Notes under the pieces: model-generated
Told to the model about the DNA's origin: nothing
Seen by the model: only the letters and a program-made list of their open reading frames with translations
The model's database searches: none
Source: Pirellulales bacterium
GTDB taxonomy: Bacteria > Planctomycetota > Planctomycetia > Pirellulales > JANQPP01
Direction of reading: 5' to 3'
DNA: 64,000 nucleotides
Assembly: GCA_028289405.1 (NCBI GenBank)
Contig: JANQPP010000121.1
Coordinates: 1 to 64,000 of the forward strand
Shown: in pieces, positions 1-64,000 of the stretch
Numbering within the stretch: position 1 is the first letter of the stretch
Layout: each line of letters starts with the position of its first letter
Made by a program: the position numbers and the translations under genes

Positions 1-2424
1 CGTTCCATCCAGGTCGATGTCGCCAACCAGCCCTCCGACATCCACATCGGGGATGGCGCCATAGGTGACGGTACCGGTCCGTACGATCGTCGTTCCAGCC
101 ACACTATATTCGAAGATCAAATCCTGGGCGGAGTTGGGATCCACGATCTGGCCCAGGGAGAGCAAGGTCCCGTTGCTGAAGATTTGGCTGGAGGAAAGGT
201 TCAATTCATTGAGGGCCTCGGAGGTGGGGTTGGCCGCCGTCCAGTCCTCGCCGGCGATGCCGGAAGTGCTGAAAGATTCCCAATTCTCCGGTGTGAGCGC
301 GCCGCTATCGGATGTGATGGAGTAACCAGAGACATCCACGGGATCGACGAAACGCGAAAGATGGCTGATGGCCGCCTCGCCCGTCTCGGGATCAACGTTC
401 AATACGAGATCATTCGCGGGGCCCGTGTATTCCACGATGCCTTGCACGACCCGGCCATCCGGAGTGGCATAGGAGAAGACGACATCTTCATTGGCAGGAG
501 TGACAGGGCCGCCAGCATAGGCATTTCCCAGCGAAAGGCTGCCCCCGACCTCGATCATGGTGCTGTCAGAAAGACTCAGTTCGCTGATGCCATTCGCCAA
601 CGGATTCGCGGGAGTCCAGCCTTGTTCCCCCGACGCGGAGAATCCTTGCCAGCTTTGAGGAGAGAGCAAGCCGTTTTCCGAAGTAAGCGAGTAGGCCGCC
701 AATTCGATAGGAGCGCCCACGGTGTTGGTAATTTGCGTTGATCCGGTGGAACGGTCCACCGTCAGGATCGGACGGTTTTCGATCGTCACCACCGCGTTCC
801 CATTACTTGTGCCGCTGGACAACACGAGCCCCCGCTCTAGTGGAACGGAATCAGAACTCGCGGCGACCTGGCTGAAACGACCTTGCGTGCCAGAGGCTGA
901 CACGACCGTCACCGAGTCTCCAAATTGAGCGCCCGCCGGGACCTTAGCGACGAGCGTGCCCCCCAATTGGGCCGTGCCATCTATATCAAGTGCGGGATTC
1001 GAGGCTGCCAGATCGACGAGCAGGGTGCCCCCCTGGTCTTGCGAATAATTGCCGCCGACGTTGACGGAATTTGAGGCAGAGGAAAGGTCGAGCCGGCCAC
1101 CATTCGTGAAATCTCGGGCGACGCTAAATTGGGCGTCTGCTTGCAAGGCGAGCGTGCCACCGGCTTGAAGGAGGGCATCGCCAGCCGTTGGCTCGAAGTC
1201 ATCGAGGATCACGCTGAGCGACCCACCGTCGCGTATCTCCACCACACCGTCATCCAACTCCAACCCGTTGACGTCTGGCGCGGCGGCGTCGATGAAGGCA
1301 GTACCGCCATTGTCGATTCGTGCCCGCTCGATAAAAAACGCGCTGGGAATCGCGCCGCCGATATCGCCATCGAACCAGTTCTGATCTTCCAGCCAAGTCG
1401 CGGGGCCGGCGACATCCCAGCTCTGGGTGTTGAGCTGCGCGTTGGCGGAAGAGGGGAATGCCAAGGCGAAAACCGCGAGGGCAATTAGATTAGCCGAAAA
1501 AAAAAGCCGCCGCCTTCGCCAAATTCGGCCTCCCAGGAACAACAATACTCCCGCCAACGACAACGCCACGGTGCTCGGTTCCGGTACCGCAGCCCCAGCA
1601 GCTTGTTCATTGAAGACGGCCCGGAAGGTCACGAAGTCATTCAAGTTAATGATGCCATCAAGATTCATGTCTCCTTCCTGGAACGTGGTGCCCGTCAGGA
1701 AGTTTGCGGCCATGATTTCAAAGTCGGCCACGTCCAAGGAACCGTCTTGGTTGAAATCCCCATCGCGGAGAAACAGGTTGAATAGCAGCAATTCCGGTTG
1801 TGGTGATTCACCAAAGGAATTCACGCCCGATCCGCCACCGCCAGTTGGCAGGATGCCCCATCCAAAATTGGATTCACCTTGGGCCCAAGCAGCCACATCC
1901 ACCGTCACATCGATTTCCGTCACGACGCCACTAGAGACCGATCCGGTGACGGCGCTCGGATTCGAGACTGCGTTGACACCCTCAATGATGCCAGGGCCAT
2001 CGGGAAAGCCGTCGAAGGTGATGTTTTCACTTCCGTCCGGACCAGAGAGCCAATCCGACGTGACGCGATGCAGGTTGCCACTATCTCCACTGTCATTGAC
2101 TGGAAGCCGCAGAATCGCCTGAGAGGGGTTTTCTCCGGTCTGAAATCCGTCGAGGATTTCTTGTGAAATGTCGAACCAGATCAATCCTTGATTGAACCCG
2201 CCGCCGTCGCTGCCGTCCCACTCCCAGGCCGGGCGATCCGCATTGGGGGCGTCAGAGCCATTGAGCCCTCCCGCCGAGGGGAGCGTGGTGCTGATCCCCG
2301 AATCGACGACCACTTGGCCTGATGCTGAAGCAACTAGCAGAACCAAACATCCAGTGCCAACCAAGGGAACGCTTGAGAAGCAGCGGAACTTGCCGCGACG
2401 AATAAGCTTCGATCCGAAATTCAT
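1..2424 (-). CDS. Secreted DNRLRE/dockerin/PEP-CTERM protein fused in frame to a second exported protein (3' end outside window)
   Basis: The frame is open for 808 codons and runs off the left edge. An in-frame TAA three codons before the ATG fixes the start. Residues 1-38 form a signal peptide, and the next ~170 residues resemble DNRLRE-type secreted modules. Residues about 220-275 carry a dockerin-like pair of EF-hands (DGDFNQDGSLD and GDMNLDGIIN). Residues 280-306 are a textbook PEP-CTERM sorting signal: VPEPS, a hydrophobic stretch, then RRRR. Instead of stopping, the frame continues into a second signal-peptide-like segment (residues 307-329, ending SSANA), a beta-rich repeat region, two related blocks of about 80 residues, and a new dockerin-like GDIDLDG at the window edge. 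The join falls on nine consecutive A/T bases (1497-1505), so two genes separated by a frameshift or slippage is a live alternative. Function unknown; probably a surface or matrix protein. Confidence 0.8.
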   Translation of the reverse strand, partial: MNFGSKLIRRGKFRCFSSVPLVGTGCLVLLVASASGQVVVDSGISTTLPSAGGLNGSDAPNADRPAWEWDGSDGGGFNQGLIWFDISQEILDGFQTGENPSQAILRLPVNDSGDSGNLHRVTSDWLSGPDGSENITFDGFPDGPGIIEGVNAVSNPSAVTGSVSSGVVTEIDVTVDVAAWAQGESNFGWGILPTGGGGSGVNSFGESPQPELLLFNLFLRDGDFNQDGSLDVADFEIMAANFLTGTTFQEGDMNLDGIINLNDFVTFRAVFNEQAAGAAVPEPSTVALSLAGVLLFLGGRIWRRRRLFFSANLIALAVFALAFPSSANAQLNTQSWDVAGPATWLEDQNWFDGDIGGAIPSAFFIERARIDNGGTAFIDAAAPDVNGLELDDGVVEIRDGGSLSVILDDFEPTAGDALLQAGGTLALQADAQFSVARDFTNGGRLDLSSASNSVNVGGNYSQDQGGTLLVDLAASNPALDIDGTAQLGGTLVAKVPAGAQFGDSVTVVSASGTQGRFSQVAASSDSVPLERGLVLSSGTSNGNAVVTIENRPILTVDRSTGSTQITNTVGAPIELAAYSLTSENGLLSPQSWQGFSASGEQGWTPANPLANGISELSLSDSTMIEVGGSLSLGNAYAGGPVTPANEDVVFSYATPDGRVVQGIVEYTGPANDLVLNVDPETGEAAISHLSRFVDPVDVSGYSITSDSGALTPENWESFSTSGIAGEDWTAANPTSEALNELNLSSSQIFSNGTLLSLGQIVDPNSAQDLIFEYSVAGTTIVRTGTVTYGAIPDVDVGGLVGDIDLDGT
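1497..1505. repeat. A9/T9 homopolymer at PEP-CTERM/second-signal-peptide junction
   Basis: A run of nine A on the plus strand (nine T in the coding sense) sits exactly where the PEP-CTERM tail of the minus-strand protein meets a new signal-peptide-like segment. With nine bases the frame stays open. With eight the upstream protein would stop six codons after the run begins, and with ten it would stop within four codons. This makes the tract a candidate slippage site, phase-variable switch or sequencing error. Confidence 0.75.
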
Positions 2425-2830
2425 GATGTGTTAGCCCCCTTGAATCAAGACTGTCAAACCGCGATGCACGCTTGGCTTTCCAACAAACGAATCCGTGAGA
2501 GCCATGAACTCCGCCAACGTTATAACCATCGAATTTACGTTTGTCACGAAAAAAAGGTACGTAGACTTCTCCACTCACGCAACCTGTACGAATCGCGAGA
2601 TTCGAGTGAAGTCATTGTAAAAAATTCGTGTGTCACATATTCGCTACGTGCATTCATTGTGGACGAATATTCCACGACATTAGTGTGCATAGGATTCACT
2701 TTCGATGAGAATTTCCCACGAAACAAAATATCCCTGGCATACGCGCGGCAGGCGCGGGATAATCCGCGGCGTTTTCAGGATGCGGAGCGGAGCCGCAAAG
2801 CGGGCTTACAAGAATACATGAGGTGATCTA
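2425..2830. other. Intergenic region between divergent genes
   Basis: About 400 bases between the minus-strand PEP-CTERM gene and the plus-strand pseudopilin gene. It is visibly more A/T-rich than the flanking genes and should hold promoters for both. I see a TTGACA on the minus strand (2457-2452), but its best-spaced -10 partner would put transcription start at the ATG, so I do not call it. No RNA gene is recognisable. An open frame of 132 codons covers it but has no coding-like features. Confidence 0.5.
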
Positions 2831-3781
2831 ATGAAGCGTCGTGCTGGTTTCACGTTGGTTGAACTCCTGGTCGTGATCGCCATCATTGGAATTTTGGTGG
2901 CCCTGCTCTTACCGGCGGTGCAGTCCGCTCGGGAGGCAGCGCGACGTGCCACCTGCATGAACAACATCCGCCAGATCGGCCTCGCGCTGATGATGTACCA
3001 TGATCAGCATGACCAGTTTCCCCTGGGAGGAACCACGACCTCCACCCGGCCCAATCCGCGGCAGGATCTGGAGGATGGGCACGACGCGGAGTGGGGCGCC
3101 TCTTGGCTCGTGCGGATCTTTCCCTTTTTCGAGCAGGCGGCCATCTCGGATGCCTGGGATTACGACTTGCCCATCGTCGCTCAACAGCCGGGGATTGTCA
3201 GCCCCCGAATCGCGAGCCTGGTCTGTCCGAGCGCCACGCCCACCATCAAGGCTTTTTTCGAGGGGGGGATTGCCAATGCCAAAGGCAATTATGCCGCGAA
3301 TTCGAGTGCCGAGTGGCCCTTGTCCCTGTCGGAGTTCACCAGCGATTTGGATGCCCGGGGCGTGATGAGCCCCGTGGGGCAATGGGGAGCCAGGATGGGG
3401 GACGTCGAGGATGGCATCATGCTCACCGTCGCCGTGACGGAGATCCTCGGCTTCGATGATGAGCAGGACATTCGCGGTGCCTGGGCTTGGCCTTTCGGAG
3501 TAACCACGGGCGTCGAGGATGGTCGCTGGCGGCCAAATGCGTTGATGCCGGACTCCATCCCCATCTGCAACGCGGGCCTGGCCGGCAATTGCCAGCAAGT
3601 GCGAAGCTCTAACAGCATTATCGCTCCCCGCAGCAATCATCCCGGCGGCTTGCATGCCATCATGGTTGACTCCAGCTTTCGGTTCATCAATGACGAGATT
3701 GAACAAGATGTATGGCGGGCCTTGTTTAGCATCAACGGTATGGGAGATGACCACGAGGCGGTGGTCCGTACTTTGGATTAG
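2831..3781 (+). CDS. DUF1559 family pseudopilin-like protein (prepilin N-terminus)
   Basis: 316 residues. The N-terminus is a type IV/type II secretion prepilin signal: a short basic leader (KRRAG), then [20 protein letters not shown], with the G/F cleavage site and the Glu at mature position 5. This is followed by the conserved planctomycete sequence around [12 protein letters not shown] and the usual Cys-Met-Asn-Asn stretch. The C-terminal half holds the family-typical [16 protein letters not shown] region. The start has AGGTGA five bases upstream. This family is hugely expanded in planctomycetes and is predicted to be processed by a prepilin peptidase and to sit in the inner membrane facing the periplasm. 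The exact role is unknown. It is monocistronic here. Confidence 0.93.
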
Positions 3782-3851
3782 CCGCTCATCCATGCGGACC
3801 TCAAACTAACGGAAACACCCGCACGATCAGGGAAAGGTGGGCCATCCACGC

Positions 3852-4259
3852 ATGTGCATGATGAAACGATGCTTCGTGATGACCATCCTGCTGCTCGCCG
3901 GCTGCCAAAACGGCCCACCAGAAGACGAGTTGCGATTCGCCGAAGAATACTTCCTGGGCAGCATCAAAGCGGCTGCCTTGGATCTGCGGGATATGCTACG
4001 GGATAAGAGCCGCCTGATTCCGGACGACGAGGGAACCTCGGAATTCGAGCGACGCTTGTCGAACACGATCCTCAATCTGGAACGCTCGGAACCCAAGTTC
4101 CATACGGAAGTCGTGGAAGAAGTCTTGGCGGAATTTCGCAAGGTCCAGGAAATGCCGCTCGAGCCTTCCAATAAAGACTTCCGTGAGGCGGTCGAGCAAC
4201 TCGTGGAAGTTTCGCAAAAATTGCCCGGGGACGAATCGATTTTTCGCAGCGGCGATTGA
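3852..4259 (+). CDS. Small lipoprotein, function unknown
   Basis: 135 residues from the first of three clustered ATGs (3852, 3858, 3861). The N-terminus is a lipoprotein signal: positive MMKR, a hydrophobic stretch, then the lipobox LLAGC, so the mature protein would start at Cys and be lipid-anchored. The rest is hydrophilic, charged and predicted mostly helical, with no cysteine or recognisable domain. AAGG lies about 15 bases before the first ATG, so the exact start is not certain. It lies 70 bases after the pseudopilin gene on the same strand and might be co-transcribed with it. I do not recognise a family. Confidence 0.75.
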   Translation: MCMMKRCFVMTILLLAGCQNGPPEDELRFAEEYFLGSIKAAALDLRDMLRDKSRLIPDDEGTSEFERRLSNTILNLERSEPKFHTEVVEEVLAEFRKVQEMPLEPSNKDFREAVEQLVEVSQKLPGDESIFRSGD

Positions 4260-4587
4260 TCCTCGGCCCATCCCAGCCGCCCTCAACCTGCGCCAGTTGG
4301 CAATTCATCTTGTCGTGTGGCGCCTGCGCATGTCCCGACCGCACGAATTCGCGCGGTCGAGCACAGTCCCGTTCCGAATAGCCGGTAGGTAACCGTCGCA
4401 CCTTCTCTCTCACCACGATGACCGGCGAATTTCGCGGAATTTTCGCGTGCTCGCAGCGGACGACCGTGGCGGCGTCAGTTCGGTAAGTTCGGGTTGAATT
4501 GGTCCGAAAATTGCACATTTCACATGTGCGTGGCGAAGTGAAAAACGCCATGCGTGTTCGAGGTTCCAATGGAAAGGAGGGAGTGAG
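4260..4587. other. Intergenic leader region upstream of hsp20
   Basis: About 330 bases with no gene. Near its 3' end lie two short inverted repeats: GCACAT-N5-ATGTGC (4513-4529) and TGGCG-N10-CGCCA (4531-4550). A TTCC/GGAA pair (4564-4567 with 4571-4574) sits just before the Shine-Dalgarno of hsp20. No CIRCE element (TTAGCACTC-N9-GAGTGCTAA) is present. The repeats could be an operator or part of a structured leader; nothing here proves either. Confidence 0.4.
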
Positions 4588-5046
4588 ATGACCGAGGCGT
4601 TAACCCAACGGAAACCGCGCGGTTTGTGGGGGAAGCGGGAGCCGCTCACGACTTGGCGCGGGGAGATGGAGGATCTGTTGTCGAGGTTTTGGGAGGTTGA
4701 GCGTGAATGGTTCGGAGGCGAGATCTCTCCGTCGGTGGATGTTGCTGAAACCGACAAGACCTTGGAAGTGCGGATGGATATTCCTGGCGTCACGGCCAAG
4801 GACATTGACATCCGGCTCAACCACAATGTGCTGACCGTCACCGGTGAGCGGAAGGAGGAGAAAGAAGAGAAGGGGAAATCGTTTCATCGGGTGGAACGCC
4901 GGAGCGGTAACTTTTCCCGAACGGTTACCCTCCCGTGCGCTGTCGCGGAGGATGAAGTGGCTGCCGAATATCGGGACGGCGTGCTGGCCATCACGCTGCC
5001 CAAAACGGAAGAGGCCCAAACCCGGAAAATCAAGGTCAAGGAATAA
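4588..5046 (+). CDS. Hsp20 / alpha-crystallin family small heat shock protein
   Basis: 152 residues, the usual length for a bacterial small heat shock protein. An N-terminal segment rich in Trp and Glu (about 1-40) precedes an alpha-crystallin domain. Diagnostic features are VDVAETDKTLEVRMDIPGV, the NVLTVTGERKEE strand with a charged loop, and the YRDGVLAITLPK version of the A-x-x-x-G-V-L motif close to the C-terminus. It is an ATP-independent holdase that binds unfolding proteins in the cytoplasm. The ribosome site is strong (GGAAAGGAGGGAG, seven or so bases before ATG). It is monocistronic, with a terminator 30 bases downstream. Inverted repeats in the leader may be involved in heat regulation. 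Confidence 0.95.
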   Translation: MTEALTQRKPRGLWGKREPLTTWRGEMEDLLSRFWEVEREWFGGEISPSVDVAETDKTLEVRMDIPGVTAKDIDIRLNHNVLTVTGERKEEKEEKGKSFHRVERRSGNFSRTVTLPCAVAEDEVAAEYRDGVLAITLPKTEEAQTRKIKVKE

Positions 5047-5077
5047 ACCGTGATAAGGCGTTTGCACGGTGAGGCGT

Positions 5078-5111
5078 CCGAACGGCCCTTCCCGAAGGGC
5101 CGTTCGGTTTT
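5078..5111 (+). terminator. Rho-independent terminator of hsp20
   Basis: A perfect 13-bp stem, CCGAACGGCCCTT / AAGGGCCGTTCGG, with a CCCG loop and a following TTTT. It starts 32 bases after the hsp20 stop codon. Confidence 0.93.
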
Positions 5112-5115
5112 ACGT

Positions 5116-5219
5116 TAAGAGCCTGGGGACAAAACACCTCGCATCCGCGAAATTGCGCGTCCAGCGGGCGTGAAACGCCGATGGACGAAAGTCAGCGGAG
5201 GTTTTGTCCGTTGGCTTTA
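5116..5219. repeat. 104-bp palindromic repeat, copy A
   Basis: This segment is matched by a second 104-base copy at 16112-16215. Both begin TAAGAGCCTGGGGACAAAAC and end with GTCCGTTG-x-CTTTA. The outer arms are inverted repeats (GGACAAAAC at 5127-5135 with GTTTTGTCC at 5201-5209; the first ~20 bases also resemble the reverse complement of the last ~20). An inner hairpin is formed by CGTCCA and TGGACG around a TGAAA loop. It lies directly after the hsp20 terminator, in the gap between convergent genes. No transposase is near; it looks like a REP- or MITE-like element. Confidence 0.8.
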
Positions 5220-5243
5220 AACCGGCAGCGACCTGCCATGGCG

Positions 5244-7157
5244 TCAAGGAGGGGTGGCGCCTCGCTGCAAGAGTTCGAGCGCGTCCTTCCAGAACATCAA
5301 GTCCAACCCTTCCGGGCAGCCATTTTTCTCCCAGAGGGAATATGCGGTTCTCCGTACATCCTGTTCGGTAAATCCAAAAGGGATTTGGGAACGGGGTATG
5401 TCGACATGCTCGGTCGCCGCGTCCGAAACCCAAGCGGTGACCCGTCGTGGCGCCGGGGAGGTGGTGAGAGTAGGTTTCTCCGCTGGTTTGTCGCGTGGCG
5501 GGGTGCCCTCCGTCCCCTGCTGCAGCAAGCGACGCAAATCTTGCACGACTTCTGAAAACCGTTCTCGGTCTCGTTCGCGATAGGCTTCGAGTAGATGCCG
5601 TAGCGAGGTAGCCGCCGACCTCCAAAACCGCTGACGGCTTCGGCGTTCACGGAGCGAATCGACTTCTTCTCCGAGATCCCGCCGCAGTCTGTTCCAATCG
5701 GAACTCAACGCGTCGAAGATCGTGGGCCAAAAGACCGCCTCCAATCGTTCGCCGGCTCCCGGATTGCGGATGGCCTCGTCAAATTTCATGGCGTCCCGCA
5801 ACAGCATCAGGCGGGATTCGGCGCTCCACTCTTCCCCCAATTTATGTTCCTGGACCAAAGCGCGAGCGGCGAAGACGAAGGCTTCCCTTTTTTGGGAGAG
5901 CAATTGGCGGAACGCTTCCGGTCCGAAATGCCTCACGAACGCTCCGGCCGTCCGCGATTCCCCGAAACTATCTGGAGGAAGCACATAGACCTGAGGAGGC
6001 TGTACCGAAGTGCCGTAATTTCGCAATGCCTCCAAGGCGCGTTGCTGCCCTTCGCGGTGCCCGCCGAAGGCCAGAATCACCGAGGATACGCCCTGGCTTC
6101 CCAGCATGTCCCAATGAACAGGACGGGGAAGCCGCACCGCGTCTCCCACGGAAGCGACGTTCGGCACGCCACTGACTCGGAGCTGGATGGCCTCCAGCAA
6201 CCCCTCGACCAGCACCAGCGGCACATTCCGTTCTGGAACCGGACGGAGATTCCAGTCCAATCCAAATACCAGTGGTTCCTCGAGAACTTTGAGGAAGAGC
6301 CGCCGTTCTTGGGGAGCGTCACGACGGAGCACATCATACGCCACGATCGTGCTAATCTGTCCCCAGCGGTCCCGCCAGGGAATGATCAGGCGTCCCGCCA
6401 AACGGTCATCGCCGGCGACGGTGGAGACATCAATGTCCTCCTCGCTGAAACCGACTCCGCGCAAGTAGTCATGTACATCCTGGCGGGTGCTATAGACTCC
6501 CAAGGGGATATCGTTGGCCTGACGTGGATCGAAGGAGAAATCTCGCTGCACGCACTCTCGTACGGTCGCTCCGTGTTCGCCAGCGAGCAACTCGTGGCAA
6601 TAGGCCGCGAACACTTCCAGAAGTTCCCGTTGCCTTTCACGCTCCGCCGCTTCGACCTGTTCCGCGCGGGAAACGGGCCGGTCCAAAAAGCTGCTATCCA
6701 CGCCGGCGAGTTCCGCCAGCTTGCGGATGCCCGCGGTAAACTCCGAGGCGGAAGGGAGTTTGCCCCCGTTGATGTAGCTCAGCCAGCTTGTACCGCGTCC
6801 ATCAGTTCCCTGAAAGCCCCAAGGCTGGTGACAAATCAGGGCTTCACGGAGCGGACCATTCTCTCGATCCTCCGCGCGCGAAACGGCTAGCCAAGAACGC
6901 CCCTGCCGGCTCCAGTGGAATTCGGGGAAGGCTCGATCGAGGCGCTGGAACAGTGCGGGCAAGACGTCGTGCTCATAGAAGTCCGCCAAACCATGTTGTG
7001 AAATCAGGCTTCTCCTCATTTGCTGATCCATTCCTTCTCGTGCATCGAATTGGTGGCCTTCGCGGCGCGGGACGGCTGGGCGCGAGTTATTCTGTGATCT
7101 CTTTTCCGGTGAGGCAAGGATCTCAAAGAATTCGGCCTTCATGGGTGAGGCAGCCAT
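5244..7157 (-). CDS. Primase-like protein with degenerate TOPRIM domain and C-terminal DUF2934-like helix
   Basis: 637 residues if the most upstream ATG is used; internal ATGs at 7142, 7031 and 7019 are also possible and none has a good Shine-Dalgarno. Residues ~85-160 (SWLSYINGGKLPSASEF, KLAELAGVD) resemble the N-terminal region of phage- and plasmid-type primases, but without zinc-binding cysteines. Residues ~250-275 (AGRLIIPWRDRWGQ) match the DnaG catalytic core. VLVEGLLEAIQL at ~316-326 matches TOPRIM motif I with its Glu. Where the second TOPRIM motif (D-x-D) is expected there is AFGGHREGQQ, so the metal-binding aspartates look lost. The last ~30 residues (RRTAYSLWEKNGCPEGLD) match DUF2934. 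Primase activity is therefore doubtful; a DNA-binding or regulatory role is possible. Confidence 0.75.
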   Translation of the reverse strand: MAASPMKAEFFEILASPEKRSQNNSRPAVPRREGHQFDAREGMDQQMRRSLISQHGLADFYEHDVLPALFQRLDRAFPEFHWSRQGRSWLAVSRAEDRENGPLREALICHQPWGFQGTDGRGTSWLSYINGGKLPSASEFTAGIRKLAELAGVDSSFLDRPVSRAEQVEAAERERQRELLEVFAAYCHELLAGEHGATVRECVQRDFSFDPRQANDIPLGVYSTRQDVHDYLRGVGFSEEDIDVSTVAGDDRLAGRLIIPWRDRWGQISTIVAYDVLRRDAPQERRLFLKVLEEPLVFGLDWNLRPVPERNVPLVLVEGLLEAIQLRVSGVPNVASVGDAVRLPRPVHWDMLGSQGVSSVILAFGGHREGQQRALEALRNYGTSVQPPQVYVLPPDSFGESRTAGAFVRHFGPEAFRQLLSQKREAFVFAARALVQEHKLGEEWSAESRLMLLRDAMKFDEAIRNPGAGERLEAVFWPTIFDALSSDWNRLRRDLGEEVDSLRERRSRQRFWRSAATSLRHLLEAYRERDRERFSEVVQDLRRLLQQGTEGTPPRDKPAEKPTLTTSPAPRRVTAWVSDAATEHVDIPRSQIPFGFTEQDVRRTAYSLWEKNGCPEGLDLMFWKDALELLQRGATPP

Positions 7158-7307
7158 CCAATATGGGGACTTTGGAGGCGGTGTATGTCTTTTTCCTGAA
7201 TGATCACACGGGTGCGGGACTGACCTTTCGCTGGATTGCCGAGTTGCCTACGATTTTCCAGCCTGAAAATCGAGGGGCGACATCCGGACGGGCAGCGGAG
7301 AATGGCC

Positions 7308-10019
7308 ATGGAGAGGCTTCAACAGCGAAATCATCGGCCCTGGCCGCTCACGCGTTGGTTGGCGTACGTGGAGACGACGAGTTTGGCCGCTCTCATCTTC
7401 GGCCTGCCTTGGATCTTGGGCGGACGGCATCCCTGGGGACGGCTCTATCTTGTAGTGGGGGCCTTGATCTTTACTGGTGCCTGGAGTCTGCGGAATATTT
7501 TCCTCCCGGCAACACACTGGCGAAAGATTCCCGGGTGGCCGCTCTTATTGCTGGGGGGAATTCTCCCTCTCTTCCAACTCCTGCCGATGGCTCCCTCTCT
7601 GCTGGAGTTTCTTTCGCCTCGCCTGATGAATCTTCTGCCTCTCCACTTTGCCTCGCCGGGTAGTTCGCCTTTCTTTCCGTGGGAACGGCTTTCCCTCCAT
7701 CCATCCGCCACACAGGCCGCTTGGAGCATCTATATAAGTTACGTACTTTTCTTTGCCGTGGTTTATCAACGCCTGCACTCGGTGGGCGACGTGGAGCGGA
7801 TGCAGCGCTGGATCGCCCTGTCTTCGCTGCTCATGGCGATCGGCGGGCTGTTTTTCTACTGGTTCGGTGGCGAGCGATTTTTGACGCTGTATGACCATCC
7901 GCTCTATTCGGCTACGGGCGAGGTAAAGGCATCGTTTGCCAACCACAATCATTTTGCCCACCTGCTGGCTTTGGGCATCGGACCGTGGTTGTGGTGGATG
8001 ATGAACATGTGTCGTGGGAGGACGCGGGAACAGGTTCGGCGAACCGGAGCAAACCGGCAGTACCTACAGGGAACTCCGCTTTGGCTATTCTTCGTGGGCG
8101 GTACCCTGGTGATCATCTCCGCTGTCTGGGGTTCGGGGTCTCGTGGTGGACTACTGGTTTTTGGCTGCGCCAGCCTCATCGGAGTCGCGGGATTGCTCGC
8201 CAACCCGACGACGCGGCGGCAGGGGATCTACCTCCTCGTGGCTTTGGCGTTCGGTGGCAGTTTCGTGATGTGGAGTCCCCGTGCGCCCGCTTCACCCGAT
8301 GCGGCAGCGGATCTTCTCTCCGGGGACGTGGAAAGATTGGATCGGCAGGGCTTGCGCCGCCAACTCTGGGCTGCCGAGATGCGGGCGATTCACGATTTTT
8401 GGCGAATGGGCAGCGGATTCGGCACGCACCGCGAAGTCTGTCCAACGTATTTCGCGCCGCCGGTGGATCGTGAATTCACGCATGCCGAAAGCGGCTATCT
8501 GCAAATCTTCCTGGAAGGAGGGCTACCTGCTTTCGTGTTGCTGATCACCGGCGTAACGCTCATCTTGCAACAGTGCTCGCGCTTATTGCGAACCACATTC
8601 GAGGGACAGCATGCCGGGTTGGCCGCGTCGATCGTAGCCTCCATTGCGGCAAGCCTGCTGCATGCCGCGTTCGACTTCGTGTGGTACATTCCGAGCTTGA
8701 TGGTGATCACACTCGTACAAATTGCCTGCCTATTCCGTTTGCGTGAACTCGTTTCCGTTTCGCCATCGACATCGAGCGTTCCCCTCCAGCCTCTTGGCCT
8801 TCAGCTCCGCTTCGCGCCGCTCGCGGTGGTGTTGTTTCTCGGGACATGCATGCTGCGAATTCAAGCCCCGGAAGCGCTGGCCGCCCTGCATTGGGATCGT
8901 TATCTGCACGCCACGTTTTCGACAGACAAATCCCAACAAGGAACGCTCGGTGTCGGCGGACGCGATGCCATGGCAACTGAATGGGACCACAAGGCCGCTC
9001 AGCCAGATACCACTGATGTTTGGGCCGTGCAAAAAGAACATCTCATCCGCGTACTGGAAGCGAATCCTTACCACGCGCGAGCCCATGCCCGACTGGCCGC
9101 GACTTATTTGAGGTTGTTCGAACAGAGACAAAGTCGCAGTGAGAATCCGCTGCCCTTACGCGAGATTGCCAAGACGGCCCATGCATCGGCGTCTTCGGAT
9201 GTGCATGCTTGGAAGAAATGGCTCAAAAACCTCACAGGACCGAGGATTGAGTACCTTCAACAGGCATCATGGCACGCACGCCGGGCGGTGCAGCTCTGTC
9301 CGCTCCAAGGAGAAGCCTATCTTTATCTGCGGGAAACGGCCTTTCTGGAGCATGACAACCAAAACCTTCAAGACAGCTTATTGGAACAGGCGTTACACAC
9401 ACGGCCTCATCACGGCACGATACTACTGGAAGCCGGCCAAACCGCCTGGGAACGTGGCGACTTTGATCGTGGCTTGGCGTTTTTCCAGCGGGCCTATGCA
9501 ACCAGCCCCGAACACGGCGCGCGTGTCAGGCGACTCATCTTGGGAAACGAGCCCTCTCCATCACGGTTGGAGTTTTTCATCCGTGAGTTCGCTCCTTCCA
9601 GTGATGTGTTCGGCACTCTCATCGCCGATATGGCCGACCCGCCGGAATTCCTGTGGCAAGCATTGGCTCATCAAGCCGTGCGGGAGGCACGGAAAAGTGA
9701 TGGCCGGCAAGCGGTGGAAAAGTGGAGGCTTGCCCACGCCGCGTTTCGCGAAATCGGACAGGATGCGTGGGCTATCAAGGCCGCGCGGTCTGCCCTCGCG
9801 CTTCAGCCCACCGACTACCGCATTCGCCGGCAGCTCGCCGAATACTTTGCCGAGTTGGGGAAGATCCCAGAAGCCCGCGAGGAAATCACCTGGTGCTTAC
9901 GACGGCAACCGACGGACCAAACGTTACTGCGTCTCTGGAAGCAGCTCGAGACCATCGATTCAGAAACCGATGTGTCACGGAAAACGGAGCCGGTTTCGTT
10001 GGCGGCGCGCGATTCTTGA
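7308..10019 (+). CDS. O-antigen ligase (Wzy_C) family membrane protein with C-terminal TPR region
   Basis: About 903 residues. The first ~480 contain ten or more hydrophobic segments. They include the family signatures FANHNHFAHLLALGIG, SGSRGGLL and a large periplasmic loop with GSGFGTHREVCPTYF and HAESGYLQIFLEGGL, which carries the conserved His. The remaining ~400 residues are hydrophilic, with TPR-like helices (for example AGQTAWERGDFDRGLAFFQRAY written in part, and EYFAELGKIPEAREEI). Such proteins polymerise or ligate surface polysaccharide; which glycan is unknown. The start is the second of two close ATGs because GGAG lies seven bases before it; TTG/ATG alternatives exist upstream. It is divergent from the primase-like gene, with about 150 bases between them. 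A shorter paralogue lies at 42499-44739. Confidence 0.88.
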   Translation: MERLQQRNHRPWPLTRWLAYVETTSLAALIFGLPWILGGRHPWGRLYLVVGALIFTGAWSLRNIFLPATHWRKIPGWPLLLLGGILPLFQLLPMAPSLLEFLSPRLMNLLPLHFASPGSSPFFPWERLSLHPSATQAAWSIYISYVLFFAVVYQRLHSVGDVERMQRWIALSSLLMAIGGLFFYWFGGERFLTLYDHPLYSATGEVKASFANHNHFAHLLALGIGPWLWWMMNMCRGRTREQVRRTGANRQYLQGTPLWLFFVGGTLVIISAVWGSGSRGGLLVFGCASLIGVAGLLANPTTRRQGIYLLVALAFGGSFVMWSPRAPASPDAAADLLSGDVERLDRQGLRRQLWAAEMRAIHDFWRMGSGFGTHREVCPTYFAPPVDREFTHAESGYLQIFLEGGLPAFVLLITGVTLILQQCSRLLRTTFEGQHAGLAASIVASIAASLLHAAFDFVWYIPSLMVITLVQIACLFRLRELVSVSPSTSSVPLQPLGLQLRFAPLAVVLFLGTCMLRIQAPEALAALHWDRYLHATFSTDKSQQGTLGVGGRDAMATEWDHKAAQPDTTDVWAVQKEHLIRVLEANPYHARAHARLAATYLRLFEQRQSRSENPLPLREIAKTAHASASSDVHAWKKWLKNLTGPRIEYLQQASWHARRAVQLCPLQGEAYLYLRETAFLEHDNQNLQDSLLEQALHTRPHHGTILLEAGQTAWERGDFDRGLAFFQRAYATSPEHGARVRRLILGNEPSPSRLEFFIREFAPSSDVFGTLIADMADPPEFLWQALAHQAVREARKSDGRQAVEKWRLAHAAFREIGQDAWAIKAARSALALQPTDYRIRRQLAEYFAELGKIPEAREEITWCLRRQPTDQTLLRLWKQLETIDSETDVSRKTEPVSLAARDS

Positions 10020-10204
10020 AGCGTCTTGACCCTTGAGGATGAGCCCGCCTCCGCGAATCAACGTGGCATTTGATGCCATCGCCTGAAAAAATCCTTTGAC
10101 GGCCCCGCCGGCGCATCCTATGGTGGGCGTTCATTCCGTGGCGAGTTTCGCCGTGCGGAAGGCGACAGTTAGTTCAGCGAAACCACGTGGAGGTTGACGC
10201 ATTC

Positions 10205-11989
10205 ATGGATTACGGCCCCTTGGTCATTCTGGGAGTGGGGATCGCGATCGTCTTGGGATTGATCGTGGTCTTACGGGTCAACGCATTCATCGCCCTGATC
10301 ACGGCGGCCATGACGGTCAGCCTGCTGGCACCGGGCGACATCTCGCAAAAGATCAGCCGTGTCGCGGCCGCTTTCGGGTCCGCGGCGGGATCGATCGGCA
10401 TCGTGATCGCGCTCGCGGCGGTGATCGGCAAGTGCATGCTCGATAGCGGCGCGGCCGACCGCATCGTGCGGATGTTCCTCAAACTCCTGGGGGAAAAGCA
10501 CGCGCCGGTGGCGCTCTTGGGCAGCGGCTTCGTTCTGGCGGTCCCCGTCTTTTTCGACACGGTCTTTTACCTGTTGGTACCGTTGGCGCGGTCGCTGTAT
10601 CGCAAGACGGGCAAGCTATATCTGAAATACTTGCTGGCCATCGCCGCCGGCGGAGCCATCACGCACACGCTCGTGCCCCCCACGCCCGGGCCGTTGATGA
10701 TGGCCGCCAACTTGGGCTTTGACGTGGGCATGATGATCATCGTGGGCATCATGGTCGCCTTGCCCGCCGCCGTGGTGGGGCTAATCTTCGCGGGTCTGGC
10801 GGGTCGCTGGATGGACATTCCCATGCGCCGCGTGGGAAGCGAACCGGAACCCGAGCCACTGCCGGACGAAGAATTGCCCTCGCTCTGGGTTTCCTTGCTG
10901 CCGGTGATCTTGCCTGTGTTGCTAATTTCGACGAACACCGTGCTCTCCACGATGGCGGACGCGGAACGGGCCGCCAGCTTGCGCGAAGCCGACGTCACGG
11001 ATTGGCCGGCTTTCACTACGGCACTCCGGAATGACGCCGCGCTGGCCACGCCTCATGCAGCCCAGCGGATGCAATCTTTGTGGACGGAAAACGCAGCGGA
11101 AGATCCCGAAGAGAGTGGCGATGCACAAGAATTCCTTGCGGGATTGGAGGGCGCCACGCCGGAACAACGTGGCATTTGGCTCACGCAATTCAACGATCGA
11201 GTTTTGCTATCCAAACGTTTCTATTCGCCGGAGTTTTTTCAAGAAGTGGAATTGAACCCCGTGGCCACGGAACTCGCCGCGAAAGACCTGGCTCGTCTTA
11301 AACCGGCGGAAGTCGAACGGCTCAACCGGGCCCTGTTGGATTCGACGTACCCCGAATTGGTCCGCGCTCATGAATGGCAAACCTCGCGGCGGCAACTGGC
11401 GGATATCAGCGCCTTGGTCGGAAACGCGAACTTGGCCCTGCTATTGTCGACGGTGATCGCTTTGATCGTGCTGGCCCGCCAGCGCGGACTTTCACGCGGG
11501 GCGTTGGCCGATGTGGTCGAGCAATCCCTGATGAGCGGCGGCGTGATCATTCTCATCACGGCGGGTGGCGGGGCGTTCGGCGCCATGCTCAAGGAGGCCC
11601 GCGTTGGCGACACGATTCAGCAACTTTTCGAGGTGGAAGGGAGCGGCAGTTCCGGTTTGCTGTTTATTCTGCTGGGTTTCCTGGTCGCGACCGTGCTGAA
11701 GGTGGCTCAAGGCTCCAGCACCGTCGCCATGATCACCGGTTCCGCCATGCTGGCGAGCATCGCTGATCCTGCCTTGTTGGGCTACCATCCGGCCTACTTG
11801 GCAACGGCGATTGGAGCCGGTTCCTTGGTCGGTTCCTGGATGAACGACAGCGGATTTTGGATTTTCGCCAAGATGGGCGGACTGACCGAAACCGAGGCAC
11901 TGAAATCTTGGACGATTCTTCTACTGTTCTTGGGGCTGGCAAGTTTGGGTGCCACGATTCTCCTCGCCCGCTGGCTACCGCTGGTCTAG
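10205..11989 (+). CDS. GntP family (gluconate:H+ symporter-like) permease with large hydrophilic insertion
   Basis: 594 residues; the family is usually about 440-450. The N-terminal ~245 residues and C-terminal ~190 residues show GntP hallmarks. These are IGIVIALAAVIGKCMLDSGAADRIV, the VPVFFDTVFYLLVPLA segment, THTLVPPTPGPL, and in the C-terminus QGSSTVAMITGSAM and GSWMNDSGFW. Between them, residues ~250-400 form a charged, non-hydrophobic domain absent from typical members. GGAGG lies eleven bases before ATG 10205; an upstream GTG at 10187 is less likely. It probably imports a sugar acid or related organic acid with protons. It stands alone, so the substrate is not suggested by neighbours. 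Confidence 0.9.
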   Translation: MDYGPLVILGVGIAIVLGLIVVLRVNAFIALITAAMTVSLLAPGDISQKISRVAAAFGSAAGSIGIVIALAAVIGKCMLDSGAADRIVRMFLKLLGEKHAPVALLGSGFVLAVPVFFDTVFYLLVPLARSLYRKTGKLYLKYLLAIAAGGAITHTLVPPTPGPLMMAANLGFDVGMMIIVGIMVALPAAVVGLIFAGLAGRWMDIPMRRVGSEPEPEPLPDEELPSLWVSLLPVILPVLLISTNTVLSTMADAERAASLREADVTDWPAFTTALRNDAALATPHAAQRMQSLWTENAAEDPEESGDAQEFLAGLEGATPEQRGIWLTQFNDRVLLSKRFYSPEFFQEVELNPVATELAAKDLARLKPAEVERLNRALLDSTYPELVRAHEWQTSRRQLADISALVGNANLALLLSTVIALIVLARQRGLSRGALADVVEQSLMSGGVIILITAGGGAFGAMLKEARVGDTIQQLFEVEGSGSSGLLFILLGFLVATVLKVAQGSSTVAMITGSAMLASIADPALLGYHPAYLATAIGAGSLVGSWMNDSGFWIFAKMGGLTETEALKSWTILLLFLGLASLGATILLARWLPLV

Positions 11990-12072
11990 GCCAAGTGAAT
12001 TGCGCGTTTCCGCTCTCGTTTTTTGGCCCCCACCTAAGCAGTGCATGATCCGGTCATAGATCCTCACAACAA

Positions 12073-13029
12073 ATGCTGGTGATTGGACTCGATGAAGCGG
12101 GTTACGGACCCAACTTGGGGCCACTCATGGTGGGCGGCACGTGCTGGGAAGTGCCTGATTGGGCAACTCTCGAGCGGTTGGGCGAAATCACGTGCGAGCA
12201 TCATTCAACCACGAAGCGGTCCCCGACCACACGGGCGCTGTGGGGAGATTCGAAGCAAATCTATCGAGGCCGCCAAGACTTCGCACGCTTGGAACAAACG
12301 GTACTTGCTTCATGTGCCGAGGTGGGAATCGAATCTTCTTCCTGGCATCGGCTGTTGGAAGAGACGGGCGCGGATTTCGTTTCTCAATTCGCGTTGCTCC
12401 CCTGGTATCAGGATCACGATCCCGTTTTGCCCCTAAGTTCATCGCCGGAGGAGATTCGCCACCAAGCCTGCATGATACGAAGCGAATTGGACGAACGTGG
12501 TTGCTGCTTACACCGCATCGCCACCGCCTGTCTGTTTCCGCCGCGCTGGAACGAACTGATCGCGCACCACGGCAAGAAGTCCACCGTGTTGACTTGTACC
12601 GTGCTGTCATTGTTGGTCAATGTTCTCAAGGCGGAAGAATCTTCGGAGTGCCTGGTGATCGGTGACAAGCATGGTGCGAGAAACGCCTACGCCGGAATGC
12701 TGGCGAGCGCTGTACCGGAAAGTCACATCGAGATTCAGCATGAAGGAAACGCCGAGAGCCGGTATAGATGGACTTTCGGTGGCCGATCCATCGACATTCG
12801 CTTTTGCGTAAAGGGGGAGCGTTGGGTGCCCGTGGCTCTCGCTTCGATGACCGCCAAATATTTGCGTGAAGTCGCCATGCGCGTGTTTAACGCTTACTGG
12901 TGCCGACACATCCCGGGGCTGCACCCGACCGCCGGCTATCCTCAGGATGCCAAGAGATTTCGCCGTGAAATCGACGCCAAACGCAGCGAACTCGGCATCG
13001 AAGAACATTGCCTGTGGCGGGTCAAATAG
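12073..13029 (+). CDS. Divergent ribonuclease HII/HIII-like protein
   Basis: 318 residues. The N-terminus reads LVIGLDEAGYGPNLGPLMVGG, matching the RNase HII/HIII active-site motif (Asp-Glu followed by AGxGP). Later parts of the fold signature are VIGDKHGARNAY (a likely third acidic residue) and ALASMTAKYLREVAM, corresponding to the conserved helix of RNase HII. The C-terminus has PTAGYPQDAKRF with another acidic residue. It is longer than RNase HII (~200-220 aa) and has an inserted middle region (~60-190). It would cleave RNA in RNA-DNA hybrids if active. No other rnh gene is visible in the window. The gene converges with a glycosyltransferase gene, 25 bases apart. Confidence 0.75.
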   Translation: MLVIGLDEAGYGPNLGPLMVGGTCWEVPDWATLERLGEITCEHHSTTKRSPTTRALWGDSKQIYRGRQDFARLEQTVLASCAEVGIESSSWHRLLEETGADFVSQFALLPWYQDHDPVLPLSSSPEEIRHQACMIRSELDERGCCLHRIATACLFPPRWNELIAHHGKKSTVLTCTVLSLLVNVLKAEESSECLVIGDKHGARNAYAGMLASAVPESHIEIQHEGNAESRYRWTFGGRSIDIRFCVKGERWVPVALASMTAKYLREVAMRVFNAYWCRHIPGLHPTAGYPQDAKRFRREIDAKRSELGIEEHCLWRVK

Positions 13030-13054
13030 GCCATCCAATCGGTAGCCGTCGCGA

Positions 13055-14338
13055 TCAACTTCCCGCACTCGCGGGTCGCCGCACAAGGTCCGATTTGTCG
13101 GCCAGTTGCTCTAGCGCATCACAGGTAGCTTCTAGCCCATCAAGTTCACGCAACCGCGCCGCCCAATGCTGGCACTGCACTTGAACATCCGGATTGGTGA
13201 GCAGGTAGCGAACGGCCCGCGCGGCCCGGTCTACTTGAAACTGCCGTCGAGGGATCACATCCCCCACTCCCAATCGCTGGATGCGTTTGCCATTGTCGGG
13301 CTGATCATGGCTCAAAGGCATGATGATTTGCGGAACACCTGCCGCGAGCGTCTGCGAAAGCGTGCCTACCCCGCCATGATGCACGACCAACGCGGAACGT
13401 GGAAAGACATGGCTAAAGGGAGCATAGGCAGCGTGTTTGACGTTTGCCGGGAGGTTTCGAGGGACCTGGGGCCCCTCACGTGCCACCAAGAGCCCACGAC
13501 GGTCTAGCCGCCGGCACACCTCGACGGCGGTTTGGAAAAAGTCCTCCGCATGCAACATCGCCGAGCCCGCCGTGAAGACCAATGGCGGTTCGCCATCGCC
13601 GAGAAACCGGTCCAAGTCAGCATCCAAAGGCTCCTCGCCACCCGCGTTCCATAAGGGGAATGACGTAAGCACCGCTTGCACTGGCCAATCAGGCTGCGGC
13701 GGAGCGAACCACTCCGGAAACATGCCCACGACGAGGTCCGGCGAGTGCCACAGTTCATTCACATTGCGGACAGGCGGCAAGCCGTTTTCGCTACGCAAAG
13801 CATTCACGGGCCCGCGCAACGGGGGATTGAGCATGGCCTTGACCGTCAAACGAAATTGCAGTCGCTTGGCCCAACGGGGTACCCCGTCGTCCAGCCACAG
13901 CGGCCCCAATTGGGGCGAAGCATGCTCGCTCCAGATCACGACCGGTTGCAAATGCAGGCTAGCCAGCGGCAACTCCCACTTGTCCCGAGCGATGCGGACG
14001 CCAAATCCAAGCGTGGAAGCTACGAGCAATGTCCCCTCGGAACGCGGGAGACCTTCGACGTATTCGAATTGCCGCCGCAGCATGGGCAGGACGCTGTCAC
14101 GAAAGACGACGCGAGGGCCGTGTAGAGGATGCCACAAGCGGGGATTCTCCATGACCTCATCGAATTCGTGCTGGTTGGAAAGCGCCACGAAATTCAAGCC
14201 AACCTTCTCGGCATCATCACGGAACGCCTCCGCCGTTGCCAAGGTGACGGCGTGACCCCGCCGCTGGAGGCGCTCTCCCAAGCCGATGAAAGGAAAGACA
14301 TCTCCCGCGCTACCGATCGGGAATAAATGAATGTCCAT
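13055..14338 (-). CDS. Glycosyltransferase, UDP-glucuronosyl/UDP-glucosyltransferase-like (GT1/GT28 fold)
   Basis: 427 residues. The start MDIHLFPIGSAGDVFPFIGLGERLQRRGH is the Rossmann-type acceptor-binding half of GT-B enzymes such as macrolide/sterol glycosyltransferases. The C-terminal half has VFTAGSAM, FSHVFPRSALVVHHGGVGT and GVPQIIMPLSHDQPDNG, the nucleotide-sugar-binding region with its conserved HHGG-x-GT and D-Q pattern. It is a cytoplasmic or membrane-associated enzyme that would transfer a sugar to a small hydrophobic acceptor; the acceptor is unknown. It is divergent from the thioredoxin-like gene. Confidence 0.9.
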   Translation of the reverse strand: MDIHLFPIGSAGDVFPFIGLGERLQRRGHAVTLATAEAFRDDAEKVGLNFVALSNQHEFDEVMENPRLWHPLHGPRVVFRDSVLPMLRRQFEYVEGLPRSEGTLLVASTLGFGVRIARDKWELPLASLHLQPVVIWSEHASPQLGPLWLDDGVPRWAKRLQFRLTVKAMLNPPLRGPVNALRSENGLPPVRNVNELWHSPDLVVGMFPEWFAPPQPDWPVQAVLTSFPLWNAGGEEPLDADLDRFLGDGEPPLVFTAGSAMLHAEDFFQTAVEVCRRLDRRGLLVAREGPQVPRNLPANVKHAAYAPFSHVFPRSALVVHHGGVGTLSQTLAAGVPQIIMPLSHDQPDNGKRIQRLGVGDVIPRRQFQVDRAARAVRYLLTNPDVQVQCQHWAARLRELDGLEATCDALEQLADKSDLVRRPASAGS

Positions 14339-14526
14339 ATCTCATTTGCAAGATGTGCCAGGGGATCATGGCAGGCCCCTTTTTTAGGAACTGTAGCCAT
14401 TTCATTAGCTTTTTAGAGAAGCGGCCGATGGCTGGCAACCAGAAACAGATCGTTGTTGACGGTTCACGGGGGGAGTCCTATGCTGCCATCGGAAGAGTTC
14501 CTTGTCTTTTTCTTGAGGAGGCGGCC

Positions 14527-15744
14527 ATGCTTTCCAGGCTATTTCGGTGGAACACATTATCTCCCGTAACACGGTCGCAATTCTTTCAAACCCTGGCGAT
14601 GTGGGCAGTCTTGGCTTGTTGCCCAGTCGCGTCCGCTGCTGAAAAAATGGCGGTCCCTGTACAGCCATCTAAAATCCGCGTGGAATTAGGCGTGGAGTCG
14701 CTCAGCGAGGACTGGCAACGGACGGTCGAACTCCCGGAAACCCTGGCTTCTCCGGACGACAGGTGTGAATTGTGGGTACGGGACGGATGGCTTCACGCCC
14801 GTCGGCTGAGCGCTAGCGGCCAGGCCGATTGGGAAGTCGTGCTATGCGAGATCCAGCCAGAGGTCCAGCCAGACGTTTACCTGGTGGAAGGCCAGCCCTA
14901 TGTGGAGATTTCCTACCACCAGGGGCGTTACTTCATTCGTGACACAATGTTCGCCTTCCGCTGTCTACGACAGTCTAAAGTCGAAGCCCCGTCCGCACCG
15001 CTGATCCCCGCCGAAAATTGGATGGGTCCCGCAGCGAAGCGACGCGGCTTCGCCGGCAACCCAGTCGATAACTATTACCTCCATGCCTGGGACCAAGACG
15101 AATGGCACCACATTGGGGCCGGACCCGATGAAAATCATTTCGACTGCGTGCTGCGCATCAACCCGACCGCATTGAAAGCGAAAGGGCATGGCTTTCAAGG
15201 CGTCGGTGGATTGACGTACGTGTTTCACGGCGATACCTGGGCCATGGATGACGGCACGCTGTTCGTCGCCAACCGCACCCTCGAAGCGGGATATTTAATG
15301 CACTTGGCGATGGAAGAAACCCGGGACAAGATTCGGGACGGGAACCCTCCCACGCTGGCCATTGACCGATGGCTCAATACCGACGACCCCCTGCCTTGGG
15401 ACGCGCTCGCCGGAAAAGTGGTGCTGCTGGACTTCTGGGGAACCTGGTGCGGACCATGTGTAGCCAATATCCCGAAGGTGCAGGCTCTGCACGAAAAATA
15501 TCAGAACGAAGGTCTCGTGGTGCTGGGATTGCATTCTTCCAACGGCTCGGATGACGTGGAGGCTTTCCTCGAAGCACAAGGCATTACCTTCCCCATCGCC
15601 GTGGATAATGGGCAGACAGCGAAAGATTTCGCCATTGATGCCTGGCCGACCTATTTCTTGATCGACCGGCAAGGCAAGGTCGTGTTGGGCTACGTCCACA
15701 ACGTCCCCAGCGATTCGATCGTGGCTCAGTTGCTGGCGAATTGA
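14527..15744 (+). CDS. Secreted thioredoxin-fold (TlpA/redoxin-like) protein with N-terminal extension
   Basis: 405 residues. ATG 14527 is preceded by GAGGAGG at good spacing and gives a clean signal peptide (basic start, hydrophobic core, ASAAE cleavage region). Residues ~40-270 have no recognised domain. Residues ~285-400 form a TlpA-like thioredoxin fold: VVLLDFWGTWCGPCVANIPK with the C308-G-P-C311 redox pair, VVLGLHSSNGSDDVEAFLEAQ, and AWPTYFLIDRQGKVVLG containing the cis-Pro. It is predicted to act in the periplasm as a thiol-disulfide reductase or similar. Longer upstream starts in this frame lack a signal peptide. This multi-domain arrangement is common in planctomycetes; the partner is unknown. 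Confidence 0.88.
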   Translation: MLSRLFRWNTLSPVTRSQFFQTLAMWAVLACCPVASAAEKMAVPVQPSKIRVELGVESLSEDWQRTVELPETLASPDDRCELWVRDGWLHARRLSASGQADWEVVLCEIQPEVQPDVYLVEGQPYVEISYHQGRYFIRDTMFAFRCLRQSKVEAPSAPLIPAENWMGPAAKRRGFAGNPVDNYYLHAWDQDEWHHIGAGPDENHFDCVLRINPTALKAKGHGFQGVGGLTYVFHGDTWAMDDGTLFVANRTLEAGYLMHLAMEETRDKIRDGNPPTLAIDRWLNTDDPLPWDALAGKVVLLDFWGTWCGPCVANIPKVQALHEKYQNEGLVVLGLHSSNGSDDVEAFLEAQGITFPIAVDNGQTAKDFAIDAWPTYFLIDRQGKVVLGYVHNVPSDSIVAQLLAN

Positions 15745-15779
15745 GTGAACCGCAAGACAACGCGGAAGACATCATGTGA

Positions 15780-16040
15780 TCAAGCAAGCTGCCATATAAG
15801 CCAGAAAAGGCTCACGGTGCCGATCCCGATCGCGGCTCCTTCTAAAGAACGCCCCAGCAAAGCCCCCACGGCGATGAATGGGCAGACCATCATGATCCAA
15901 GTCAGCGGTACTTCCGCGGGAAACGGAGCGCGTAGCTGATGCGCCTTCGTGATGGCGGCATAACAACCCAAAGCCACCGCCACCCACAATGTCGCTAGCA
16001 AACCGCCACGCAAGGAGAATTGCCATTCGGAACGAGCCAT
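15780..16040 (-). CDS. Small membrane protein, function unknown
   Basis: 86 residues with three hydrophobic stretches: near residues 10-27 (GGLLATLWVAVALGCYAA), 44-60 (TWIMMVCPFIAVGALLG) and at the C-terminus (GIGTVSLFWLIWQLA). The ATG at 16040 is six codons inside the longest frame and follows GGATGGAAA. I do not recognise a family. It faces the thioredoxin-fold gene tail to tail. The 104-bp repeat copy B lies just upstream on the plus-strand coordinate, between it and the phosphatase gene. Confidence 0.55.
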   Translation of the reverse strand: MARSEWQFSLRGGLLATLWVAVALGCYAAITKAHQLRAPFPAEVPLTWIMMVCPFIAVGALLGRSLEGAAIGIGTVSLFWLIWQLA

Positions 16041-16111
16041 TTTCCATCCGTCAGTCAAGGAGAAGATTCAAGCGGGCATCGGACGCATGATCGCGAATAG
16101 GCAGCATGCGA

Positions 16112-16215
16112 TAAGAGCCTGGGGACAAAACATCGCCGTATCCGCGAACCTGAGCGTCCGTCGGCCGTGAAACGTCGACGGAAAAAACAACGGTAGGTCT
16201 CGTCCGTTGCCTTTA
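16112..16215. repeat. 104-bp palindromic repeat, copy B
   Basis: The second copy of the element at 5116-5219, same length and orientation, roughly three quarters identical. The first 20 bases and the tail GTCCGTTG-x-CTTTA are kept. The inner hairpin here is TCCGTCG / CGACGGA around the same TGAAA-containing loop. Compared with copy A the pair A-T has become G-C, so base pairing is preserved while sequence changes. It lies between two minus-strand genes. Confidence 0.8.
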
Positions 16216-16254
16216 TGGGGTTCACCAGTGCCGCCTGTTTTCCGCTGGCATCCA

Positions 16255-17565
16255 TCACTTTACACGGGCCACCACGAGCGTGCGGTCGTCGCGATACGGC
16301 TCAGAGACAGCAAATGCCTCCACACCTTGCACGATGTGCGAGACGATCGACTGCGGACTGAAACGGCAAGACTCCGTTAGATATTGGTCCAGCCGCGATG
16401 GACCAAACTGACCTCCCTCCTCGTTCATCGTCTCAGTGATTCCGTCAGTATAGAGGACGAGGAGATCTCCAGGAGACAAGGTGATGACCGAACTTTCATA
16501 GCGGGTCGAATCACCCACGCCGAGAGGGACATTCACCGCCTTATCCAGGGATCCGGCTTCGGAAGTTCCGCAGCGAATCCAGCGGGGAGGATTGTGGCCC
16601 GCCGAGGCATATTCCAATTGCAAGGTTTCCGGATCGAAAATGCCATAAAAAGCGGTCACGAAGGCCTCGAAGCCATTCGTGTAGCGGCTAGCCAGATGCC
16701 AATTCACAAAGCTCAGCATGTCCCCGGGATCACCAGATTCCTCTGGGTAAAGATGCGCGATGCTATGCGTCACGGCCATCATCACGGCGGCCGGGATGCC
16801 GTGTCCGCTCACATCGGCGATGAGCAGCCCCCATTTTCCCGAGGGGAGCGGGAAGAAATCATAGTAGTCCCCACCTGCCCGGCGGGAGGTTTGATAGTAC
16901 GCCGCGAGGCTCAGCCGAGGAATATCGGGCAATTGACGGGGCAGCAGGCTCTGCTGGATCGCCGCGACCGTTTTCAATTCGCGATCGACCTCCTCATACG
17001 CTTCACGCACCTGTTCCGAGAGCACCAAATTGTGCGTGGCACGGCCAAACAGGTTGGCCAGCCAAACATCATCCGGAAACCGCTCGCGGTCAAAAGCGGC
17101 AGGCTGTTCTCGGGTGAGAATGACCATATTCAGAGCTTGGCCTTGGTCGAGCATGGGAATCGCCATCGCCGAGCGCTGCCCCTGAAGGTAGGGTGCGGCG
17201 GGATCGTCGTCCGGGACATCCAATTCATCGAAGATTTGGGGCACGTCACCATACAACAGGTCCGCGAAAAATCCGCCACGTAAGAGCGGCAGGCGGTCGG
17301 CCTGCTTCCAGGGATTGATCTCTTCTTGCCATTCGCTGTAACGAGTCACACGAAACGCTGGACACCGCAAGCCGCGCCGGCTGAGTGAAATCCGGCGATC
17401 CACCGGGAAAATACGGGCCATGCGCCGCGCGTACGCCTGCACCATCTCTTGGGGATGGGTTTGCAGACTCATCTCTTTCACGACGTCGTAAATGGCGTCG
17501 AGCCGTTGCTGCCAATTTGGAATCGGATTGGCTTTCGCGGTTTGGATTTGCGTCATATTTTCCAC
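16255..17565 (-). CDS. SpoIIE/PP2C-type serine phosphatase with N-terminal GAF-like sensor
   Basis: 436 residues. Residues ~20-180 look like a GAF-type sensory region ending in a helical linker (EQVREAYEEVDRELKTVAAIQQSLLPRQLP), the usual lead-in to RsbU/SpoIIE phosphatases. The catalytic domain follows: RRAGGDYYDFF, LLIADVSGHGIPAAVMM, ASAGHNPP, LVLYTDGITETMN and the final DDRTLVV, which provide the metal-binding aspartates. Such enzymes dephosphorylate anti-anti-sigma factors in partner-switching stress pathways, but no STAS or anti-sigma gene is adjacent. MENM or, three codons later, MTQ may be the start. Confidence 0.92.
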   Translation of the reverse strand: MENMTQIQTAKANPIPNWQQRLDAIYDVVKEMSLQTHPQEMVQAYARRMARIFPVDRRISLSRRGLRCPAFRVTRYSEWQEEINPWKQADRLPLLRGGFFADLLYGDVPQIFDELDVPDDDPAAPYLQGQRSAMAIPMLDQGQALNMVILTREQPAAFDRERFPDDVWLANLFGRATHNLVLSEQVREAYEEVDRELKTVAAIQQSLLPRQLPDIPRLSLAAYYQTSRRAGGDYYDFFPLPSGKWGLLIADVSGHGIPAAVMMAVTHSIAHLYPEESGDPGDMLSFVNWHLASRYTNGFEAFVTAFYGIFDPETLQLEYASAGHNPPRWIRCGTSEAGSLDKAVNVPLGVGDSTRYESSVITLSPGDLLVLYTDGITETMNEEGGQFGPSRLDQYLTESCRFSPQSIVSHIVQGVEAFAVSEPYRDDRTLVVARVK

Positions 17566-18114
17566 TGTTTCTTGGTATCGCCCCTTGGATTGCTCAAGCC
17601 ATGTCCCTGCCGTACCGACAACTTCCTTCGTTACGGACGTGGATTCGAGCTAACCGGCCGATGAAATCAGGACCTCGATTCGTCTGCCTCGGAAAATTCT
17701 CGGTACTCCTCAATACATGAGCCAAATGGCCAAGCCTCCGCAAGCGCTCCTCCCGCGACAATGGCGACGTCCTAAGGAAAGGGAAGAGGCATGATTTGCC
17801 TGACAGCGAACCTTCGGCTGAATTAGGCGGAAGCTCACGAATCCATGCTATCCCAGATAATCACCGAAAAGAAGGAAGGCACGGCAAGTAGCGGGAAAAT
17901 TCGCCGCCGCAAGCGAGGCGGACTGTCATCACGAACGTTTTGACAGAACATCTCCAAGAGCGACAAAACGAGGATGTTCAAAATCTGGTTCAGCAGTGGT
18001 GCGTGTGGTGTATTGCCGAATGAGAGCCGTCCGGTTTGAACTTTGTTTGGTGAGCGAAGTTGTCCCCGCCCCTGTGCCCTCCGATTATCTTTTTTGGCAC
18101 TACCGTCCCTTTCT
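17566..18114. other. Intergenic region, nothing recognised
   Basis: About 550 bases upstream of the minus-strand phosphatase gene and downstream of hemW. A short hairpin CCGCC-N8-GGCGG occurs around 17910. No coding frame, tRNA or terminator stands out. The promoter for the phosphatase should lie at its left end. Confidence 0.4.
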
Positions 18115-19347
18115 TCAGCGCCGCAGGAAATGGGGCCAAAGCGCGTCGCTAAGGAGTAATCCGTCTCGGCTCAAACGGAGCCGTCCATCGGCAAGGACGA
18201 GCCATTTCTCTTCCAGGAACCGTGGCAACATGTCTCCCACCAGGTCTGCTACTTGGTGGCCCGTGCGGCGAGCAAACTCTTCCAACTGCACGCCTTCCAA
18301 TCGACGCAGTCCAAACACAAGTGATTCGCGGGCCCGGTCCTCGGCGCCCAACCGTTCCGATTCTTGGACCGGTGACTGGCCCGAAAGCAGGCGTTTGACG
18401 TACGTGAATGGGCTGCGGTGATTAACACGCCGTTCGCCCGCTAAGAAACTTGCCGCACCGGGACCCACGCCGAAAAATTCACCGCCCTGCCAATAATTTT
18501 CGTTGTGGCGGCAGCGATGTCCCGGCCAGGCGAAATTGGAAACCTCGTAATGTTCCAGGCCGGTGGATTCTCCATGTTCGATTGCCGCTAAATACATGTC
18601 CCGTTCGAGTTCTTCGTCGAGCGGAGTCAAATCCCCTCGGCGAACGCGGCTCCAGTAGGCGGTTCCCTTTTCGTAGGTGAGTCCATAGGTGGAAAGGTGG
18701 TCGGGCTCAAAAGTACCTGCCTCTCGCAGGTCGGCCTTCCACTCATCCAGGGACTCGCCCGGAGTGCCAAAAATCAGATCGAGTGATACGGAAGCAAATT
18801 GCCGCACGCGGGGCCAGATCTGCTCCAGAACTTGCGGCGCGTGGTCCCGTTCCAGTAGCCGTAGCTTTGCGGCGTGAAAGGATTGCATGCCGAGGCTGAT
18901 GCGTGTCACACCGGCGGCGAGCAGAAGATCGGTTCGCGCTTCGTCCACATCCCGGGGGTTGGCTTCCACGCTGTATTCGCCGCTGGGCAAAAGCGGGAAC
19001 CAGCGTTCAATTAACGTCAAGAGTTGTTGTAATTCGGGCGGTGGCAGATGGGTCGGCGTACCGCCACCTAGAAACAGCGTCCGCACCGGGCGGGGAGTTT
19101 GCAGGTCCTCTAGTTCCTTCTCCAGTGCCCGCAGGTAACCATCGATCAGATCATCGCGTCCCGCCACGAGCGTGAAATTGCAGTATCCGCAGCGTTGCGC
19201 GCAGAACGGGACATGCACGTACGCCGAACTTGGATCCGCCGTTGGCTGCGCGTCGTTTTGGTTCACGGCGGAACGAACCGATGCGGCAGGTTTTGGTGCA
19301 TGCGAAGAAAACGTCAGAAAAGTACCACGGCCTCCTCGGGGAGCCAT
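18115..19347 (-). CDS. hemW: HemW-like radical SAM protein (coproporphyrinogen III oxidase-like)
   Basis: About 410 residues from ATG 19347. The core begins with YVHVPFCAQRCGYCNF, which contains the radical-SAM cluster motif C-x3-C-x2-C with the extra Cys-Asn-Phe of the HemN/HemW family. It is followed by TLFLGGGTPTHL, the conserved ISLGMQSFH, LDLIFGTPGES, STYGLTYEKGT and HYEVSNFAWPGHRCRHNENYW. HemW is a heme chaperone rather than an oxidase; I infer that because the longer N-terminal part of true HemN is missing. The chosen start overlaps the end of batE by 34 bases; a GTG at 19266 is an alternative with no clear ribosome site. The gene is the last of the moxR/bat operon. Confidence 0.88.
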   Translation of the reverse strand: MAPRGGRGTFLTFSSHAPKPAASVRSAVNQNDAQPTADPSSAYVHVPFCAQRCGYCNFTLVAGRDDLIDGYLRALEKELEDLQTPRPVRTLFLGGGTPTHLPPPELQQLLTLIERWFPLLPSGEYSVEANPRDVDEARTDLLLAAGVTRISLGMQSFHAAKLRLLERDHAPQVLEQIWPRVRQFASVSLDLIFGTPGESLDEWKADLREAGTFEPDHLSTYGLTYEKGTAYWSRVRRGDLTPLDEELERDMYLAAIEHGESTGLEHYEVSNFAWPGHRCRHNENYWQGGEFFGVGPGAASFLAGERRVNHRSPFTYVKRLLSGQSPVQESERLGAEDRARESLVFGLRRLEGVQLEEFARRTGHQVADLVGDMLPRFLEEKWLVLADGRLRLSRDGLLLSDALWPHFLRR

Positions 19348-20111
19348 CCCTGCTGACCGCCGGGAAACTCTGCAAAAAGCCAGGAGTTCCGCTTCTCCAG
19401 CAACATGAATTCCGTCCCTTCTGGCAATGGCCGCGTAAAGGCGGGCGCGAAGCTTTCCGCGTTCCCCTTCCGGGCTTCGACTTGGCTGTCCACGATCACG
19501 CCGGACACGCGATACTCGTACCGATAGACATCGTAGCCGATCGAAACGCTCAAGAGCAGTAGCACGGCGAGCGAAGCTCGGGCAACCCACCGCAGCCCTC
19601 GGCGGGGCCATACCGTCGCCACGACGGCGGCTAGGCACGCCAAGGCGGCGAGACCGAACGCGAGATGGAACTTTTCGTGATAAGCCAGCCAGTTTTGCCA
19701 GGGGATGACCGTCTCCCATAAAGGCCATACCTGCCGGGCCAGCGCTTCCCCACTCAAAAGATCAAGATTCGCCGCCAAGTAGGGATCACGTGGCAGGTAT
19801 CGTTCCGCTTGTCGGTAAGCCGCAATGGCCCGACCTTTTCGGCCCGCGTGGGTGTAGGCATTTCCCTGCTGAAAAAAGAGGTCTCCATGCACGAATCCCC
19901 GATCTAGGATTTGTTGGTAGAGCGCCGCCGCGCGGAGGAAGTCGCTGTCTTGCACCGCCTGATTCAGCGTGGTTTCCGCTTGTTTCCACAACCCTTCCAC
20001 TTCGTCTGAAGGTCCGCCGCCACATCCGGAGGCAGCGACGTAGCATGCCATGAATAAAGCCCGCCACAGCGGGCAGGCTCGAGTGATCGATATTCGCGGC
20101 AGGCCACGCAT
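19314..20111 (-). CDS. batE: BatE-like TPR/SH3 lipoprotein-like protein
   Basis: 265 residues. The N-terminus is hydrophobic with VAASGCGGG, a possible lipobox. A TPR region follows (~40-115; AALYQQILDRGFVHGDLFFQQGNAY and AIAAYRQAERYLPRDPY in two parts), then two membrane segments (~150-190), then a C-terminal bacterial SH3-like domain (GTEFMLLEKRNSWLFAEFPGG). This TPR - membrane - SH3 order is that of BatE. The ATG shares one base with the batD stop (TGATG), indicating translational coupling. With the other Bat proteins it probably forms a membrane complex linked to envelope stress; the biochemical role is not established. Confidence 0.85.
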   Translation of the reverse strand: MRGLPRISITRACPLWRALFMACYVAASGCGGGPSDEVEGLWKQAETTLNQAVQDSDFLRAAALYQQILDRGFVHGDLFFQQGNAYTHAGRKGRAIAAYRQAERYLPRDPYLAANLDLLSGEALARQVWPLWETVIPWQNWLAYHEKFHLAFGLAALACLAAVVATVWPRRGLRWVARASLAVLLLLSVSIGYDVYRYEYRVSGVIVDSQVEARKGNAESFAPAFTRPLPEGTEFMLLEKRNSWLFAEFPGGQQGWLPEEAVVLF

Positions 20112-22051
20112 CAGAAACTCCGCATATTCATAACCGATGCCAAGTCCGCCAATAGACGTTTCGCATCATCGAAAGTTTCGACCGACAGATTGCTGGAGGA
20201 TCCGAATCTTACTTCCTCGCTCGCCGCGGCGATTCGCGCGGCACGCTCCACCAGTTCATCAGGCAGCCCCGCCAATTCAAGCCGCTCAGCCAAGTCCTGG
20301 CCGCTGAGAAGTGGATCATCGCCGCCCAAGGTGTCGGCCACATAACCGGAAACCGCCTGATGCAGTTTTTCGGCCGCAGCGCGGACTTCCTTGCGTTCCC
20401 ATGATTGGCGGGCCTCTCGCAGGCCATTTTGGCTCCGCTTCCACGCGCCCCGTCGGCGGATTTCCGCTTCATTCCGAGGGCGCCGCCGCCAGGCCACGAC
20501 TCCCCAGGCGGCCAGGTAAGCTCCACACAAGCCTCCCATCCCCGCCGCCCAACGCAGCGGACGTATCCGTTGATTACGCAGCGCGGAAATATCAACCGCC
20601 TTTCCGAAGAGGCCCTCTTCCGAAGTTTCCCAAGCAGCGTTTTCGTCTGTTCTGTCGCGGGGAGCTTTGGCCAGATCCGCAGCGGAGAGCCGTTCCGCTT
20701 CCGCCACATCCACCGGCAACCGTTCGGTTTCGAGGGTTACATACCGCTCCGTTTCCACGTCGAAATAAGACAGAGGAATCGAAGGGATCGCGTCCACGGT
20801 GGCAGTTTTCGACCGCAGCGCGTAGACGAAACGTCGCGTCCCGCCTTGAGTGTCGGTGGACGCATCGTAAATGCGAAACTGTTCAGCGAATTCCGGAATC
20901 TGCTCCAAGTCTGGTGGCACGGCCAAAGCGAGCGAACCTTCACTGCGCAAATTCAAGGTGAGCGTCAGTGGATCACCCACGCGAACTTCCTCGGGGGTGA
21001 CTTGAGCTTCGCATTCCATCATACCGATCGCGCCGATGTAGCTTTCGGGGCGACCTTCCTCGGGCGGTTCACGCACCGTGATCGTGACCTCGGGTGTCGT
21101 GGCGAAGACCCGCTCCGCGACGACCTTCTGGTTCTCTATTTCCCCTCCAGCAAAAGTTCCCCGCAAAATGGCCCGGCCTAGTCCGTATTCTCCAACGTGA
21201 TTGCTATGAAACGTCCGCGTGAACGTGTACTCCCAATATTGGTCTTCCTCGCCGTCCGCGCGAGTTCTGGTGACTCGCTCGGGCTGAGGTTGAAACAAGA
21301 GTCGCTGGGAGTCGAAGAACAAAAACAAGCTGTCATCCCGTCGAATATCGTTGATCGCGAAGCCATGATTCCCTCGATAAACGTAACTTCCCAACCAGGT
21401 TTTCCAATCCTGCTCCGGCTGAAGTTTCTCGGGAAGATTTTCGTCGATGGCCCAGGGAATTTCCAAGGAAGGGTGCTCTCGAATCAGCGGCTCCAGTGGA
21501 CTTCTTGATTCATAAGGTGCGGGCAGCCCCTTCAAAGCCACGGTCAGCAGTACCTCACATTTCTGCGTGGGATAGACGATGGCCGGCACCGCCTCAATTT
21601 CCAGCAGGGCCACCTCTTGTGCGCCCGGCTCCAGAACTTGCACCGTAATGCGTCGCCCGGCGATTTCTTCACCGTTCACGTTCACCACCGGCGGAGGAAT
21701 TTCCATCTCGCCCGTGGAACGAGGAGTCAAACGATAACGGAAAATGATACCGAAGCGGCGAACGCTGCTTCGTCCGCCCGGCGTGATGGAAAAACTACTG
21801 GTGTTGTAGGACTGTGGACCTAAAAAATGCACATCGAAAAAGTCATGGACGGGCAATTCGGGTGGAGGCAAATCCTCCACGTTCGACACGTTCAGCGTGT
21901 AGATCAAGGACTCCCCCTCGTAAAGGCGGGCCCTATCCACGCTGGCTTTGATCGTGACCTCTTGGGCACGAACCGTTTGCGCATGCACCATGGCGGCTAA
22001 AAAGCAAACGGCACAAACAGCCCCCATCCAGATGTGCTTCCAACGTGACAT
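20111..22051 (-). CDS. batD: BatD family protein
   Basis: 646 residues from the ATG two bases after the batC stop; a longer frame start would lie inside batC and has no signal peptide. A signal peptide (SRWKHIWMGAVCAVCFLAA) is followed by several beta-sandwich repeats. These carry the BatD-type sequences ARLYEGESLIYTLNVSN, PLSYFDVETERYV and VRVGDPLTLTLNLRSEG. One membrane segment lies near residue 500 (AAGMGGLCGAYLAAWGVVAW), and a cytoplasmic helical tail follows it. It fits the BatD family of proteins encoded beside the vWA proteins BatA and BatB; its periplasmic part probably binds partner proteins. Confidence 0.9.
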   Translation of the reverse strand: MSRWKHIWMGAVCAVCFLAAMVHAQTVRAQEVTIKASVDRARLYEGESLIYTLNVSNVEDLPPPELPVHDFFDVHFLGPQSYNTSSFSITPGGRSSVRRFGIIFRYRLTPRSTGEMEIPPPVVNVNGEEIAGRRITVQVLEPGAQEVALLEIEAVPAIVYPTQKCEVLLTVALKGLPAPYESRSPLEPLIREHPSLEIPWAIDENLPEKLQPEQDWKTWLGSYVYRGNHGFAINDIRRDDSLFLFFDSQRLLFQPQPERVTRTRADGEEDQYWEYTFTRTFHSNHVGEYGLGRAILRGTFAGGEIENQKVVAERVFATTPEVTITVREPPEEGRPESYIGAIGMMECEAQVTPEEVRVGDPLTLTLNLRSEGSLALAVPPDLEQIPEFAEQFRIYDASTDTQGGTRRFVYALRSKTATVDAIPSIPLSYFDVETERYVTLETERLPVDVAEAERLSAADLAKAPRDRTDENAAWETSEEGLFGKAVDISALRNQRIRPLRWAAGMGGLCGAYLAAWGVVAWRRRPRNEAEIRRRGAWKRSQNGLREARQSWERKEVRAAAEKLHQAVSGYVADTLGGDDPLLSGQDLAERLELAGLPDELVERAARIAAASEEVRFGSSSNLSVETFDDAKRLLADLASVMNMRSF

Positions 22052-22053
22052 GC

Positions 22054-23847
22054 TCACCAATCCCGTTCCACGGGTTCTCTGCGGTACAGCCATTGTTCCA
22101 ACTGTTTTCGCTGCCGGCGGTGTTCCCGCTCGCGCTCCCGGAGACGTTGTAACAGCGCTTCGACTTGTTGCGGTGTCATGGGGCGATTCTCTTGTTCGGA
22201 AGCGTCTGGTTGTTTTCCTGATTCTTTTTCCTGCTCCTGAGATTTACTCTCATCCGGTTCGTTTGGCTCTTCAGGTTTCGGCTGTGCTTTGTCGGAATCC
22301 TCGGACTGTGATTCGTTGTTCTGCTCAGAGGGAGAGTCCTCCGAGGAATCGTTTTCACTTTGCGGTTGCTGATCTTGATCCTGCTGGGAATCCTGCTGTT
22401 GCTGTTGGTCTTGTTGGGATTCTGGTGGGGTTGATTTGGCAATTTCTTCCAACAGCCTCAACGCTTCTTCTGCGGGCGGCTGCGCGGCAGGCCAGTCCGA
22501 CTGCTCCAAATGTTCGGCCGCGTGCTGCGTGAGGGGCGGGATTTGTGGACCCAATTCCACGGCCTTGTTCAACATCTGACGATATTGGGCTAATTGCTCC
22601 TCCGCTGAAGCATCGACGCCGGACGAGGCGGACGTATCTGCCGGGAGTTCGGGCGCTTCATCGAGGGGATGCGGTTCGTCGCCGGTCGTCGTCGTTTCTG
22701 CAGGCGGCAATTGCGCCAACTCCGCTTCCGCTCGTTCGGGTAGCACGCGGACCCAACGATCGACTCGCCGCTCTTGGCGTGCCGTTTGTTCAGCGTCGCC
22801 TGGCAAAGAGTCACCGGTATCGGCTGTGGCAGGAGGTTCGTCGGACGTACGGCTTTTGATGGTGGAAACGACTTTTTTCTGTTGCTCCAAGGATCGTTCG
22901 AGTAAATGTGGCAGCGGCGCCACGGCGAGGTAGAGATCGTCCAACGCTCTCCAGGCGGCGTCTTGGGCTTCGACGGCGAGCAATATCTCCTGACTGTTCA
23001 AGCCGTCAGCAGCTCGCTGCATGTGATCTCCCGTCTGCCCGATTCGATGATCCAACGCCTTTTGCATGTCCTCCGGCAGCGGTTCGGCAGGCGCTCCATT
23101 CGACATCGCGGTGGCGAGTGCGGCTACAAGTTTTTCCCTCAAATGGGGCATCTCCGCCGCCAGTTGACGTTGGGCCCGCGCCGTTTCCCATAGTTTTTGG
23201 CGGAGAAGTGGGGAATCTAGTTCTTCCGTGGTGGCTTGAGCCTGCTGTCGCAAATTCTCCTGCTCTTCTTGCAACTGTTGCAGGTAGTCGGGAAGGTCCG
23301 CTTCGTCCCGGCGTTTTTGGCGGTCCAATTCTTTCCACGCCGCTTGCATGTGTTTGATCCACAAGCGGATCGCCTCCAAATTGCGCCGCGCTGCCGCGTG
23401 TCCTGGTTCGACCTCCAGACAATCGCGGTAATGGCTGACGGCTTGCAGTAGCAGATCCACGCCTGCTTGGCGAGTTTCGGATGACGCTACCAAAGGTTCC
23501 TGACCAAACATCGCTTGTGCCTTGGCGACCGAAAGATGCCCCAGATTGTAGTGGCTCTCCGCCGCGACATGCGGATCGCGGGCCACGGCCGCGCGTTGAA
23601 ATAGAGGAATTGCTTCGTCTGGTTTTCCTCCAGCGGCGAGCGCGCAGGCTTGATCAAAGAGGATCCGGGGATCTTCGACCTTTAGTTTTTCGGCACGCTG
23701 GAATTTTTCAAGCGCCGCCGTGTACTCTCCCTGCTGGTAACGTGTAATCCCTTCCCGCACCAGTCGGGTTGCCGATTCCTTCCCCGAAACGACTCCGGGT
23801 AGGAATGCCAGCAGCATCGTCACGAGGATCAGTGGATGATACATCAC
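22054..23847 (-). CDS. batC: BatC-like TPR protein with long acidic/Gln-rich low-complexity tail
   Basis: 597 residues. A signal peptide (ending about VVSGKES) leads into TPR repeats at ~30-160 (GEYTAALEKFQRAEKL; AIPLFQRAAVARDPH; HYNLGHLS). After a coiled-coil segment rich in Gln, Glu and Arg come about 200 residues of extreme low complexity, mostly Gln, Asp, Ser, Glu and Pro (around 440-550). The last residues are Arg-rich and end PVERDW, a tail typical of BatC-like proteins beside vWA genes. It overlaps batB by four bases and is followed by batD after two bases. The low-complexity region is unusually long and probably disordered. Confidence 0.88.
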   Translation of the reverse strand: MMYHPLILVTMLLAFLPGVVSGKESATRLVREGITRYQQGEYTAALEKFQRAEKLKVEDPRILFDQACALAAGGKPDEAIPLFQRAAVARDPHVAAESHYNLGHLSVAKAQAMFGQEPLVASSETRQAGVDLLLQAVSHYRDCLEVEPGHAAARRNLEAIRLWIKHMQAAWKELDRQKRRDEADLPDYLQQLQEEQENLRQQAQATTEELDSPLLRQKLWETARAQRQLAAEMPHLREKLVAALATAMSNGAPAEPLPEDMQKALDHRIGQTGDHMQRAADGLNSQEILLAVEAQDAAWRALDDLYLAVAPLPHLLERSLEQQKKVVSTIKSRTSDEPPATADTGDSLPGDAEQTARQERRVDRWVRVLPERAEAELAQLPPAETTTTGDEPHPLDEAPELPADTSASSGVDASAEEQLAQYRQMLNKAVELGPQIPPLTQHAAEHLEQSDWPAAQPPAEEALRLLEEIAKSTPPESQQDQQQQQDSQQDQDQQPQSENDSSEDSPSEQNNESQSEDSDKAQPKPEEPNEPDESKSQEQEKESGKQPDASEQENRPMTPQQVEALLQRLREREREHRRQRKQLEQWLYRREPVERDW

Positions 23848-24872
23848 GCGGCCTTCTCGGATTCAAGGTAGGCTTGCGTGCGACAGGGAGCCACTAGGCT
23901 TTCTCCAAGCAGGAAGACCACCGCCGTGAAGGCGAACCATTGATATTGTTCCAATCGCCGTTCCCGTTTGCCGCCGCGCGTTTCCGCCCTCCGAAGTTCC
24001 GCCAATTCTTCGCGACAGCGTTCGCCCAAATCGTATGCCCTCGTGGCCGCGGGGATGTAGGTGCCTCCCGTCTTGAGGGCAATGGAGCGTAGCAGTTCCT
24101 CATCTAGCTTGGACCAGACTTGCTGGCCTGCATGCTCCACATAACCCTTGGCCGATCCCTTTTCTTGAAGGGGGATGCGGGCTCCTTCGCGCGGATCACC
24201 GAGTCCCACGGCGATGACCTTCACACCCCGCTCGGCTGCCGCCTCGGCGGCCTCCAAGGGATACGAATCTTGGTCTTCGCCATCGGTGATCAGCAAGACC
24301 ACTTGGTCCCGGTCGTGAGCCGGTTTCATGGTTTCGAGTGATTTACGGAGCGCATCTCCGATCAAGCTGCCACCACGAGGCGCGCTTTGCGTATCGACCT
24401 CTTCCAACGCCTGGCGAAAGAAGCCATGGTCGGTGGTCAAGGGAACTTTCACCACGGGCCGCCCGGCGAACACGATCAGTCCCGCTCGGTCTCCTCGCAA
24501 CTGTTCCAACACGTCTTGAATGTCGAATTTGGCCCGCTCGAGGCGATTGGGGGCGATATCCTCGGCCAGCATGGAGCGGGAAACGTCCAGTACGATGGAC
24601 AGATCCAGCCCGCGCGCGACGACCTCCTCGAAGCGTGTACCGAAGCGTGGCCGAGCCAGTGCCAGAATTGCCGCCGCCAGCCCCAGCAACAATGCCAACC
24701 CTTTCCACCAACGGCGCGGTCCGCGCAAGTCGGGCATGAGGCGCGCACGCATGTTGGCCTCAAAGAGGCGTGCCGCCGCCTGCCGCTTTCGCCTTTGGGC
24801 ATAGAACAACAGCGTCACGAGCACCGGCAGGAGCCACAGCAGCAACAGGAGTCTTGGATTTCCCCAATCCAT
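23844..24872 (-). CDS. batB: BatB: membrane-anchored vWA-domain protein
   Basis: 342 residues. Two N-terminal membrane segments (~6-24 and 55-75) precede a von Willebrand A domain whose metal site is intact: D96-V-S98-R-S100, then the later acidic residue in LLITDGEDQDSYP. A last hydrophobic helix at ~310-330 anchors the C-terminus. The preceding residues contain QQVWSKLDEELLRSIALKTGGTYIPA in pieces, typical of BatB. It lies 18 bases after batA. BatA and BatB are thought to work together as membrane vWA modules near the MoxR ATPase; targets are unknown. Confidence 0.92.
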   Translation of the reverse strand: MDWGNPRLLLLLWLLPVLVTLLFYAQRRKRQAAARLFEANMRARLMPDLRGPRRWWKGLALLLGLAAAILALARPRFGTRFEEVVARGLDLSIVLDVSRSMLAEDIAPNRLERAKFDIQDVLEQLRGDRAGLIVFAGRPVVKVPLTTDHGFFRQALEEVDTQSAPRGGSLIGDALRKSLETMKPAHDRDQVVLLITDGEDQDSYPLEAAEAAAERGVKVIAVGLGDPREGARIPLQEKGSAKGYVEHAGQQVWSKLDEELLRSIALKTGGTYIPAATRAYDLGERCREELAELRRAETRGGKRERRLEQYQWFAFTAVVFLLGESLVAPCRTQAYLESEKAA

Positions 24873-24890
24873 GCGATTCTGCTTCTACTA

Positions 24891-25958
24891 TTACGGCAAC
24901 GTACGAAAACGGGTGGAGGCTAAGGTGATTTCCAGTAGCACGCAAGCCAATCCCGGTACGATCCAATACGAAAAAAGTTCGCGATAGCGCATATAAATCC
25001 GGCCCTCGGAGATGGTTTTCTCCAACTGATCGATCTCCGCGTAGACGTCGTTTAAGGCAGCGGTGTCTTCCGCGTTAAAGTAACGCCCATCGGTGGTCGC
25101 CGCGATTTTCCGCAACGTTTCCTCGTCAAGCCGCACAACCCGGGGCACGAACACGCGGTTCCCCAGCGGATCCAAAGCTGGAAAGGGAGCACGGCCCGTT
25201 CGTCCCACGCCGATGGCGTAAATCTTGATTCCGGCGGCCTTGGCGGCATCCGCAGCTTCCTCCGGAGCGATCACGCCCGCCGTATTCTCCCCGTCTGAGA
25301 GGAGAATAATTACTTTGCTTTTGGCGTCGATGTCCCGCAGGCGATCGACCGCCAGCAGCAGAGCATCGCCGATCGCCGTGGACATTTCTTCTTCCAGCAG
25401 CGACTGATTGATGATGCGCCCCCGTTGGTCCCGGATCGGCTTCGGGATTTGCACACTTCCCAGGACTTCCAAGAGCACTCCGTGATCCAGAGTGAGCGGG
25501 CACATGGCATTCGCGAAACCCCCGAATTCGATGAGACCGATGCGGTCGTTGGGTCGGCCCGACAATTCTTCCGCCCCGGACACGAAATCCCGAAATACCT
25601 TTTTTACGGCGGTGAGCCGGTCCACCGGCTGGCCATCCAGTTGAAAATCATGCGCCTGCATGGAGCCAGAGCGATCGATGCACATCTCGATGGCGATTCC
25701 CTCGGCCCGGACACGGTAATCTTCGCGACCTTTTTGCGGGCGAGCTAAACCGACAACAAGACAGCAAAGCCCCCATGTTCGCAGCCAGGCGAGACGCCGC
25801 TGAAACCAAACGGTCCAAGTCTCGGGAAGCACGTCCAAGCGACGAATACTGGAAAACACCACGGCCGGTTTTTGCTGCCGCGCTCGCCACCACGCTCCAC
25901 CCAGCACCGGCAGCAGCAGCAACAGCCAAAAGGGATCCCCGAAGCGGAAACCGTTCAC
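24891..25958 (-). CDS. batA: BatA: membrane-anchored vWA-domain protein
   Basis: 355 residues. It has an N-terminal double membrane segment (~8-22 and 58-72) and a vWA domain with an intact MIDAS: D95-R-S97-G-S99, the Thr region STAIGDALLLAVDRL, and LLSDGENTAG. A C-terminal membrane helix lies at about 330-350. Sequence between the two is BatA-like (IGLIEFGGFANAMCPLTLDHG, KIYAIGVGRTG). The start overlaps the preceding gene by four bases (ATGA). It is part of the moxR-bat operon and acts at the cytoplasmic membrane with its vWA domain probably in the periplasm or cytoplasm; the topology is not settled by sequence alone. Confidence 0.92.
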   Translation of the reverse strand: MNGFRFGDPFWLLLLLPVLGGAWWRARQQKPAVVFSSIRRLDVLPETWTVWFQRRLAWLRTWGLCCLVVGLARPQKGREDYRVRAEGIAIEMCIDRSGSMQAHDFQLDGQPVDRLTAVKKVFRDFVSGAEELSGRPNDRIGLIEFGGFANAMCPLTLDHGVLLEVLGSVQIPKPIRDQRGRIINQSLLEEEMSTAIGDALLLAVDRLRDIDAKSKVIILLSDGENTAGVIAPEEAADAAKAAGIKIYAIGVGRTGRAPFPALDPLGNRVFVPRVVRLDEETLRKIAATTDGRYFNAEDTAALNDVYAEIDQLEKTISEGRIYMRYRELFSYWIVPGLACVLLEITLASTRFRTLP

Positions 25959-27040
25959 GACACGACCTCCGCCGCCAGAACTGTGGGAGCGTTCACAAAG
26001 GATCGGGCGCGTTGGTAGCTTTCCTTCACATCGTCGAAGGACGGGCGAACTGCTGCGAACTTGACCAAGTCCGCAGCTTCGAGAAACTTGGCCAGGCGGT
26101 CATGCTCCGCGCGTGAAAAGACGCTCTTCGTGGAGATGTCGCGTAGGAATTCCTCGGTAGTCTCCTCCGGTGCGCGAATGCCGGTTGTCTGTTCGATGTA
26201 AGTGCGCACGATGCCCGTCAGCCGCACGTAAAACAGTTTCACGTCCTGGCGGGCCGTGTCACTGGCCCATAATCTTTCGAGGTCCCGAACTGCCTGTTCG
26301 CGGGGGCTGAGCTTCACCTCCTGGGCACCCTGCTGCCGACGTCGTCGCCACAAAATCCATGATCCGGATGCCAAGAGAAGCAGTCCCGCCACGATCGAAG
26401 CGAGAATTCCCCAGGGCACCGGACGCGGCAGTGCTAAAGGCTCCGTCGGTCCCGCCAGCGCGTCCAGCGAAGGAGCCTCCTGCTCCAAGGCCGACTCAAT
26501 TTCCACTGTAAGCGGTTCACTGGTCACCGCATGAGACTGACCATCCCCCTCGGGACGTTCGTCGGTGAAATGCAGCGTAATCGGGTCGATCCGCAGTGTG
26601 CCGGTCGTGGTCGGTTCCAATGTGTAGACCTGACGGCGTACGTCGCGGCCAATTGCCACGGCCGGCAGCGTTTCACGAAAATCCCGAATGAGAAACTCCC
26701 CGAGCGCTTCTCCAAAAGGGGGCGGCTCGATACGTACGCCCGGCTCCGTTTCGATCGTGAGCGTCAACTCCGGTAGATCCGAAAGCCTAGCGCGAGCCGG
26801 TTCCACTTCCACGCTAAAGCGGACCGGGCCACGCTCGACAACGGATTGCGAAGGATTACTAGCCGCTTGAGAATCCTGGGCCTGATCCGTTTCTCCATTT
26901 CGACCGCATCCTGGCAGACAGCCAATTCCCACCATGGCTAATAAAAGGCCCGCGCGTGCCAAAACGCCGACGCCTCGGCGACGCTTGAATTTCGGCAGGA
27001 GAATGTACCGCGAAAAAGTGGACATCGTTCCTTGGTGCAT
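25955..27040 (-). CDS. BatD/DUF4381-like membrane protein of the moxR-bat operon
   Basis: About 361 residues. The N-terminus is basic then hydrophobic with GCLPGC, so a lipoprotein signal is plausible. Residues ~65-185 form a beta-rich periplasmic domain (VRFSVEVEPARARLSDLPELTLTIE in pieces). One membrane helix at ~205-225 is followed by WRRRRQQ and a cytoplasmic helical domain (KLFYVRLTGIVRTYIEQTTGIRAPEETT) like those of DUF4381 proteins found between DUF58 and vWA genes. It overlaps batA by four bases and begins three bases after the DUF58 stop (alternatives TTG 27046 and ATG 27025). It probably serves as an adaptor in the complex. Confidence 0.78.
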   Translation of the reverse strand: MHQGTMSTFSRYILLPKFKRRRGVGVLARAGLLLAMVGIGCLPGCGRNGETDQAQDSQAASNPSQSVVERGPVRFSVEVEPARARLSDLPELTLTIETEPGVRIEPPPFGEALGEFLIRDFRETLPAVAIGRDVRRQVYTLEPTTTGTLRIDPITLHFTDERPEGDGQSHAVTSEPLTVEIESALEQEAPSLDALAGPTEPLALPRPVPWGILASIVAGLLLLASGSWILWRRRRQQGAQEVKLSPREQAVRDLERLWASDTARQDVKLFYVRLTGIVRTYIEQTTGIRAPEETTEEFLRDISTKSVFSRAEHDRLAKFLEAADLVKFAAVRPSFDDVKESYQRARSFVNAPTVLAAEVVS

Positions 27041-27042
27041 GT

Positions 27043-27930
27043 TCAACGAAAACGTCGTTCGCGCATGCGGAAAAAGCGCCTCAGCGTTTTGGAATAATCT
27101 TCCCCGGTACTCACCGACAGCTCGTCAATCCCTAAGCCACGAAAACGCGTGTTCCAGGTCTCCGCGTGACGATTCGCTTCGCGCACTAGCGCCTCGCGGA
27201 CACGGCGATTTCGTGTATCCACCTGGCGCAATTCGCCCGTTTCCGCGTCGGCGAAGGTCACGATGCTAGCATCAGGAATTGTGCTTTCCCGAGGATCCGC
27301 CGTCCGTACGGCGATCAAATCGTGGCGCTGCCGAGCGATGGCGAGCGGCTGGCCAGGATCGGGAGCCAAAAAATCACTCATCAAAAACACCACGGCCCGC
27401 CGCCTTTGGACTCGATTCAGAAACATGAGTGGCGCCGCCAGATCCGTCCGCCGTGGCCGGGGTGGCAGCGCCACCAATTGCCGGATCAATCGCAGCATGT
27501 GCGACTTCCCCTTCCGAGGAGGAAAGTAGTCCACCACTTCCTCATCGAAGGTCAACATCCCAATTTTGTCGTTGTTTCTCAGCGCCGAAAACATCAGCAG
27601 CGCGGCAAGCTCCACCGTAAGATCCCATTTGGAACGCTCGCCCGAACCAAACACCCCAGAGCCGGAGACATCCACCAGGAACAGGATGGTGAGCTCCCGT
27701 TCCTCGCGAAACCGCTTGACGAACGTGCTTCCGGAACGAGCGGTCACGTTCCAGTCGATCGAGCGGATCTCATCTCCTGGTTGATATTCGCGAACCTCTT
27801 CGAATTCCATGCCCCGGCCACGGAATACGCTCTTGTACTGCCCGGCGAACAAATCGTTCACGGCGCGGTGGGCCACGATTCTCACGCGGCGGACTCGTTT
27901 TAGAATCTCAGCGACGGCGATTTCCTGCAT
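27043..27930 (-). CDS. DUF58 domain protein
   Basis: 295 residues. The diagnostic DUF58 sequence is present: VFRGRGMEFEEVREYQPGDEIRSIDWNVTAR (in part), then FVKRFREERELTILFLVDVSGSG, a vWA-like site with D-V-S-G-S. DUF58 proteins are soluble, vWA-fold proteins nearly always encoded next to moxR. This one starts 12 bases after moxR and precedes the DUF4381-like gene. Likely cytoplasmic; it may hand substrates or partners to the MoxR ATPase. No catalytic activity is known for the family. Confidence 0.95.
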   Translation of the reverse strand: MQEIAVAEILKRVRRVRIVAHRAVNDLFAGQYKSVFRGRGMEFEEVREYQPGDEIRSIDWNVTARSGSTFVKRFREERELTILFLVDVSGSGVFGSGERSKWDLTVELAALLMFSALRNNDKIGMLTFDEEVVDYFPPRKGKSHMLRLIRQLVALPPRPRRTDLAAPLMFLNRVQRRRAVVFLMSDFLAPDPGQPLAIARQRHDLIAVRTADPRESTIPDASIVTFADAETGELRQVDTRNRRVREALVREANRHAETWNTRFRGLGIDELSVSTGEDYSKTLRRFFRMRERRFR

Positions 27931-27942
27931 GCGTCGCTCTCC

Positions 27943-28932
27943 TTACGGCACGGGAACGGCGTTGAGGATTTCCCGCACCACGTCGTCCGCCGATTTTTCC
28001 TCCGCCTCCGCCTCGTAGCTAAGGAGGATCCGATGCCGCAACACATCAGGCGCGATGTCCTTCACGTCCTGCGGCGTGACGTAGCCTCTGCCATTCAGAA
28101 AAGCTTGCGCCCGAGCACCCAATCCCAGATAAATCGAAGCCCGAGGCGAAGCGCCGAAATCCAACAGCGGCTTCAGATGCGACAGCCGTGCCTCCTCCGG
28201 GTGCCTCGTGGCGCGGACCAGTTGCACGATGTAATCCTTGATTTGGTCATCAATGTACACCAGGCGAACGCATTCCTGCATATCGAACACATCCTGAGGC
28301 TCCAGAACGGGACGCACCTCCCGCTGCACCCCGTCGAGGGCCAAATCGAGAACTTTCCGCTCTTCCTCCACTTGGGGATAATCAATCAAGACCTTGAGCA
28401 TAAAGCGGTCGACCTGCGCTTCCGGCAAGGGGTAGGTCCCCTCTTGTTCGATGGGGTTTTGCGTGGCCATCACCAAGAACAACCCCTCCAACGGATAGGT
28501 CGCGTCCCCAATGGTGACCTGACGTTCCTGCATCGCTTCCAGCAACGCCGATTGCACCTTGGAGGGAGCCCGGTTGATCTCGTCGGCCAGCACGAAGTTC
28601 GCGAAGATAGGGCCGTGCCGGGTTTCGAAACGACCCTCGGGAGCCACGTAGACCATCGTCCCGATCAAATCCGCCGGCAACAGATCGGGCGTGAATTGAA
28701 TTCGCTGGAATTTCGTGGAAAGCGCATCCGCCAATGCCTTAATGGCCGTGGTTTTGGCCAGCCCAGGCACGCCTTCCAAGAGAATGTGTCCCTGCGTGAG
28801 CAAGCCGATCAACAAGCGGGACACCATGGCCTCTTGGCCCACGATTTTTTTGCGGAGCTCCGTACGCAGGCGCTCCACGAGTTCCGCTTTCTCCGCGACT
28901 TGTTCTTTGATGTTTTGTACGTCCACCGCCAT
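27943..28932 (-). CDS. moxR: MoxR family AAA+ ATPase
   Basis: 329 residues, normal length. Walker A is GVPGLAKTT (~54-62), Walker B is FVLADEINRAP (~112-122), with sensor sequence VMATQNPIEQEGTYPLPEAQ and an arginine-finger region (DRFMLKV). The C-terminal lid contains the MoxR-type SPRASIYLGLGARAQAFLNGR. MoxR proteins are chaperone-like ATPases that assemble or activate vWA-containing partners, here DUF58, BatA and BatB. It is the first gene of a nine-gene minus-strand operon (moxR to hemW); the promoter should be in the gap with the divergent gene at 29240. Confidence 0.96.
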   Translation of the reverse strand: MAVDVQNIKEQVAEKAELVERLRTELRKKIVGQEAMVSRLLIGLLTQGHILLEGVPGLAKTTAIKALADALSTKFQRIQFTPDLLPADLIGTMVYVAPEGRFETRHGPIFANFVLADEINRAPSKVQSALLEAMQERQVTIGDATYPLEGLFLVMATQNPIEQEGTYPLPEAQVDRFMLKVLIDYPQVEEERKVLDLALDGVQREVRPVLEPQDVFDMQECVRLVYIDDQIKDYIVQLVRATRHPEEARLSHLKPLLDFGASPRASIYLGLGARAQAFLNGRGYVTPQDVKDIAPDVLRHRILLSYEAEAEEKSADDVVREILNAVPVP

Positions 28933-29239
28933 GCGTGGGTTCCTCGCCTATGATGTTGCCTCAGCGGATCGTTTCCATGGCACCGCCGTGGCTTGCGGAA
29001 ATTTTCGCAAAAAATCGGACCGAGCAAACCGTTCCGTCGATGGTGGCCAGCGGAAGACTCTCCATTCACGATGCCACCGCAAATCATATTCAAAGGGGTG
29101 CGGAATGTGTCAAGTCCAGGCCGTTCCATCATTTGGGCCAAACGTTCGAGATTGGGACATGCGGGGGCCCATCGACTTTCAACTCGGTAGACCACTACGA
29201 TGGTTAAGGATCTTGAACACGACACGCAGGCGGAACGCG
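28933..29239. other. Intergenic region between divergent genes
   Basis: About 300 bases between moxR (minus) and the membrane protein gene (plus). It must hold the promoter of the nine-gene moxR-bat operon. A TTTCGCAAAAAATCGG stretch near 29000 is A/T-rich but I see no confident -35/-10 pair. No RNA gene or hidden gene is evident; a long plus-strand frame across the region is an extension of the next gene without coding character. Confidence 0.4.
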
Positions 29240-29803
29240 ATGCGAATTCAAACCGGCACTTTGACCGTCACATTACTGCTTGGCATAGCCATCGTGCTGG
29301 GCGGGTTCTCGATTTTGTATCACCACCAATCGGGCAACCAGGCGCTTGCGTACTGGGGTTCCGATCAGGCCGAATTGATTGGCCATGCCCCGCGCGTGGA
29401 TTGGCTGCGGCTTTCGCCCGTGGAAGACCCGGACGCGACGCCAACGGAATCCATGCTCACGGTCGATGGTCGGATGTATCGAGTCGTGGAAACGCGGGAC
29501 GTGACGGGCGCTCCCGGATTCACGTACGTCCGCCGTGCATTGCTACAGGATGACAGCTTCGAATTTGGCGTGGCGGAGCCGAAGCACTCGGAAACTATGG
29601 AGACATGGTATTCCGCTTTGTGTTTCATCTCCGAGGATGACAACCACGTTTATGTCTACTTCGACCAATCCTTTCAGCATGTCTTCGGGAACCACGGATC
29701 TCGTGCCGTCGGTGTCGGTCCCATTAGCAAAGGGTTACGCGCGGTTTTGGGGAAAATGGATACCTCGAACACCGACGAACCCGTCCGGGAAGATGCGCCC
29801 TGA
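29240..29803 (+). CDS. Membrane-anchored protein, function unknown
   Basis: 187 residues from ATG 29240; the longer open frame upstream overlaps moxR antisense and lacks protein-like sequence. Residues 8-28 (LTVTLLLGIAIVLGGFSILYH) form a single membrane segment near the N-terminus. The rest is a compact periplasmic domain with many aromatic residues and no cysteine pair: WYSALCFISEDDNHVYVYFDQ and similar. No family recognised. It is divergent from the moxR operon and convergent with nagB, 10 bases apart. Confidence 0.75.
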   Translation: MRIQTGTLTVTLLLGIAIVLGGFSILYHHQSGNQALAYWGSDQAELIGHAPRVDWLRLSPVEDPDATPTESMLTVDGRMYRVVETRDVTGAPGFTYVRRALLQDDSFEFGVAEPKHSETMETWYSALCFISEDDNHVYVYFDQSFQHVFGNHGSRAVGVGPISKGLRAVLGKMDTSNTDEPVREDAP

Positions 29804-29813
29804 ACGCGTGTCC

Positions 29814-30614
29814 TTAGCTGGGCTGCGAACTTCGCTCGGCCCGCAACCGGCGTTCGGCCTCTTCCACTTCACGGTAATATTCACGGCGGGCCAGCATTGA
29901 CGCCGCATCGTGATCCACGATCACGATCACGTCGCGGTGAAGTTGCAATGCCGACGCGGTGACCTGCGCCGTGACGGGCCCCTCCACCGTGGCTTGGACG
30001 GCCCGTGCCTTGTTGAGGCCGCAGGCCATTAGCAGACAGCGGCGTGATTCGAGAATCGTGCCCACGCCCATGGTAATCGCCAGACGAGGAACTTCTTGCT
30101 CGCTTTCGAAGAATCGGGCATTATCCCGCACTGTTTCCGGAGCCAACGTTTTTAGCCTTGTGCGACTGCCCAACGAGGAGCCCGGCTCATTGAAGGCAAT
30201 ATGTCCGTCGCCGCCCACGCCCAGGATTTGCAGATCAATTCCCCCCGCTTCCTGAATGGCGCGTTCATATTGCTCGCAATGCGCCTCGAAGTCGAGCGCG
30301 CGGCCATCCGGTACATGTGTATTTTCAGGGTTGATGTTGATTTGGCTGAACAGATTTTCTTGCATGAAGTGGCGATAGCTTTGCGAGTGCGTGGGAGGGA
30401 GGCCCACGTACTCGTCCAAATTGAACGTCACGACCTGTGAAAAATCGAGCTGCTCTTCGCGATGTTGGTGGATGAGTTCTTGGTAAAGTCCAAGCGGCGT
30501 GCTTCCCGTGGCCAACCCCAGGACGCAATCTGGCCTGCGGCGCACCAGTTCGGCCAGGAATTCCGCCGCCCGGCGGCTCACGGTCTCTTTGTCCGGTTCT
30601 TCTATGACCCGCAT
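29814..30614 (-). CDS. nagB: Glucosamine-6-phosphate deaminase
   Basis: 266 residues from the ATG that follows GGGAGT; this matches E. coli NagB in length. Characteristic sequence: LGLATGSTPLGLYQELI (phosphate loop), TFNLDEYVGLPPTHSQSYRHFM (with the catalytic Asp and the conserved Tyr), LGVGGDGHIAFNEPGSS (proton-relay and sugar-binding part), and TMGVGTILESRRCL. The enzyme converts glucosamine-6-phosphate to fructose-6-phosphate and ammonia in amino-sugar catabolism or cell-wall recycling. No nagA or transporter gene is adjacent. It is divergent from parA. Confidence 0.96.
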   Translation of the reverse strand: MRVIEEPDKETVSRRAAEFLAELVRRRPDCVLGLATGSTPLGLYQELIHQHREEQLDFSQVVTFNLDEYVGLPPTHSQSYRHFMQENLFSQININPENTHVPDGRALDFEAHCEQYERAIQEAGGIDLQILGVGGDGHIAFNEPGSSLGSRTRLKTLAPETVRDNARFFESEQEVPRLAITMGVGTILESRRCLLMACGLNKARAVQATVEGPVTAQVTASALQLHRDVIVIVDHDAASMLARREYYREVEEAERRLRAERSSQPS

Positions 30615-30755
30615 TTTCAGTGGACTCCCAACTTTACCTGCTGAGGCATTGGCTAAGCGCTCCCAAAATCCTATCAAGCCCCGCGTAAAACTGTCTATTG
30701 CTCCTAGTTCCGCGCAGGACGCCAAATTCGTCTGTTTCCAGTTACGGCGTCCGAC

Positions 30756-30761
30756 TATAAT
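30756..30761 (+). promoter_or_regulatory. Perfect -10 hexamer (TATAAT) upstream of parA
   Basis: TATAAT ends 59 bases before the parA ATG. The segment 17 bases upstream (TGTTTC) is only a weak -35. The element therefore looks like a sigma-70-type -10 with little -35 contact. Confidence 0.55.
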
Positions 30762-30820
30762 CCGCCGCGCAAAGAACCGAGCCGCCATCGTGTTTCGAAT
30801 CGGTAGAAAGGATGTTACCC

Positions 30821-31669
30821 ATGCGTTCGATCGCTGTCATCAACCAGAAGGGGGGCGTCGGCAAAACAACTACCGCCGTCAACCTAAGCGCCGCCTTGGC
30901 TGCGGCGGGTCAGCGGGTATGCCTGATCGATTTGGATCCGCAGGCGCACGCCAGCTTGCATTTGGGCCTCACTCCAGAACCGGAGCAACGTTCGATCTAC
31001 GATGTTCTCACTAGCGAAATGCCGTTGGCGGAGGCGCGGCGGGAAGTCGCCCCCAATTTGTGGGTGGTCGGATCCGATTTGGACCTTGCGGCGGCAGAAG
31101 TGGAATTGGCCGGCGTTGTCGGTCGTGAGGTGATTTTGCGGGACCGCCTGGCGGACGACGAGGCGGAATTCGATTTTGTGCTAATGGACTGCCCTCCCTC
31201 GTTGGGCGTGTTGACGCTCAACGCCTTGGCGGCCGTCGAAGAAGTGCTCCTACCGCTTCAGCCGCATTTCCTGGCGCTGCATGGCTTGAGCAAACTCCTC
31301 AGCACGATCCAGTTGGTGGGCCGCCGCCTGAATGATCGACTACGTTTAACCGGCGTCGTGTTTTGCATGTACGAATCGGGCACGCGTCTGGCTGCGGAAG
31401 TGACGCAAGACGTGCATGCGTTTTTCGACGCGACGCGGGCGCAGCGGACGCCCTGGTCCGCGGTGCAACCCTTCGAGACACGGATTCGCCGCAATATCCG
31501 TTTGGCGGAAGCTCCTAGCTTTGGCCAGTCCATCTTCGACTACTCCGCCGATTCCCACGGCGCGGAGGACTATGCGAAACTGGCCCGGGAACTCTTGGGA
31601 GGCACCGCGGGGCCGCTGGAACCTGTCCAGGCGGACACCCTGAATCTCGCCAGCGCGGCCGCTTCCTAA
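30821..31669 (+). CDS. parA: ParA/Soj family ATPase (orphan, no parB adjacent)
   Basis: 282 residues. The second of two near ATGs is chosen because AAAGGA lies eight bases before it. The deviant Walker A is KGGVGKTTTAVNLSAAL; further ParA motifs are LIDLDPQAHAS (A'), FVLMDCPPSLGVLTLNAL (Walker B/A-type) and the LAEAPSFGQSIFDY region. ParA ATPases position chromosomes, plasmids or large complexes on the nucleoid or membrane. The usual partner parB is missing: the gene is flanked by nagB and a gap followed by a BBP7-like gene. It could be an orphan positioning protein (MinD/McdA type) rather than the chromosomal Soj. Confidence 0.9.
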   Translation: MRSIAVINQKGGVGKTTTAVNLSAALAAAGQRVCLIDLDPQAHASLHLGLTPEPEQRSIYDVLTSEMPLAEARREVAPNLWVVGSDLDLAAAEVELAGVVGREVILRDRLADDEAEFDFVLMDCPPSLGVLTLNALAAVEEVLLPLQPHFLALHGLSKLLSTIQLVGRRLNDRLRLTGVVFCMYESGTRLAAEVTQDVHAFFDATRAQRTPWSAVQPFETRIRRNIRLAEAPSFGQSIFDYSADSHGAEDYAKLARELLGGTAGPLEPVQADTLNLASAAAS

Positions 31670-32106
31670 ACATCCCCAAGGGATCTCGTCCTCACGTTTC
31701 GCCGCCTCGCCGAATCGTAAGCTAGGTTGCACGCCTTCCACTCGCCGCGTTCGGTAAAATGATGCCGTACCCGCTTTCGGTGCGTCTAGAGGCGTCACAG
31801 GCTGAAGAATTGCCACCACGCGCAGGGCCGCTTGTATCAAGGCCAACGCTTGCGCGCATTGTTCGCGGCTTCCGAAAATCTCACTCTGAAAACTCACGGA
31901 TTTCTCGCGAACCATGGCGGGAAGACCGTCGATGAAGGGAGTGGTTCGCAGGGATGAACTCGTTGGAAACGGACTTCCACGGGATGGAGCGCAGCGCGGG
32001 CGGTAACCTCTCCGCTGCGCCGCGGCAGCTTGCACGTTAGCCCTCCAAGTGAGGGCTTTTTGATGTGTCTGCCGAGCATGATGCCTTTTTCAAGGGAGTC
32101 CGAATC
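31670..32106 (+). other. Gap with possible structured RNA or leader ending in a terminator
   Basis: About 435 bases between parA and the BBP7-like gene. It contains a strong hairpin GCGCAGCG-N16-CGCTGCGC (about 31989-32020) and, close downstream, a terminator-like hairpin. A TAAAAT at 31755-31760 could be a -10. No known riboswitch or ncRNA family could be recognised by eye. It could be an untranslated leader, a small RNA, or plain spacer. Confidence 0.35.
32039..32061 (+). terminator. Terminator or attenuator upstream of BBP7-like gene
   Basis: AGCCCTC, a five-base loop, GAGGGCT, then TTTTT. It lies 45 bases before the start of the BBP7-like gene and 370 bases after parA, so it either ends parA/small-RNA transcription or attenuates the next gene. 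Confidence 0.7.
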
Positions 32107-33432
32107 ATGAAAAGCCAATGGATTCGTTTCCTGTTCTGCGGCGGCGGGGTGTTGCTCGCCCCCAGCCTTCTCCCCGCGCAAACGGATGGCCTGCCGCTGC
32201 CCACCTCTATCCACAACCTCTATGCTCCACGCAGTGGATGGGGAATGCATGGCCGGCATCATCACGGCCACGTCATTCACCAGGGCATTTCCTCCGAGAC
32301 CGTGGTGCTTTCCGAAGACGGAATGGCGGATGACATTACGCCGATTCCCGAGAATGAGAACCACGCTCCGGCACCTGTCTCCGAACCCGAATACTACGGG
32401 AGCATGGGTGAGGAACTCGGGCTCGGCGACGCTGATTGCGGAATGTCATGCGAAGCCTGTGGCACGGTTTGTGGAAAAAAGTGCGGGCACCGCTGGTTCG
32501 CGTCTTTCGCTGGCATGAATTTGACTCGCGACGATATAGATACGCGTTTTCTCGGGGATGAATTGAATAACGCGGCCAACCATGTGTTGCCAGTCCCCGA
32601 TACAGACCCCAACGGCGGCGGCGAAGTACATCTGGGCCGTTGGTTTGGCGCGCGTAGCCGCGTGGAGGCGTCCTACTGGATCGTGGGCAGCTTGACCGAC
32701 TCCACGGAAGCATTCGGCGCGTTGTTGCCGGCGGGTGCTTTGCAAACGAACCTCGATGTGGCCACGGCTCCCGTTGCACTCGGGGCGAACGTGCTGGGCG
32801 ACTTCTTCGTCAATTCCGCCGCGCAAACTCTCCGCCGAGAAAACGATTTCCAAAACCTGGAGATCAATTTCATCCGTGGCGGCGTGCGCCCCGCCAGCGG
32901 AAGTTTCACGGCAAGCTGGATGGGAGGCATCCGGTTCTTTCAATTCGATGAAAACCTGTTGTACGGTTCGGTCGCCAACGGCTTTGCCTTCGGAGCCAAC
33001 GGCGGGGCGAACGAAGCCTACATCCAATCCGACGTGGAAAACAATCTGGTCGGCTTCCAGTTCGGCGGGCGAGGCGAATTGTTCGTGGGAAAAAAATGGA
33101 GTATCTATGCCGCCCCCAAGATCGGCCTCTACGGAAATCACATCAACCAGCAAGCCAGCGTGTTTCGGGGCGATGGCGTGAATGGGCTACTCGTGAATTC
33201 CCAGGTGGACGAATTCGCCGTCCTGGGGGAAATCGAAGCGGGGATCAACTACGAGATCTCACCCCGTTGGCGGGTGTTTGGAGGCTATCGCGTGATCGCC
33301 GCCTCGGGTATTGCTCTCGCCGACGACCAAATCCCGCTCGTCGTGTCGGACACAGCCCAATGGGCGGACGTGAATTCTAACGGCGATTTGATCATTCACG
33401 GCGGATTCGGCGGCCTCGAATACCGTTTTTAG
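32107..33432 (+). CDS. BBP7-like outer-membrane beta-barrel protein with His/Cys-rich N-terminal segment
   Basis: 441 residues. ATG 32107 follows AAGGGAG and starts a signal peptide (KSQWIRFLFCGGGVLLA). Mature residues ~45-65 contain HGRHHHGHVIH and residues ~110-128 contain CGMSCEACGTVCGKKCGH, five Cys among them, which look metal- or disulfide-linked. The remaining ~300 residues show the alternating aromatic/polar pattern of an outer-membrane barrel, end in Phe (EYRF), and contain WMGGIRFFQFDENL and FGGYRVIAASGIA, as in planctomycete BBP7 proteins. It probably sits in the outer membrane; the transported or bound substrate is unknown. Confidence 0.85.
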   Translation: MKSQWIRFLFCGGGVLLAPSLLPAQTDGLPLPTSIHNLYAPRSGWGMHGRHHHGHVIHQGISSETVVLSEDGMADDITPIPENENHAPAPVSEPEYYGSMGEELGLGDADCGMSCEACGTVCGKKCGHRWFASFAGMNLTRDDIDTRFLGDELNNAANHVLPVPDTDPNGGGEVHLGRWFGARSRVEASYWIVGSLTDSTEAFGALLPAGALQTNLDVATAPVALGANVLGDFFVNSAAQTLRRENDFQNLEINFIRGGVRPASGSFTASWMGGIRFFQFDENLLYGSVANGFAFGANGGANEAYIQSDVENNLVGFQFGGRGELFVGKKWSIYAAPKIGLYGNHINQQASVFRGDGVNGLLVNSQVDEFAVLGEIEAGINYEISPRWRVFGGYRVIAASGIALADDQIPLVVSDTAQWADVNSNGDLIIHGGFGGLEYRF

Positions 33433-33550
33433 CACACAGGCATTTCCATTGGGCAATTCTCCCTCGGTGGGGTCAGCCAGTCTGGCCTCGCCCGGGGAAC
33501 GCGGACCGTATCTCTCGATTTTCAGCGTGAGAGGGAAAAATCCTTGAGTC

Positions 33551-34096
33551 CTAGGCGATGAGGCGTATCAATTCCTGGAATTGCCGCACATGCCGAATCG
33601 GCTCGAAGTCGGACTCCTCATGGGCCAACTCTCGATACGTCGAATCCAGTTTTACGGCGTGGGTCAGGGATTTCAAAGCACGGTCCGTCATACCGGCCAG
33701 GCTCTGGTAGCACGCCAGGTTGTAGTGCAGGATCGGTTCCTCCGGGTGTTGGCGAAGCGCGGACAATAGGGCGTCCATCGCGCGAGGTAATTGTTCCATC
33801 CGCTTGTAGCACCAGCCGATGCCGACCCATACGGCGATGTTTTCCGGAGCCTGTTCGGCGGCCTGGAGTAATTGTGGCAACGCCTCGTCGAATTGGTCGA
33901 GTTCCCGCAAAGATTCCCCCCGCAAGTAGGCCACATGACCAGCGAACCGTTTCAGCGGTGCGTCAATACGCTTAAGGGCCTGCCAAGCTTGGCAGGGCAT
34001 GCCCAGTTCCAGGTAGCCCTCCGCTTCCAAGATCAGTCGCTGCTGAAGGATTTTGCTTTTGGCCGAAACCACGGCACTAGCTCCGCGCGAACTCAT
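33551..34096 (-). CDS. TPR repeat protein, function unknown
   Basis: About 181 residues from the ATG preceded by GGAGG at 10 bases; starts at 34138 and 34135 are alternatives. Four to five tetratricopeptide repeats are visible: EAEGYLELGMPCQAWQALKRI, LRELDQFDEALPQLLQAAEQAP, AVWVGIGWCYKRMEQLPRAMDALL, LHYNLACYQSLAGMTDRALKSL (each written in part). No signal peptide or catalytic residue is seen, so it is a cytoplasmic scaffold. The C-terminal HEESDFEPIRHVRQF echoes the tail of other TPR proteins. It lies antisense between a barrel gene and the tRNA gene. Confidence 0.82.
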   Translation of the reverse strand: MSSRGASAVVSAKSKILQQRLILEAEGYLELGMPCQAWQALKRIDAPLKRFAGHVAYLRGESLRELDQFDEALPQLLQAAEQAPENIAVWVGIGWCYKRMEQLPRAMDALLSALRQHPEEPILHYNLACYQSLAGMTDRALKSLTHAVKLDSTYRELAHEESDFEPIRHVRQFQELIRLIA

Positions 34097-34356
34097 GGGT
34101 CTCTTGCCTCCATCCAATGCCTTGCTTTCATCCATCATTCTAATTGCCGCGAGCGTGCAGCGCCACCAGGAGAAGAAAAAAGGAGGCAATGGAATGATTT
34201 TCCTTGAGACGATCCTTACGCGCTGGCCAAGCCTTGTATGCGCTATGTCCTAACGCCTTATCGCGACAGGCAAAAGCCTTGACGACCGGAATGGTCCCTC
34301 CTAGGCTTAGGCGAGTAGCCGCCGACGTCGAAGGAGTCGAATAAAATAGACGCGGA

Positions 34357-34427
34357 TTGCCCCCTGGTGTAATGGCAGCACGAGTGGTTCTGGCCCACTT
34401 AGTCGAGGTTCGAATCCTCGGGGGGTA
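34357..34427 (+). tRNA. tRNA-Gln (anticodon CTG)
   Basis: 71 nt that fold as a cloverleaf. The acceptor stem TGCCCCC/GGGGGTA has a weak U1-A72 pair and discriminator G, both typical of glutamine tRNAs. The anticodon arm is AGTGG-loop-CCACT with loop TTCTGGC, so the anticodon CTG reads CAG. The T arm is CGAGG-TTCGAAT-CCTCG. The 3' CCA is not encoded. A TAAAAT 10 bases upstream (34341-34346) could be its -10 box. The TTG-type isoacceptor is not in this window. Confidence 0.96.
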
Positions 34428-34600
34428 GCTTCGATGGAGTATTGTCCGCCTCATTCGACGCTGGTGGACACGGCCTATCACCAGATGATCCGGCCTGCCA
34501 CGTATCAAAACCGCCCGATCTTTGGCCCAGGCAACGTGCTTGTCGCATGCGGTTGCGCGTTGCGAGTCGCTATTTCGGCTGCTTGTGAATGGTTAGGTGG

Positions 34601-35974
34601 ATGATGGCCCGTCGCCGCTCGCCCACGGGCCAACTGAGCCGACTCTTGGCGACGACCCGTAATCCAGTTTATGTGGTCGCTGTTTCGGGGGAGTTGCTTT
34701 ACGCCAACGAGGCTTGTGCGGATTGGTGCGAACTGACAGTGGAGCAACTGGTCGGCGCCGACTGCCACGCCAATACGGATACAGCACTCGGCCTGATGGG
34801 CTTAGCTCCCCCCCCACATATTTGGAGCGAGCGAGTGCCTGCTTGGAGCACCGTCGTCCCACCGACGGCAAACTCCGCCGGACGCCCACGCGTAGCATTT
34901 TTTATTCCTCTCACGGGCGAGGGTAATGCCGTGGATGCCGTGTTGGCCGTGGCGCATACAGGCAATTCGGATCAACGCGACTCTTGGCCCCCGCCCACGA
35001 CAACGCCGGAAGCCACCGTACTGCGTGCCGCACTTCAGCAGCTTCGGCACAAATTCCAAGCGGAGCCATTGCGAGAAGTGTTGGCCGGAGAGAGCGCAAA
35101 CATCCGTCGGGTCCGCCGGCAAATCCAACTGGCTGGCCAGCACAGGATGCCCGTGTTGGTGCATGGCCCTGCCGGTAGCGGACGGCAAACCGTGGCCCGC
35201 GCCATCCATTTTGCCGGGCCAAAAAACGAAACCGGCCCCATCGTCCCGCTCGCTTGCGGACTGCTGGGGCATGACATGCTCCTCTCAACGTTCCGTGCGT
35301 TGCGCGAGCGGGACGATGATCGAGCACCACACGCCTCGACGATTACGGTTTTGCTGCGAGATGTCGACCAGCTTTCGCTAGACTTGCAGCGGGAAATTTT
35401 GGACATCGCTGATTCCCCACATCCAGTCTGGCGGGTCATGGCCACGACTTCTCGGGAATTACCCGCGCTTGCCGCGTCGAGGGAGTTTCTGCCCAGCCTG
35501 GCAGACAGTCTCTCGACCGCCGTAATCACGATCCCCAATCTACGCGAACGTCAAGAAGATCTGCCGCTGATAGTTCAAGCCATGGTGGAACAGGCCAACC
35601 ACGACCGTGCCACGCCGCTCTCGGGCTTCACGCAAGAGGCGATGGACCAACTTGTGGTCTATCCCTGGCCGGGCGAAATGCGTGAATTGGCGCAGCTCGT
35701 ACGGAATTCCTGTGATCAGGCGGAAGGGCCCTTTGTGGAGGTTTCCGATTTACCCGAGCGGATTCACCACGCCCGACTCGCCGCAGAACACCCTCCTCGT
35801 CCCGTTCGGAACATCGATCTGGAAGAGGTTTTGCGGGATGTCGAGCGGGAAATCATCCGACGTGCGTTGCGAATTGTGGGTGGAAACAAAGCCAAAGCGG
35901 CAAAAATGCTCGGTATGACCAGGCCCCGGCTATATCGCCGGTTGGAGCAAATTGGGCTGCCAACCGATGAGTGA
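34601..35974 (+). CDS. NtrC-like regulator with PAS and Fis HTH domains but degenerate sigma-54 ATPase core
   Basis: 457 residues. PAS-like region at 18-110 (NPVYVVAVSGELLYANEACADW). The central region has the layout of a sigma-54 activator: GPAGSGRQ at 189-196, LLRDVD at 251-256, LREREDLP-like LRERQEDLPLIVQAM at ~315, YPWPGEMRELAQLV at ~355. However, the Walker A Lys is replaced by Arg, the Walker B Glu is Val, and no GAFTGA loop is present, so ATP hydrolysis and sigma-54 contact look lost. The C-terminal Fis-type helix-turn-helix (~415-452; EIIRRALRIVGGNKAKAAKMLGM in part) is intact. Probably a DNA-binding regulator that works without sigma-54 activation. Starts at 34589 and 34604 are alternatives. 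Confidence 0.85.
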   Translation: MMARRRSPTGQLSRLLATTRNPVYVVAVSGELLYANEACADWCELTVEQLVGADCHANTDTALGLMGLAPPPHIWSERVPAWSTVVPPTANSAGRPRVAFFIPLTGEGNAVDAVLAVAHTGNSDQRDSWPPPTTTPEATVLRAALQQLRHKFQAEPLREVLAGESANIRRVRRQIQLAGQHRMPVLVHGPAGSGRQTVARAIHFAGPKNETGPIVPLACGLLGHDMLLSTFRALRERDDDRAPHASTITVLLRDVDQLSLDLQREILDIADSPHPVWRVMATTSRELPALAASREFLPSLADSLSTAVITIPNLRERQEDLPLIVQAMVEQANHDRATPLSGFTQEAMDQLVVYPWPGEMRELAQLVRNSCDQAEGPFVEVSDLPERIHHARLAAEHPPRPVRNIDLEEVLRDVEREIIRRALRIVGGNKAKAAKMLGMTRPRLYRRLEQIGLPTDE

Positions 35975-36031
35975 AAGACGCGCGGACGTATAGCATCGGT
36001 GGAAATCGCTCCGACGCATGCCTGGACGGCA

Positions 36032-37294
36032 TTACGGAACAGCGGCTTCCGAAAGGGAAAAGTGTTCTACGCCGTCTGCCTTCGCGATGACCGCGATTCC
36101 GGAGTCCGTGACGGTGAATCCTCGGGCCAAATCTTCTTCCCGGTTGAATCCGATTTGGGTCCCCGGTGGGATCTGAACACCCTTGTCGATGATGGCCCGA
36201 CGGACCTTCGCGTGCCGCCCGATGTTGACTCCTTCGAAAAGAATCGAATCCTCGACACGGGAGAAACTGTTGATCCGCACGTTGGGGCCCAAGATGGAAC
36301 GCAGGACAGTCCCGCCCGAAACGATGCTACCGCTACACGCCACGCTGTCGAGCGCTCGGCCCTGGCGGCTGTTGTCCCCCTCTTCGGCGAACACGAACTT
36401 GGGCGGTGGGCAGTTGGGTTGATACGTCCGCAAGGGCCACCGCTCGTCGTAGATATTGAGCTGTGGATCGACGGAAACCAAATCCATGTTGGCTTCAAAA
36501 TATGCGTCCAAAGTCCCCACGTCACGCCAGTAGGCGTCCGTTTTTTGGTTTTCATCACGGAACGGATAGGCGTAGACCCGATGGGAATCGATCACGGACG
36601 GAATGATGTCCTTGCCGAAATCGTGAGCGCTGTCCTTACGGGTGGCATCCTTACACAACTGCTCGAACATGAATCGGGCAGTGAACACATACACTCCCAT
36701 TGATGCCAGGATGTGTTGATCGTCACCGGGGATCGTGCGCGGCACTTGGGGTTTTTCGTCAAACCCGATGATCTTTCCGTCGAGATCGATGGCCATGACG
36801 CCGAAATGCCGGGACTCCTTCGCGTCGACGCGGAGTGCCGCCACGGTGAGGTCCGCTTGCTTCTCCTGATGGTAACGGACCAAATTCATGTAATTCATCT
36901 TGTAGATATGATCGCCGGCGAGCACGACGACGTATTCCGGCCGTTCTTTCTCCAGCGCATAGATGTTTTGATAGACCGCGTCGGCGGTGCCCTGATACCA
37001 ATTGTCATCGATCCGCTGTTGGGGCGGGACAATATCCAGGATTTCTTCCAAGTCGTGGCGGAAATAGTGGCGCCAGCCTAGATTGATATGCCGGTCCAAG
37101 CTCATCGCTTTGTACTGCGTGAGCACCAAAATCTTGCGGAAGCCGCTGTTCAGACAATTAGAAAGGGTAAAGTCGATAATCCGGTAGGCACCGCCAAACG
37201 GGACCGCGGGTTTGGCTCGATCTCGCGTCAAAGGTTCCAACCGTGTGCCTTTCCCCCCCGCCAGAATGACCGACAAAATCCCGTCCGTTTCCAT
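36032..37294 (-). CDS. glgC: Glucose-1-phosphate adenylyltransferase
   Basis: 420 residues, typical length. The N-terminus has the nucleotidyl-transferase loop LAGGKGTRLEPLTRDRAKPAVPFGG (in part), then YVVVLAGDHIYKMNY with the metal-binding Asp, GVYVF and FSRVEDSILFEGVNIG from the left-handed beta-helix at the C-terminus. It makes ADP-glucose for glycogen or alpha-glucan synthesis, and is a regulatory point of that pathway. GAGGAG lies nine bases before ATG. It follows asnB by about 200 bases on the same strand; no glgA or glgB is in the window. Confidence 0.96.
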   Translation of the reverse strand: METDGILSVILAGGKGTRLEPLTRDRAKPAVPFGGAYRIIDFTLSNCLNSGFRKILVLTQYKAMSLDRHINLGWRHYFRHDLEEILDIVPPQQRIDDNWYQGTADAVYQNIYALEKERPEYVVVLAGDHIYKMNYMNLVRYHQEKQADLTVAALRVDAKESRHFGVMAIDLDGKIIGFDEKPQVPRTIPGDDQHILASMGVYVFTARFMFEQLCKDATRKDSAHDFGKDIIPSVIDSHRVYAYPFRDENQKTDAYWRDVGTLDAYFEANMDLVSVDPQLNIYDERWPLRTYQPNCPPPKFVFAEEGDNSRQGRALDSVACSGSIVSGGTVLRSILGPNVRINSFSRVEDSILFEGVNIGRHAKVRRAIIDKGVQIPPGTQIGFNREEDLARGFTVTDSGIAVIAKADGVEHFSLSEAAVP

Positions 37295-37492
37295 GAGCCG
37301 TGTTCTCCTCGTTAGTATTGCCTCGATTCTCTCGCCGCATGGACGTATTATTCGCAGTTTATCGCTTCGGCGTTCCGTTCAGAAGGGCTTTACCTCACCT
37401 GAAGAATCCGCACCGTTTGGATGCATGCCTCGGTGGCTTCGACGACTGCCCGGATTAGTCTGATTTTCCAAGTTCAGCACGTTTGTCCGATT

Positions 37493-39430
37493 TCATGTCT
37501 CCCTGGTTGGCACGGCATCCAGCCATGTCCGACACCACATTTCAAAGACCAGCAGTGCCCATAAGCGGTAACCATGGTCGAAGTCTCCGGCCAGATGTTC
37601 GTTCACATACCGCCGGACGATCTCTGGCCGCATAATCCCCCTGCGGGCCAGGCTTTCCGGAGAGAGCGAGTCTTGCAGCAAGCCCTTCAATTCGTGGCGA
37701 AACCAATGACCTAGCGGTACCCCGAAGCCCATTTTGGGCCTCCGCATCACGCTGGCTGGCAACAGGTCGGGAAAAACTTGAGCCAGAATCCGCTTTCCAG
37801 ACAAACCACGCATTTTGAATCGCAACGGGATGCGGCTAGCCCATTCCACCACCCGGTGATCCAGAAAGGGTTGACGGCATTCGAGGCCATGCGCCATGGA
37901 CGCCATATCGACTTTGGTCATCAAGTCGCACGGCAGATACGTCAACAGATCCGCCGTCGCGGCACGCGTCACTGGATCCCGCTGGCCCGCGCGGTTCCAT
38001 GTCTCGGAACAAAAGACGGCGGGGTCAGTATCTGTCAGCGATGACAGAAAATCGTCCGTGTACAGCTCGGCCCGCCGCGCATCGTTGAAGATGTAGATCC
38101 ACTCCAAATACCGCCGCTCCTCGGGGAGCACGATCGCCTCCAAAAAACGCTTCAATCGCCGTCGCCGAGATTTCTGCCTGAGGCTCGTGGGAAGCCAAGC
38201 GGCACATCGCCGCGCCGCCGCTAAGACGCTGCCCGGAAGGTATTGGTCCGCCCATGCCGACAATCGTACCGCGCGATACCGCGGGTAACCGGCAAAAAGC
38301 TCGTCTCCTCCGTCGCCCGTCAGCGATACGGTCACTTCCTCCCGGGCCAATTGAGAAACATACCAGGTGGGAATGGCGGAACTATCCGCGAAGGGCTCGT
38401 CGAATTGCCAGACCAGCTTTTCCCAAATATCCACGCGCTCGGGCTCCAGACGGAATTCCGTGTGGTCCGTTCCCAACCTCCGAGCGACGGAACTCGCGGC
38501 GGCGCTCTCGTCGTACTCCGGAATCGTGAAGCCGATCGAAAAGGTCCGCACCGGGTCGTCACGTAGCTTCTGCATCAGTCCGACAATTAAGGCGGAATCG
38601 ACCCCGCCCGATAGAAATGCGCCCAGAGGCACGTCACTCTGCAACCGCAGCTTGACCGAGGTGGTGAGCCGCTCCCGCAACTCGTTCCGCAGGGTTTCCG
38701 GTTTCTCCGTCGATTCGACATTGAAATCAGGGGACCAATAAGGCTTTACCTGAAGCGTTCCCTCGCGATATTCCGCGTAGTGGGCCGGCGGCAATTTGCG
38801 GATGCCTCGAAAAATTGTTCGAGGATGTGGCACATATTGATAGGCGAAGTACGCATCGACGGCGCCGGGATCCAAGTCCCGGCCCAGACCGGGCACTTGT
38901 AACAGGCTTTTTAGTTCACTCGCAAAGAGCAACCTCCCCGGCTGCTCGCTATACACCAAAGGTTTCTGGCCCAACCGGTCCCGGGCAAGCATGAGGGAAC
39001 CTTGACGTTGGTCCCAAACCGCGATCGCGAACATGCCCACCAAATGCTCGAGAAACTGAACCCCCAAATCCTCGTAGAGGTGGACGATGACTTCGGCATC
39101 GCCACGAGTGCGGAACGTGTGGCCGTGCCCCTCCAGACGGTGGCGGAGTTCTCGGTAATTGTAGATTTCTCCGTTGAAGACGGCCCACACCGTTTCATCT
39201 TCGTTCGAAATGGGCTGACGACCGGTGGCCAGATCGATAATAGCCAAGCGGCGGAAACCGAGCCCCACTCCAGGGATGCCGGAGCGGCCCGTGCGGTCCA
39301 TCGGCGGTTTCCAGAGAAATTGTTCGTCGTCGGGGCCACGATGAGCGAGTATCCGCGTCATGTGGCGAAGCGTGGCCTCATCCACACCTTGGCCTGAACT
39401 TGACCAAACAGCTCCGCAGATGCCACACAT
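37493..39430 (-). CDS. asnB: Asparagine synthase (glutamine-hydrolysing)
   Basis: 645 residues. The start MCGICGAVW places the catalytic Cys at position 2, as in class II glutamine amidotransferases, with RGPDDEQ and the GEIYNYRELR region. The synthetase half has the ATP pyrophosphate loop SGGVDSALIVGLM, TGDGGDELFAGYPRYR and DMASMAHGLECRQPFLDHRVVEWA. AsnB makes Asn from Asp, Gln and ATP. In planctomycetes several such paralogues occur in capsule or exopolysaccharide clusters, where they are thought to amidate sugars; the neighbourhood (glgC, ligase, WecA-like) fits that but does not prove it. Confidence 0.95.
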   Translation of the reverse strand: MCGICGAVWSSSGQGVDEATLRHMTRILAHRGPDDEQFLWKPPMDRTGRSGIPGVGLGFRRLAIIDLATGRQPISNEDETVWAVFNGEIYNYRELRHRLEGHGHTFRTRGDAEVIVHLYEDLGVQFLEHLVGMFAIAVWDQRQGSLMLARDRLGQKPLVYSEQPGRLLFASELKSLLQVPGLGRDLDPGAVDAYFAYQYVPHPRTIFRGIRKLPPAHYAEYREGTLQVKPYWSPDFNVESTEKPETLRNELRERLTTSVKLRLQSDVPLGAFLSGGVDSALIVGLMQKLRDDPVRTFSIGFTIPEYDESAAASSVARRLGTDHTEFRLEPERVDIWEKLVWQFDEPFADSSAIPTWYVSQLAREEVTVSLTGDGGDELFAGYPRYRAVRLSAWADQYLPGSVLAAARRCAAWLPTSLRQKSRRRRLKRFLEAIVLPEERRYLEWIYIFNDARRAELYTDDFLSSLTDTDPAVFCSETWNRAGQRDPVTRAATADLLTYLPCDLMTKVDMASMAHGLECRQPFLDHRVVEWASRIPLRFKMRGLSGKRILAQVFPDLLPASVMRRPKMGFGVPLGHWFRHELKGLLQDSLSPESLARRGIMRPEIVRRYVNEHLAGDFDHGYRLWALLVFEMWCRTWLDAVPTRET

Positions 39431-39506
39431 GGAGCCGCTCCGTCACGTCAAAAGAAATTTCTCGATGAGAAGAGAGCGGCCTTACCAACCTCCCGAAAAG
39501 CTGGCA

Positions 39507-41114
39507 CTAATCCTTCCCAATGTGTTCGATGAGTGGCCAGTACTTGGAGAAGTCGAAGCCGGGGCTATTGTCGGCATCGTGGCAGCGGCGGCACAGGTTT
39601 TCCTCGGCCCAACCCTTGTTCAGCCGCATCAAAGCTCGATGCTCGGTTTTTGCTACTTCATCTCGACCACCTTCGGCGGCAACGTGGGCCGCCCCTGGTC
39701 CGTGGCAATTCTCGCAGCCATTGCCCACCAGCAGCGGTGTCTCTTCCGGACTCGTGAATCCTGTCTCGTAGGGATAGTACTCTTGCGGGTTCCAGCCCGT
39801 CACGTGGCAACTGATGCATTCGGGATCATGATGCCGTGCCGGATCCAATTCCAGTAGCGTCTTCGTCGCCAAAACGTGGGCATGCGGCAATCCCGAAATG
39901 TTAGGCCGATTCTTCCATTTGGCGTACGCTTTTTTGTGACACTCACCGCAGCTTTCCGAGCCAGTGAACTGTGCAGCCAGCGGCCCATGTTCTCCTCGGG
40001 GATGACTCACCGGCTGCAATCCCAATCCGGAATAACCTAGCGCCTTTAATTGTTCTTGATAGTCGGCCATTAGCGTTCGCATTTCGGAGGTGAGTTCGAA
40101 ACGCGAATCCAAGGGGACTCGCTGGTAGCGGACAGGGTTTTCCGCATCGTCAAAGAATCCCAATACGCCAACGTACATCCCCTTTTGGCCGACCTCGATC
40201 CGCCGCGTATCGGACTGCTCGCTGACGGGCCGGGGTCGAGGTTCCGGCTCCACGGTGGCCGAGGTGGAAACCACGAAGTCGAACAGCGGGAATTTCTCGG
40301 CAAGGGCATCGGTTTCCTCGGCGGGCGCATGTGCCAAGAGGACCCAATGATCGCACCCTTCCGCCTCCAACTCGCTTTGGATTTCCGCGAGCGCGGACTC
40401 GGGGGGCGTTACTTCCACCTCGCTACCACCGAGCTGTGAAAGATAAGACGATCCCATCACGGAAGTCACACCGATTTTCCGTTCACCTGCTTGAAGCACG
40501 CGATACGGTTTCAAACTAGTGACGTCTGGAATTTTGACGTTGGCCGCGACAAACAAATCGGGGAAAGATTCCGTTTGGATCCACAAAACTTCGGCGGAAA
40601 GTTGGCGTAAGTCCTCCAGCCCCAGCGCCACGGCTTGATATTCCATCGCCTCAAGAGCTTGGATCGTGGTTTCGAATTTGATTTCCGCTTGGCGGCCAAA
40701 ACGACGGATCTGGCTGCCCAAATCGACGGGCAAAACCTGCCAGCCTTTCTCCCGCAGTTGGCGAAACAGCCCCTGCCGCCTGCCAATGCCTCCTTTCTGA
40801 AAATCGAGACCGGCACAGCCGCAAGGTTCTAGATAACCTCGCTGCTCCCCAGTGATCGCCAAGGCGAAAAGCGGGTCGGGCCAGTCGACGAAAATCGGTC
40901 CATTCACAGCCACGGGGTCTTGTGCCGCTTCGCCGTGGCCACCGTAACCAGAGGTCCCCGGCTTCTCCGTGCCAGACGCGTTCTTTGCGGGCGGCCGGAT
41001 CACGGGTGAAGACGAACGATTGCAACCCGCGAGCAGGAGGGCCGAGACCACGCATGCGGTGTAGGCCCGGGAAAAGCGACCAAGACCCGTCTGATTTATT
41101 CTGCGTTGAGCCAA
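39507..41114 (-). CDS. Metallophosphatase-like/tetraheme cytochrome c lipoprotein
   Basis: 535 residues. A lipoprotein signal (LLLAGC near residue 30) is followed by a UshA-like metallophosphatase-type region (~75-320). It contains LEPCGCAGLDFQKGGIGRRQGL and VLLAHAPAEETDALAEKFPLFDFVV (in part). The C-terminal part (~380-535) has four CxxCH heme-binding motifs: CGECH, CISCH, CENCH and CRRCH, as in cytochrome c554-like proteins. It is probably anchored in the periplasm or outer membrane and carries electrons. The combination of a phosphatase-like half and a tetraheme half recurs in planctomycete sequences. It is 45 bases downstream of a DUF1573 gene, so an operon with it is likely. Confidence 0.88.
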   Translation of the reverse strand: MAQRRINQTGLGRFSRAYTACVVSALLLAGCNRSSSPVIRPPAKNASGTEKPGTSGYGGHGEAAQDPVAVNGPIFVDWPDPLFALAITGEQRGYLEPCGCAGLDFQKGGIGRRQGLFRQLREKGWQVLPVDLGSQIRRFGRQAEIKFETTIQALEAMEYQAVALGLEDLRQLSAEVLWIQTESFPDLFVAANVKIPDVTSLKPYRVLQAGERKIGVTSVMGSSYLSQLGGSEVEVTPPESALAEIQSELEAEGCDHWVLLAHAPAEETDALAEKFPLFDFVVSTSATVEPEPRPRPVSEQSDTRRIEVGQKGMYVGVLGFFDDAENPVRYQRVPLDSRFELTSEMRTLMADYQEQLKALGYSGLGLQPVSHPRGEHGPLAAQFTGSESCGECHKKAYAKWKNRPNISGLPHAHVLATKTLLELDPARHHDPECISCHVTGWNPQEYYPYETGFTSPEETPLLVGNGCENCHGPGAAHVAAEGGRDEVAKTEHRALMRLNKGWAEENLCRRCHDADNSPGFDFSKYWPLIEHIGKD

Positions 41115-41159
41115 TTCTCGAATCCCTTCTACATGCGTACCGCCAGGGCGGTAACTGGA

Positions 41160-42347
41160 TCACGATCCTTCCACGGCAAAGCGGACCCGGATCACCATTT
41201 GCTGGATGCCGGGATGGGTGGTGGAGAGCACGATCCGCGCGTTCTCCCCAAAACTGGAACCCAAATGATTGACTGGGCGGCTACCGGCGGGAACTTCGAT
41301 CTTCAAGGGATATTGCACGATGCGTCCATCCAGCAGCTCTTCTTTCTCGCCAAGCTCCACTTGGAGCGCGGGCGAAGTGACCTCCTCGATATTCAACTCG
41401 GTCGACGCACGGTGTTCGCCGCTGACTTGCACCCGGAGCAGGTAGCTTTCCCCCTCGGAAGACTTGATCGTTCCCAGGCTCAAGCTTTGATTCCGCGAAT
41501 TCCACCGCCGGTCTCCCGCCACGGTGATATGGCTTTTCACCGTACCTTGAATCGGAATATCAATGGGTGGCACATGAGACAAGGAGGTCCCCAAACGCAG
41601 GGTTTGCCGTATGCTGCCCGGTGGCAATCCCGGTTTGGCCGCGACGGTCACGACCGTCCCCTGGGTAGCGTCCTGCCAAGTGACTTGATCGCTTTCAAGC
41701 CGCTCGCTAGAGACCTCAAAAAACTCCGCCGTCTCCGGCTGAGTGAATTCGTGCGAAACGACGTCAATCGGCTTGTCACCAAAGGCATACAGCCGCAGCT
41801 TCCCCGATTTTTCTTCATCCACCGCGAACTTCCCCAAAATCACCGAAGTGGGAACCGCCTGAAAGGACTGCGTTACCGTCCCTTTGATTACCAGTTCCAC
41901 CCTGGGGCGTTTACGATCGTTGGTCGTGATGGGAGCAGACGTCCGGAACGCACCGGAGGTATCTTCCGTATGCCATTCCAGAACCACGGTGGTCGATTCA
42001 CCGGGTGCGATGACCTTCTTCTCAATCTCGCTGACCGTGCATTTGCAGGAAGGCTGTCCTGCTTTCAAGGCCAGCGGCGCATCACCGGTGTTCGTGAACA
42101 CGAAGCCATGCTTACGATGTTCGCCGCGCTCCATTTTCCCGAAGTCGAAGATCTCTTCCTTTACCTCCAACACGGGTTGTGGAGATCCGGCCGGAAGGAG
42201 AAGTGGAGCGTCGTTGTCCTGAAAAACCGGTTGGTTGGATGGTTTGTCGGGATCGAATAGTAGCCCCACCGCGTACATGGAGCGGCCCATTCCCACGAAA
42301 ATACCCAAGACCACGGCCAAAATGCCCAGAACGAAAATTTTTTTCAT
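41160..42347 (-). CDS. DUF1573 family exported protein
   Basis: 395 residues. N-terminal hydrophobic segment (FVLGILAVVLGIFVGMG) followed by a DUF1573 module: FDFGKMERGEHRKHGFVFTNTGDAPL, then SCKCTVSE, the usual Ser-Cys-x-Cys-Thr signature, and APGESTTVVLEW. Two further beta-sandwich modules follow without Cys. The family is periplasmic and Ig-like with unknown role. The gene precedes the tetraheme lipoprotein gene, suggesting joint expression and perhaps a redox or envelope complex. Confidence 0.9.
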   Translation of the reverse strand: MKKIFVLGILAVVLGIFVGMGRSMYAVGLLFDPDKPSNQPVFQDNDAPLLLPAGSPQPVLEVKEEIFDFGKMERGEHRKHGFVFTNTGDAPLALKAGQPSCKCTVSEIEKKVIAPGESTTVVLEWHTEDTSGAFRTSAPITTNDRKRPRVELVIKGTVTQSFQAVPTSVILGKFAVDEEKSGKLRLYAFGDKPIDVVSHEFTQPETAEFFEVSSERLESDQVTWQDATQGTVVTVAAKPGLPPGSIRQTLRLGTSLSHVPPIDIPIQGTVKSHITVAGDRRWNSRNQSLSLGTIKSSEGESYLLRVQVSGEHRASTELNIEEVTSPALQVELGEKEELLDGRIVQYPLKIEVPAGSRPVNHLGSSFGENARIVLSTTHPGIQQMVIRVRFAVEGS

Positions 42348-42498
42348 GGCGCTTTGAACTGGAGTAAAAAATTCGCCGAATTGCTCGATCCTGGGGCCGA
42401 AATAGACACCTCAGGATACCGAATGCGCAGCCTGACACGTGCTCATTTACGTGAGTCCATGCGATTTGGTTCGATTATCGAAGCCGCCGAATCACGTG

Positions 42499-44739
42499 TC
42501 AATTCGATGTGTCAGAGAGTATCGATCGTAGTCGTTCCTCAGCTGAGCCGATTGCCGGTGCCTCTGGATCCGAAATGTCATATTGCCGCAGGTCCTGTTC
42601 TGGATGGGGATTGAGCGCGTCCAGCCGTAGTGCCTCACGGGCAGCGTTTTGGGCTTCGGATGTCTGACCGGCCACCGACAAGCACCAGGCCCAATCGGCC
42701 CAAACTTGGCTCCCATGCGGGTACAATTCCACGGCCCGTTCGTAGTGAGACAGGGCGCGCCGCAGCGCTTCTTCTTTTCCTGTTTGGCGATAAATGGCCA
42801 GATACCAATGCCCAATGTTCTGCCATAAAGGCGCGGCAAAGGGATCGAGCCGTTTGGCGCGTTCCACGCTTGCCTCGAAACGTTCGAGGTCTTTTTCCTC
42901 ACGGGTTTGTAACCAACGCTGCCACCAGGTGGAGGCCAACAGCCTGGCTGCCCGCGCGGACCAAAGATCAGCCTCCACCGCCTCTCGTGACCAAGACAAA
43001 GCAGCCGGCAAATCACGCCGCGACCAGGCGGCCTGGGCCTGGGCGAACGCGGCTTGGCTGTGCCAAAAAGGCCGAAACATCGTGGTGTAACAGGCCACGA
43101 GAACAATCATGCAAGCGGCCCCGATTCCATACCGGCTCCGTGGCGAGATGGGGCACGTCTTGGACGTTTCGCCTACTTGCAGCAAGGCTGCCAGCGTCCA
43201 AAACAGACCAGCGACTGCGGGAAAACCGATGCCTCCCGCCGCGAGCAGGTTCAAGGCCAACATGCCATGCGCCACTGCCAGGACACTTCGCGGCAACTGG
43301 CCATGATCCACCCATTGTCGCAGCAGCCAAAAACTTGCCAGGCTGACTGCCATGCCGCTGGCCAGTGCCTCCAAGGAAAGGGGAACCGTGGCGCTGGAAC
43401 TGGCCAGGAATCCGAGGATCCAGCCAATTGCCAATGCCGAGGAACCCAATGGAAACACCTCGTTTTGACGATCTTCGGCGGAGTCCGCTGTATCGCCGAT
43501 GGGAAAATCTCTTGGAACCCGGAAATAGAGCCCCGTCCAAGCCACCACCATCGCCAGCGCCGCCGGCACACCCGCCGTGGCCGCAATTTCCAACAGAAAA
43601 TGGTGTGGGTCTGCCACGGTCTCACTGGCCTGAGGCAGCTTGAACTGAGTGTACACGCTCTGGAAATTTCCAGGCCCGCAACCCCAAATCGGGAAGACCT
43701 GGATCATGTCCCATGTGGCCAGCCAGTATTCCAGTCGAAAACTGAACGAACGCCAGGCGTTGGCAACGAGTTCCCACCTTGTGAGTGCCACGCCGACGGC
43801 TATACAGCCCCCCAATCCGGCCGCCGCGAACACCATGAACTTGGACCGCTTCGTTCCGAGGCCAGCACGGACCGCGCCGACGGCCAAGAGTGTTCCTCCC
43901 ACCGCCAAAGCCAGCAGCGCCGTGCGGCTGTGGGTAAACCAAAGACAAGCGGCAATCACGCTCAACAGCACGGCTATGGAAATCAAAACGGATGACGAGC
44001 GCTCCTTTCTTCGCCACGTATCGTGCAACATCACGCCGCCGAGCAAGAGCCAGGGCAGCAGAAAGCCGGCCAAGGAGTTGGTGAGTGCGAACGTCGCCGT
44101 CGGTTCCGCCGTTTCCAGACGGCTTTCGAACAGTAAGCGCTCACGGGAACCGGGCGGAGCATGAATGCCCATGCTTCCCAACGCGGCGTCGGGGTCCGAA
44201 TGATACAGGGTGCGGGTCGCTGGAAAAGTAACAAAATATTGATAAAGCCCTAATGCGGACAACGAAACACTCAGGCTAAGGAAACAGGCCACGATGGTCC
44301 GCGTGTCGCGAGAGGTGCGAGCGAGCTGTCGCATTAGGAAATAACCGATACCCAAGACCAGCCATTCCCACATCATGTTCAATGCGGGGCGTGGAGCCGC
44401 CCGGCGCACGGCCACTAGCGAGCTGAATGTATGCCACCCCACCAACACGGCCACCGCTCCATCCACGAAATTCCAACGAGGCGCGTCGCGGCAGATGATG
44501 GCCGCGCAGGTAGCGAGCGCGATCCAGATCAAGACCAGCGGCGCGCCGTCACCGAACTCCGAAGCGGACTCGCTGGGATACAGGGTACGCGCCACGAGCA
44601 GCGCCACGCAGGCGGCTAGCAACACTTGGCGAGGATCGCGCCAAAAGTACGAACGGCGGTCCTTCTCCAATCCACGGGACGAGGAAGTCGAAGATCGATT
44701 CTTCGAGATTCGGGGAACGGAGCGTTTCCGCTGGGCCAT
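42499..44739 (-). CDS. O-antigen ligase (Wzy_C) family membrane protein with C-terminal TPR region (second paralogue)
   Basis: 746 residues, ten or more membrane segments in the first ~570. Family signatures are NSLAGFLLPWLLLGG, WFTHSRTALLALAVGG and the big loop GCGPGNFQSVYTQFKLPQASE with ADPHHFLLEIAATAGVPAAL, which contains the conserved His. The last ~170 residues are TPR-like (HYERAVELYPHGSQVWADWAWCL in part). It has the same two-part architecture as the protein at 7308-10019 but is shorter and clearly diverged. Downstream of the WecA-like gene by about 140 bases on the same strand; together they could serve one surface-polymer pathway. Confidence 0.9.
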   Translation of the reverse strand: MAQRKRSVPRISKNRSSTSSSRGLEKDRRSYFWRDPRQVLLAACVALLVARTLYPSESASEFGDGAPLVLIWIALATCAAIICRDAPRWNFVDGAVAVLVGWHTFSSLVAVRRAAPRPALNMMWEWLVLGIGYFLMRQLARTSRDTRTIVACFLSLSVSLSALGLYQYFVTFPATRTLYHSDPDAALGSMGIHAPPGSRERLLFESRLETAEPTATFALTNSLAGFLLPWLLLGGVMLHDTWRRKERSSSVLISIAVLLSVIAACLWFTHSRTALLALAVGGTLLAVGAVRAGLGTKRSKFMVFAAAGLGGCIAVGVALTRWELVANAWRSFSFRLEYWLATWDMIQVFPIWGCGPGNFQSVYTQFKLPQASETVADPHHFLLEIAATAGVPAALAMVVAWTGLYFRVPRDFPIGDTADSAEDRQNEVFPLGSSALAIGWILGFLASSSATVPLSLEALASGMAVSLASFWLLRQWVDHGQLPRSVLAVAHGMLALNLLAAGGIGFPAVAGLFWTLAALLQVGETSKTCPISPRSRYGIGAACMIVLVACYTTMFRPFWHSQAAFAQAQAAWSRRDLPAALSWSREAVEADLWSARAARLLASTWWQRWLQTREEKDLERFEASVERAKRLDPFAAPLWQNIGHWYLAIYRQTGKEEALRRALSHYERAVELYPHGSQVWADWAWCLSVAGQTSEAQNAAREALRLDALNPHPEQDLRQYDISDPEAPAIGSAEERLRSILSDTSN

Positions 44740-44879
44740 GGAGAAGCGGCCTCGCGAAGCAGGAGATTTCTAGAAGTGTACTAGCGGAAAATGCGTGGGA
44801 TTCCGGCGGACGGCGACAATCACTCCGTGAACTTGCCGTCGGAACAGCGTAGAGCCACCGCTTCCAATCGGGACACGAG

Positions 44880-46016
44880 TTACTTTTGGATTTGTTGCCT
44901 GGCTGCCCTTTCCAGCATCGCTACCAGAGCCAAGACACATGCCACCATCAGTCCTATCACCAATGCGCCCCAACCATTCACCTGCCGTAGCAGCAAGGCT
45001 CCCAGCCCACATGTCGCGGTGGCCAAGTAGATGGTCCCCACTGCCTGGGATTTGCTCATGCCCAAATCCACGAGGCGATGGGAAAAGTGGCTTTTGTCGC
45101 CGGTGAACAGGCTACGCCCTTCTCGCAAGCGAATCCACAATACCGACACCGTATCATACAGGGGGACCGCCAAAATGCATACGGGCGCCAGGATGGCATG
45201 CCGAGGCACATCTCGGCCTACAAACGTTGCCAAAATCGTCGCCACCGCCAGATAGAAGCCGATGAAATAGCTGCCCGCATCCCCCATAAACAGCCGGGCA
45301 GGTGGCCGGTTGTGCCACAAGAAACCAGCCAAGGATCCCACCAGGACTAGCAGAAAACCACCGACGAAAAGTTGTGGTCCGGCTCCGCCAGATTCGGGAA
45401 CCAGCAACAAGGTCGTGGCCAGCAGCAACGCGGCGATGCCCGCCACACCACCAGAGAGGCCATCCATGTTATCCAGCATGTTGAAGGAATTGATCAGCCA
45501 TACGATCCAAATCACCGTCGCGGCGCCGGTGATCCAAGGATTGTCCACGAAAAAAGTCAGCCGCCAACCTTTCCAGACGACAAGCCCGAGCGCGAGGCCG
45601 AATTCCGCTCCCAAACGCCACCGCCAATCCAGACCACGCAGGTCATCGATTAAGCCGAGTAGCAAGGTTCCGCTGGCGAGCAGGAGGATCATCCACAGGG
45701 AGCCAGACATGGCGGAAATACCGGGCAGATGTACCGCCACGAAAGACGGCAACAAGCTGTCCGTCGCGTGGGGCCCTTCACCGTGACCAGCCATCAGCAG
45801 CAGCCATAGAACGCCCTGCCCCAGTGCGAACGTCACAATCACTCCCAGCCACACGGCGATTCCACCGCCAAGGGGAGTGGGCGAGGTATGAACCTTGCGG
45901 TGGCCGGGACGGTCGATCAGCCCCCAGCGCGGAGCTTCCCTGCGGATCAAAAAACCTGCGGACCACGAGATCAAAAAGCTTGGTAGCAGCGTACCCAGTA
46001 CAAGCCAAATCACCAT
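44880..46016 (-). CDS. WecA/MraY-like polyprenyl-phosphate glycosyl-1-phosphate transferase
   Basis: 378 residues from ATG 46016 (CGGAG just before it); a GTG at 46085 overlapping the upstream gene is an alternative. About ten membrane segments. Motifs: DRPGHRKVHTSPTPLGGG at the N-terminus, LIDDLRGL, SFNMLDNMDGLSGG with the catalytic Asp residues, RLFMGDAGS, and GDKSHFSHRLVDLG at the end (His-x-His type sugar-binding motif). It initiates a lipid-linked surface polysaccharide by transferring a sugar-1-phosphate to undecaprenyl phosphate. The DUF4416 gene ends 55 bases before it and the ligase gene follows. Confidence 0.93.
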   Translation of the reverse strand: MVIWLVLGTLLPSFLISWSAGFLIRREAPRWGLIDRPGHRKVHTSPTPLGGGIAVWLGVIVTFALGQGVLWLLLMAGHGEGPHATDSLLPSFVAVHLPGISAMSGSLWMILLLASGTLLLGLIDDLRGLDWRWRLGAEFGLALGLVVWKGWRLTFFVDNPWITGAATVIWIVWLINSFNMLDNMDGLSGGVAGIAALLLATTLLLVPESGGAGPQLFVGGFLLVLVGSLAGFLWHNRPPARLFMGDAGSYFIGFYLAVATILATFVGRDVPRHAILAPVCILAVPLYDTVSVLWIRLREGRSLFTGDKSHFSHRLVDLGMSKSQAVGTIYLATATCGLGALLLRQVNGWGALVIGLMVACVLALVAMLERAARQQIQK

Positions 46017-46071
46017 GGACTCCGCAATGAACACGAACGGTCGGCGTGGAAGGATACGGGAGCATGTTTTT

Positions 46072-46626
46072 TCATGGTGACTCACCAGAGCGATGTCGCA
46101 AACGTTGCCGCAAGTAGTCTCGGCAACTGGAAAAGAACTGGTGATAATCGTCCCGCTGGTAATCGGGAAAGGTCCAGGGATGGGGTTGCCAGCACCCTTC
46201 GCGAAAGGCCAAAGTCACCTCGCCATAAATCCCAGAAGCCAGGTACAGGCGATGGGCGTGATCTTTCGTGGATGCCAGCACAAGTTTCCCCAACGCGATG
46301 TAGCCTGGGTCCAAGTTGACGGGCCTCTGAACGCCCCACTCCTCGCGGGTGGAAATCTGCTCCTCCCAGTTATTCGTCATCAGCTTTCGCGCTGGCAGCT
46401 CCTCCGGATCGATGAGCCGTTCAAAACACCAAAAGACCTTTCGCAGGTCGCGCCCCATCGATTTGGCGTAATAGTCGGTTTCCTCGAATGAAAAACAAGG
46501 GCTTTCCAGGGAAATTTCGCCCCAGGTACTAAAAGCCTGTTCACGCGCCTGATTCAGCGCGGACTGGTGGGCACTAAAGGCTGCCAGCAGGAACAGGACC
46601 GGTTGTGGACGACGGACCTCGCCCAT
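46072..46626 (-). CDS. DUF4416 family protein
   Basis: 184 residues if started at the ATG leading into MGEVRRPQPVLFLLAAFSA, which is where family members begin; the frame extends a further 91 codons upstream but there it overlaps the divergent surface-protein gene. Sequence such as FERLIDPEELPARKLMTNNWEE, RPVNLDPGYIALGKLVLASTKDHAHRLYL (in part) and WTFPDYQRDDYHQFF fits DUF4416. Function unknown; probably cytoplasmic and soluble. It precedes the WecA-like gene by 55 bases. Confidence 0.82.
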   Translation of the reverse strand: MGEVRRPQPVLFLLAAFSAHQSALNQAREQAFSTWGEISLESPCFSFEETDYYAKSMGRDLRKVFWCFERLIDPEELPARKLMTNNWEEQISTREEWGVQRPVNLDPGYIALGKLVLASTKDHAHRLYLASGIYGEVTLAFREGCWQPHPWTFPDYQRDDYHQFFSSCRDYLRQRLRHRSGESP

Positions 46627-46885
46627 GAACTTGACCGCCTCATAACACATCTCGGGGAAATCGCGGACGGCATGAAATGCCATTTGCCGAGGGTCCGCAA
46701 AAGTGCCAAATGCTTGCTTCGCCTGATATTGGCGATTAAGTTGCGTAGTGAGAATAGCAGAATTGCGCCTGGCCGTCGAACACGGAATTCGGCGCTCCCC
46801 CGAGCCCGCAAATTGCGGCTTTTTCGCCGTGCGTTGGCGGTGCGCGGTCATCAATATGGCTTCAACGAGCGGCTCCGAAATCAAG

Positions 46886-49800
46886 ATGGGAATTCGCATG
46901 AACGGCGGGAATCGCGTCGGCTTTCAACTAGCGAAACGCACTTTGCGGTTGGAACCGCTAGAACAGCGTGAGCTACTGGCCGTCGATGCCAGTGGCCCCG
47001 AGTTCCTGGTAAACACCACGCAAGACGGCAGCCAGCGGAATTGGGAAGAGACCTCACGGTCCATCGCGGTCGATGGGGACGGTGATTTCGTCATTACCTG
47101 GACCAGCTATTCGTCCGACTTCTTGGCCTACGACATTTTCGCTCAAAGGTACAACAAAGCGGGAGAGAAGCTCGGAGATGAATTCCGCGTGAATTCTGGC
47201 GGGGGGACTCTACAGCAGTTTTCCACCGTGGCCATGGACTCTGATGGGGATTTCGTGGTGGCGTGGACGAGCGAGGGCCAAGACGGCAATGGCCGCGGCA
47301 TTTTCGCCCGCCGCTATGACTCGAATGGCACCCCGCAAGGGTCGGAATTCGCCGTGAATACGGTGACCGCTGGCGACCAACTTCTCCCTGATATAGCCAT
47401 GGATGCCGATGGGGATTTCGTGATCACGTGGCAAAGCTATGGACAGGATGGTGACGGCTACGGCATTTATGCCCGCCGCTACAACTCCAACGGCACAGCG
47501 CAGGGATCGGAATTCCTCGTCAATGACACCACGGCGGCCTGGCAGCTTACTCCCGCGGTGGCCATGGACGCCCAAGGAAATTTCGCCATCACGTGGTCCT
47601 CCGCGTATCAGGATGGAGACCAATTCGGGATCTTTGCCAAGCGGTATTTGGCGAATGGCCAAGAGCGGGGGCCGGAATTCCAGGTGAATTCCAGCGTGGT
47701 GGGCAGCCAGCGCAATCCCTCGGTAGCGCTCGCCCCCAACGGTGATTCCGTGATTACCTGGTCCAGTCTGTTTCAGGACGGCAGCGGCTGGGGAACTTAT
47801 GCCCAAAGGTACGACAACAAGGGAGACGCCGTCGGGAATGAGTTCCGCGTCAATACGCAGACCGCTGGGAACCAGCAATTTTCCAAGGTCGCGATGGACG
47901 GTAATGGGAATTTCGTCATCACTTGGGCCAGCGAAGGCCAGGACGGAGACGGTTGGGGGATATACGGGCAGCGGTTCACGGTCGACGGCGGAACCGAAGG
48001 GGACGAATTCCGCATCAACACGCAAACCAACAACGACCAGCAGTATCCCAGCGTGGCCATGGACCCCTTGGGCGATTTCGTCGCCACGTGGTCGAGCTAT
48101 GGCCAAGACGGCAGTGCGTTCGGGATTTACGCGCAGCGGTACGCCGCCAACAAGCCCCCCGACGCCGACGCGGGTGGTCCCTATTTCGTCGAAGAAGGAG
48201 ACTCTCTCACGCTGGACGCCAGCCGCACCTTTGACCCGGATCGGGATGGACTCTCCTTCAGTTGGGATCTGGACGAAGATGGAGAATTCGACGATGCCAC
48301 CGGCATCAATCCCACACTCACTTGGGAACAGTTGCAGGCTTTGGGCCTTTCCGATGGTCCACAGCCCTCTCGGCTGATTCGTGTCCGCGTCTCGGATAAC
48401 CAGACGCCGCCCGTGGAATCCGCGCCAGCACAGCTTACTCTCCGCAACAAGGCTCCGACGATTGAAATCGATGGTCCCGCGGAAATCGACGCCGGAGAGG
48501 TTTATCGGCTGGAACTGGGAACCATTTCGGATCCGGGCCCGGATACCGTGACCCGCATTATTGTCGATTGGGGGGATGGCACCTCCAACACGTACACCAC
48601 CGGCGGCTTCAAGGAACATACGTACTCCGCCGGGCTCGATTCCGCCCGCATCACCGTGGACCTCGAAGATGAAGATGGCCGCCATCGTGACGTGGCGGAG
48701 TTAAATGTCAGCTTTGTCACCGAAAATCCCGTGCTAACTCTGGAGGGAGATGCCGAAACGACCGAAGGCGCCGCGTTCCAGCTCACTTTGGGGGACATCA
48801 CCGAAATCGATCCGGACGAAGTCACGCAGTGGGTGGTCCATTGGGGAGACGGCTCCACCGAAACTTTTGACGAAGGGGGCATGAAGTCTCACGTCTATCA
48901 AGACGACCTCGGCCAGATTGAAATCAAGGTCGACATCGTGGCCCGTAATCAGACGTTCCCCGTGGCCGGACGCCATTTACTCACGATCAACAATGTCTCG
49001 CCGACGATTCCCATCACCGGCCCTCAGGCCGTGGACGAGGGGTCGGTGTTCCAGATCAACTTGGGGGGCGTCAATGATCCGGGGCAGGACACCGTCACGC
49101 AATGGATCGTGGACTGGGGCGATGGTAACCGTGAAACCTTCACCAGCGGCGGACCACGATCCCACGTTTATCAAGATAGCGCGGCCAACCGCGTGATCAC
49201 CGTCGATTTGCGGGACGAGGACGGCCTGCATCTCGAAGCGGGCACGCGAAATATCGTGGTCAATGACGTGGCTCCCACGATCGCCATCGCCGGGCCGGCG
49301 GTCGTCAATGAGGGGGATTCCTATCAACTCACCTTGGGACAAATCACGGATCCCGGTGACGACCGGGTCACCTCATGGCTCGTGGACTGGGGGGATGGCA
49401 CGCAGCAGGTTTTCGCCACGGGTGGCGTGAAGTCGCATGTCTACCAGGATGGCATGAATGCCTACACGATCGTGGTCGGGCTGATTGACGAGGAAGACCG
49501 GCACGAAAACGTCGCCTCGCAAGCGGTTGTCGTGAACGACGTCGTTCCGAGGATCGAACTGGATGGCCCGAATTCCGTGGATGAAGGGGCCACTTTCGCC
49601 CTCAACTTGGGCGCGATCATCGACCCAGGCCAAGACACCGTGCGGTTATGGCAAGTGAATTGGGGGGACGGCCAGCGTGACCGTTTCACCAGTGGCGGCA
49701 CGAAAACCCATGTCTACTCGGACGGGGATCAAGACTATACCATCACGGTCGATCTGGTGGATGAAAACGGCACGCATGCGTCGGCCGGGCAATTTGAAGT

Positions 49801-50962
49801 ATCGGTCCGCGATGTGGCTCCCACGCTGGATGTATCGGGCGCTTCGTCTATCCCGGTCGGCACCGCTTACCGGTTGCAACTGGGCACCGTGGCCGATCCC
49901 GGCGACGACGATGTACAAGAATGGATCATCGACTGGGGGGATGGCACGGTGGAAACGTTTCCCTCCGGCGGCACTCGGGAGCATGTGTATGCCACGGCGG
50001 GGCGGAGGACGATCACCGTGGATCTCGTGGACGAGGACGCGGTGCATCAGGACGTGGCCTCGATCACCGTGGATGTCGGCGGAGGAAACAACACGGACCT
50101 GCCGGGCGACGCCGACCGTGACGGCACCGTGGGACTGTCAGACTTCACCATCCTGAAAGAGAACTTCGGCAGCGGAACCACGTGGGAGCAAGGCGATTTC
50201 GATGACGACGGCCAGGTCGGCCTAAGCGACTTCACCATCTTGAAGGACAATTTCGGCCGCACTTCGGACGACCCGCCGCAAGAGCCGGAGCCCGAACCGA
50301 GTATCCCGGGAGACGTTACCAATGACGGCGAAGTCTCGCTCGCCGATTTCACCCTCGTCAAAGACAATTTTGGTAGCGGCACGACCCTTGAGACAGGGGA
50401 TGCCGATGGCGACGGGCAAGTCGGCTTGAGCGATTTCACCCTCGTCAAAGACAATTTCGGACGCACGACCGACGACCCGCCGCAACAACCCGAACCCGAA
50501 CCCGAACCTGAACCTGAGCCAGGCTCTAGCATTCCAGGGGATGCGAACCGGGACGGCTCGGTCGGGCTCGCCGACTTCACTCTCGTGAAAGATAATTTTG
50601 GGATCGGCTCGACTCTTGCCGAGGGGGATGTCGATGGCGACGGAAGCGTCGGCCTCGCCGACTTCACGGTGGTGAAGGACAACTTCGGTCGGACCGGGCC
50701 CGTGGATCCGGCGAACGAGCCCAAAAATTCCATTCCTGGTGACGCCGATAGCGACGGGCAAGTCGGCCTTTCCGATTTCACGATCCTGAAGGATCGCTTT
50801 GGCAGCGGAAGCCGTTTCGAGGAGGGAGATTTCGACGGCGACGGCCAAGTCGGCCTAAGCGACTTCACGATCTTAAAGGACAATTTCGGCGCGGTCGCGA
50901 ATCCCGCCCCGCGCCTCTCTTCCAAGGCGGTTGATGCGTTCTTCGGCGGTTTGGGTGAATAA
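46886..50962 (+). CDS. Giant secreted repeat protein: seven 55-residue repeats, PKD-like domains, four dockerin-type EF-hand modules
   Basis: About 1358 residues (ATG 46886; 46898 is also possible). The N-terminus contains LEPLEQRELLAVDA, the planctomycete LEP-type export motif. Residues ~59-420 hold seven copies of a unit like VAMDxDGDFVITWxS-x-QDG-x-GIFARRY-NG-EF-VNT. Next, ~425-1070, come one longer and six regular PKD/Ig-like domains with a WGDGT core each. The C-terminus has four modules of paired EF-hands (GD-DG-VGLSDFTILKDNFG) joined by Pro-Glu-Pro-Glu linkers. It ends without a PEP-CTERM or other anchor. Likely a Ca2+-binding cell-surface or matrix adhesin. The minus strand also carries a long open frame here, which is a by-product of the repeats. 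Confidence 0.9.
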   Translation: MGIRMNGGNRVGFQLAKRTLRLEPLEQRELLAVDASGPEFLVNTTQDGSQRNWEETSRSIAVDGDGDFVITWTSYSSDFLAYDIFAQRYNKAGEKLGDEFRVNSGGGTLQQFSTVAMDSDGDFVVAWTSEGQDGNGRGIFARRYDSNGTPQGSEFAVNTVTAGDQLLPDIAMDADGDFVITWQSYGQDGDGYGIYARRYNSNGTAQGSEFLVNDTTAAWQLTPAVAMDAQGNFAITWSSAYQDGDQFGIFAKRYLANGQERGPEFQVNSSVVGSQRNPSVALAPNGDSVITWSSLFQDGSGWGTYAQRYDNKGDAVGNEFRVNTQTAGNQQFSKVAMDGNGNFVITWASEGQDGDGWGIYGQRFTVDGGTEGDEFRINTQTNNDQQYPSVAMDPLGDFVATWSSYGQDGSAFGIYAQRYAANKPPDADAGGPYFVEEGDSLTLDASRTFDPDRDGLSFSWDLDEDGEFDDATGINPTLTWEQLQALGLSDGPQPSRLIRVRVSDNQTPPVESAPAQLTLRNKAPTIEIDGPAEIDAGEVYRLELGTISDPGPDTVTRIIVDWGDGTSNTYTTGGFKEHTYSAGLDSARITVDLEDEDGRHRDVAELNVSFVTENPVLTLEGDAETTEGAAFQLTLGDITEIDPDEVTQWVVHWGDGSTETFDEGGMKSHVYQDDLGQIEIKVDIVARNQTFPVAGRHLLTINNVSPTIPITGPQAVDEGSVFQINLGGVNDPGQDTVTQWIVDWGDGNRETFTSGGPRSHVYQDSAANRVITVDLRDEDGLHLEAGTRNIVVNDVAPTIAIAGPAVVNEGDSYQLTLGQITDPGDDRVTSWLVDWGDGTQQVFATGGVKSHVYQDGMNAYTIVVGLIDEEDRHENVASQAVVVNDVVPRIELDGPNSVDEGATFALNLGAIIDPGQDTVRLWQVNWGDGQRDRFTSGGTKTHVYSDGDQDYTITVDLVDENGTHASAGQFEVSVRDVAPTLDVSGASSIPVGTAYRLQLGTVADPGDDDVQEWIIDWGDGTVETFPSGGTREHVYATAGRRTITVDLVDEDAVHQDVASITVDVGGGNNTDLPGDADRDGTVGLSDFTILKENFGSGTTWEQGDFDDDGQVGLSDFTILKDNFGRTSDDPPQEPEPEPSIPGDVTNDGEVSLADFTLVKDNFGSGTTLETGDADGDGQVGLSDFTLVKDNFGRTTDDPPQQPEPEPEPEPEPGSSIPGDANRDGSVGLADFTLVKDNFGIGSTLAEGDVDGDGSVGLADFTVVKDNFGRTGPVDPANEPKNSIPGDADSDGQVGLSDFTILKDRFGSGSRFEEGDFDGDGQVGLSDFTILKDNFGAVANPAPRLSSKAVDAFFGGLGE
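47060..48152 (+). repeat. Seven tandem ~160-bp repeats within the surface-protein gene
   Basis: Protein-level tandem repeats of about 55 residues, each containing VAMD/IAMD, a D-G-D-F-V-I-T-W strand, Q-D-G, then a GIFA/GIYA-R-R-Y strand and EF-VN. At the DNA level they are diverged, so expansion is not recent. Confidence 0.8.
50096..50890 (+). repeat. Four tandem paired-EF-hand (dockerin-like) modules
   Basis: Four blocks, each with two 12-residue calcium loops (D-x-D-x-D-G) and the helix VGLSDFT/VGLADFT-L/V-K-D-N-F-G. Modules 1-2 and 2-3 are separated by linkers rich in PEPEP, and the last two by a short Asn/Pro linker. They lie at the C-terminus. Confidence 0.85.
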
Positions 50963-51372
50963 GTTGTCGCGGCCTTAAGTGCCGTTCAGACAGGCACATC
51001 GAGTCCTGGCGGCTTGCCAGACCTCGCGTGAGAAAAACCACGACGGCGCCCGCTCTCAAAAGGCGAAAAATCGTCACGATGGCGTCAAGCCGGACTCCAC
51101 GCGACGTGATCGACTTGGCGCGGGCAGCCATCCGATATACATCCTACTCGTGTGAATCGCGTCGCACTCAAGGCCAAGCGCGAACTCTCTCCCTGGGCGG
51201 GGCGGTCGAGCCTGAGAGACACTGTCAAGCTGCTGGCGATGTGAATATTGCCTTGGCACCGGGCGAAAAATGCCTCCGTGTCGGTCCTGCTCACGCGTAG
51301 CAGAAAGCGATGCGGGTGCTATAAATCAGCAACACGCGATTCGTGTCGTTTCGAACAAAGGATGTGAGAACG
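50963..51372. other. Intergenic region, possible promoter near 51320
   Basis: About 410 bases between the repeat protein gene and the next plus-strand gene. CTATAAATC at 51319-51327 could be a -10 box, 48 bases before the start codon, but its -35 is weak. No terminator, RNA gene or coding frame is convincing. Confidence 0.4.
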
Positions 51373-52695
51373 ATGACCGCTTTCGGATACTCCTCCCCGC
51401 TATCTCCCATGGCCCGGCGCACGCTCGCGAGCGTCTTTGTATTCAGCGTGGCATTCTATAGCGGAATCGCCGCGCGAGCCCAGCAGAATTCACCTGAAAA
51501 CGCGCTGCCTCGGCGGACGGACATTTCGTCGTCGCCCGGCTCACGGAATCTCTCGCCGGATCAACAGATCCTCCGCGACAAGATTCGCCGGGCACTATCG
51601 ATCTACCACGCGCGGCACGCTGATGCGCGGCGGCACAACCCTTGGGAAGTCATGCACTGGATCGTGGGATATGGTGTCCACGCCAACATCGTGGGAGCCG
51701 GGCGATATGATAAGCCAGTCAACGCCATTGGCTGGCTCTGTTGGAACGGACGTTGCCAAGGAGAATCCCTGCTGTATGTCGACGGTGCCCTCCCTGCCGC
51801 GAGGAAGGGTCCGCGTCTGCAAGGCCATCAAGGACAGTTTCTCGCGATTTTGGCCCAGTCGCGCGTTCCGGCGGACTATCCGCTGCGCGTCCAAGGGCGG
51901 GAATTTCAGGTCCGTGATTTAGTGGAACGAGAAAAACGGACCTGCCAAGCAGGCATGGAATTGACTTTCAAACTCATCGGCTTGGCCCACTATCTGCCGT
52001 CGGACTCGCGTTGGAAAAGCCAGCGCGGCGAGATGTGGACTATCGAAAGGCTCATCCAGCAGGAGATCGAGGAGCCCATCCGGGGAGCTCCTTGCGGCGG
52101 CACGCACCGGCTCATGGGGCTAAGTTACGCCGTTCGGCAACGAGAGCGGCAAGGCTTGCCAATCTCTGGGCAATTCGCTCGCGCCAGGCAGTTTATCGAC
52201 GATTACCACCGTTATACGCTGGCACTACAAAACCCGGACGGGAGCTTTAGCACGTCTTGGTTTAGTGGTCGAAATGCCCAGCCGAATGTGGACCGGCGGC
52301 TACAAACCTCGGGACATATCCTGGAGTGGATGGCTTACTCGGTACCGCGAGATCAGTTGTCGAGCCCCGCCATGCAGCGCGCCGCCGACTACGTGGCCAG
52401 CCTGTTGATTAGCCAGCGACAGCGCCGCTGGGAGATCGGCCCTTTGGGCCACGCGCTGCGGAGCCTGGCCGTTTATGAGGAACGTGCCTTCGGGAGCCGC
52501 GCCGGGAAGTTGCCAGAGTCGACTCCCACGGAGGAGAGCACGACGAACCCGGAAGTCACCGAAGTTCCCGCCCAAGAGACCAACGCCACTTCGACGGAAC
52601 GCTTGGCGGCGCGAGATGCTGTCTCGCGGCCACCGCGTCCCTCTCGTGACGATCAGCCGCCCCAAGAGGTCGGGCCACGGCTCTTTCAACCGTAG
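51373..52695 (+). CDS. Secreted protein, alpha/alpha-toroid-like repeats, function unknown
   Basis: 440 residues from ATG 51373. A signal peptide with a hydrophobic core (TLASVFVFSVAFYSGIAARA) ends near residue 35-38. The mature region is helical with repeated aromatic and Gly turns, including YTLALQNPDGSFSTSW, SGHILEWMAY and RRWEIGPLGHALRSLAVYEE (each in part). This looks like an alpha/alpha-toroid of the sort found in terpene-cyclase or polysaccharide-degrading enzymes. Two His residues (MHWI, GTHRLM) and Cys pairs (LCWNGRC, TCQAGM) could bind metal. The last ~70 residues are low-complexity Pro/Ser/Thr/Glu. No confident family assignment. A poor fit to a specific enzyme should not be over-read. 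Confidence 0.72.
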   Translation: MTAFGYSSPLSPMARRTLASVFVFSVAFYSGIAARAQQNSPENALPRRTDISSSPGSRNLSPDQQILRDKIRRALSIYHARHADARRHNPWEVMHWIVGYGVHANIVGAGRYDKPVNAIGWLCWNGRCQGESLLYVDGALPAARKGPRLQGHQGQFLAILAQSRVPADYPLRVQGREFQVRDLVEREKRTCQAGMELTFKLIGLAHYLPSDSRWKSQRGEMWTIERLIQQEIEEPIRGAPCGGTHRLMGLSYAVRQRERQGLPISGQFARARQFIDDYHRYTLALQNPDGSFSTSWFSGRNAQPNVDRRLQTSGHILEWMAYSVPRDQLSSPAMQRAADYVASLLISQRQRRWEIGPLGHALRSLAVYEERAFGSRAGKLPESTPTEESTTNPEVTEVPAQETNATSTERLAARDAVSRPPRPSRDDQPPQEVGPRLFQP

Positions 52696-52731
52696 CGCGA
52701 ATCCCACAAGAAGGTAAGCTTTCCCGACCGC

Positions 52732-55464
52732 TTATTTCTTTTTTTCCGCCACGGCGGCTTGCGCGGCAGCAAGCCGCGCGATCGGCACGCGGAACGGCGA
52801 GCAACTGACGTAGTCCAGCCCCAGCTCGTGGCAAAAGACGACGCTGGAGGGATCACCGCCATGCTCGCCGCAGATGCCGAGCTTGATCTCCGGACGCGTC
52901 TTACGGCCACCTTCGACGCCCAACCGCATGACGCGGCCCACGCCCTGCTGGTCGATGGTCTGGAAGGGGTCGTTGGGCACGATGTCATTCTCACGGTAGT
53001 AGGTGATGAACCCGGCGTAGTCGTCGCGGCTCATGCCGAGCGTGGTTTGCGTCAGGTCATTCGTGCCAAAGCTGAAGAATTCGGCGTTCTTGGCGATGTC
53101 ATCCGCGCAGATGGCGGCCCGAGGCAGTTCCACCATGGTCCCCACGAGGTAATCCACCTTTACGCCCTTCTCTTTGAAGACCGTTTCGGCCGCGTCGCGC
53201 ACCACTTTCTCTTGGTTCTTGAACTCGGCCAAAAAACCGACCAGCGGGATCATGATTTCCGGTCGCACTTCGGTGCCGGCGGATTGCACATTGCAGGCCG
53301 CTTCGATGATGGCCCGCGCCTGCATGCGAGTGATTTCCTCATAGACGATGCCCAAGCGGCAGCCTCGGTGCCCCAGCATCGGGTTGAATTCATGCAGCTC
53401 TTCCACGCGGCGGCCCACGATCTCGGCGGTCGTGCCAAGCTTCTTGGCCAGCTCTGCTTGGTTGTTCGCATCATGCGGCAGGAACTCGTGTAGCGGCGGA
53501 TCGAGCAGCCGGATGGTGACCGGCCGGCCTTCCATGGCGGTGAAAAGGCCCTCGAAATCCTCTCGCTGAAATGGCAGTAGTTTCTCCAGCGCCTTTTCAC
53601 GTCCTTCGAGGGTCGTGGCCAAAATCATCTCGCGGAACTCGTCGATGTGGTCGAAGAACATGTGCTCAGTGCGGCAAAGCCCAATCCCTTCGGCGCCGAA
53701 GGCAATCGCCTCGCGGGCCTGCTTCGGCTCGTCGGCGTTCGTGCGAACCCGTAACTTGCGGAACTCGTCCACCCATTCCATGAGTTGGGCGTAACGGCCA
53801 TAGGTCTCGGCTTTTTCCGGCGCCAGCGTTTTGGAAATGAGCACCTGCAGGATTTCGCTGGGAAGCGTCTCCACGGCCCCTTCGAAGACCTCGCCCGTGA
53901 AACCATCAATGGAGATTTCATCCCCATCGCGGAGGACCTTATTCCCGACGGTGACGGTGCCTTGCGTGTAATCGATTTCGAGATCTCCGCAACCCACCAC
54001 GCAAGCTTTGCCCATTTGTCGGCTGACGAGCGCGGCATGCGAGCTGGCACCACCAAAAGCGGTCAGGATCCCCTTGGCCGCCTTCATGCCCCGCAAGTCT
54101 TCGGGACTCGTTTCCCGCCGCACCAAGATCAGGCTGACATTATTGTCCGCGTTGAACAATGCTTCCGCGTCCGTGGCGTGAAAACAGATTTTCCCGCTGG
54201 CGGCGCCGGGTCCGGCGTTGATTCCCTTGGCCAGCAATCGCCCTTCGTCCAGAGCTTTCCGTTTAGCGGCGGGATCATAGATCGGCTGCAAAAGTTGGTT
54301 AAGGTCATCCGGCGGAATCCGCTTGGATCCCAGGGCTTCTTCCTTGGTGATCAGGCCCTCATTCACCATATCGACCGCGATCCGCACCGCCGCGAAACCG
54401 GTCCGCTTGGCATTGCGGGTCTGGAGCATCCAGACGTTGCCCTTTTGTACGGTAAATTCGATATCTTGCACGTCGTGGTAGTGCTTTTCCAGCTTTACGC
54501 CGATTTCGTTCAGATGCCGGTAAGATTCCGGCATGAGCTTTTCCATGTCTTCTTCGATCCGTAGCGGCGTCCGGATGCCGGCTACCACGTCTTCCCCTTG
54601 GGCATTGATCAGGAAATCTCCATTCAGGCCGGGATTTCCCAGCGCGCCGTCCCGCGTGAGGGCCACGCCCGTGGCGCAGTCTTCGCCCAGGTTGCCAAAC
54701 ACCATGGCCTGCACGTTGCAGGCAGTGCCCCATTCGTGAGGAATGCCGTAAGTACGGCGGTAAACCAGGGCGCGATCGTTCATCCAACTGCCGAAGACGG
54801 CCCCAATAGCGCCCCAGACCTGTTCCATGGGATCATTCGGAAAGTCTTTTCCGGTGCGGTCCTTGATCAGGTTCTTGAATTCCGCCACGAGATCCTGGAG
54901 CTGTTCGGCGGTAAGCTCGTAATCATGCTGCACGCCGGCTTTCTTTCTCATCGCTTCCAAAGCGACTTCGAAAGGATCGTGCTCGGTCTTATCCTTGGGC
55001 TTGAGATCCATCACCACGTCGCCATACATCTGCACGAAGCGGCGGTAGCTGTCCCAAGCGAACCGCGCGTTACCCGATTGCTTGATCAGGGCATCCACGG
55101 CCTTTTCGTTTAGGCCAATGTTCAGCACGGTGTCCATCATGCCGGGCATCGATTCCCGGGCACCCGAGCGGCAGGAGACGAGCAAAGGATTCGAGGCGTC
55201 CCCGAACTTGGCTCCCATCTCCTTTTCGATCTTGGCCAACGCCTGGTCAACCTGCGATTTCAGCTCCGGCGGATACTGGCGGTCATGGTCGTAATAATAG
55301 GTGCAAACATTGGTGCCGAGCGTGAAACCGGCCGGAACAGGAAGTCCCAGATTGGTCATTTCGGCGAGGTTAGCTCCTTTGCCTCCCAACAGCTCGCGCA
55401 TGCTGGCATCGCCGTCAGTGCCGTTGGGTCCAAAGGAATAGACGTACTGCGCGTTCTGAGACAT
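52732..55464 (-). CDS. ppdK: Pyruvate, phosphate dikinase
   Basis: 910 residues, full length. N-terminal ATP-grasp domain: [23 protein letters not shown] and [13 protein letters not shown], the nucleotide-binding region with [19 protein letters not shown]. The central swivel domain has [27 protein letters not shown] with the phosphorylated His. The C-terminal TIM barrel has [32 protein letters not shown] and [12 protein letters not shown] plus [11 protein letters not shown] and [16 protein letters not shown]. It interconverts pyruvate, ATP and phosphate with PEP, AMP and PPi. It is monocistronic and divergent from the oxidoreductase gene. Confidence 0.97.
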
Positions 55465-55812
55465 GGGAGAAACCCCTTGTGTTCAAAAAGACCTATCTGA
55501 ATTCGCGAAAATGGTGACCAGGCCAGTGGAAGTGCCTTTTGATCTGCCTGCAAATGAACTGCAAAACTTAACAGCCGCGCCAAAAGTGGTCAAGGAAGCG
55601 CGACTTCCCCCGAGGAGAACACACTTGAGGTTGCCTTTTTGCCCGAACCTACAGGGCGAAAGCTCGCTTTTTCATGTCCTACGTGGGTCCCAAGCCTGCC
55701 AAAATTGCACGAGCCTTGGCAAGCGGTAAAATAGGTCTCGCCGGTGGAAAGCCAACCGCTTCCGGCTCATTCAAACAGACTCTCACGATGCTTCAGCCAC
55801 GAGGTGGATCCC
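55465..55812. other. Intergenic region between divergent genes with one promoter candidate
   Basis: About 350 bases between ppdK (minus) and the oxidoreductase gene (plus). It contains the plus-strand promoter candidate listed separately. On the minus strand no clear -35/-10 pair for ppdK was found. No hidden gene or RNA is evident. Confidence 0.45.
55705..55732 (+). promoter_or_regulatory. Sigma-70-type promoter candidate for the Gfo/Idh gene
   Basis: TTGCAC (55705-55710), 16 bases, then TAAAAT (55727-55732). The start codon of the oxidoreductase gene lies 80 bases downstream of the -10 box. Confidence 0.6.
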
Positions 55813-57222
55813 ATGAACCAAACCGATTCCGCTCGCCCTCAAACGACATCATCTGGCACATCACACCGTTTGAACCGCCGCCGTTTCCTGGAAGCAGGCA
55901 CGGCTTCTCTGGCACTGTCCTCCCTGGCTCCGCATGTCTTCGCCTCTGCCAAGGATACGCCCAAACGGGTCGGACTGATCGGCGCCGGTTGGTACGGCAA
56001 GAGCGACCTCTGGCGATTGGTACAAGTCACTCCCGTCGAAATCATTTCGATTTGTGACCCCGATCAAAACATGCTGGCCGAGGCGGTGGAGATCGCCAGC
56101 CAGCGGCAGAAATCGGGCAAAAAGCCGAAGACCTACGGCGACTATCGTGAAATGCTCAAAGAACACGAATTGGATATCGTGCTCGTGGGCACTCCCGATC
56201 ATTGGCATGCCTTGAACGCCATCGCCGCCATGGAGGCCGGCGCGGACGTATACGTGCAAAAACCGATCAGCGTCGATGTCCGCGAAGGGGAGGCCATGGT
56301 CGACGCGGCTCGTAGATTGGGCCGCGTAGTGCAAGTCGGCACGCAGCGTAAGAGCACGCCTCATCTGATCGACGTGAAAGAGCAGGTCATCGAGGCCGGC
56401 CTGCTGGGAAAAATCGGGCACGTGGAGATGTGCTGTTACTACCACATGCGGGCCAACGGCAATCCGCCGCGGCAACCGGTTCCCGACTTTCTCGACTATG
56501 AAATGTGGACCGGGCCGGCACCGCTGCGTCCTTACGATGGCCTGCCGCACCGGCGCTGGTGGCGGACCTTCACGGAATATGGCAACGGCATCATGGGGGA
56601 TATGTGCATTCACATGTTGGACACCGTGCGGTGGATGTTGGGGTTGGGCTGGCCCAAAACCATCACTTCCACCGGCGGCATCCTCGTGCAGACCGATGGC
56701 AAATCGAACATCTCGGACACGCAGAACGCCACGTTCGAGTTCGACGATTTCAACGCCGTGTGGCAGCACCGCACCTGGGGCACGTTTCCCGATCCGGATT
56801 ATCCCTGGGCCCTGTTCATCTATGGCGACAAAGGGACGCTCAAGGCCAGCACGATGCGTGCCGACTTCATCCCGGAAGGATCATCGGGCGGAAAGCCGCT
56901 ACACTTTGAATGCCTCTATGAGAGGGAGAAATATCCCGAGGACGTGGATGAAAAGGACAACGAGCTCAACGCGGCCCCCGCCACGCGGCGGCACATGCTC
57001 GACTTCCTGTCCGCGATCGAAAACCGGGGGCGACCAGTGGCGGACATCGAAGAAGGACACATCTCCACGGCAAGCTGCATTTTGGGCAACATCTCCATGC
57101 AACTGGGGGGCCGACCGCTCAACTACGACCCCGAACAGCGGATCGTCGTTGGAGATGAGGAGGCCACGAAGTTATTGCGCCGGCCTTATCGTGAACCGTG
57201 GGAACATCCCGGCGTGGCATAA
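55813..57222 (+). CDS. Tat-exported Gfo/Idh/MocA family oxidoreductase
   Basis: 469 residues from ATG 55813, which follows GAGGTGG at five bases. The N-terminus has a twin-arginine signal, NRRRFLEAGTASLALSSLAP, so export to the periplasm with bound cofactor is expected. The Rossmann motif is VGLIGAGWYGKSDLW, followed by ISICDPDQNML, VGTPDHWHALNAIAAMEAG and VQKPISVDVREG, in which the catalytic Lys of the EKP motif is kept although Glu is Gln. The C-terminal half has FTEYGNGIMGDMCIHMLDTVRW. It probably oxidises or reduces a sugar-type substrate with NAD(P). Downstream genes for a cyclase-family protein, a cupin and a nearby DUF1080 protein suggest a sugar-degradation unit. Confidence 0.95.
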   Translation: MNQTDSARPQTTSSGTSHRLNRRRFLEAGTASLALSSLAPHVFASAKDTPKRVGLIGAGWYGKSDLWRLVQVTPVEIISICDPDQNMLAEAVEIASQRQKSGKKPKTYGDYREMLKEHELDIVLVGTPDHWHALNAIAAMEAGADVYVQKPISVDVREGEAMVDAARRLGRVVQVGTQRKSTPHLIDVKEQVIEAGLLGKIGHVEMCCYYHMRANGNPPRQPVPDFLDYEMWTGPAPLRPYDGLPHRRWWRTFTEYGNGIMGDMCIHMLDTVRWMLGLGWPKTITSTGGILVQTDGKSNISDTQNATFEFDDFNAVWQHRTWGTFPDPDYPWALFIYGDKGTLKASTMRADFIPEGSSGGKPLHFECLYEREKYPEDVDEKDNELNAAPATRRHMLDFLSAIENRGRPVADIEEGHISTASCILGNISMQLGGRPLNYDPEQRIVVGDEEATKLLRRPYREPWEHPGVA

Positions 57223-57350
57223 GCGGCGACTGCGAGGTTCGATCTTTCTAGACGGACTCCATGGCACATTTAGCGGATTCGCTTTGGCGAACCTCCGAAG
57301 ACTGGTCGTGTCTTGCTCTTGGATTGTTGGCTCACGTTGCAGGGACGGTC

Positions 57351-58022
57351 ATGGCCAATTCAACCTCATCTAGCTTGATCGATCTCAGCCACATGGTCGA
57401 GGATGGGTTGATTACCTACCGAGGGCTGCCCGCTCCCGTGATCTGCGATTTTCTCAGCCGCGAGGAATCCAGAAAGCACTACGCTGAGGGAACGGAATTC
57501 CACATCGGCAAGATCGAGATGGTGGCGAACACCGGCACGTATGTCGACGCGCCTTTTCATCGGTACGCCAAGGGAAAGGACCTTTCCGAACTGCCGCTAT
57601 CGTCGCTGGCGGACCTGCCCACGATCGTCGTCCGTGCCAAGGCCCACAAAATCGATGCGGCCCACTTCGAGGCATTGGATGTCTCGGGCAAAGCGGTGCT
57701 CGTGGAGACCGGTTGGTCCCGGCATTGGAAAACCGACGCCTACTTCGAAGGCCATCCATTTCTGACCGAAGACGCCGCCACCCTTCTTCGGGACCTCGAC
57801 GCGGCCCTGGTCGGTATTGATTCCCTCAATATCGACGATACTCGCGACGGGCACCGCCCCGTCCATTCCACGCTGCTTGCCGCCGAGATTCCCATCGTGG
57901 AGCATTTGACGAATCTCGCCGCCTTGCCCAAGGAGGGTTGCCGCTTCTTCGCCGTGCCGGTCAAGGTGCGGGCATTTGGCACGTTTCCCGTCCGCGCGTT
58001 CGCCAAGGCCGAAAATCAATGA
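57351..58022 (+). CDS. Cyclase family (KynB/isatin-hydrolase-like) hydrolase
   Basis: 223 residues from ATG 57351 (AGGGA six bases before). Sequence: LIDLSHMVEDGLITYRGLPAP at the start, MVANTGTYVDAPFHRYAKG in the centre, and SLNIDDTRDGHRPVHSTLLAAEIPIVEHLTNL (in part). In the classic H-x-G-T-H-x-D-x-P-x-H metal motif, the first His is Asn and the second is Tyr; the Asp and last His remain. Other subfamilies share this variant. Metal-dependent hydrolysis of a lactone, amide or related ring is the likely reaction; the substrate is unknown. It follows the oxidoreductase gene by about 130 bases and overlaps the cupin gene by four bases. Confidence 0.85.
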   Translation: MANSTSSSLIDLSHMVEDGLITYRGLPAPVICDFLSREESRKHYAEGTEFHIGKIEMVANTGTYVDAPFHRYAKGKDLSELPLSSLADLPTIVVRAKAHKIDAAHFEALDVSGKAVLVETGWSRHWKTDAYFEGHPFLTEDAATLLRDLDAALVGIDSLNIDDTRDGHRPVHSTLLAAEIPIVEHLTNLAALPKEGCRFFAVPVKVRAFGTFPVRAFAKAENQ

Positions 58023-58396
58023 CGCCAACTCCCATCAATCTCGCCCAGAAGTTCTCACTGTTTTCCGAACAGTGGGTTCCCAAAATCATCGCCAAGTTTG
58101 AAGATTACCATTTCAAACTAGCCAAGCTGGAAGGCGACTTCGTGTGGCACAGCCATCCGGAAAGCGATGAAGCCTTCCTCGTGCTCGGCGGTTCGTTGCG
58201 GATCGATTTCCGTGACGGCGCGGTCACGCTGAACGCAGGTGAAATGCTCGTCGTGCCCAAGGGCGTCGAGCACAAGCCGTTCGCCGCCTCCGAATGCCAG
58301 GTGATGGTGCTGGTCCGCGCGGGCACGGTCAACACGGGCGACGCCCCGGAGAGCGGACTGACCTCCGAAGCGGACGCCTGGCTCGTGGAGGAATAG
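58019..58396 (+). CDS. Cupin domain protein
   Basis: 125 residues. A single cupin beta-barrel: FVWHSHPESDEAFLVLGGSLRIDF with the metal-binding H-x-H and Glu of motif 1, then LNAGEMLVVPKGVEHKPFA with the motif-2 His. No other domain. The ATG overlaps the stop of the cyclase-family gene (ATGA), so the two are translationally coupled. Probably a small metal-binding enzyme such as an isomerase, or a ligand-binding partner of the cyclase-like protein. Confidence 0.9.
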   Translation: MTPTPINLAQKFSLFSEQWVPKIIAKFEDYHFKLAKLEGDFVWHSHPESDEAFLVLGGSLRIDFRDGAVTLNAGEMLVVPKGVEHKPFAASECQVMVLVRAGTVNTGDAPESGLTSEADAWLVEE

Positions 58397-58445
58397 AGAT
58401 GCCTCTCGCCTCAGCGAGCAATACTCACACCTTAGCCCCAATGCG

Positions 58446-59441
58446 TCACTTCTCCACGACCCAGATATTTCGATAGCGAACTGGGTTGCCGTGGTCCTGC
58501 AGATAAAGCGGTCCGTCGTCGGGACCTTCGGGCAGGATGGCGGCGGTTGTGGCCTTGGGAACCTCCACATTCTCGTGGATAAGCACGCCATTGTGCCGCA
58601 CGGTCATGCGGGCATCCTCGGTCTTATTGCCGTCGCCGTCGAAACGAGCCGCGCGAAAATCGACGTCGTATGTCTGCCAGGTAAGAGGCGGAAAGCACAT
58701 GTTGACGTCCGGGGCTTTGACGGAATAAATCCCGCCGCATTCATTATGCTCGCCGGTGAGCCCGAATGAATCGAGCATCTGGACTTCATAGCGGCCCTGC
58801 ATGTAGCAACCACTGTTACCCCGCGCCTGCCCTTGAGCTTGCGGCATGTAAGGCAGGCGGAATTCGAGGTGTAAGTGGAAATCGCCGAATGTACGTTTGC
58901 TCTTGATGCCTTGCATCAGCAGGCCATCCTCACTCATCCGGCTGGGCTCGAAAGCGTCCGCTGACTTGCCATCAAAGAGAACAATCGCGCCCTCGGGCGG
59001 TTTCGCGCCCAAAGTCGGGCTCTTCCGTTCCACGCGTTTCATATCACCGATGCGATCGTTTTCTCCCAAGTACACGGTCAGCACCCCGTCGTGCAGACGC
59101 CCGGAACCACGATTGTGTTCGTAAACGACGTCATTCCCCTCGCGCTGGCCCTCGAATTCCATGCGGGTCGATTTGTCCCAACCGTCGCCCGGCAGGCCGC
59201 CGCGATACCCCACGACGCGGAACTTCCCTTCGCCCAGAGCAATGACGTGCGCTCCCCAACGCCGTTTCTCGGTGCGCCCCAATTCGCCCGCGTACTCCCC
59301 TTGTACCTCGAAATCCCGATCGGCTTTTTCGGGATCCACCACTGCCCGTTTGGCTGGGTCGTCATTCTGTGCGACGGCCCAATTGGTCGCGATCAACGGA
59401 AGGCAACACGTAAGTATCGAACGAATCAGTAACCGTTTCAT
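58446..59441 (-). CDS. DUF1080 (3-keto-disaccharide hydrolase-like) exported protein
   Basis: 331 residues. A signal peptide (LIRSILTCCLPLIATNWAVAQ) is followed by a first domain of unknown type (~45-145; GELGRTEKRRWGAHVIALGEG). The DUF1080 domain comes next (~155-331): GAIVLFDGKSADAFEP, GDFHLHLEFRLPYMPQA, GNSGCYMQGRYEVQMLDSFG, NGVLIHENVEVP and GPLYLQDHGNPVRYRNIWV. The family is related to concanavalin-A-like hydrolases and often accompanies Gfo/Idh/MocA genes, in line with an extracytoplasmic role in glycoside breakdown. It is convergent with the cupin gene and 34 bases downstream of larE. Confidence 0.93.
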   Translation of the reverse strand: MKRLLIRSILTCCLPLIATNWAVAQNDDPAKRAVVDPEKADRDFEVQGEYAGELGRTEKRRWGAHVIALGEGKFRVVGYRGGLPGDGWDKSTRMEFEGQREGNDVVYEHNRGSGRLHDGVLTVYLGENDRIGDMKRVERKSPTLGAKPPEGAIVLFDGKSADAFEPSRMSEDGLLMQGIKSKRTFGDFHLHLEFRLPYMPQAQGQARGNSGCYMQGRYEVQMLDSFGLTGEHNECGGIYSVKAPDVNMCFPPLTWQTYDVDFRAARFDGDGNKTEDARMTVRHNGVLIHENVEVPKATTAAILPEGPDDGPLYLQDHGNPVRYRNIWVVEK

Positions 59442-59475
59442 GATGGATCCTCCACGGTGGTGGGTTAAAGGATTT

Positions 59476-60348
59476 CTATGGGGAAGGCACGGGCCGGGTT
59501 CTACACGCGTTTTGCAGCATGGTCAGGGGAACCAAATCATTCAAGCTGCCAGAGCGGAAGCCTTGCAGATCCAAGGTGACAAAGCGGAATCCCAGCGAAC
59601 GCAATTGCTTCACGAGCGCTTCGCGTGTTTCTTCTTCGGCCAATTTGGATAGTTCGCCCGGGGGGACTTCGATGCGGGCCAAGTCGCCCGTGTGATATCG
59701 GACGCGAAGTTCTCGCAGCCCTAACTGCCGTAGATAGCGTTCTGCCTGCTCAACCATGCGGAGCCGTTCTGGCGTGACTTCCACGCCCACCGCCAGCCGG
59801 CTGCTCAGGCAAGGGGAGGCGGGCTTGTCCCAAATCGGCAACTGCCAGTAGCGAGCCAATTCTCGCACGTCCGACTTTTTCAGGCCGCATTCCACGAGCG
59901 GGCTGACGACGGAAAAATCTTCTGCCGCACGCATCCCCGGGCGGTAATCCCCCAGGTCGTCCAGATTGAGGCCATTGGCGATTACGGCCAGGCCCCATTT
60001 TTTTCGGAGCGGTTCCAGCCGGCCATAGAGTTCCGTTTTGCAGTGGAAGCAGCGGTCGCCTGCATTCCGAACATAGTCGGGATTCGCCAATTCCCGGGTA
60101 TCCACGACTTCGTGCCGGAGGCCCATGCGCTTCGCCAATTGCCGGGCCTCGGCCAGTTCCTCCCGTGGCACGCTGTCGCTACTAGCGGTGACGGCGATGG
60201 CCCGCTCCCCCAGCGCGAGGCGGGCAGCTTGGGCCACCACGGTGCTATCGACACCCGCCGAAAACGCGACCAAACAACTTCCGTATCCCCGTAGGGTTTC
60301 CAGGAGCTGGTGTCGCTGTAGATCAAGCTGGGACGTGGAATGTAGCAT
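59476..60348 (-). CDS. larE: LarE-like ATP-dependent sulfur transferase
   Basis: 290 residues from ATG 60348; the longer frame upstream has several ATGs without ribosome sites. PP-loop ATP site: LVAFSAGVDSTVVAQAA. Other LarE features are SSDSVPREELAEARQLAKRMG, GDRCFHCKTELYGRLE, ANGLNLDDLGDYRPGMRAAED and KPASPCLSSRLAVG, which holds the sacrificial Cys. LarE donates sulfur to the nickel-pincer cofactor of lactate racemase-type enzymes. The partner genes larB and larC are not adjacent in this window, so the protein could serve another racemase or be the related tRNA- or cofactor-thiolating type. Confidence 0.93.
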   Translation of the reverse strand: MLHSTSQLDLQRHQLLETLRGYGSCLVAFSAGVDSTVVAQAARLALGERAIAVTASSDSVPREELAEARQLAKRMGLRHEVVDTRELANPDYVRNAGDRCFHCKTELYGRLEPLRKKWGLAVIANGLNLDDLGDYRPGMRAAEDFSVVSPLVECGLKKSDVRELARYWQLPIWDKPASPCLSSRLAVGVEVTPERLRMVEQAERYLRQLGLRELRVRYHTGDLARIEVPPGELSKLAEEETREALVKQLRSLGFRFVTLDLQGFRSGSLNDLVPLTMLQNACRTRPVPSP

Positions 60349-60906
60349 CCGTTTAGCGGCCAGACGGTGGTCAAGTAACAACGGCGACATGCCCATTTTC
60401 GCGGGCATCAGGCGTGGGGGCAAGACGTGGGCATCGGGGAAAAGAAAGCAGCGGACGATCCACCGCAATGCCGTGGCGACGAATTTTCGAGAGCCCGCTT
60501 CCAAAAGGTGGGCAGACCGAAGCCCGGGTTGTGTGATCCGTCCGCGAATTCCGCTGCACAAGGCAACGGGCGGCGGCTGTACACGCGGCCGAACTTCTAT
60601 TCAAGATGCCCAACGGACTATCGCATCGGCTCACCAAAAAGTTTGCGTCGGCAGCACGAACATGGCAGATGCGCCCGCAGCTTGGACGTCGATGGACGAT
60701 AGCATCCACCCACGTCCAACGCATCCTAGCAACGGGCTGATGGCAACTCAAGAGCGACGAACGAAGCCACGGCTCGATTCCTTGAGGCGATATTTGGCCC
60801 GCGCCTGGACGAATCGTTATGATGGACCGCAGACCTTTGACGCGACACAGGCACCACGCAAATGCCAAGTCGCAAAGAACTTCACGGATCGGAACGGAGA
60901 AGCTAA
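60349..60906. other. Intergenic region, nothing recognised
   Basis: About 560 bases between divergent larE and the DUF4175 gene. GC content and short open frames are unremarkable. I found no tRNA, no hairpin followed by T-run, and no promoter that stands out. Alternative larE starts lie in the left ~60 bases. Confidence 0.4.
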
Positions 60907-63900
60907 ATGGGAACAGCACAGGCATCTCCCCGGCACCAAGCTGGCCACGCAGACGCCGCGAGCGGCGTCGAATACAAACTCGACACGACGCGACGCGCGA
61001 TGCAGGATTTTTTCCTCGTGCGCGGCGTGTTGTCTGGCCTACTGGCTGGCGCGATCGCCCTCACGCTCATGGGATTGTTGGATTTCTATTGGCCACTAGC
61101 CGGGGGAGTCCGCGCCGCACTATTCGTGGGTGTTCTGGGACTCGTGGCCGCGATGGCCGTGCGTCTCATTTGGCGGCTACGGCAGTGGAATGCGGACCAA
61201 GCCGCGCGGGCCGTGGAGGAAACATTTCCCGATCTAGGGCAACGGGTACGGACTTCCCGCGAATATGCCCACCCTGATTCACATACGGCGTTGGCGTCGA
61301 GCGAAATGGTCGGAGCCCTCTTCCAGGACACCGTGCAAAAGGTTCAGGGAAAGGACTTCACGCGGGTCGTGCGCTGGCCACGAATCATCCCCTGGGGCAC
61401 GGCCCTGGGGCTCCTGGTGGCCACGGTGTTGGCATTGCTGCTGGCTGTACCGGAAGGGTGGATCACTTTGGGCCGCGTGCTGCTCTTGCCGGTGCATTAC
61501 ACGAATATTGAATGGCGGTCCGAGGGAGAACCGCTGCCCCGAGGATCGGATGTCGTGCTGACCGCTGAGGTTCAGGGGCGTCCGCTCAAGAATGTTGAGC
61601 TTTGGTATCGGCCGCTGGAGAGCCAAGAGGAGTGGCAGAAGCGCCCCATGCTGCCGCCTGGGCAAAGCGATGATGCCGAGTCCGCGTCCTTGGTAGGGAA
61701 AATCGAGACCACACTAGAAGACTGCCAAGCATCCCTGGAATACAAATTGGTCGGCGGTCCACAAGAGTTGGCCCCACGGCAGCTCGTGATTTTGCAGCCT
61801 TTGGAGTTGGTGAGTTCCGAGGCCACGGTCACTCCACCGTCTTATACAAAACAGCCGCCGGAGACGATGGAAGGACAAGCGGTCACCGCTTGGGAAGGTT
61901 CGCATATCACATGGGAATGGACGCTCAGTCGCCCTCCCGCGACGGCGCGATTTCAATCGCCAGGCACCACGCCCGAACAAGAAAACGCGGCAGACCCTAA
62001 CGCGCCAGAAATCCAGATCGACGGCGAAAAATTGCGGATCGATTGGTTCGCGGCCAAAGAGACGCAGCAGTTTGAACTCGTGGCGGAAGCCGAAGATGGC
62101 ATGTCCTGGCATTCCTTGCCGTTTCAATTGGAAGTCCGCCCGGATGAAAAGCCTCGCATCCGCTTCTTGGGGCTCCCCGAGCAGATCGAGGCCACGCCCA
62201 CTACGGAAATCCGGCTCTCCTTGGAAGCGAAAGACGACTTCGGACTTTCGAAATTGGGGATCGCCTATCGTGTGGATGATGGACCGGAGAAGGTTTTGTG
62301 GGAAGCGGACTGCCGTGAGTCGCCGCCGGCGGTGGCGCATGTCCCTCTGCTGCTTTTGGAGGAGCACGCGCTGAGCATGGACAGCGCGGTGACCTACCAC
62401 GCTTATGCAGTGGACCAGCGTGACGAACCACGGACCACGAAAACCGATCTGCGTTATATCGACATTCGGCCCTACAAACGGGAATACCAGTTCGCCGAGA
62501 GTGGAGGCGGAGGTGGCGGTTCCGGAGGAAGCTCGCTCACGCTGGAAGAACTCATCGCCAGGCAGCGGCACAATCTGAACCGGACGTTTGCTTTTTCCGA
62601 AGATCCCCAAGTGCCCGCGAGGTTGATGGAACGGCTCGCGCGGCATCAACGGGAGATCATGGAGGCGACGCGGGAATTCACTTCCGGCTGGGAACGCCAA
62701 TTCGGCTCCGTCCCTTCGCTGCACGAGGCGGCGACCGCCATGGAAGAGGCGGCCATTTCCCTGGAAGGGCAAGACTTGCCCGGCAGTTTGCCTCCCGAAC
62801 GGGCTGCCATCGCCGGACTCATCCGGGCCCGCCGCAATATGCGGAAACTCTTGAGCCAAGGGGGGGGCGGCAGTCTGGCCCAAGCCCAAAGTTACGATGC
62901 AGAAATGAGGCAAAACTTGCGACCGCTCAGCCAAGATGCTCCCGGTCCGGAAGCTGCGGCGACCGAGCTGGCCAGGGATATGAACAAGCTCGCACAGCAA
63001 CAGCGGGAATGGTCCCAACAGGTTTCCCCGCCTGGGGGAGGCGGGCCGCAAATCGAAGGCCAACCCGGCATTTCACAGCCAGCTTCTTCGGGCATGCAAC
63101 AACAGAGGTCTCAGCAGCAAGCGGCCAGCCAAACCGCTGACGAATTGCGCGAGCGACTGGCGGAGAGTGAATTCGGTAGCCAGGCCAGTGATAAGGAAAT
63201 GGAGCAGGCGGCGAACGAACTCGGCCAAAGCCTGGAAGCACTCCAGCAACAAGAGGCGGAACGCGCAGCGCAGGAAGCCCAAGACGCGGCGGAACGTCTC
63301 GCCCGCATGGCCGAGCACTTGCAAGGGCTGCATGGCACCGATTTCTCCAGCCGATTGCAAGCGGCCCAAAGCGAAGCCGAGCGTCTGGCCACTGAGCAAG
63401 ACGAGCTGGAAGCAAGCCTGGAAAGCTCACCGACGGACGACCTGCAAACCCTCGCGGAAAAGCAAACCGAACTGGCCCGGCAAGCTGAACTGCTCGCGGA
63501 GCGATTGCAACGTTTGCGGGAAGATTCCGTCACTGAGGAAGGCCATCTTTTCGACGCGCTGACCTCGTTGGATCCGGCCAATGCACTAGGAAACGTCGTC
63601 CAGGCGATGCAATCAGCCAGTGGGGCGCTGCAATCCGGCGATGAAGTCCGCGCGACCGAAGTCATGCGCCGGGCGACCGAGAGTCTGGAACGACTGGCTG
63701 AAGCCCTCAGTGAATTGCGGCGGGATCAGATGCAGCCTCGTCTGGAGGAATTGCTCGCCGCCGAGGAACTGGCCGCGCGGCTGCTCGAACAGGCTGGCGG
63801 AGACGCCGCCGCCCAATCTCAAGCGCGAGCGGGGCGTCCCCAGTTGGACCGCATGCTAGATGCGTTGGGCATGGGCTCATCGCCAATGGGGAACCCACAA

Positions 63901-64000
63901 GAATCGCCGCTCGCGGAGAGCAATACGGCCACTCCATCCTCTTCCCAGTCAGGTAGTTCCACAGGTGAAGCGGGACTGCCTGGACTCGAACCGGGGTTTC
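60907..64000 (+). CDS. DUF4175 family membrane protein (3' end outside window)
   Basis: At least 1031 residues; the frame is open at the right edge. ATG 60907 follows GGAGAAG. Two membrane segments lie at ~38-60 and ~62-85 and a third at ~155-180. The middle (~190-520) has beta-rich modules typical of DUF4175 (EWRSEGEPLPRGSDVVLTAEVQG, AKDDFGLSKLGIAYRVDDGP). After a Gly/Ser linker the last ~480 residues in the window are Gln-, Glu- and Ala-rich coiled coils (RERLAESEFGSQASDKEMEQ, RLATEQDELEASLESS). Proteins of this family are common in planctomycetes and alphaproteobacteria and are thought to span the envelope; function unknown. It is divergent from larE. Confidence 0.9.
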   Translation, partial: MGTAQASPRHQAGHADAASGVEYKLDTTRRAMQDFFLVRGVLSGLLAGAIALTLMGLLDFYWPLAGGVRAALFVGVLGLVAAMAVRLIWRLRQWNADQAARAVEETFPDLGQRVRTSREYAHPDSHTALASSEMVGALFQDTVQKVQGKDFTRVVRWPRIIPWGTALGLLVATVLALLLAVPEGWITLGRVLLLPVHYTNIEWRSEGEPLPRGSDVVLTAEVQGRPLKNVELWYRPLESQEEWQKRPMLPPGQSDDAESASLVGKIETTLEDCQASLEYKLVGGPQELAPRQLVILQPLELVSSEATVTPPSYTKQPPETMEGQAVTAWEGSHITWEWTLSRPPATARFQSPGTTPEQENAADPNAPEIQIDGEKLRIDWFAAKETQQFELVAEAEDGMSWHSLPFQLEVRPDEKPRIRFLGLPEQIEATPTTEIRLSLEAKDDFGLSKLGIAYRVDDGPEKVLWEADCRESPPAVAHVPLLLLEEHALSMDSAVTYHAYAVDQRDEPRTTKTDLRYIDIRPYKREYQFAESGGGGGGSGGSSLTLEELIARQRHNLNRTFAFSEDPQVPARLMERLARHQREIMEATREFTSGWERQFGSVPSLHEAATAMEEAAISLEGQDLPGSLPPERAAIAGLIRARRNMRKLLSQGGGGSLAQAQSYDAEMRQNLRPLSQDAPGPEAAATELARDMNKLAQQQREWSQQVSPPGGGGPQIEGQPGISQPASSGMQQQRSQQQAASQTADELRERLAESEFGSQASDKEMEQAANELGQSLEALQQQEAERAAQEAQDAAERLARMAEHLQGLHGTDFSSRLQAAQSEAERLATEQDELEASLESSPTDDLQTLAEKQTELARQAELLAERLQRLREDSVTEEGHLFDALTSLDPANALGNVVQAMQSASGALQSGDEVRATEVMRRATESLERLAEALSELRRDQMQPRLEELLAAEELAARLLEQAGGDAAAQSQARAGRPQLDRMLDALGMGSSPMGNPQESPLAESNTATPSSSQSGSSTGEAGLPGLEPGF

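Follow-up and report, generated by a model that had tools for sequence, protein, structure and literature searches.

The window, that is, the whole stretch of 64,000 nucleotides analysed here, is contig C198 of a MAG of 6.41 Mb, in 219 contigs, that is 94.6% complete. It carries, at 5116–5219 and 16112–16215, two copies of a repeat of equal length, in agreement with the original prediction. The mobile unit in each window copy is 99 bp, the outer TAA and TA included in the earlier count being a target-site duplication. An Hsp20-type gene (4588–5046) precedes the first copy, and between the two, at 5084–5114, lies a near-perfect, G+C-rich hairpin with TTTT after it (CCGAACGGCCCTTCCCGAAGGGCCGTTCGGTTTT), which appears intrinsic-terminator-like and is situated just upstream of the insertion. 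The features of the two copies are as follows:

5119..5217, + strand: copy A of the MITE, running from GAGCCTGGGGACAAAAC at the left to GTTTTGTCCGTTGGCTT at the right
5116..5118, + strand: left target-site duplication of copy A, TAA
5218..5220, + strand: right target-site duplication of copy A, TAA
5119..5135, + strand: left terminal inverted repeat (TIR) of copy A, 17 bp, with a 13/17 match to the reverse complement of the right TIR
5201..5217, + strand: right TIR of copy A, 17 bp
5158..5187, + strand: inner hairpin of copy A, whose conserved loop, of the CCGTGAAACG type, reads GCGTGAAACG in this copy
16115..16213, + strand: copy B of the MITE, diverged
16112..16114, + strand: left target-site duplication of copy B, TAA
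16214..16216, + strand: right target-site duplication of copy B, which has decayed and reads TAT

The two copies have common termini, TAAGAGCCTGGGGACAAAACA on the left and CCGTTG(G/C)CTTTA, with one mismatch, on the right, and the imperfect terminal inverted repeats and inner hairpin round GTGAAAC that had been predicted are present. Across the family the order is GAGCCTGGGGACAAAAC, a segment reading A(T/C)C(T/G)C..GCATCCGCGAA.., the hairpin, and finally GTTTTGTCCGTTGGCTT. The termini form imperfect inverted repeats, identical at 13 of 17 positions, in which 92–94% of cells are paired among 41 copies, while the inner hairpin, of ∼10 bp, has CCGTGAAACG as its conserved loop.

With copy A as the query, BLAST returned 41 places in the MAG, and a covariance model derived from 41 copies matched 100 places at E≤0.01, at least one of which was counted on both strands. 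The repeat thus recurs far beyond the window as a dispersed family of ∼65 strong copies, and up to ∼95 in total. That these are not chance resemblances is evident from the 17-bp left end, which occurs 50 times at ≤2 mismatches in this genome compared with no occurrences of the reversed control. Mean pairwise identity among the copies is 80% (66–97%), indicating that the family is old, and flanking DNA is not common to the copies, except where two of them adjoin, indicating that the ∼100-bp unit itself was dispersed. The element is short (<600 bp), devoid of coding capacity, multi-copy and dispersed, as is general for MITEs. Both orientations occur; integron attC sites were considered and dropped on the basis of the constant length and the presence of both orientations. 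The A-T to G-C exchange noticed originally at one inner pair is real and family-wide, with 20 copies having G-C, 18 A-T, two G-T and one an unpaired combination, and this pair distinguishes the two main interior subfamilies. Derivatives with interior deletions are also present, with total lengths of ∼70 bp (on contig C86) and ∼55 bp (C85), as is a chimera at G000:C184:2336-2436 (L120 441-532) comprising two right halves face to face with TAA on either side, a hint that elements of the right-end/right-end type can move.

Examination of the flanks revealed that, in 34 of the 57 copies with readable ends, the trinucleotide preceding GAGCC is identical to that following GGCTT. Shuffled pairing of the flanks gave a mean of 18.2 matching 3-mers, with 34 reached in none of 5000 shuffles. 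The match does not extend to 4 bp in any of the 57 copies, and the strongest links of all tested pairs of flank positions, −3/0 and −2/+1, are the very ones that a 3-bp duplication would produce. The third flank position is nearly always A and the duplication is mostly TAA, the remaining matches being TTA (three), CAA (two) and AAA (two). Some of the 3-mer matches could reflect descent in common if TAA belonged to the element. Since most junctions read TA...TA, mobilisation by an IS630/Tc1-mariner-like transposase inserting at TA, as for RUP or Correia elements, was considered, and a dinucleotide test for a TA-only duplication was at first positive. However, this was superseded by the 3-bp result: the match covers 3 bp and no more, including in the TTA, CAA and AAA variants, the ends are of GAG type, and resident IS5-type ISs have the same layout, all of which render an IS630-type origin very unlikely.

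The original prediction had also envisaged a REP/MITE family mobilised in trans, of which the MITE portion holds and the REP portion does not. REP/REPIN-type palindromes are moved by RAYT, a Y1 HUH transposase, via single-stranded hairpins, and the MITE is likewise palindromic, intergenic and present in many copies; moreover, a frameshifted RAYT is located ∼460 bp from one copy. A search with PF01797 for a RAYT partner gave two matches. The first, the sole RAYT that the genome contains, has on either side a GTAG-type GTAGGATGGGTGC..GCACCCATC REP of its own, which is unrelated to the MITE, and its closeness to a MITE copy is therefore a coincidence. The second is an IS200-like protein, the only further one of the Y1 type, and adjoins an IS66 transposase. 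The MITE also lacks the GTAG/GGAG/CGTC foot, having GAGCC and GGCTT ends instead, and has a 3-bp duplication; single-strand transposition by RAYT or IS200 is not known to make a target duplication. Mobilisation by RAYT is accordingly extremely improbable. The separate REP/RAYT system is to be found at G000:C167 near 21190 (L062 1181-1818), where the inverted GTAGGATGGGTGC..GCACCCATC REPs bracket the frameshifted gene as palindromes GTAGGATGGGTGC/GCACCCATCCTAC.

The layout of the element, with GAG-type ends and a 3-bp repeat, points instead to the IS1031 group of the IS5 family. Members of this group have GAG-type ends and an exclusive 3-bp TNA repeat, with ends of 17 bp, e.g. GAACCTGTC... (PMC12016507), ISLrh for instance having the 17-bp GAACCTGTCTAGTATCT and a TGA repeat (PMC12016507). 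The MITE duplications conform to TNA in that TAA and TTA dominate, with CAA and AAA seen also. An IS on contig C8 of the same MAG is bordered by TAA|GAATCCGTCTTCAAAT...|TAA, although its transposase is broken, and in a related genome (G052) ISs are bordered by TTA|GAGCGTCTAACAAAAC...|TTA (contig C10) and TTA|GAGGCTGACAAACAAC...|TTA (C267), with a further one (C150) flanked by TAA and TTA, which are not identical 3-mers. The transposases of the C8 and G052 ISs are of the IS5 family (NCBIfam NF033580), and G052 has intact 268-aa IS5-type ORFs. The ends of these ISs, and of that on contig C42 of the MAG, are similar to those of the MITE, not identical. The exact 17-bp end is present on both sides of palindromes of 73–90 bp in genomes G034 and G052, flanked by TTA in G034 and in one G052 copy.

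Searches using end patterns in the MAG itself, the exact 17-mer in 397 genomes, and PF13340, PF01609 and PF13359 recovered no autonomous copy whose ends are identical to those of the MITE. Similarly, no intact IS5-type transposase was found in the MAG, in which three DUF4096 hits look broken or split; with the MAG being 94.6% complete, this does not prove absence. One DUF4096 relic, between two copies on contig C75, was rejected as a partner on the grounds that it lacks inward-facing element ends at its borders. It is nevertheless very probable that the MITE belongs to an IS5/IS1031-type family, of an ordinary kind in which the landing in stop codons and the conserved hairpin stand out. The mover would then be an IS5-type transposase, judging from the layout and the similarity, as opposed to identity, of the ends; the parent would carry the ends GAGCCTGGGGACAAAAC/AAGCCAACGGACAAAAC, and the cognate mover may be extinct or unassembled in this MAG.

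Covariance model matches were obtained in only five of 397 genomes in the order, and exact left ends in only three of the 397. The right-end 20-mer had no match in the genome or viral contig collections, and the MITE had none in the plasmid and phage collections. The single copy in a genome from a different family (G010) shares 96% identity with one of those in this MAG, which suggests either horizontal spread or a mis-binned contig. That copy (G010:C143, L063 1500-2458) is separated by 20 bp from a DDE_Tnp_1 gene, on that gene's 3' side, and the adjacent ORF was rejected as a transposase partner, being without such ends and having no second copy for comparison. At G052:C97 (L187 1497-1601), a long palindromic variant of the MITE, with GGGGACAGTCCC-type inner palindromes, is situated only a few bases past the end of a tRNA-like sequence.

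The position of the copies with respect to genes was examined using a gene caller based on codon usage, for which the window served as training sequence. Copies lie between divergent genes in six cases, convergent genes in 11 and co-directional genes in 35. Seventeen of 59 neighbouring genes have their 3' end at −4 to −2 of the element, i.e. on its terminal TAA; the nearest other gene 3' end outside the element is at +6, and only one is deeper inside it. Were these genes truncated by insertion, approximately two thirds of the gene ends would run deeper into the element, out of frame. The proteins concerned look complete: the asparaginyl-tRNA synthetase at one stop-codon site is matched by its model to the last residue, and DUF1579, 3HCDH, ABC2 and Alginate_exp proteins at other such sites end at or near the ends of their profiles. 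The enrichment at stop codons is probably the outcome of purifying selection against insertions in genes.

The hairpin itself was examined by folding and by analysis of covariation. The fold of copy A is better than those of shuffled sequences (z −5.0), whereas that of copy B is not (z −0.95). In an alignment of 24 sequences, which included six diverged copies from a genome in another family of the order (G029), 90.9% of cells are paired in the named structure, and 40 cells have both sides changed, as opposed to 14.7 for shuffled and 2–14 for slid versions of the structure. The covariation of the hairpin is therefore real, and conserved pairing extends across diverged copies. The G029 copies (L103, L106, L109, L111, L112 and L113) constitute a second, diverged MITE family of ∼104 bp with the CCGTGAAACG loop and another stem (GCAAGCGG/CCGCTTGC).

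Selection on the hairpin at each site, as a structured RNA or mRNA 3'-end element (a terminator, stabiliser or processed small RNA), could account for covariation round a conserved loop that is found also in a second planctomycete family, and for placement straight after stop codons. However, when each copy was compared with its six nearest relatives, private mutations fell on paired and unpaired columns at 5.46% and 5.56%, respectively, and in the hairpin these changes left 22 pairs broken, 11 as wobble pairs and two compensated. Equal mutation of paired and unpaired positions indicates that pairing was kept in the source lineage, and not at each host site. Furthermore, there is no Rfam match at E≤1, the copies occur in both orientations with matching target duplications, and the window copies have no T-run after the stem. 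Site-by-site selection is thus highly improbable; the originally suggested processed RNA finds no favour in these data, and the covariation, although genuine, belongs to the evolving source element rather than to selection at individual sites.

The maintenance of pairing in the source lineage suggests either a need for the hairpin during movement or templated correction, and the palindromic chimera on C184 suggests that the latter can happen. Two MITE families in different planctomycete families have kept the loop and the pairing with the stem sequence replaced, and for this reason it is conceivable, albeit unlikely, that the inner hairpin and CCGTGAAACG loop form a functional part of the element, as a DNA or RNA hairpin bound by the transposase or a host protein for spread, with the copies at stop codons serving secondarily as bidirectional mRNA 3'-end stem-loops. 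Real covariation between subfamilies, alongside equal decay of paired and unpaired bases, is a useful caution against deducing a functional RNA from covariation in dispersed repeats alone.

The IS5/IS1031-type reading of the MITE can be set out as follows. An IS5-family (IS1031-like) transposase would cut at T-N-A and move the gene-less ∼100-bp element in trans, each insertion leaving a 3-bp direct repeat, mostly TAA. In this GC-rich, gene-dense genome, insertions within genes would presumably be disruptive, and so the survivors would be those that are intergenic or exactly in native stop codons, where a TAA stop could be rebuilt, either from the duplication or from bases at the end of the element itself, and the protein left intact. 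The hairpin would be inherited from a source lineage in which it stayed base-paired while its sequence changed, whereas after insertion each copy decays under no visible selection. The MITE is a clear example of a mobile element riding in stop codons, and TNA target choice together with selection would permit insertion at the last codon even of the essential asparaginyl-tRNA synthetase gene. It represents an apparently undescribed, high-copy family in a planctomycete lineage that would be tied to an IS5-type mechanism.

Comparison with known systems places the element among several of similar appearance. It resembles REP/REPIN sequences with RAYT (PMC3733652, PMC2817692) in being palindromic, intergenic and of high copy number, but differs in having no cognate RAYT or GTAG/CGTC foot and in having a target duplication. 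RUP of Streptococcus pneumoniae (PMC3049150) is comparable in length (∼107 bp), copy number (∼110) and folding, and has IS-like ends, although these resemble IS630-Spn1, and both host and ends are different. MITEAba12 (PMC6382973) is a MITE of 113 bp with 16-bp imperfect ends that is moved in trans by a resident IS; it has 9-bp duplications and a parent, ISAba12, with matching ends, whereas here the duplication is 3 bp and no intact parent was found. Finally, although the MITE is ∼100 bp without a transposase, and no transposase-bearing copy was found to have exactly its ends, it shares with the IS1031 group of IS5 (e.g. ISLrh, PMC12016507) the 17-bp inverted repeats starting GA(G/A)CCTG and the 3-bp TNA duplication, and IS5-type transposases with these borders are resident in its own genome and in that of a relative.
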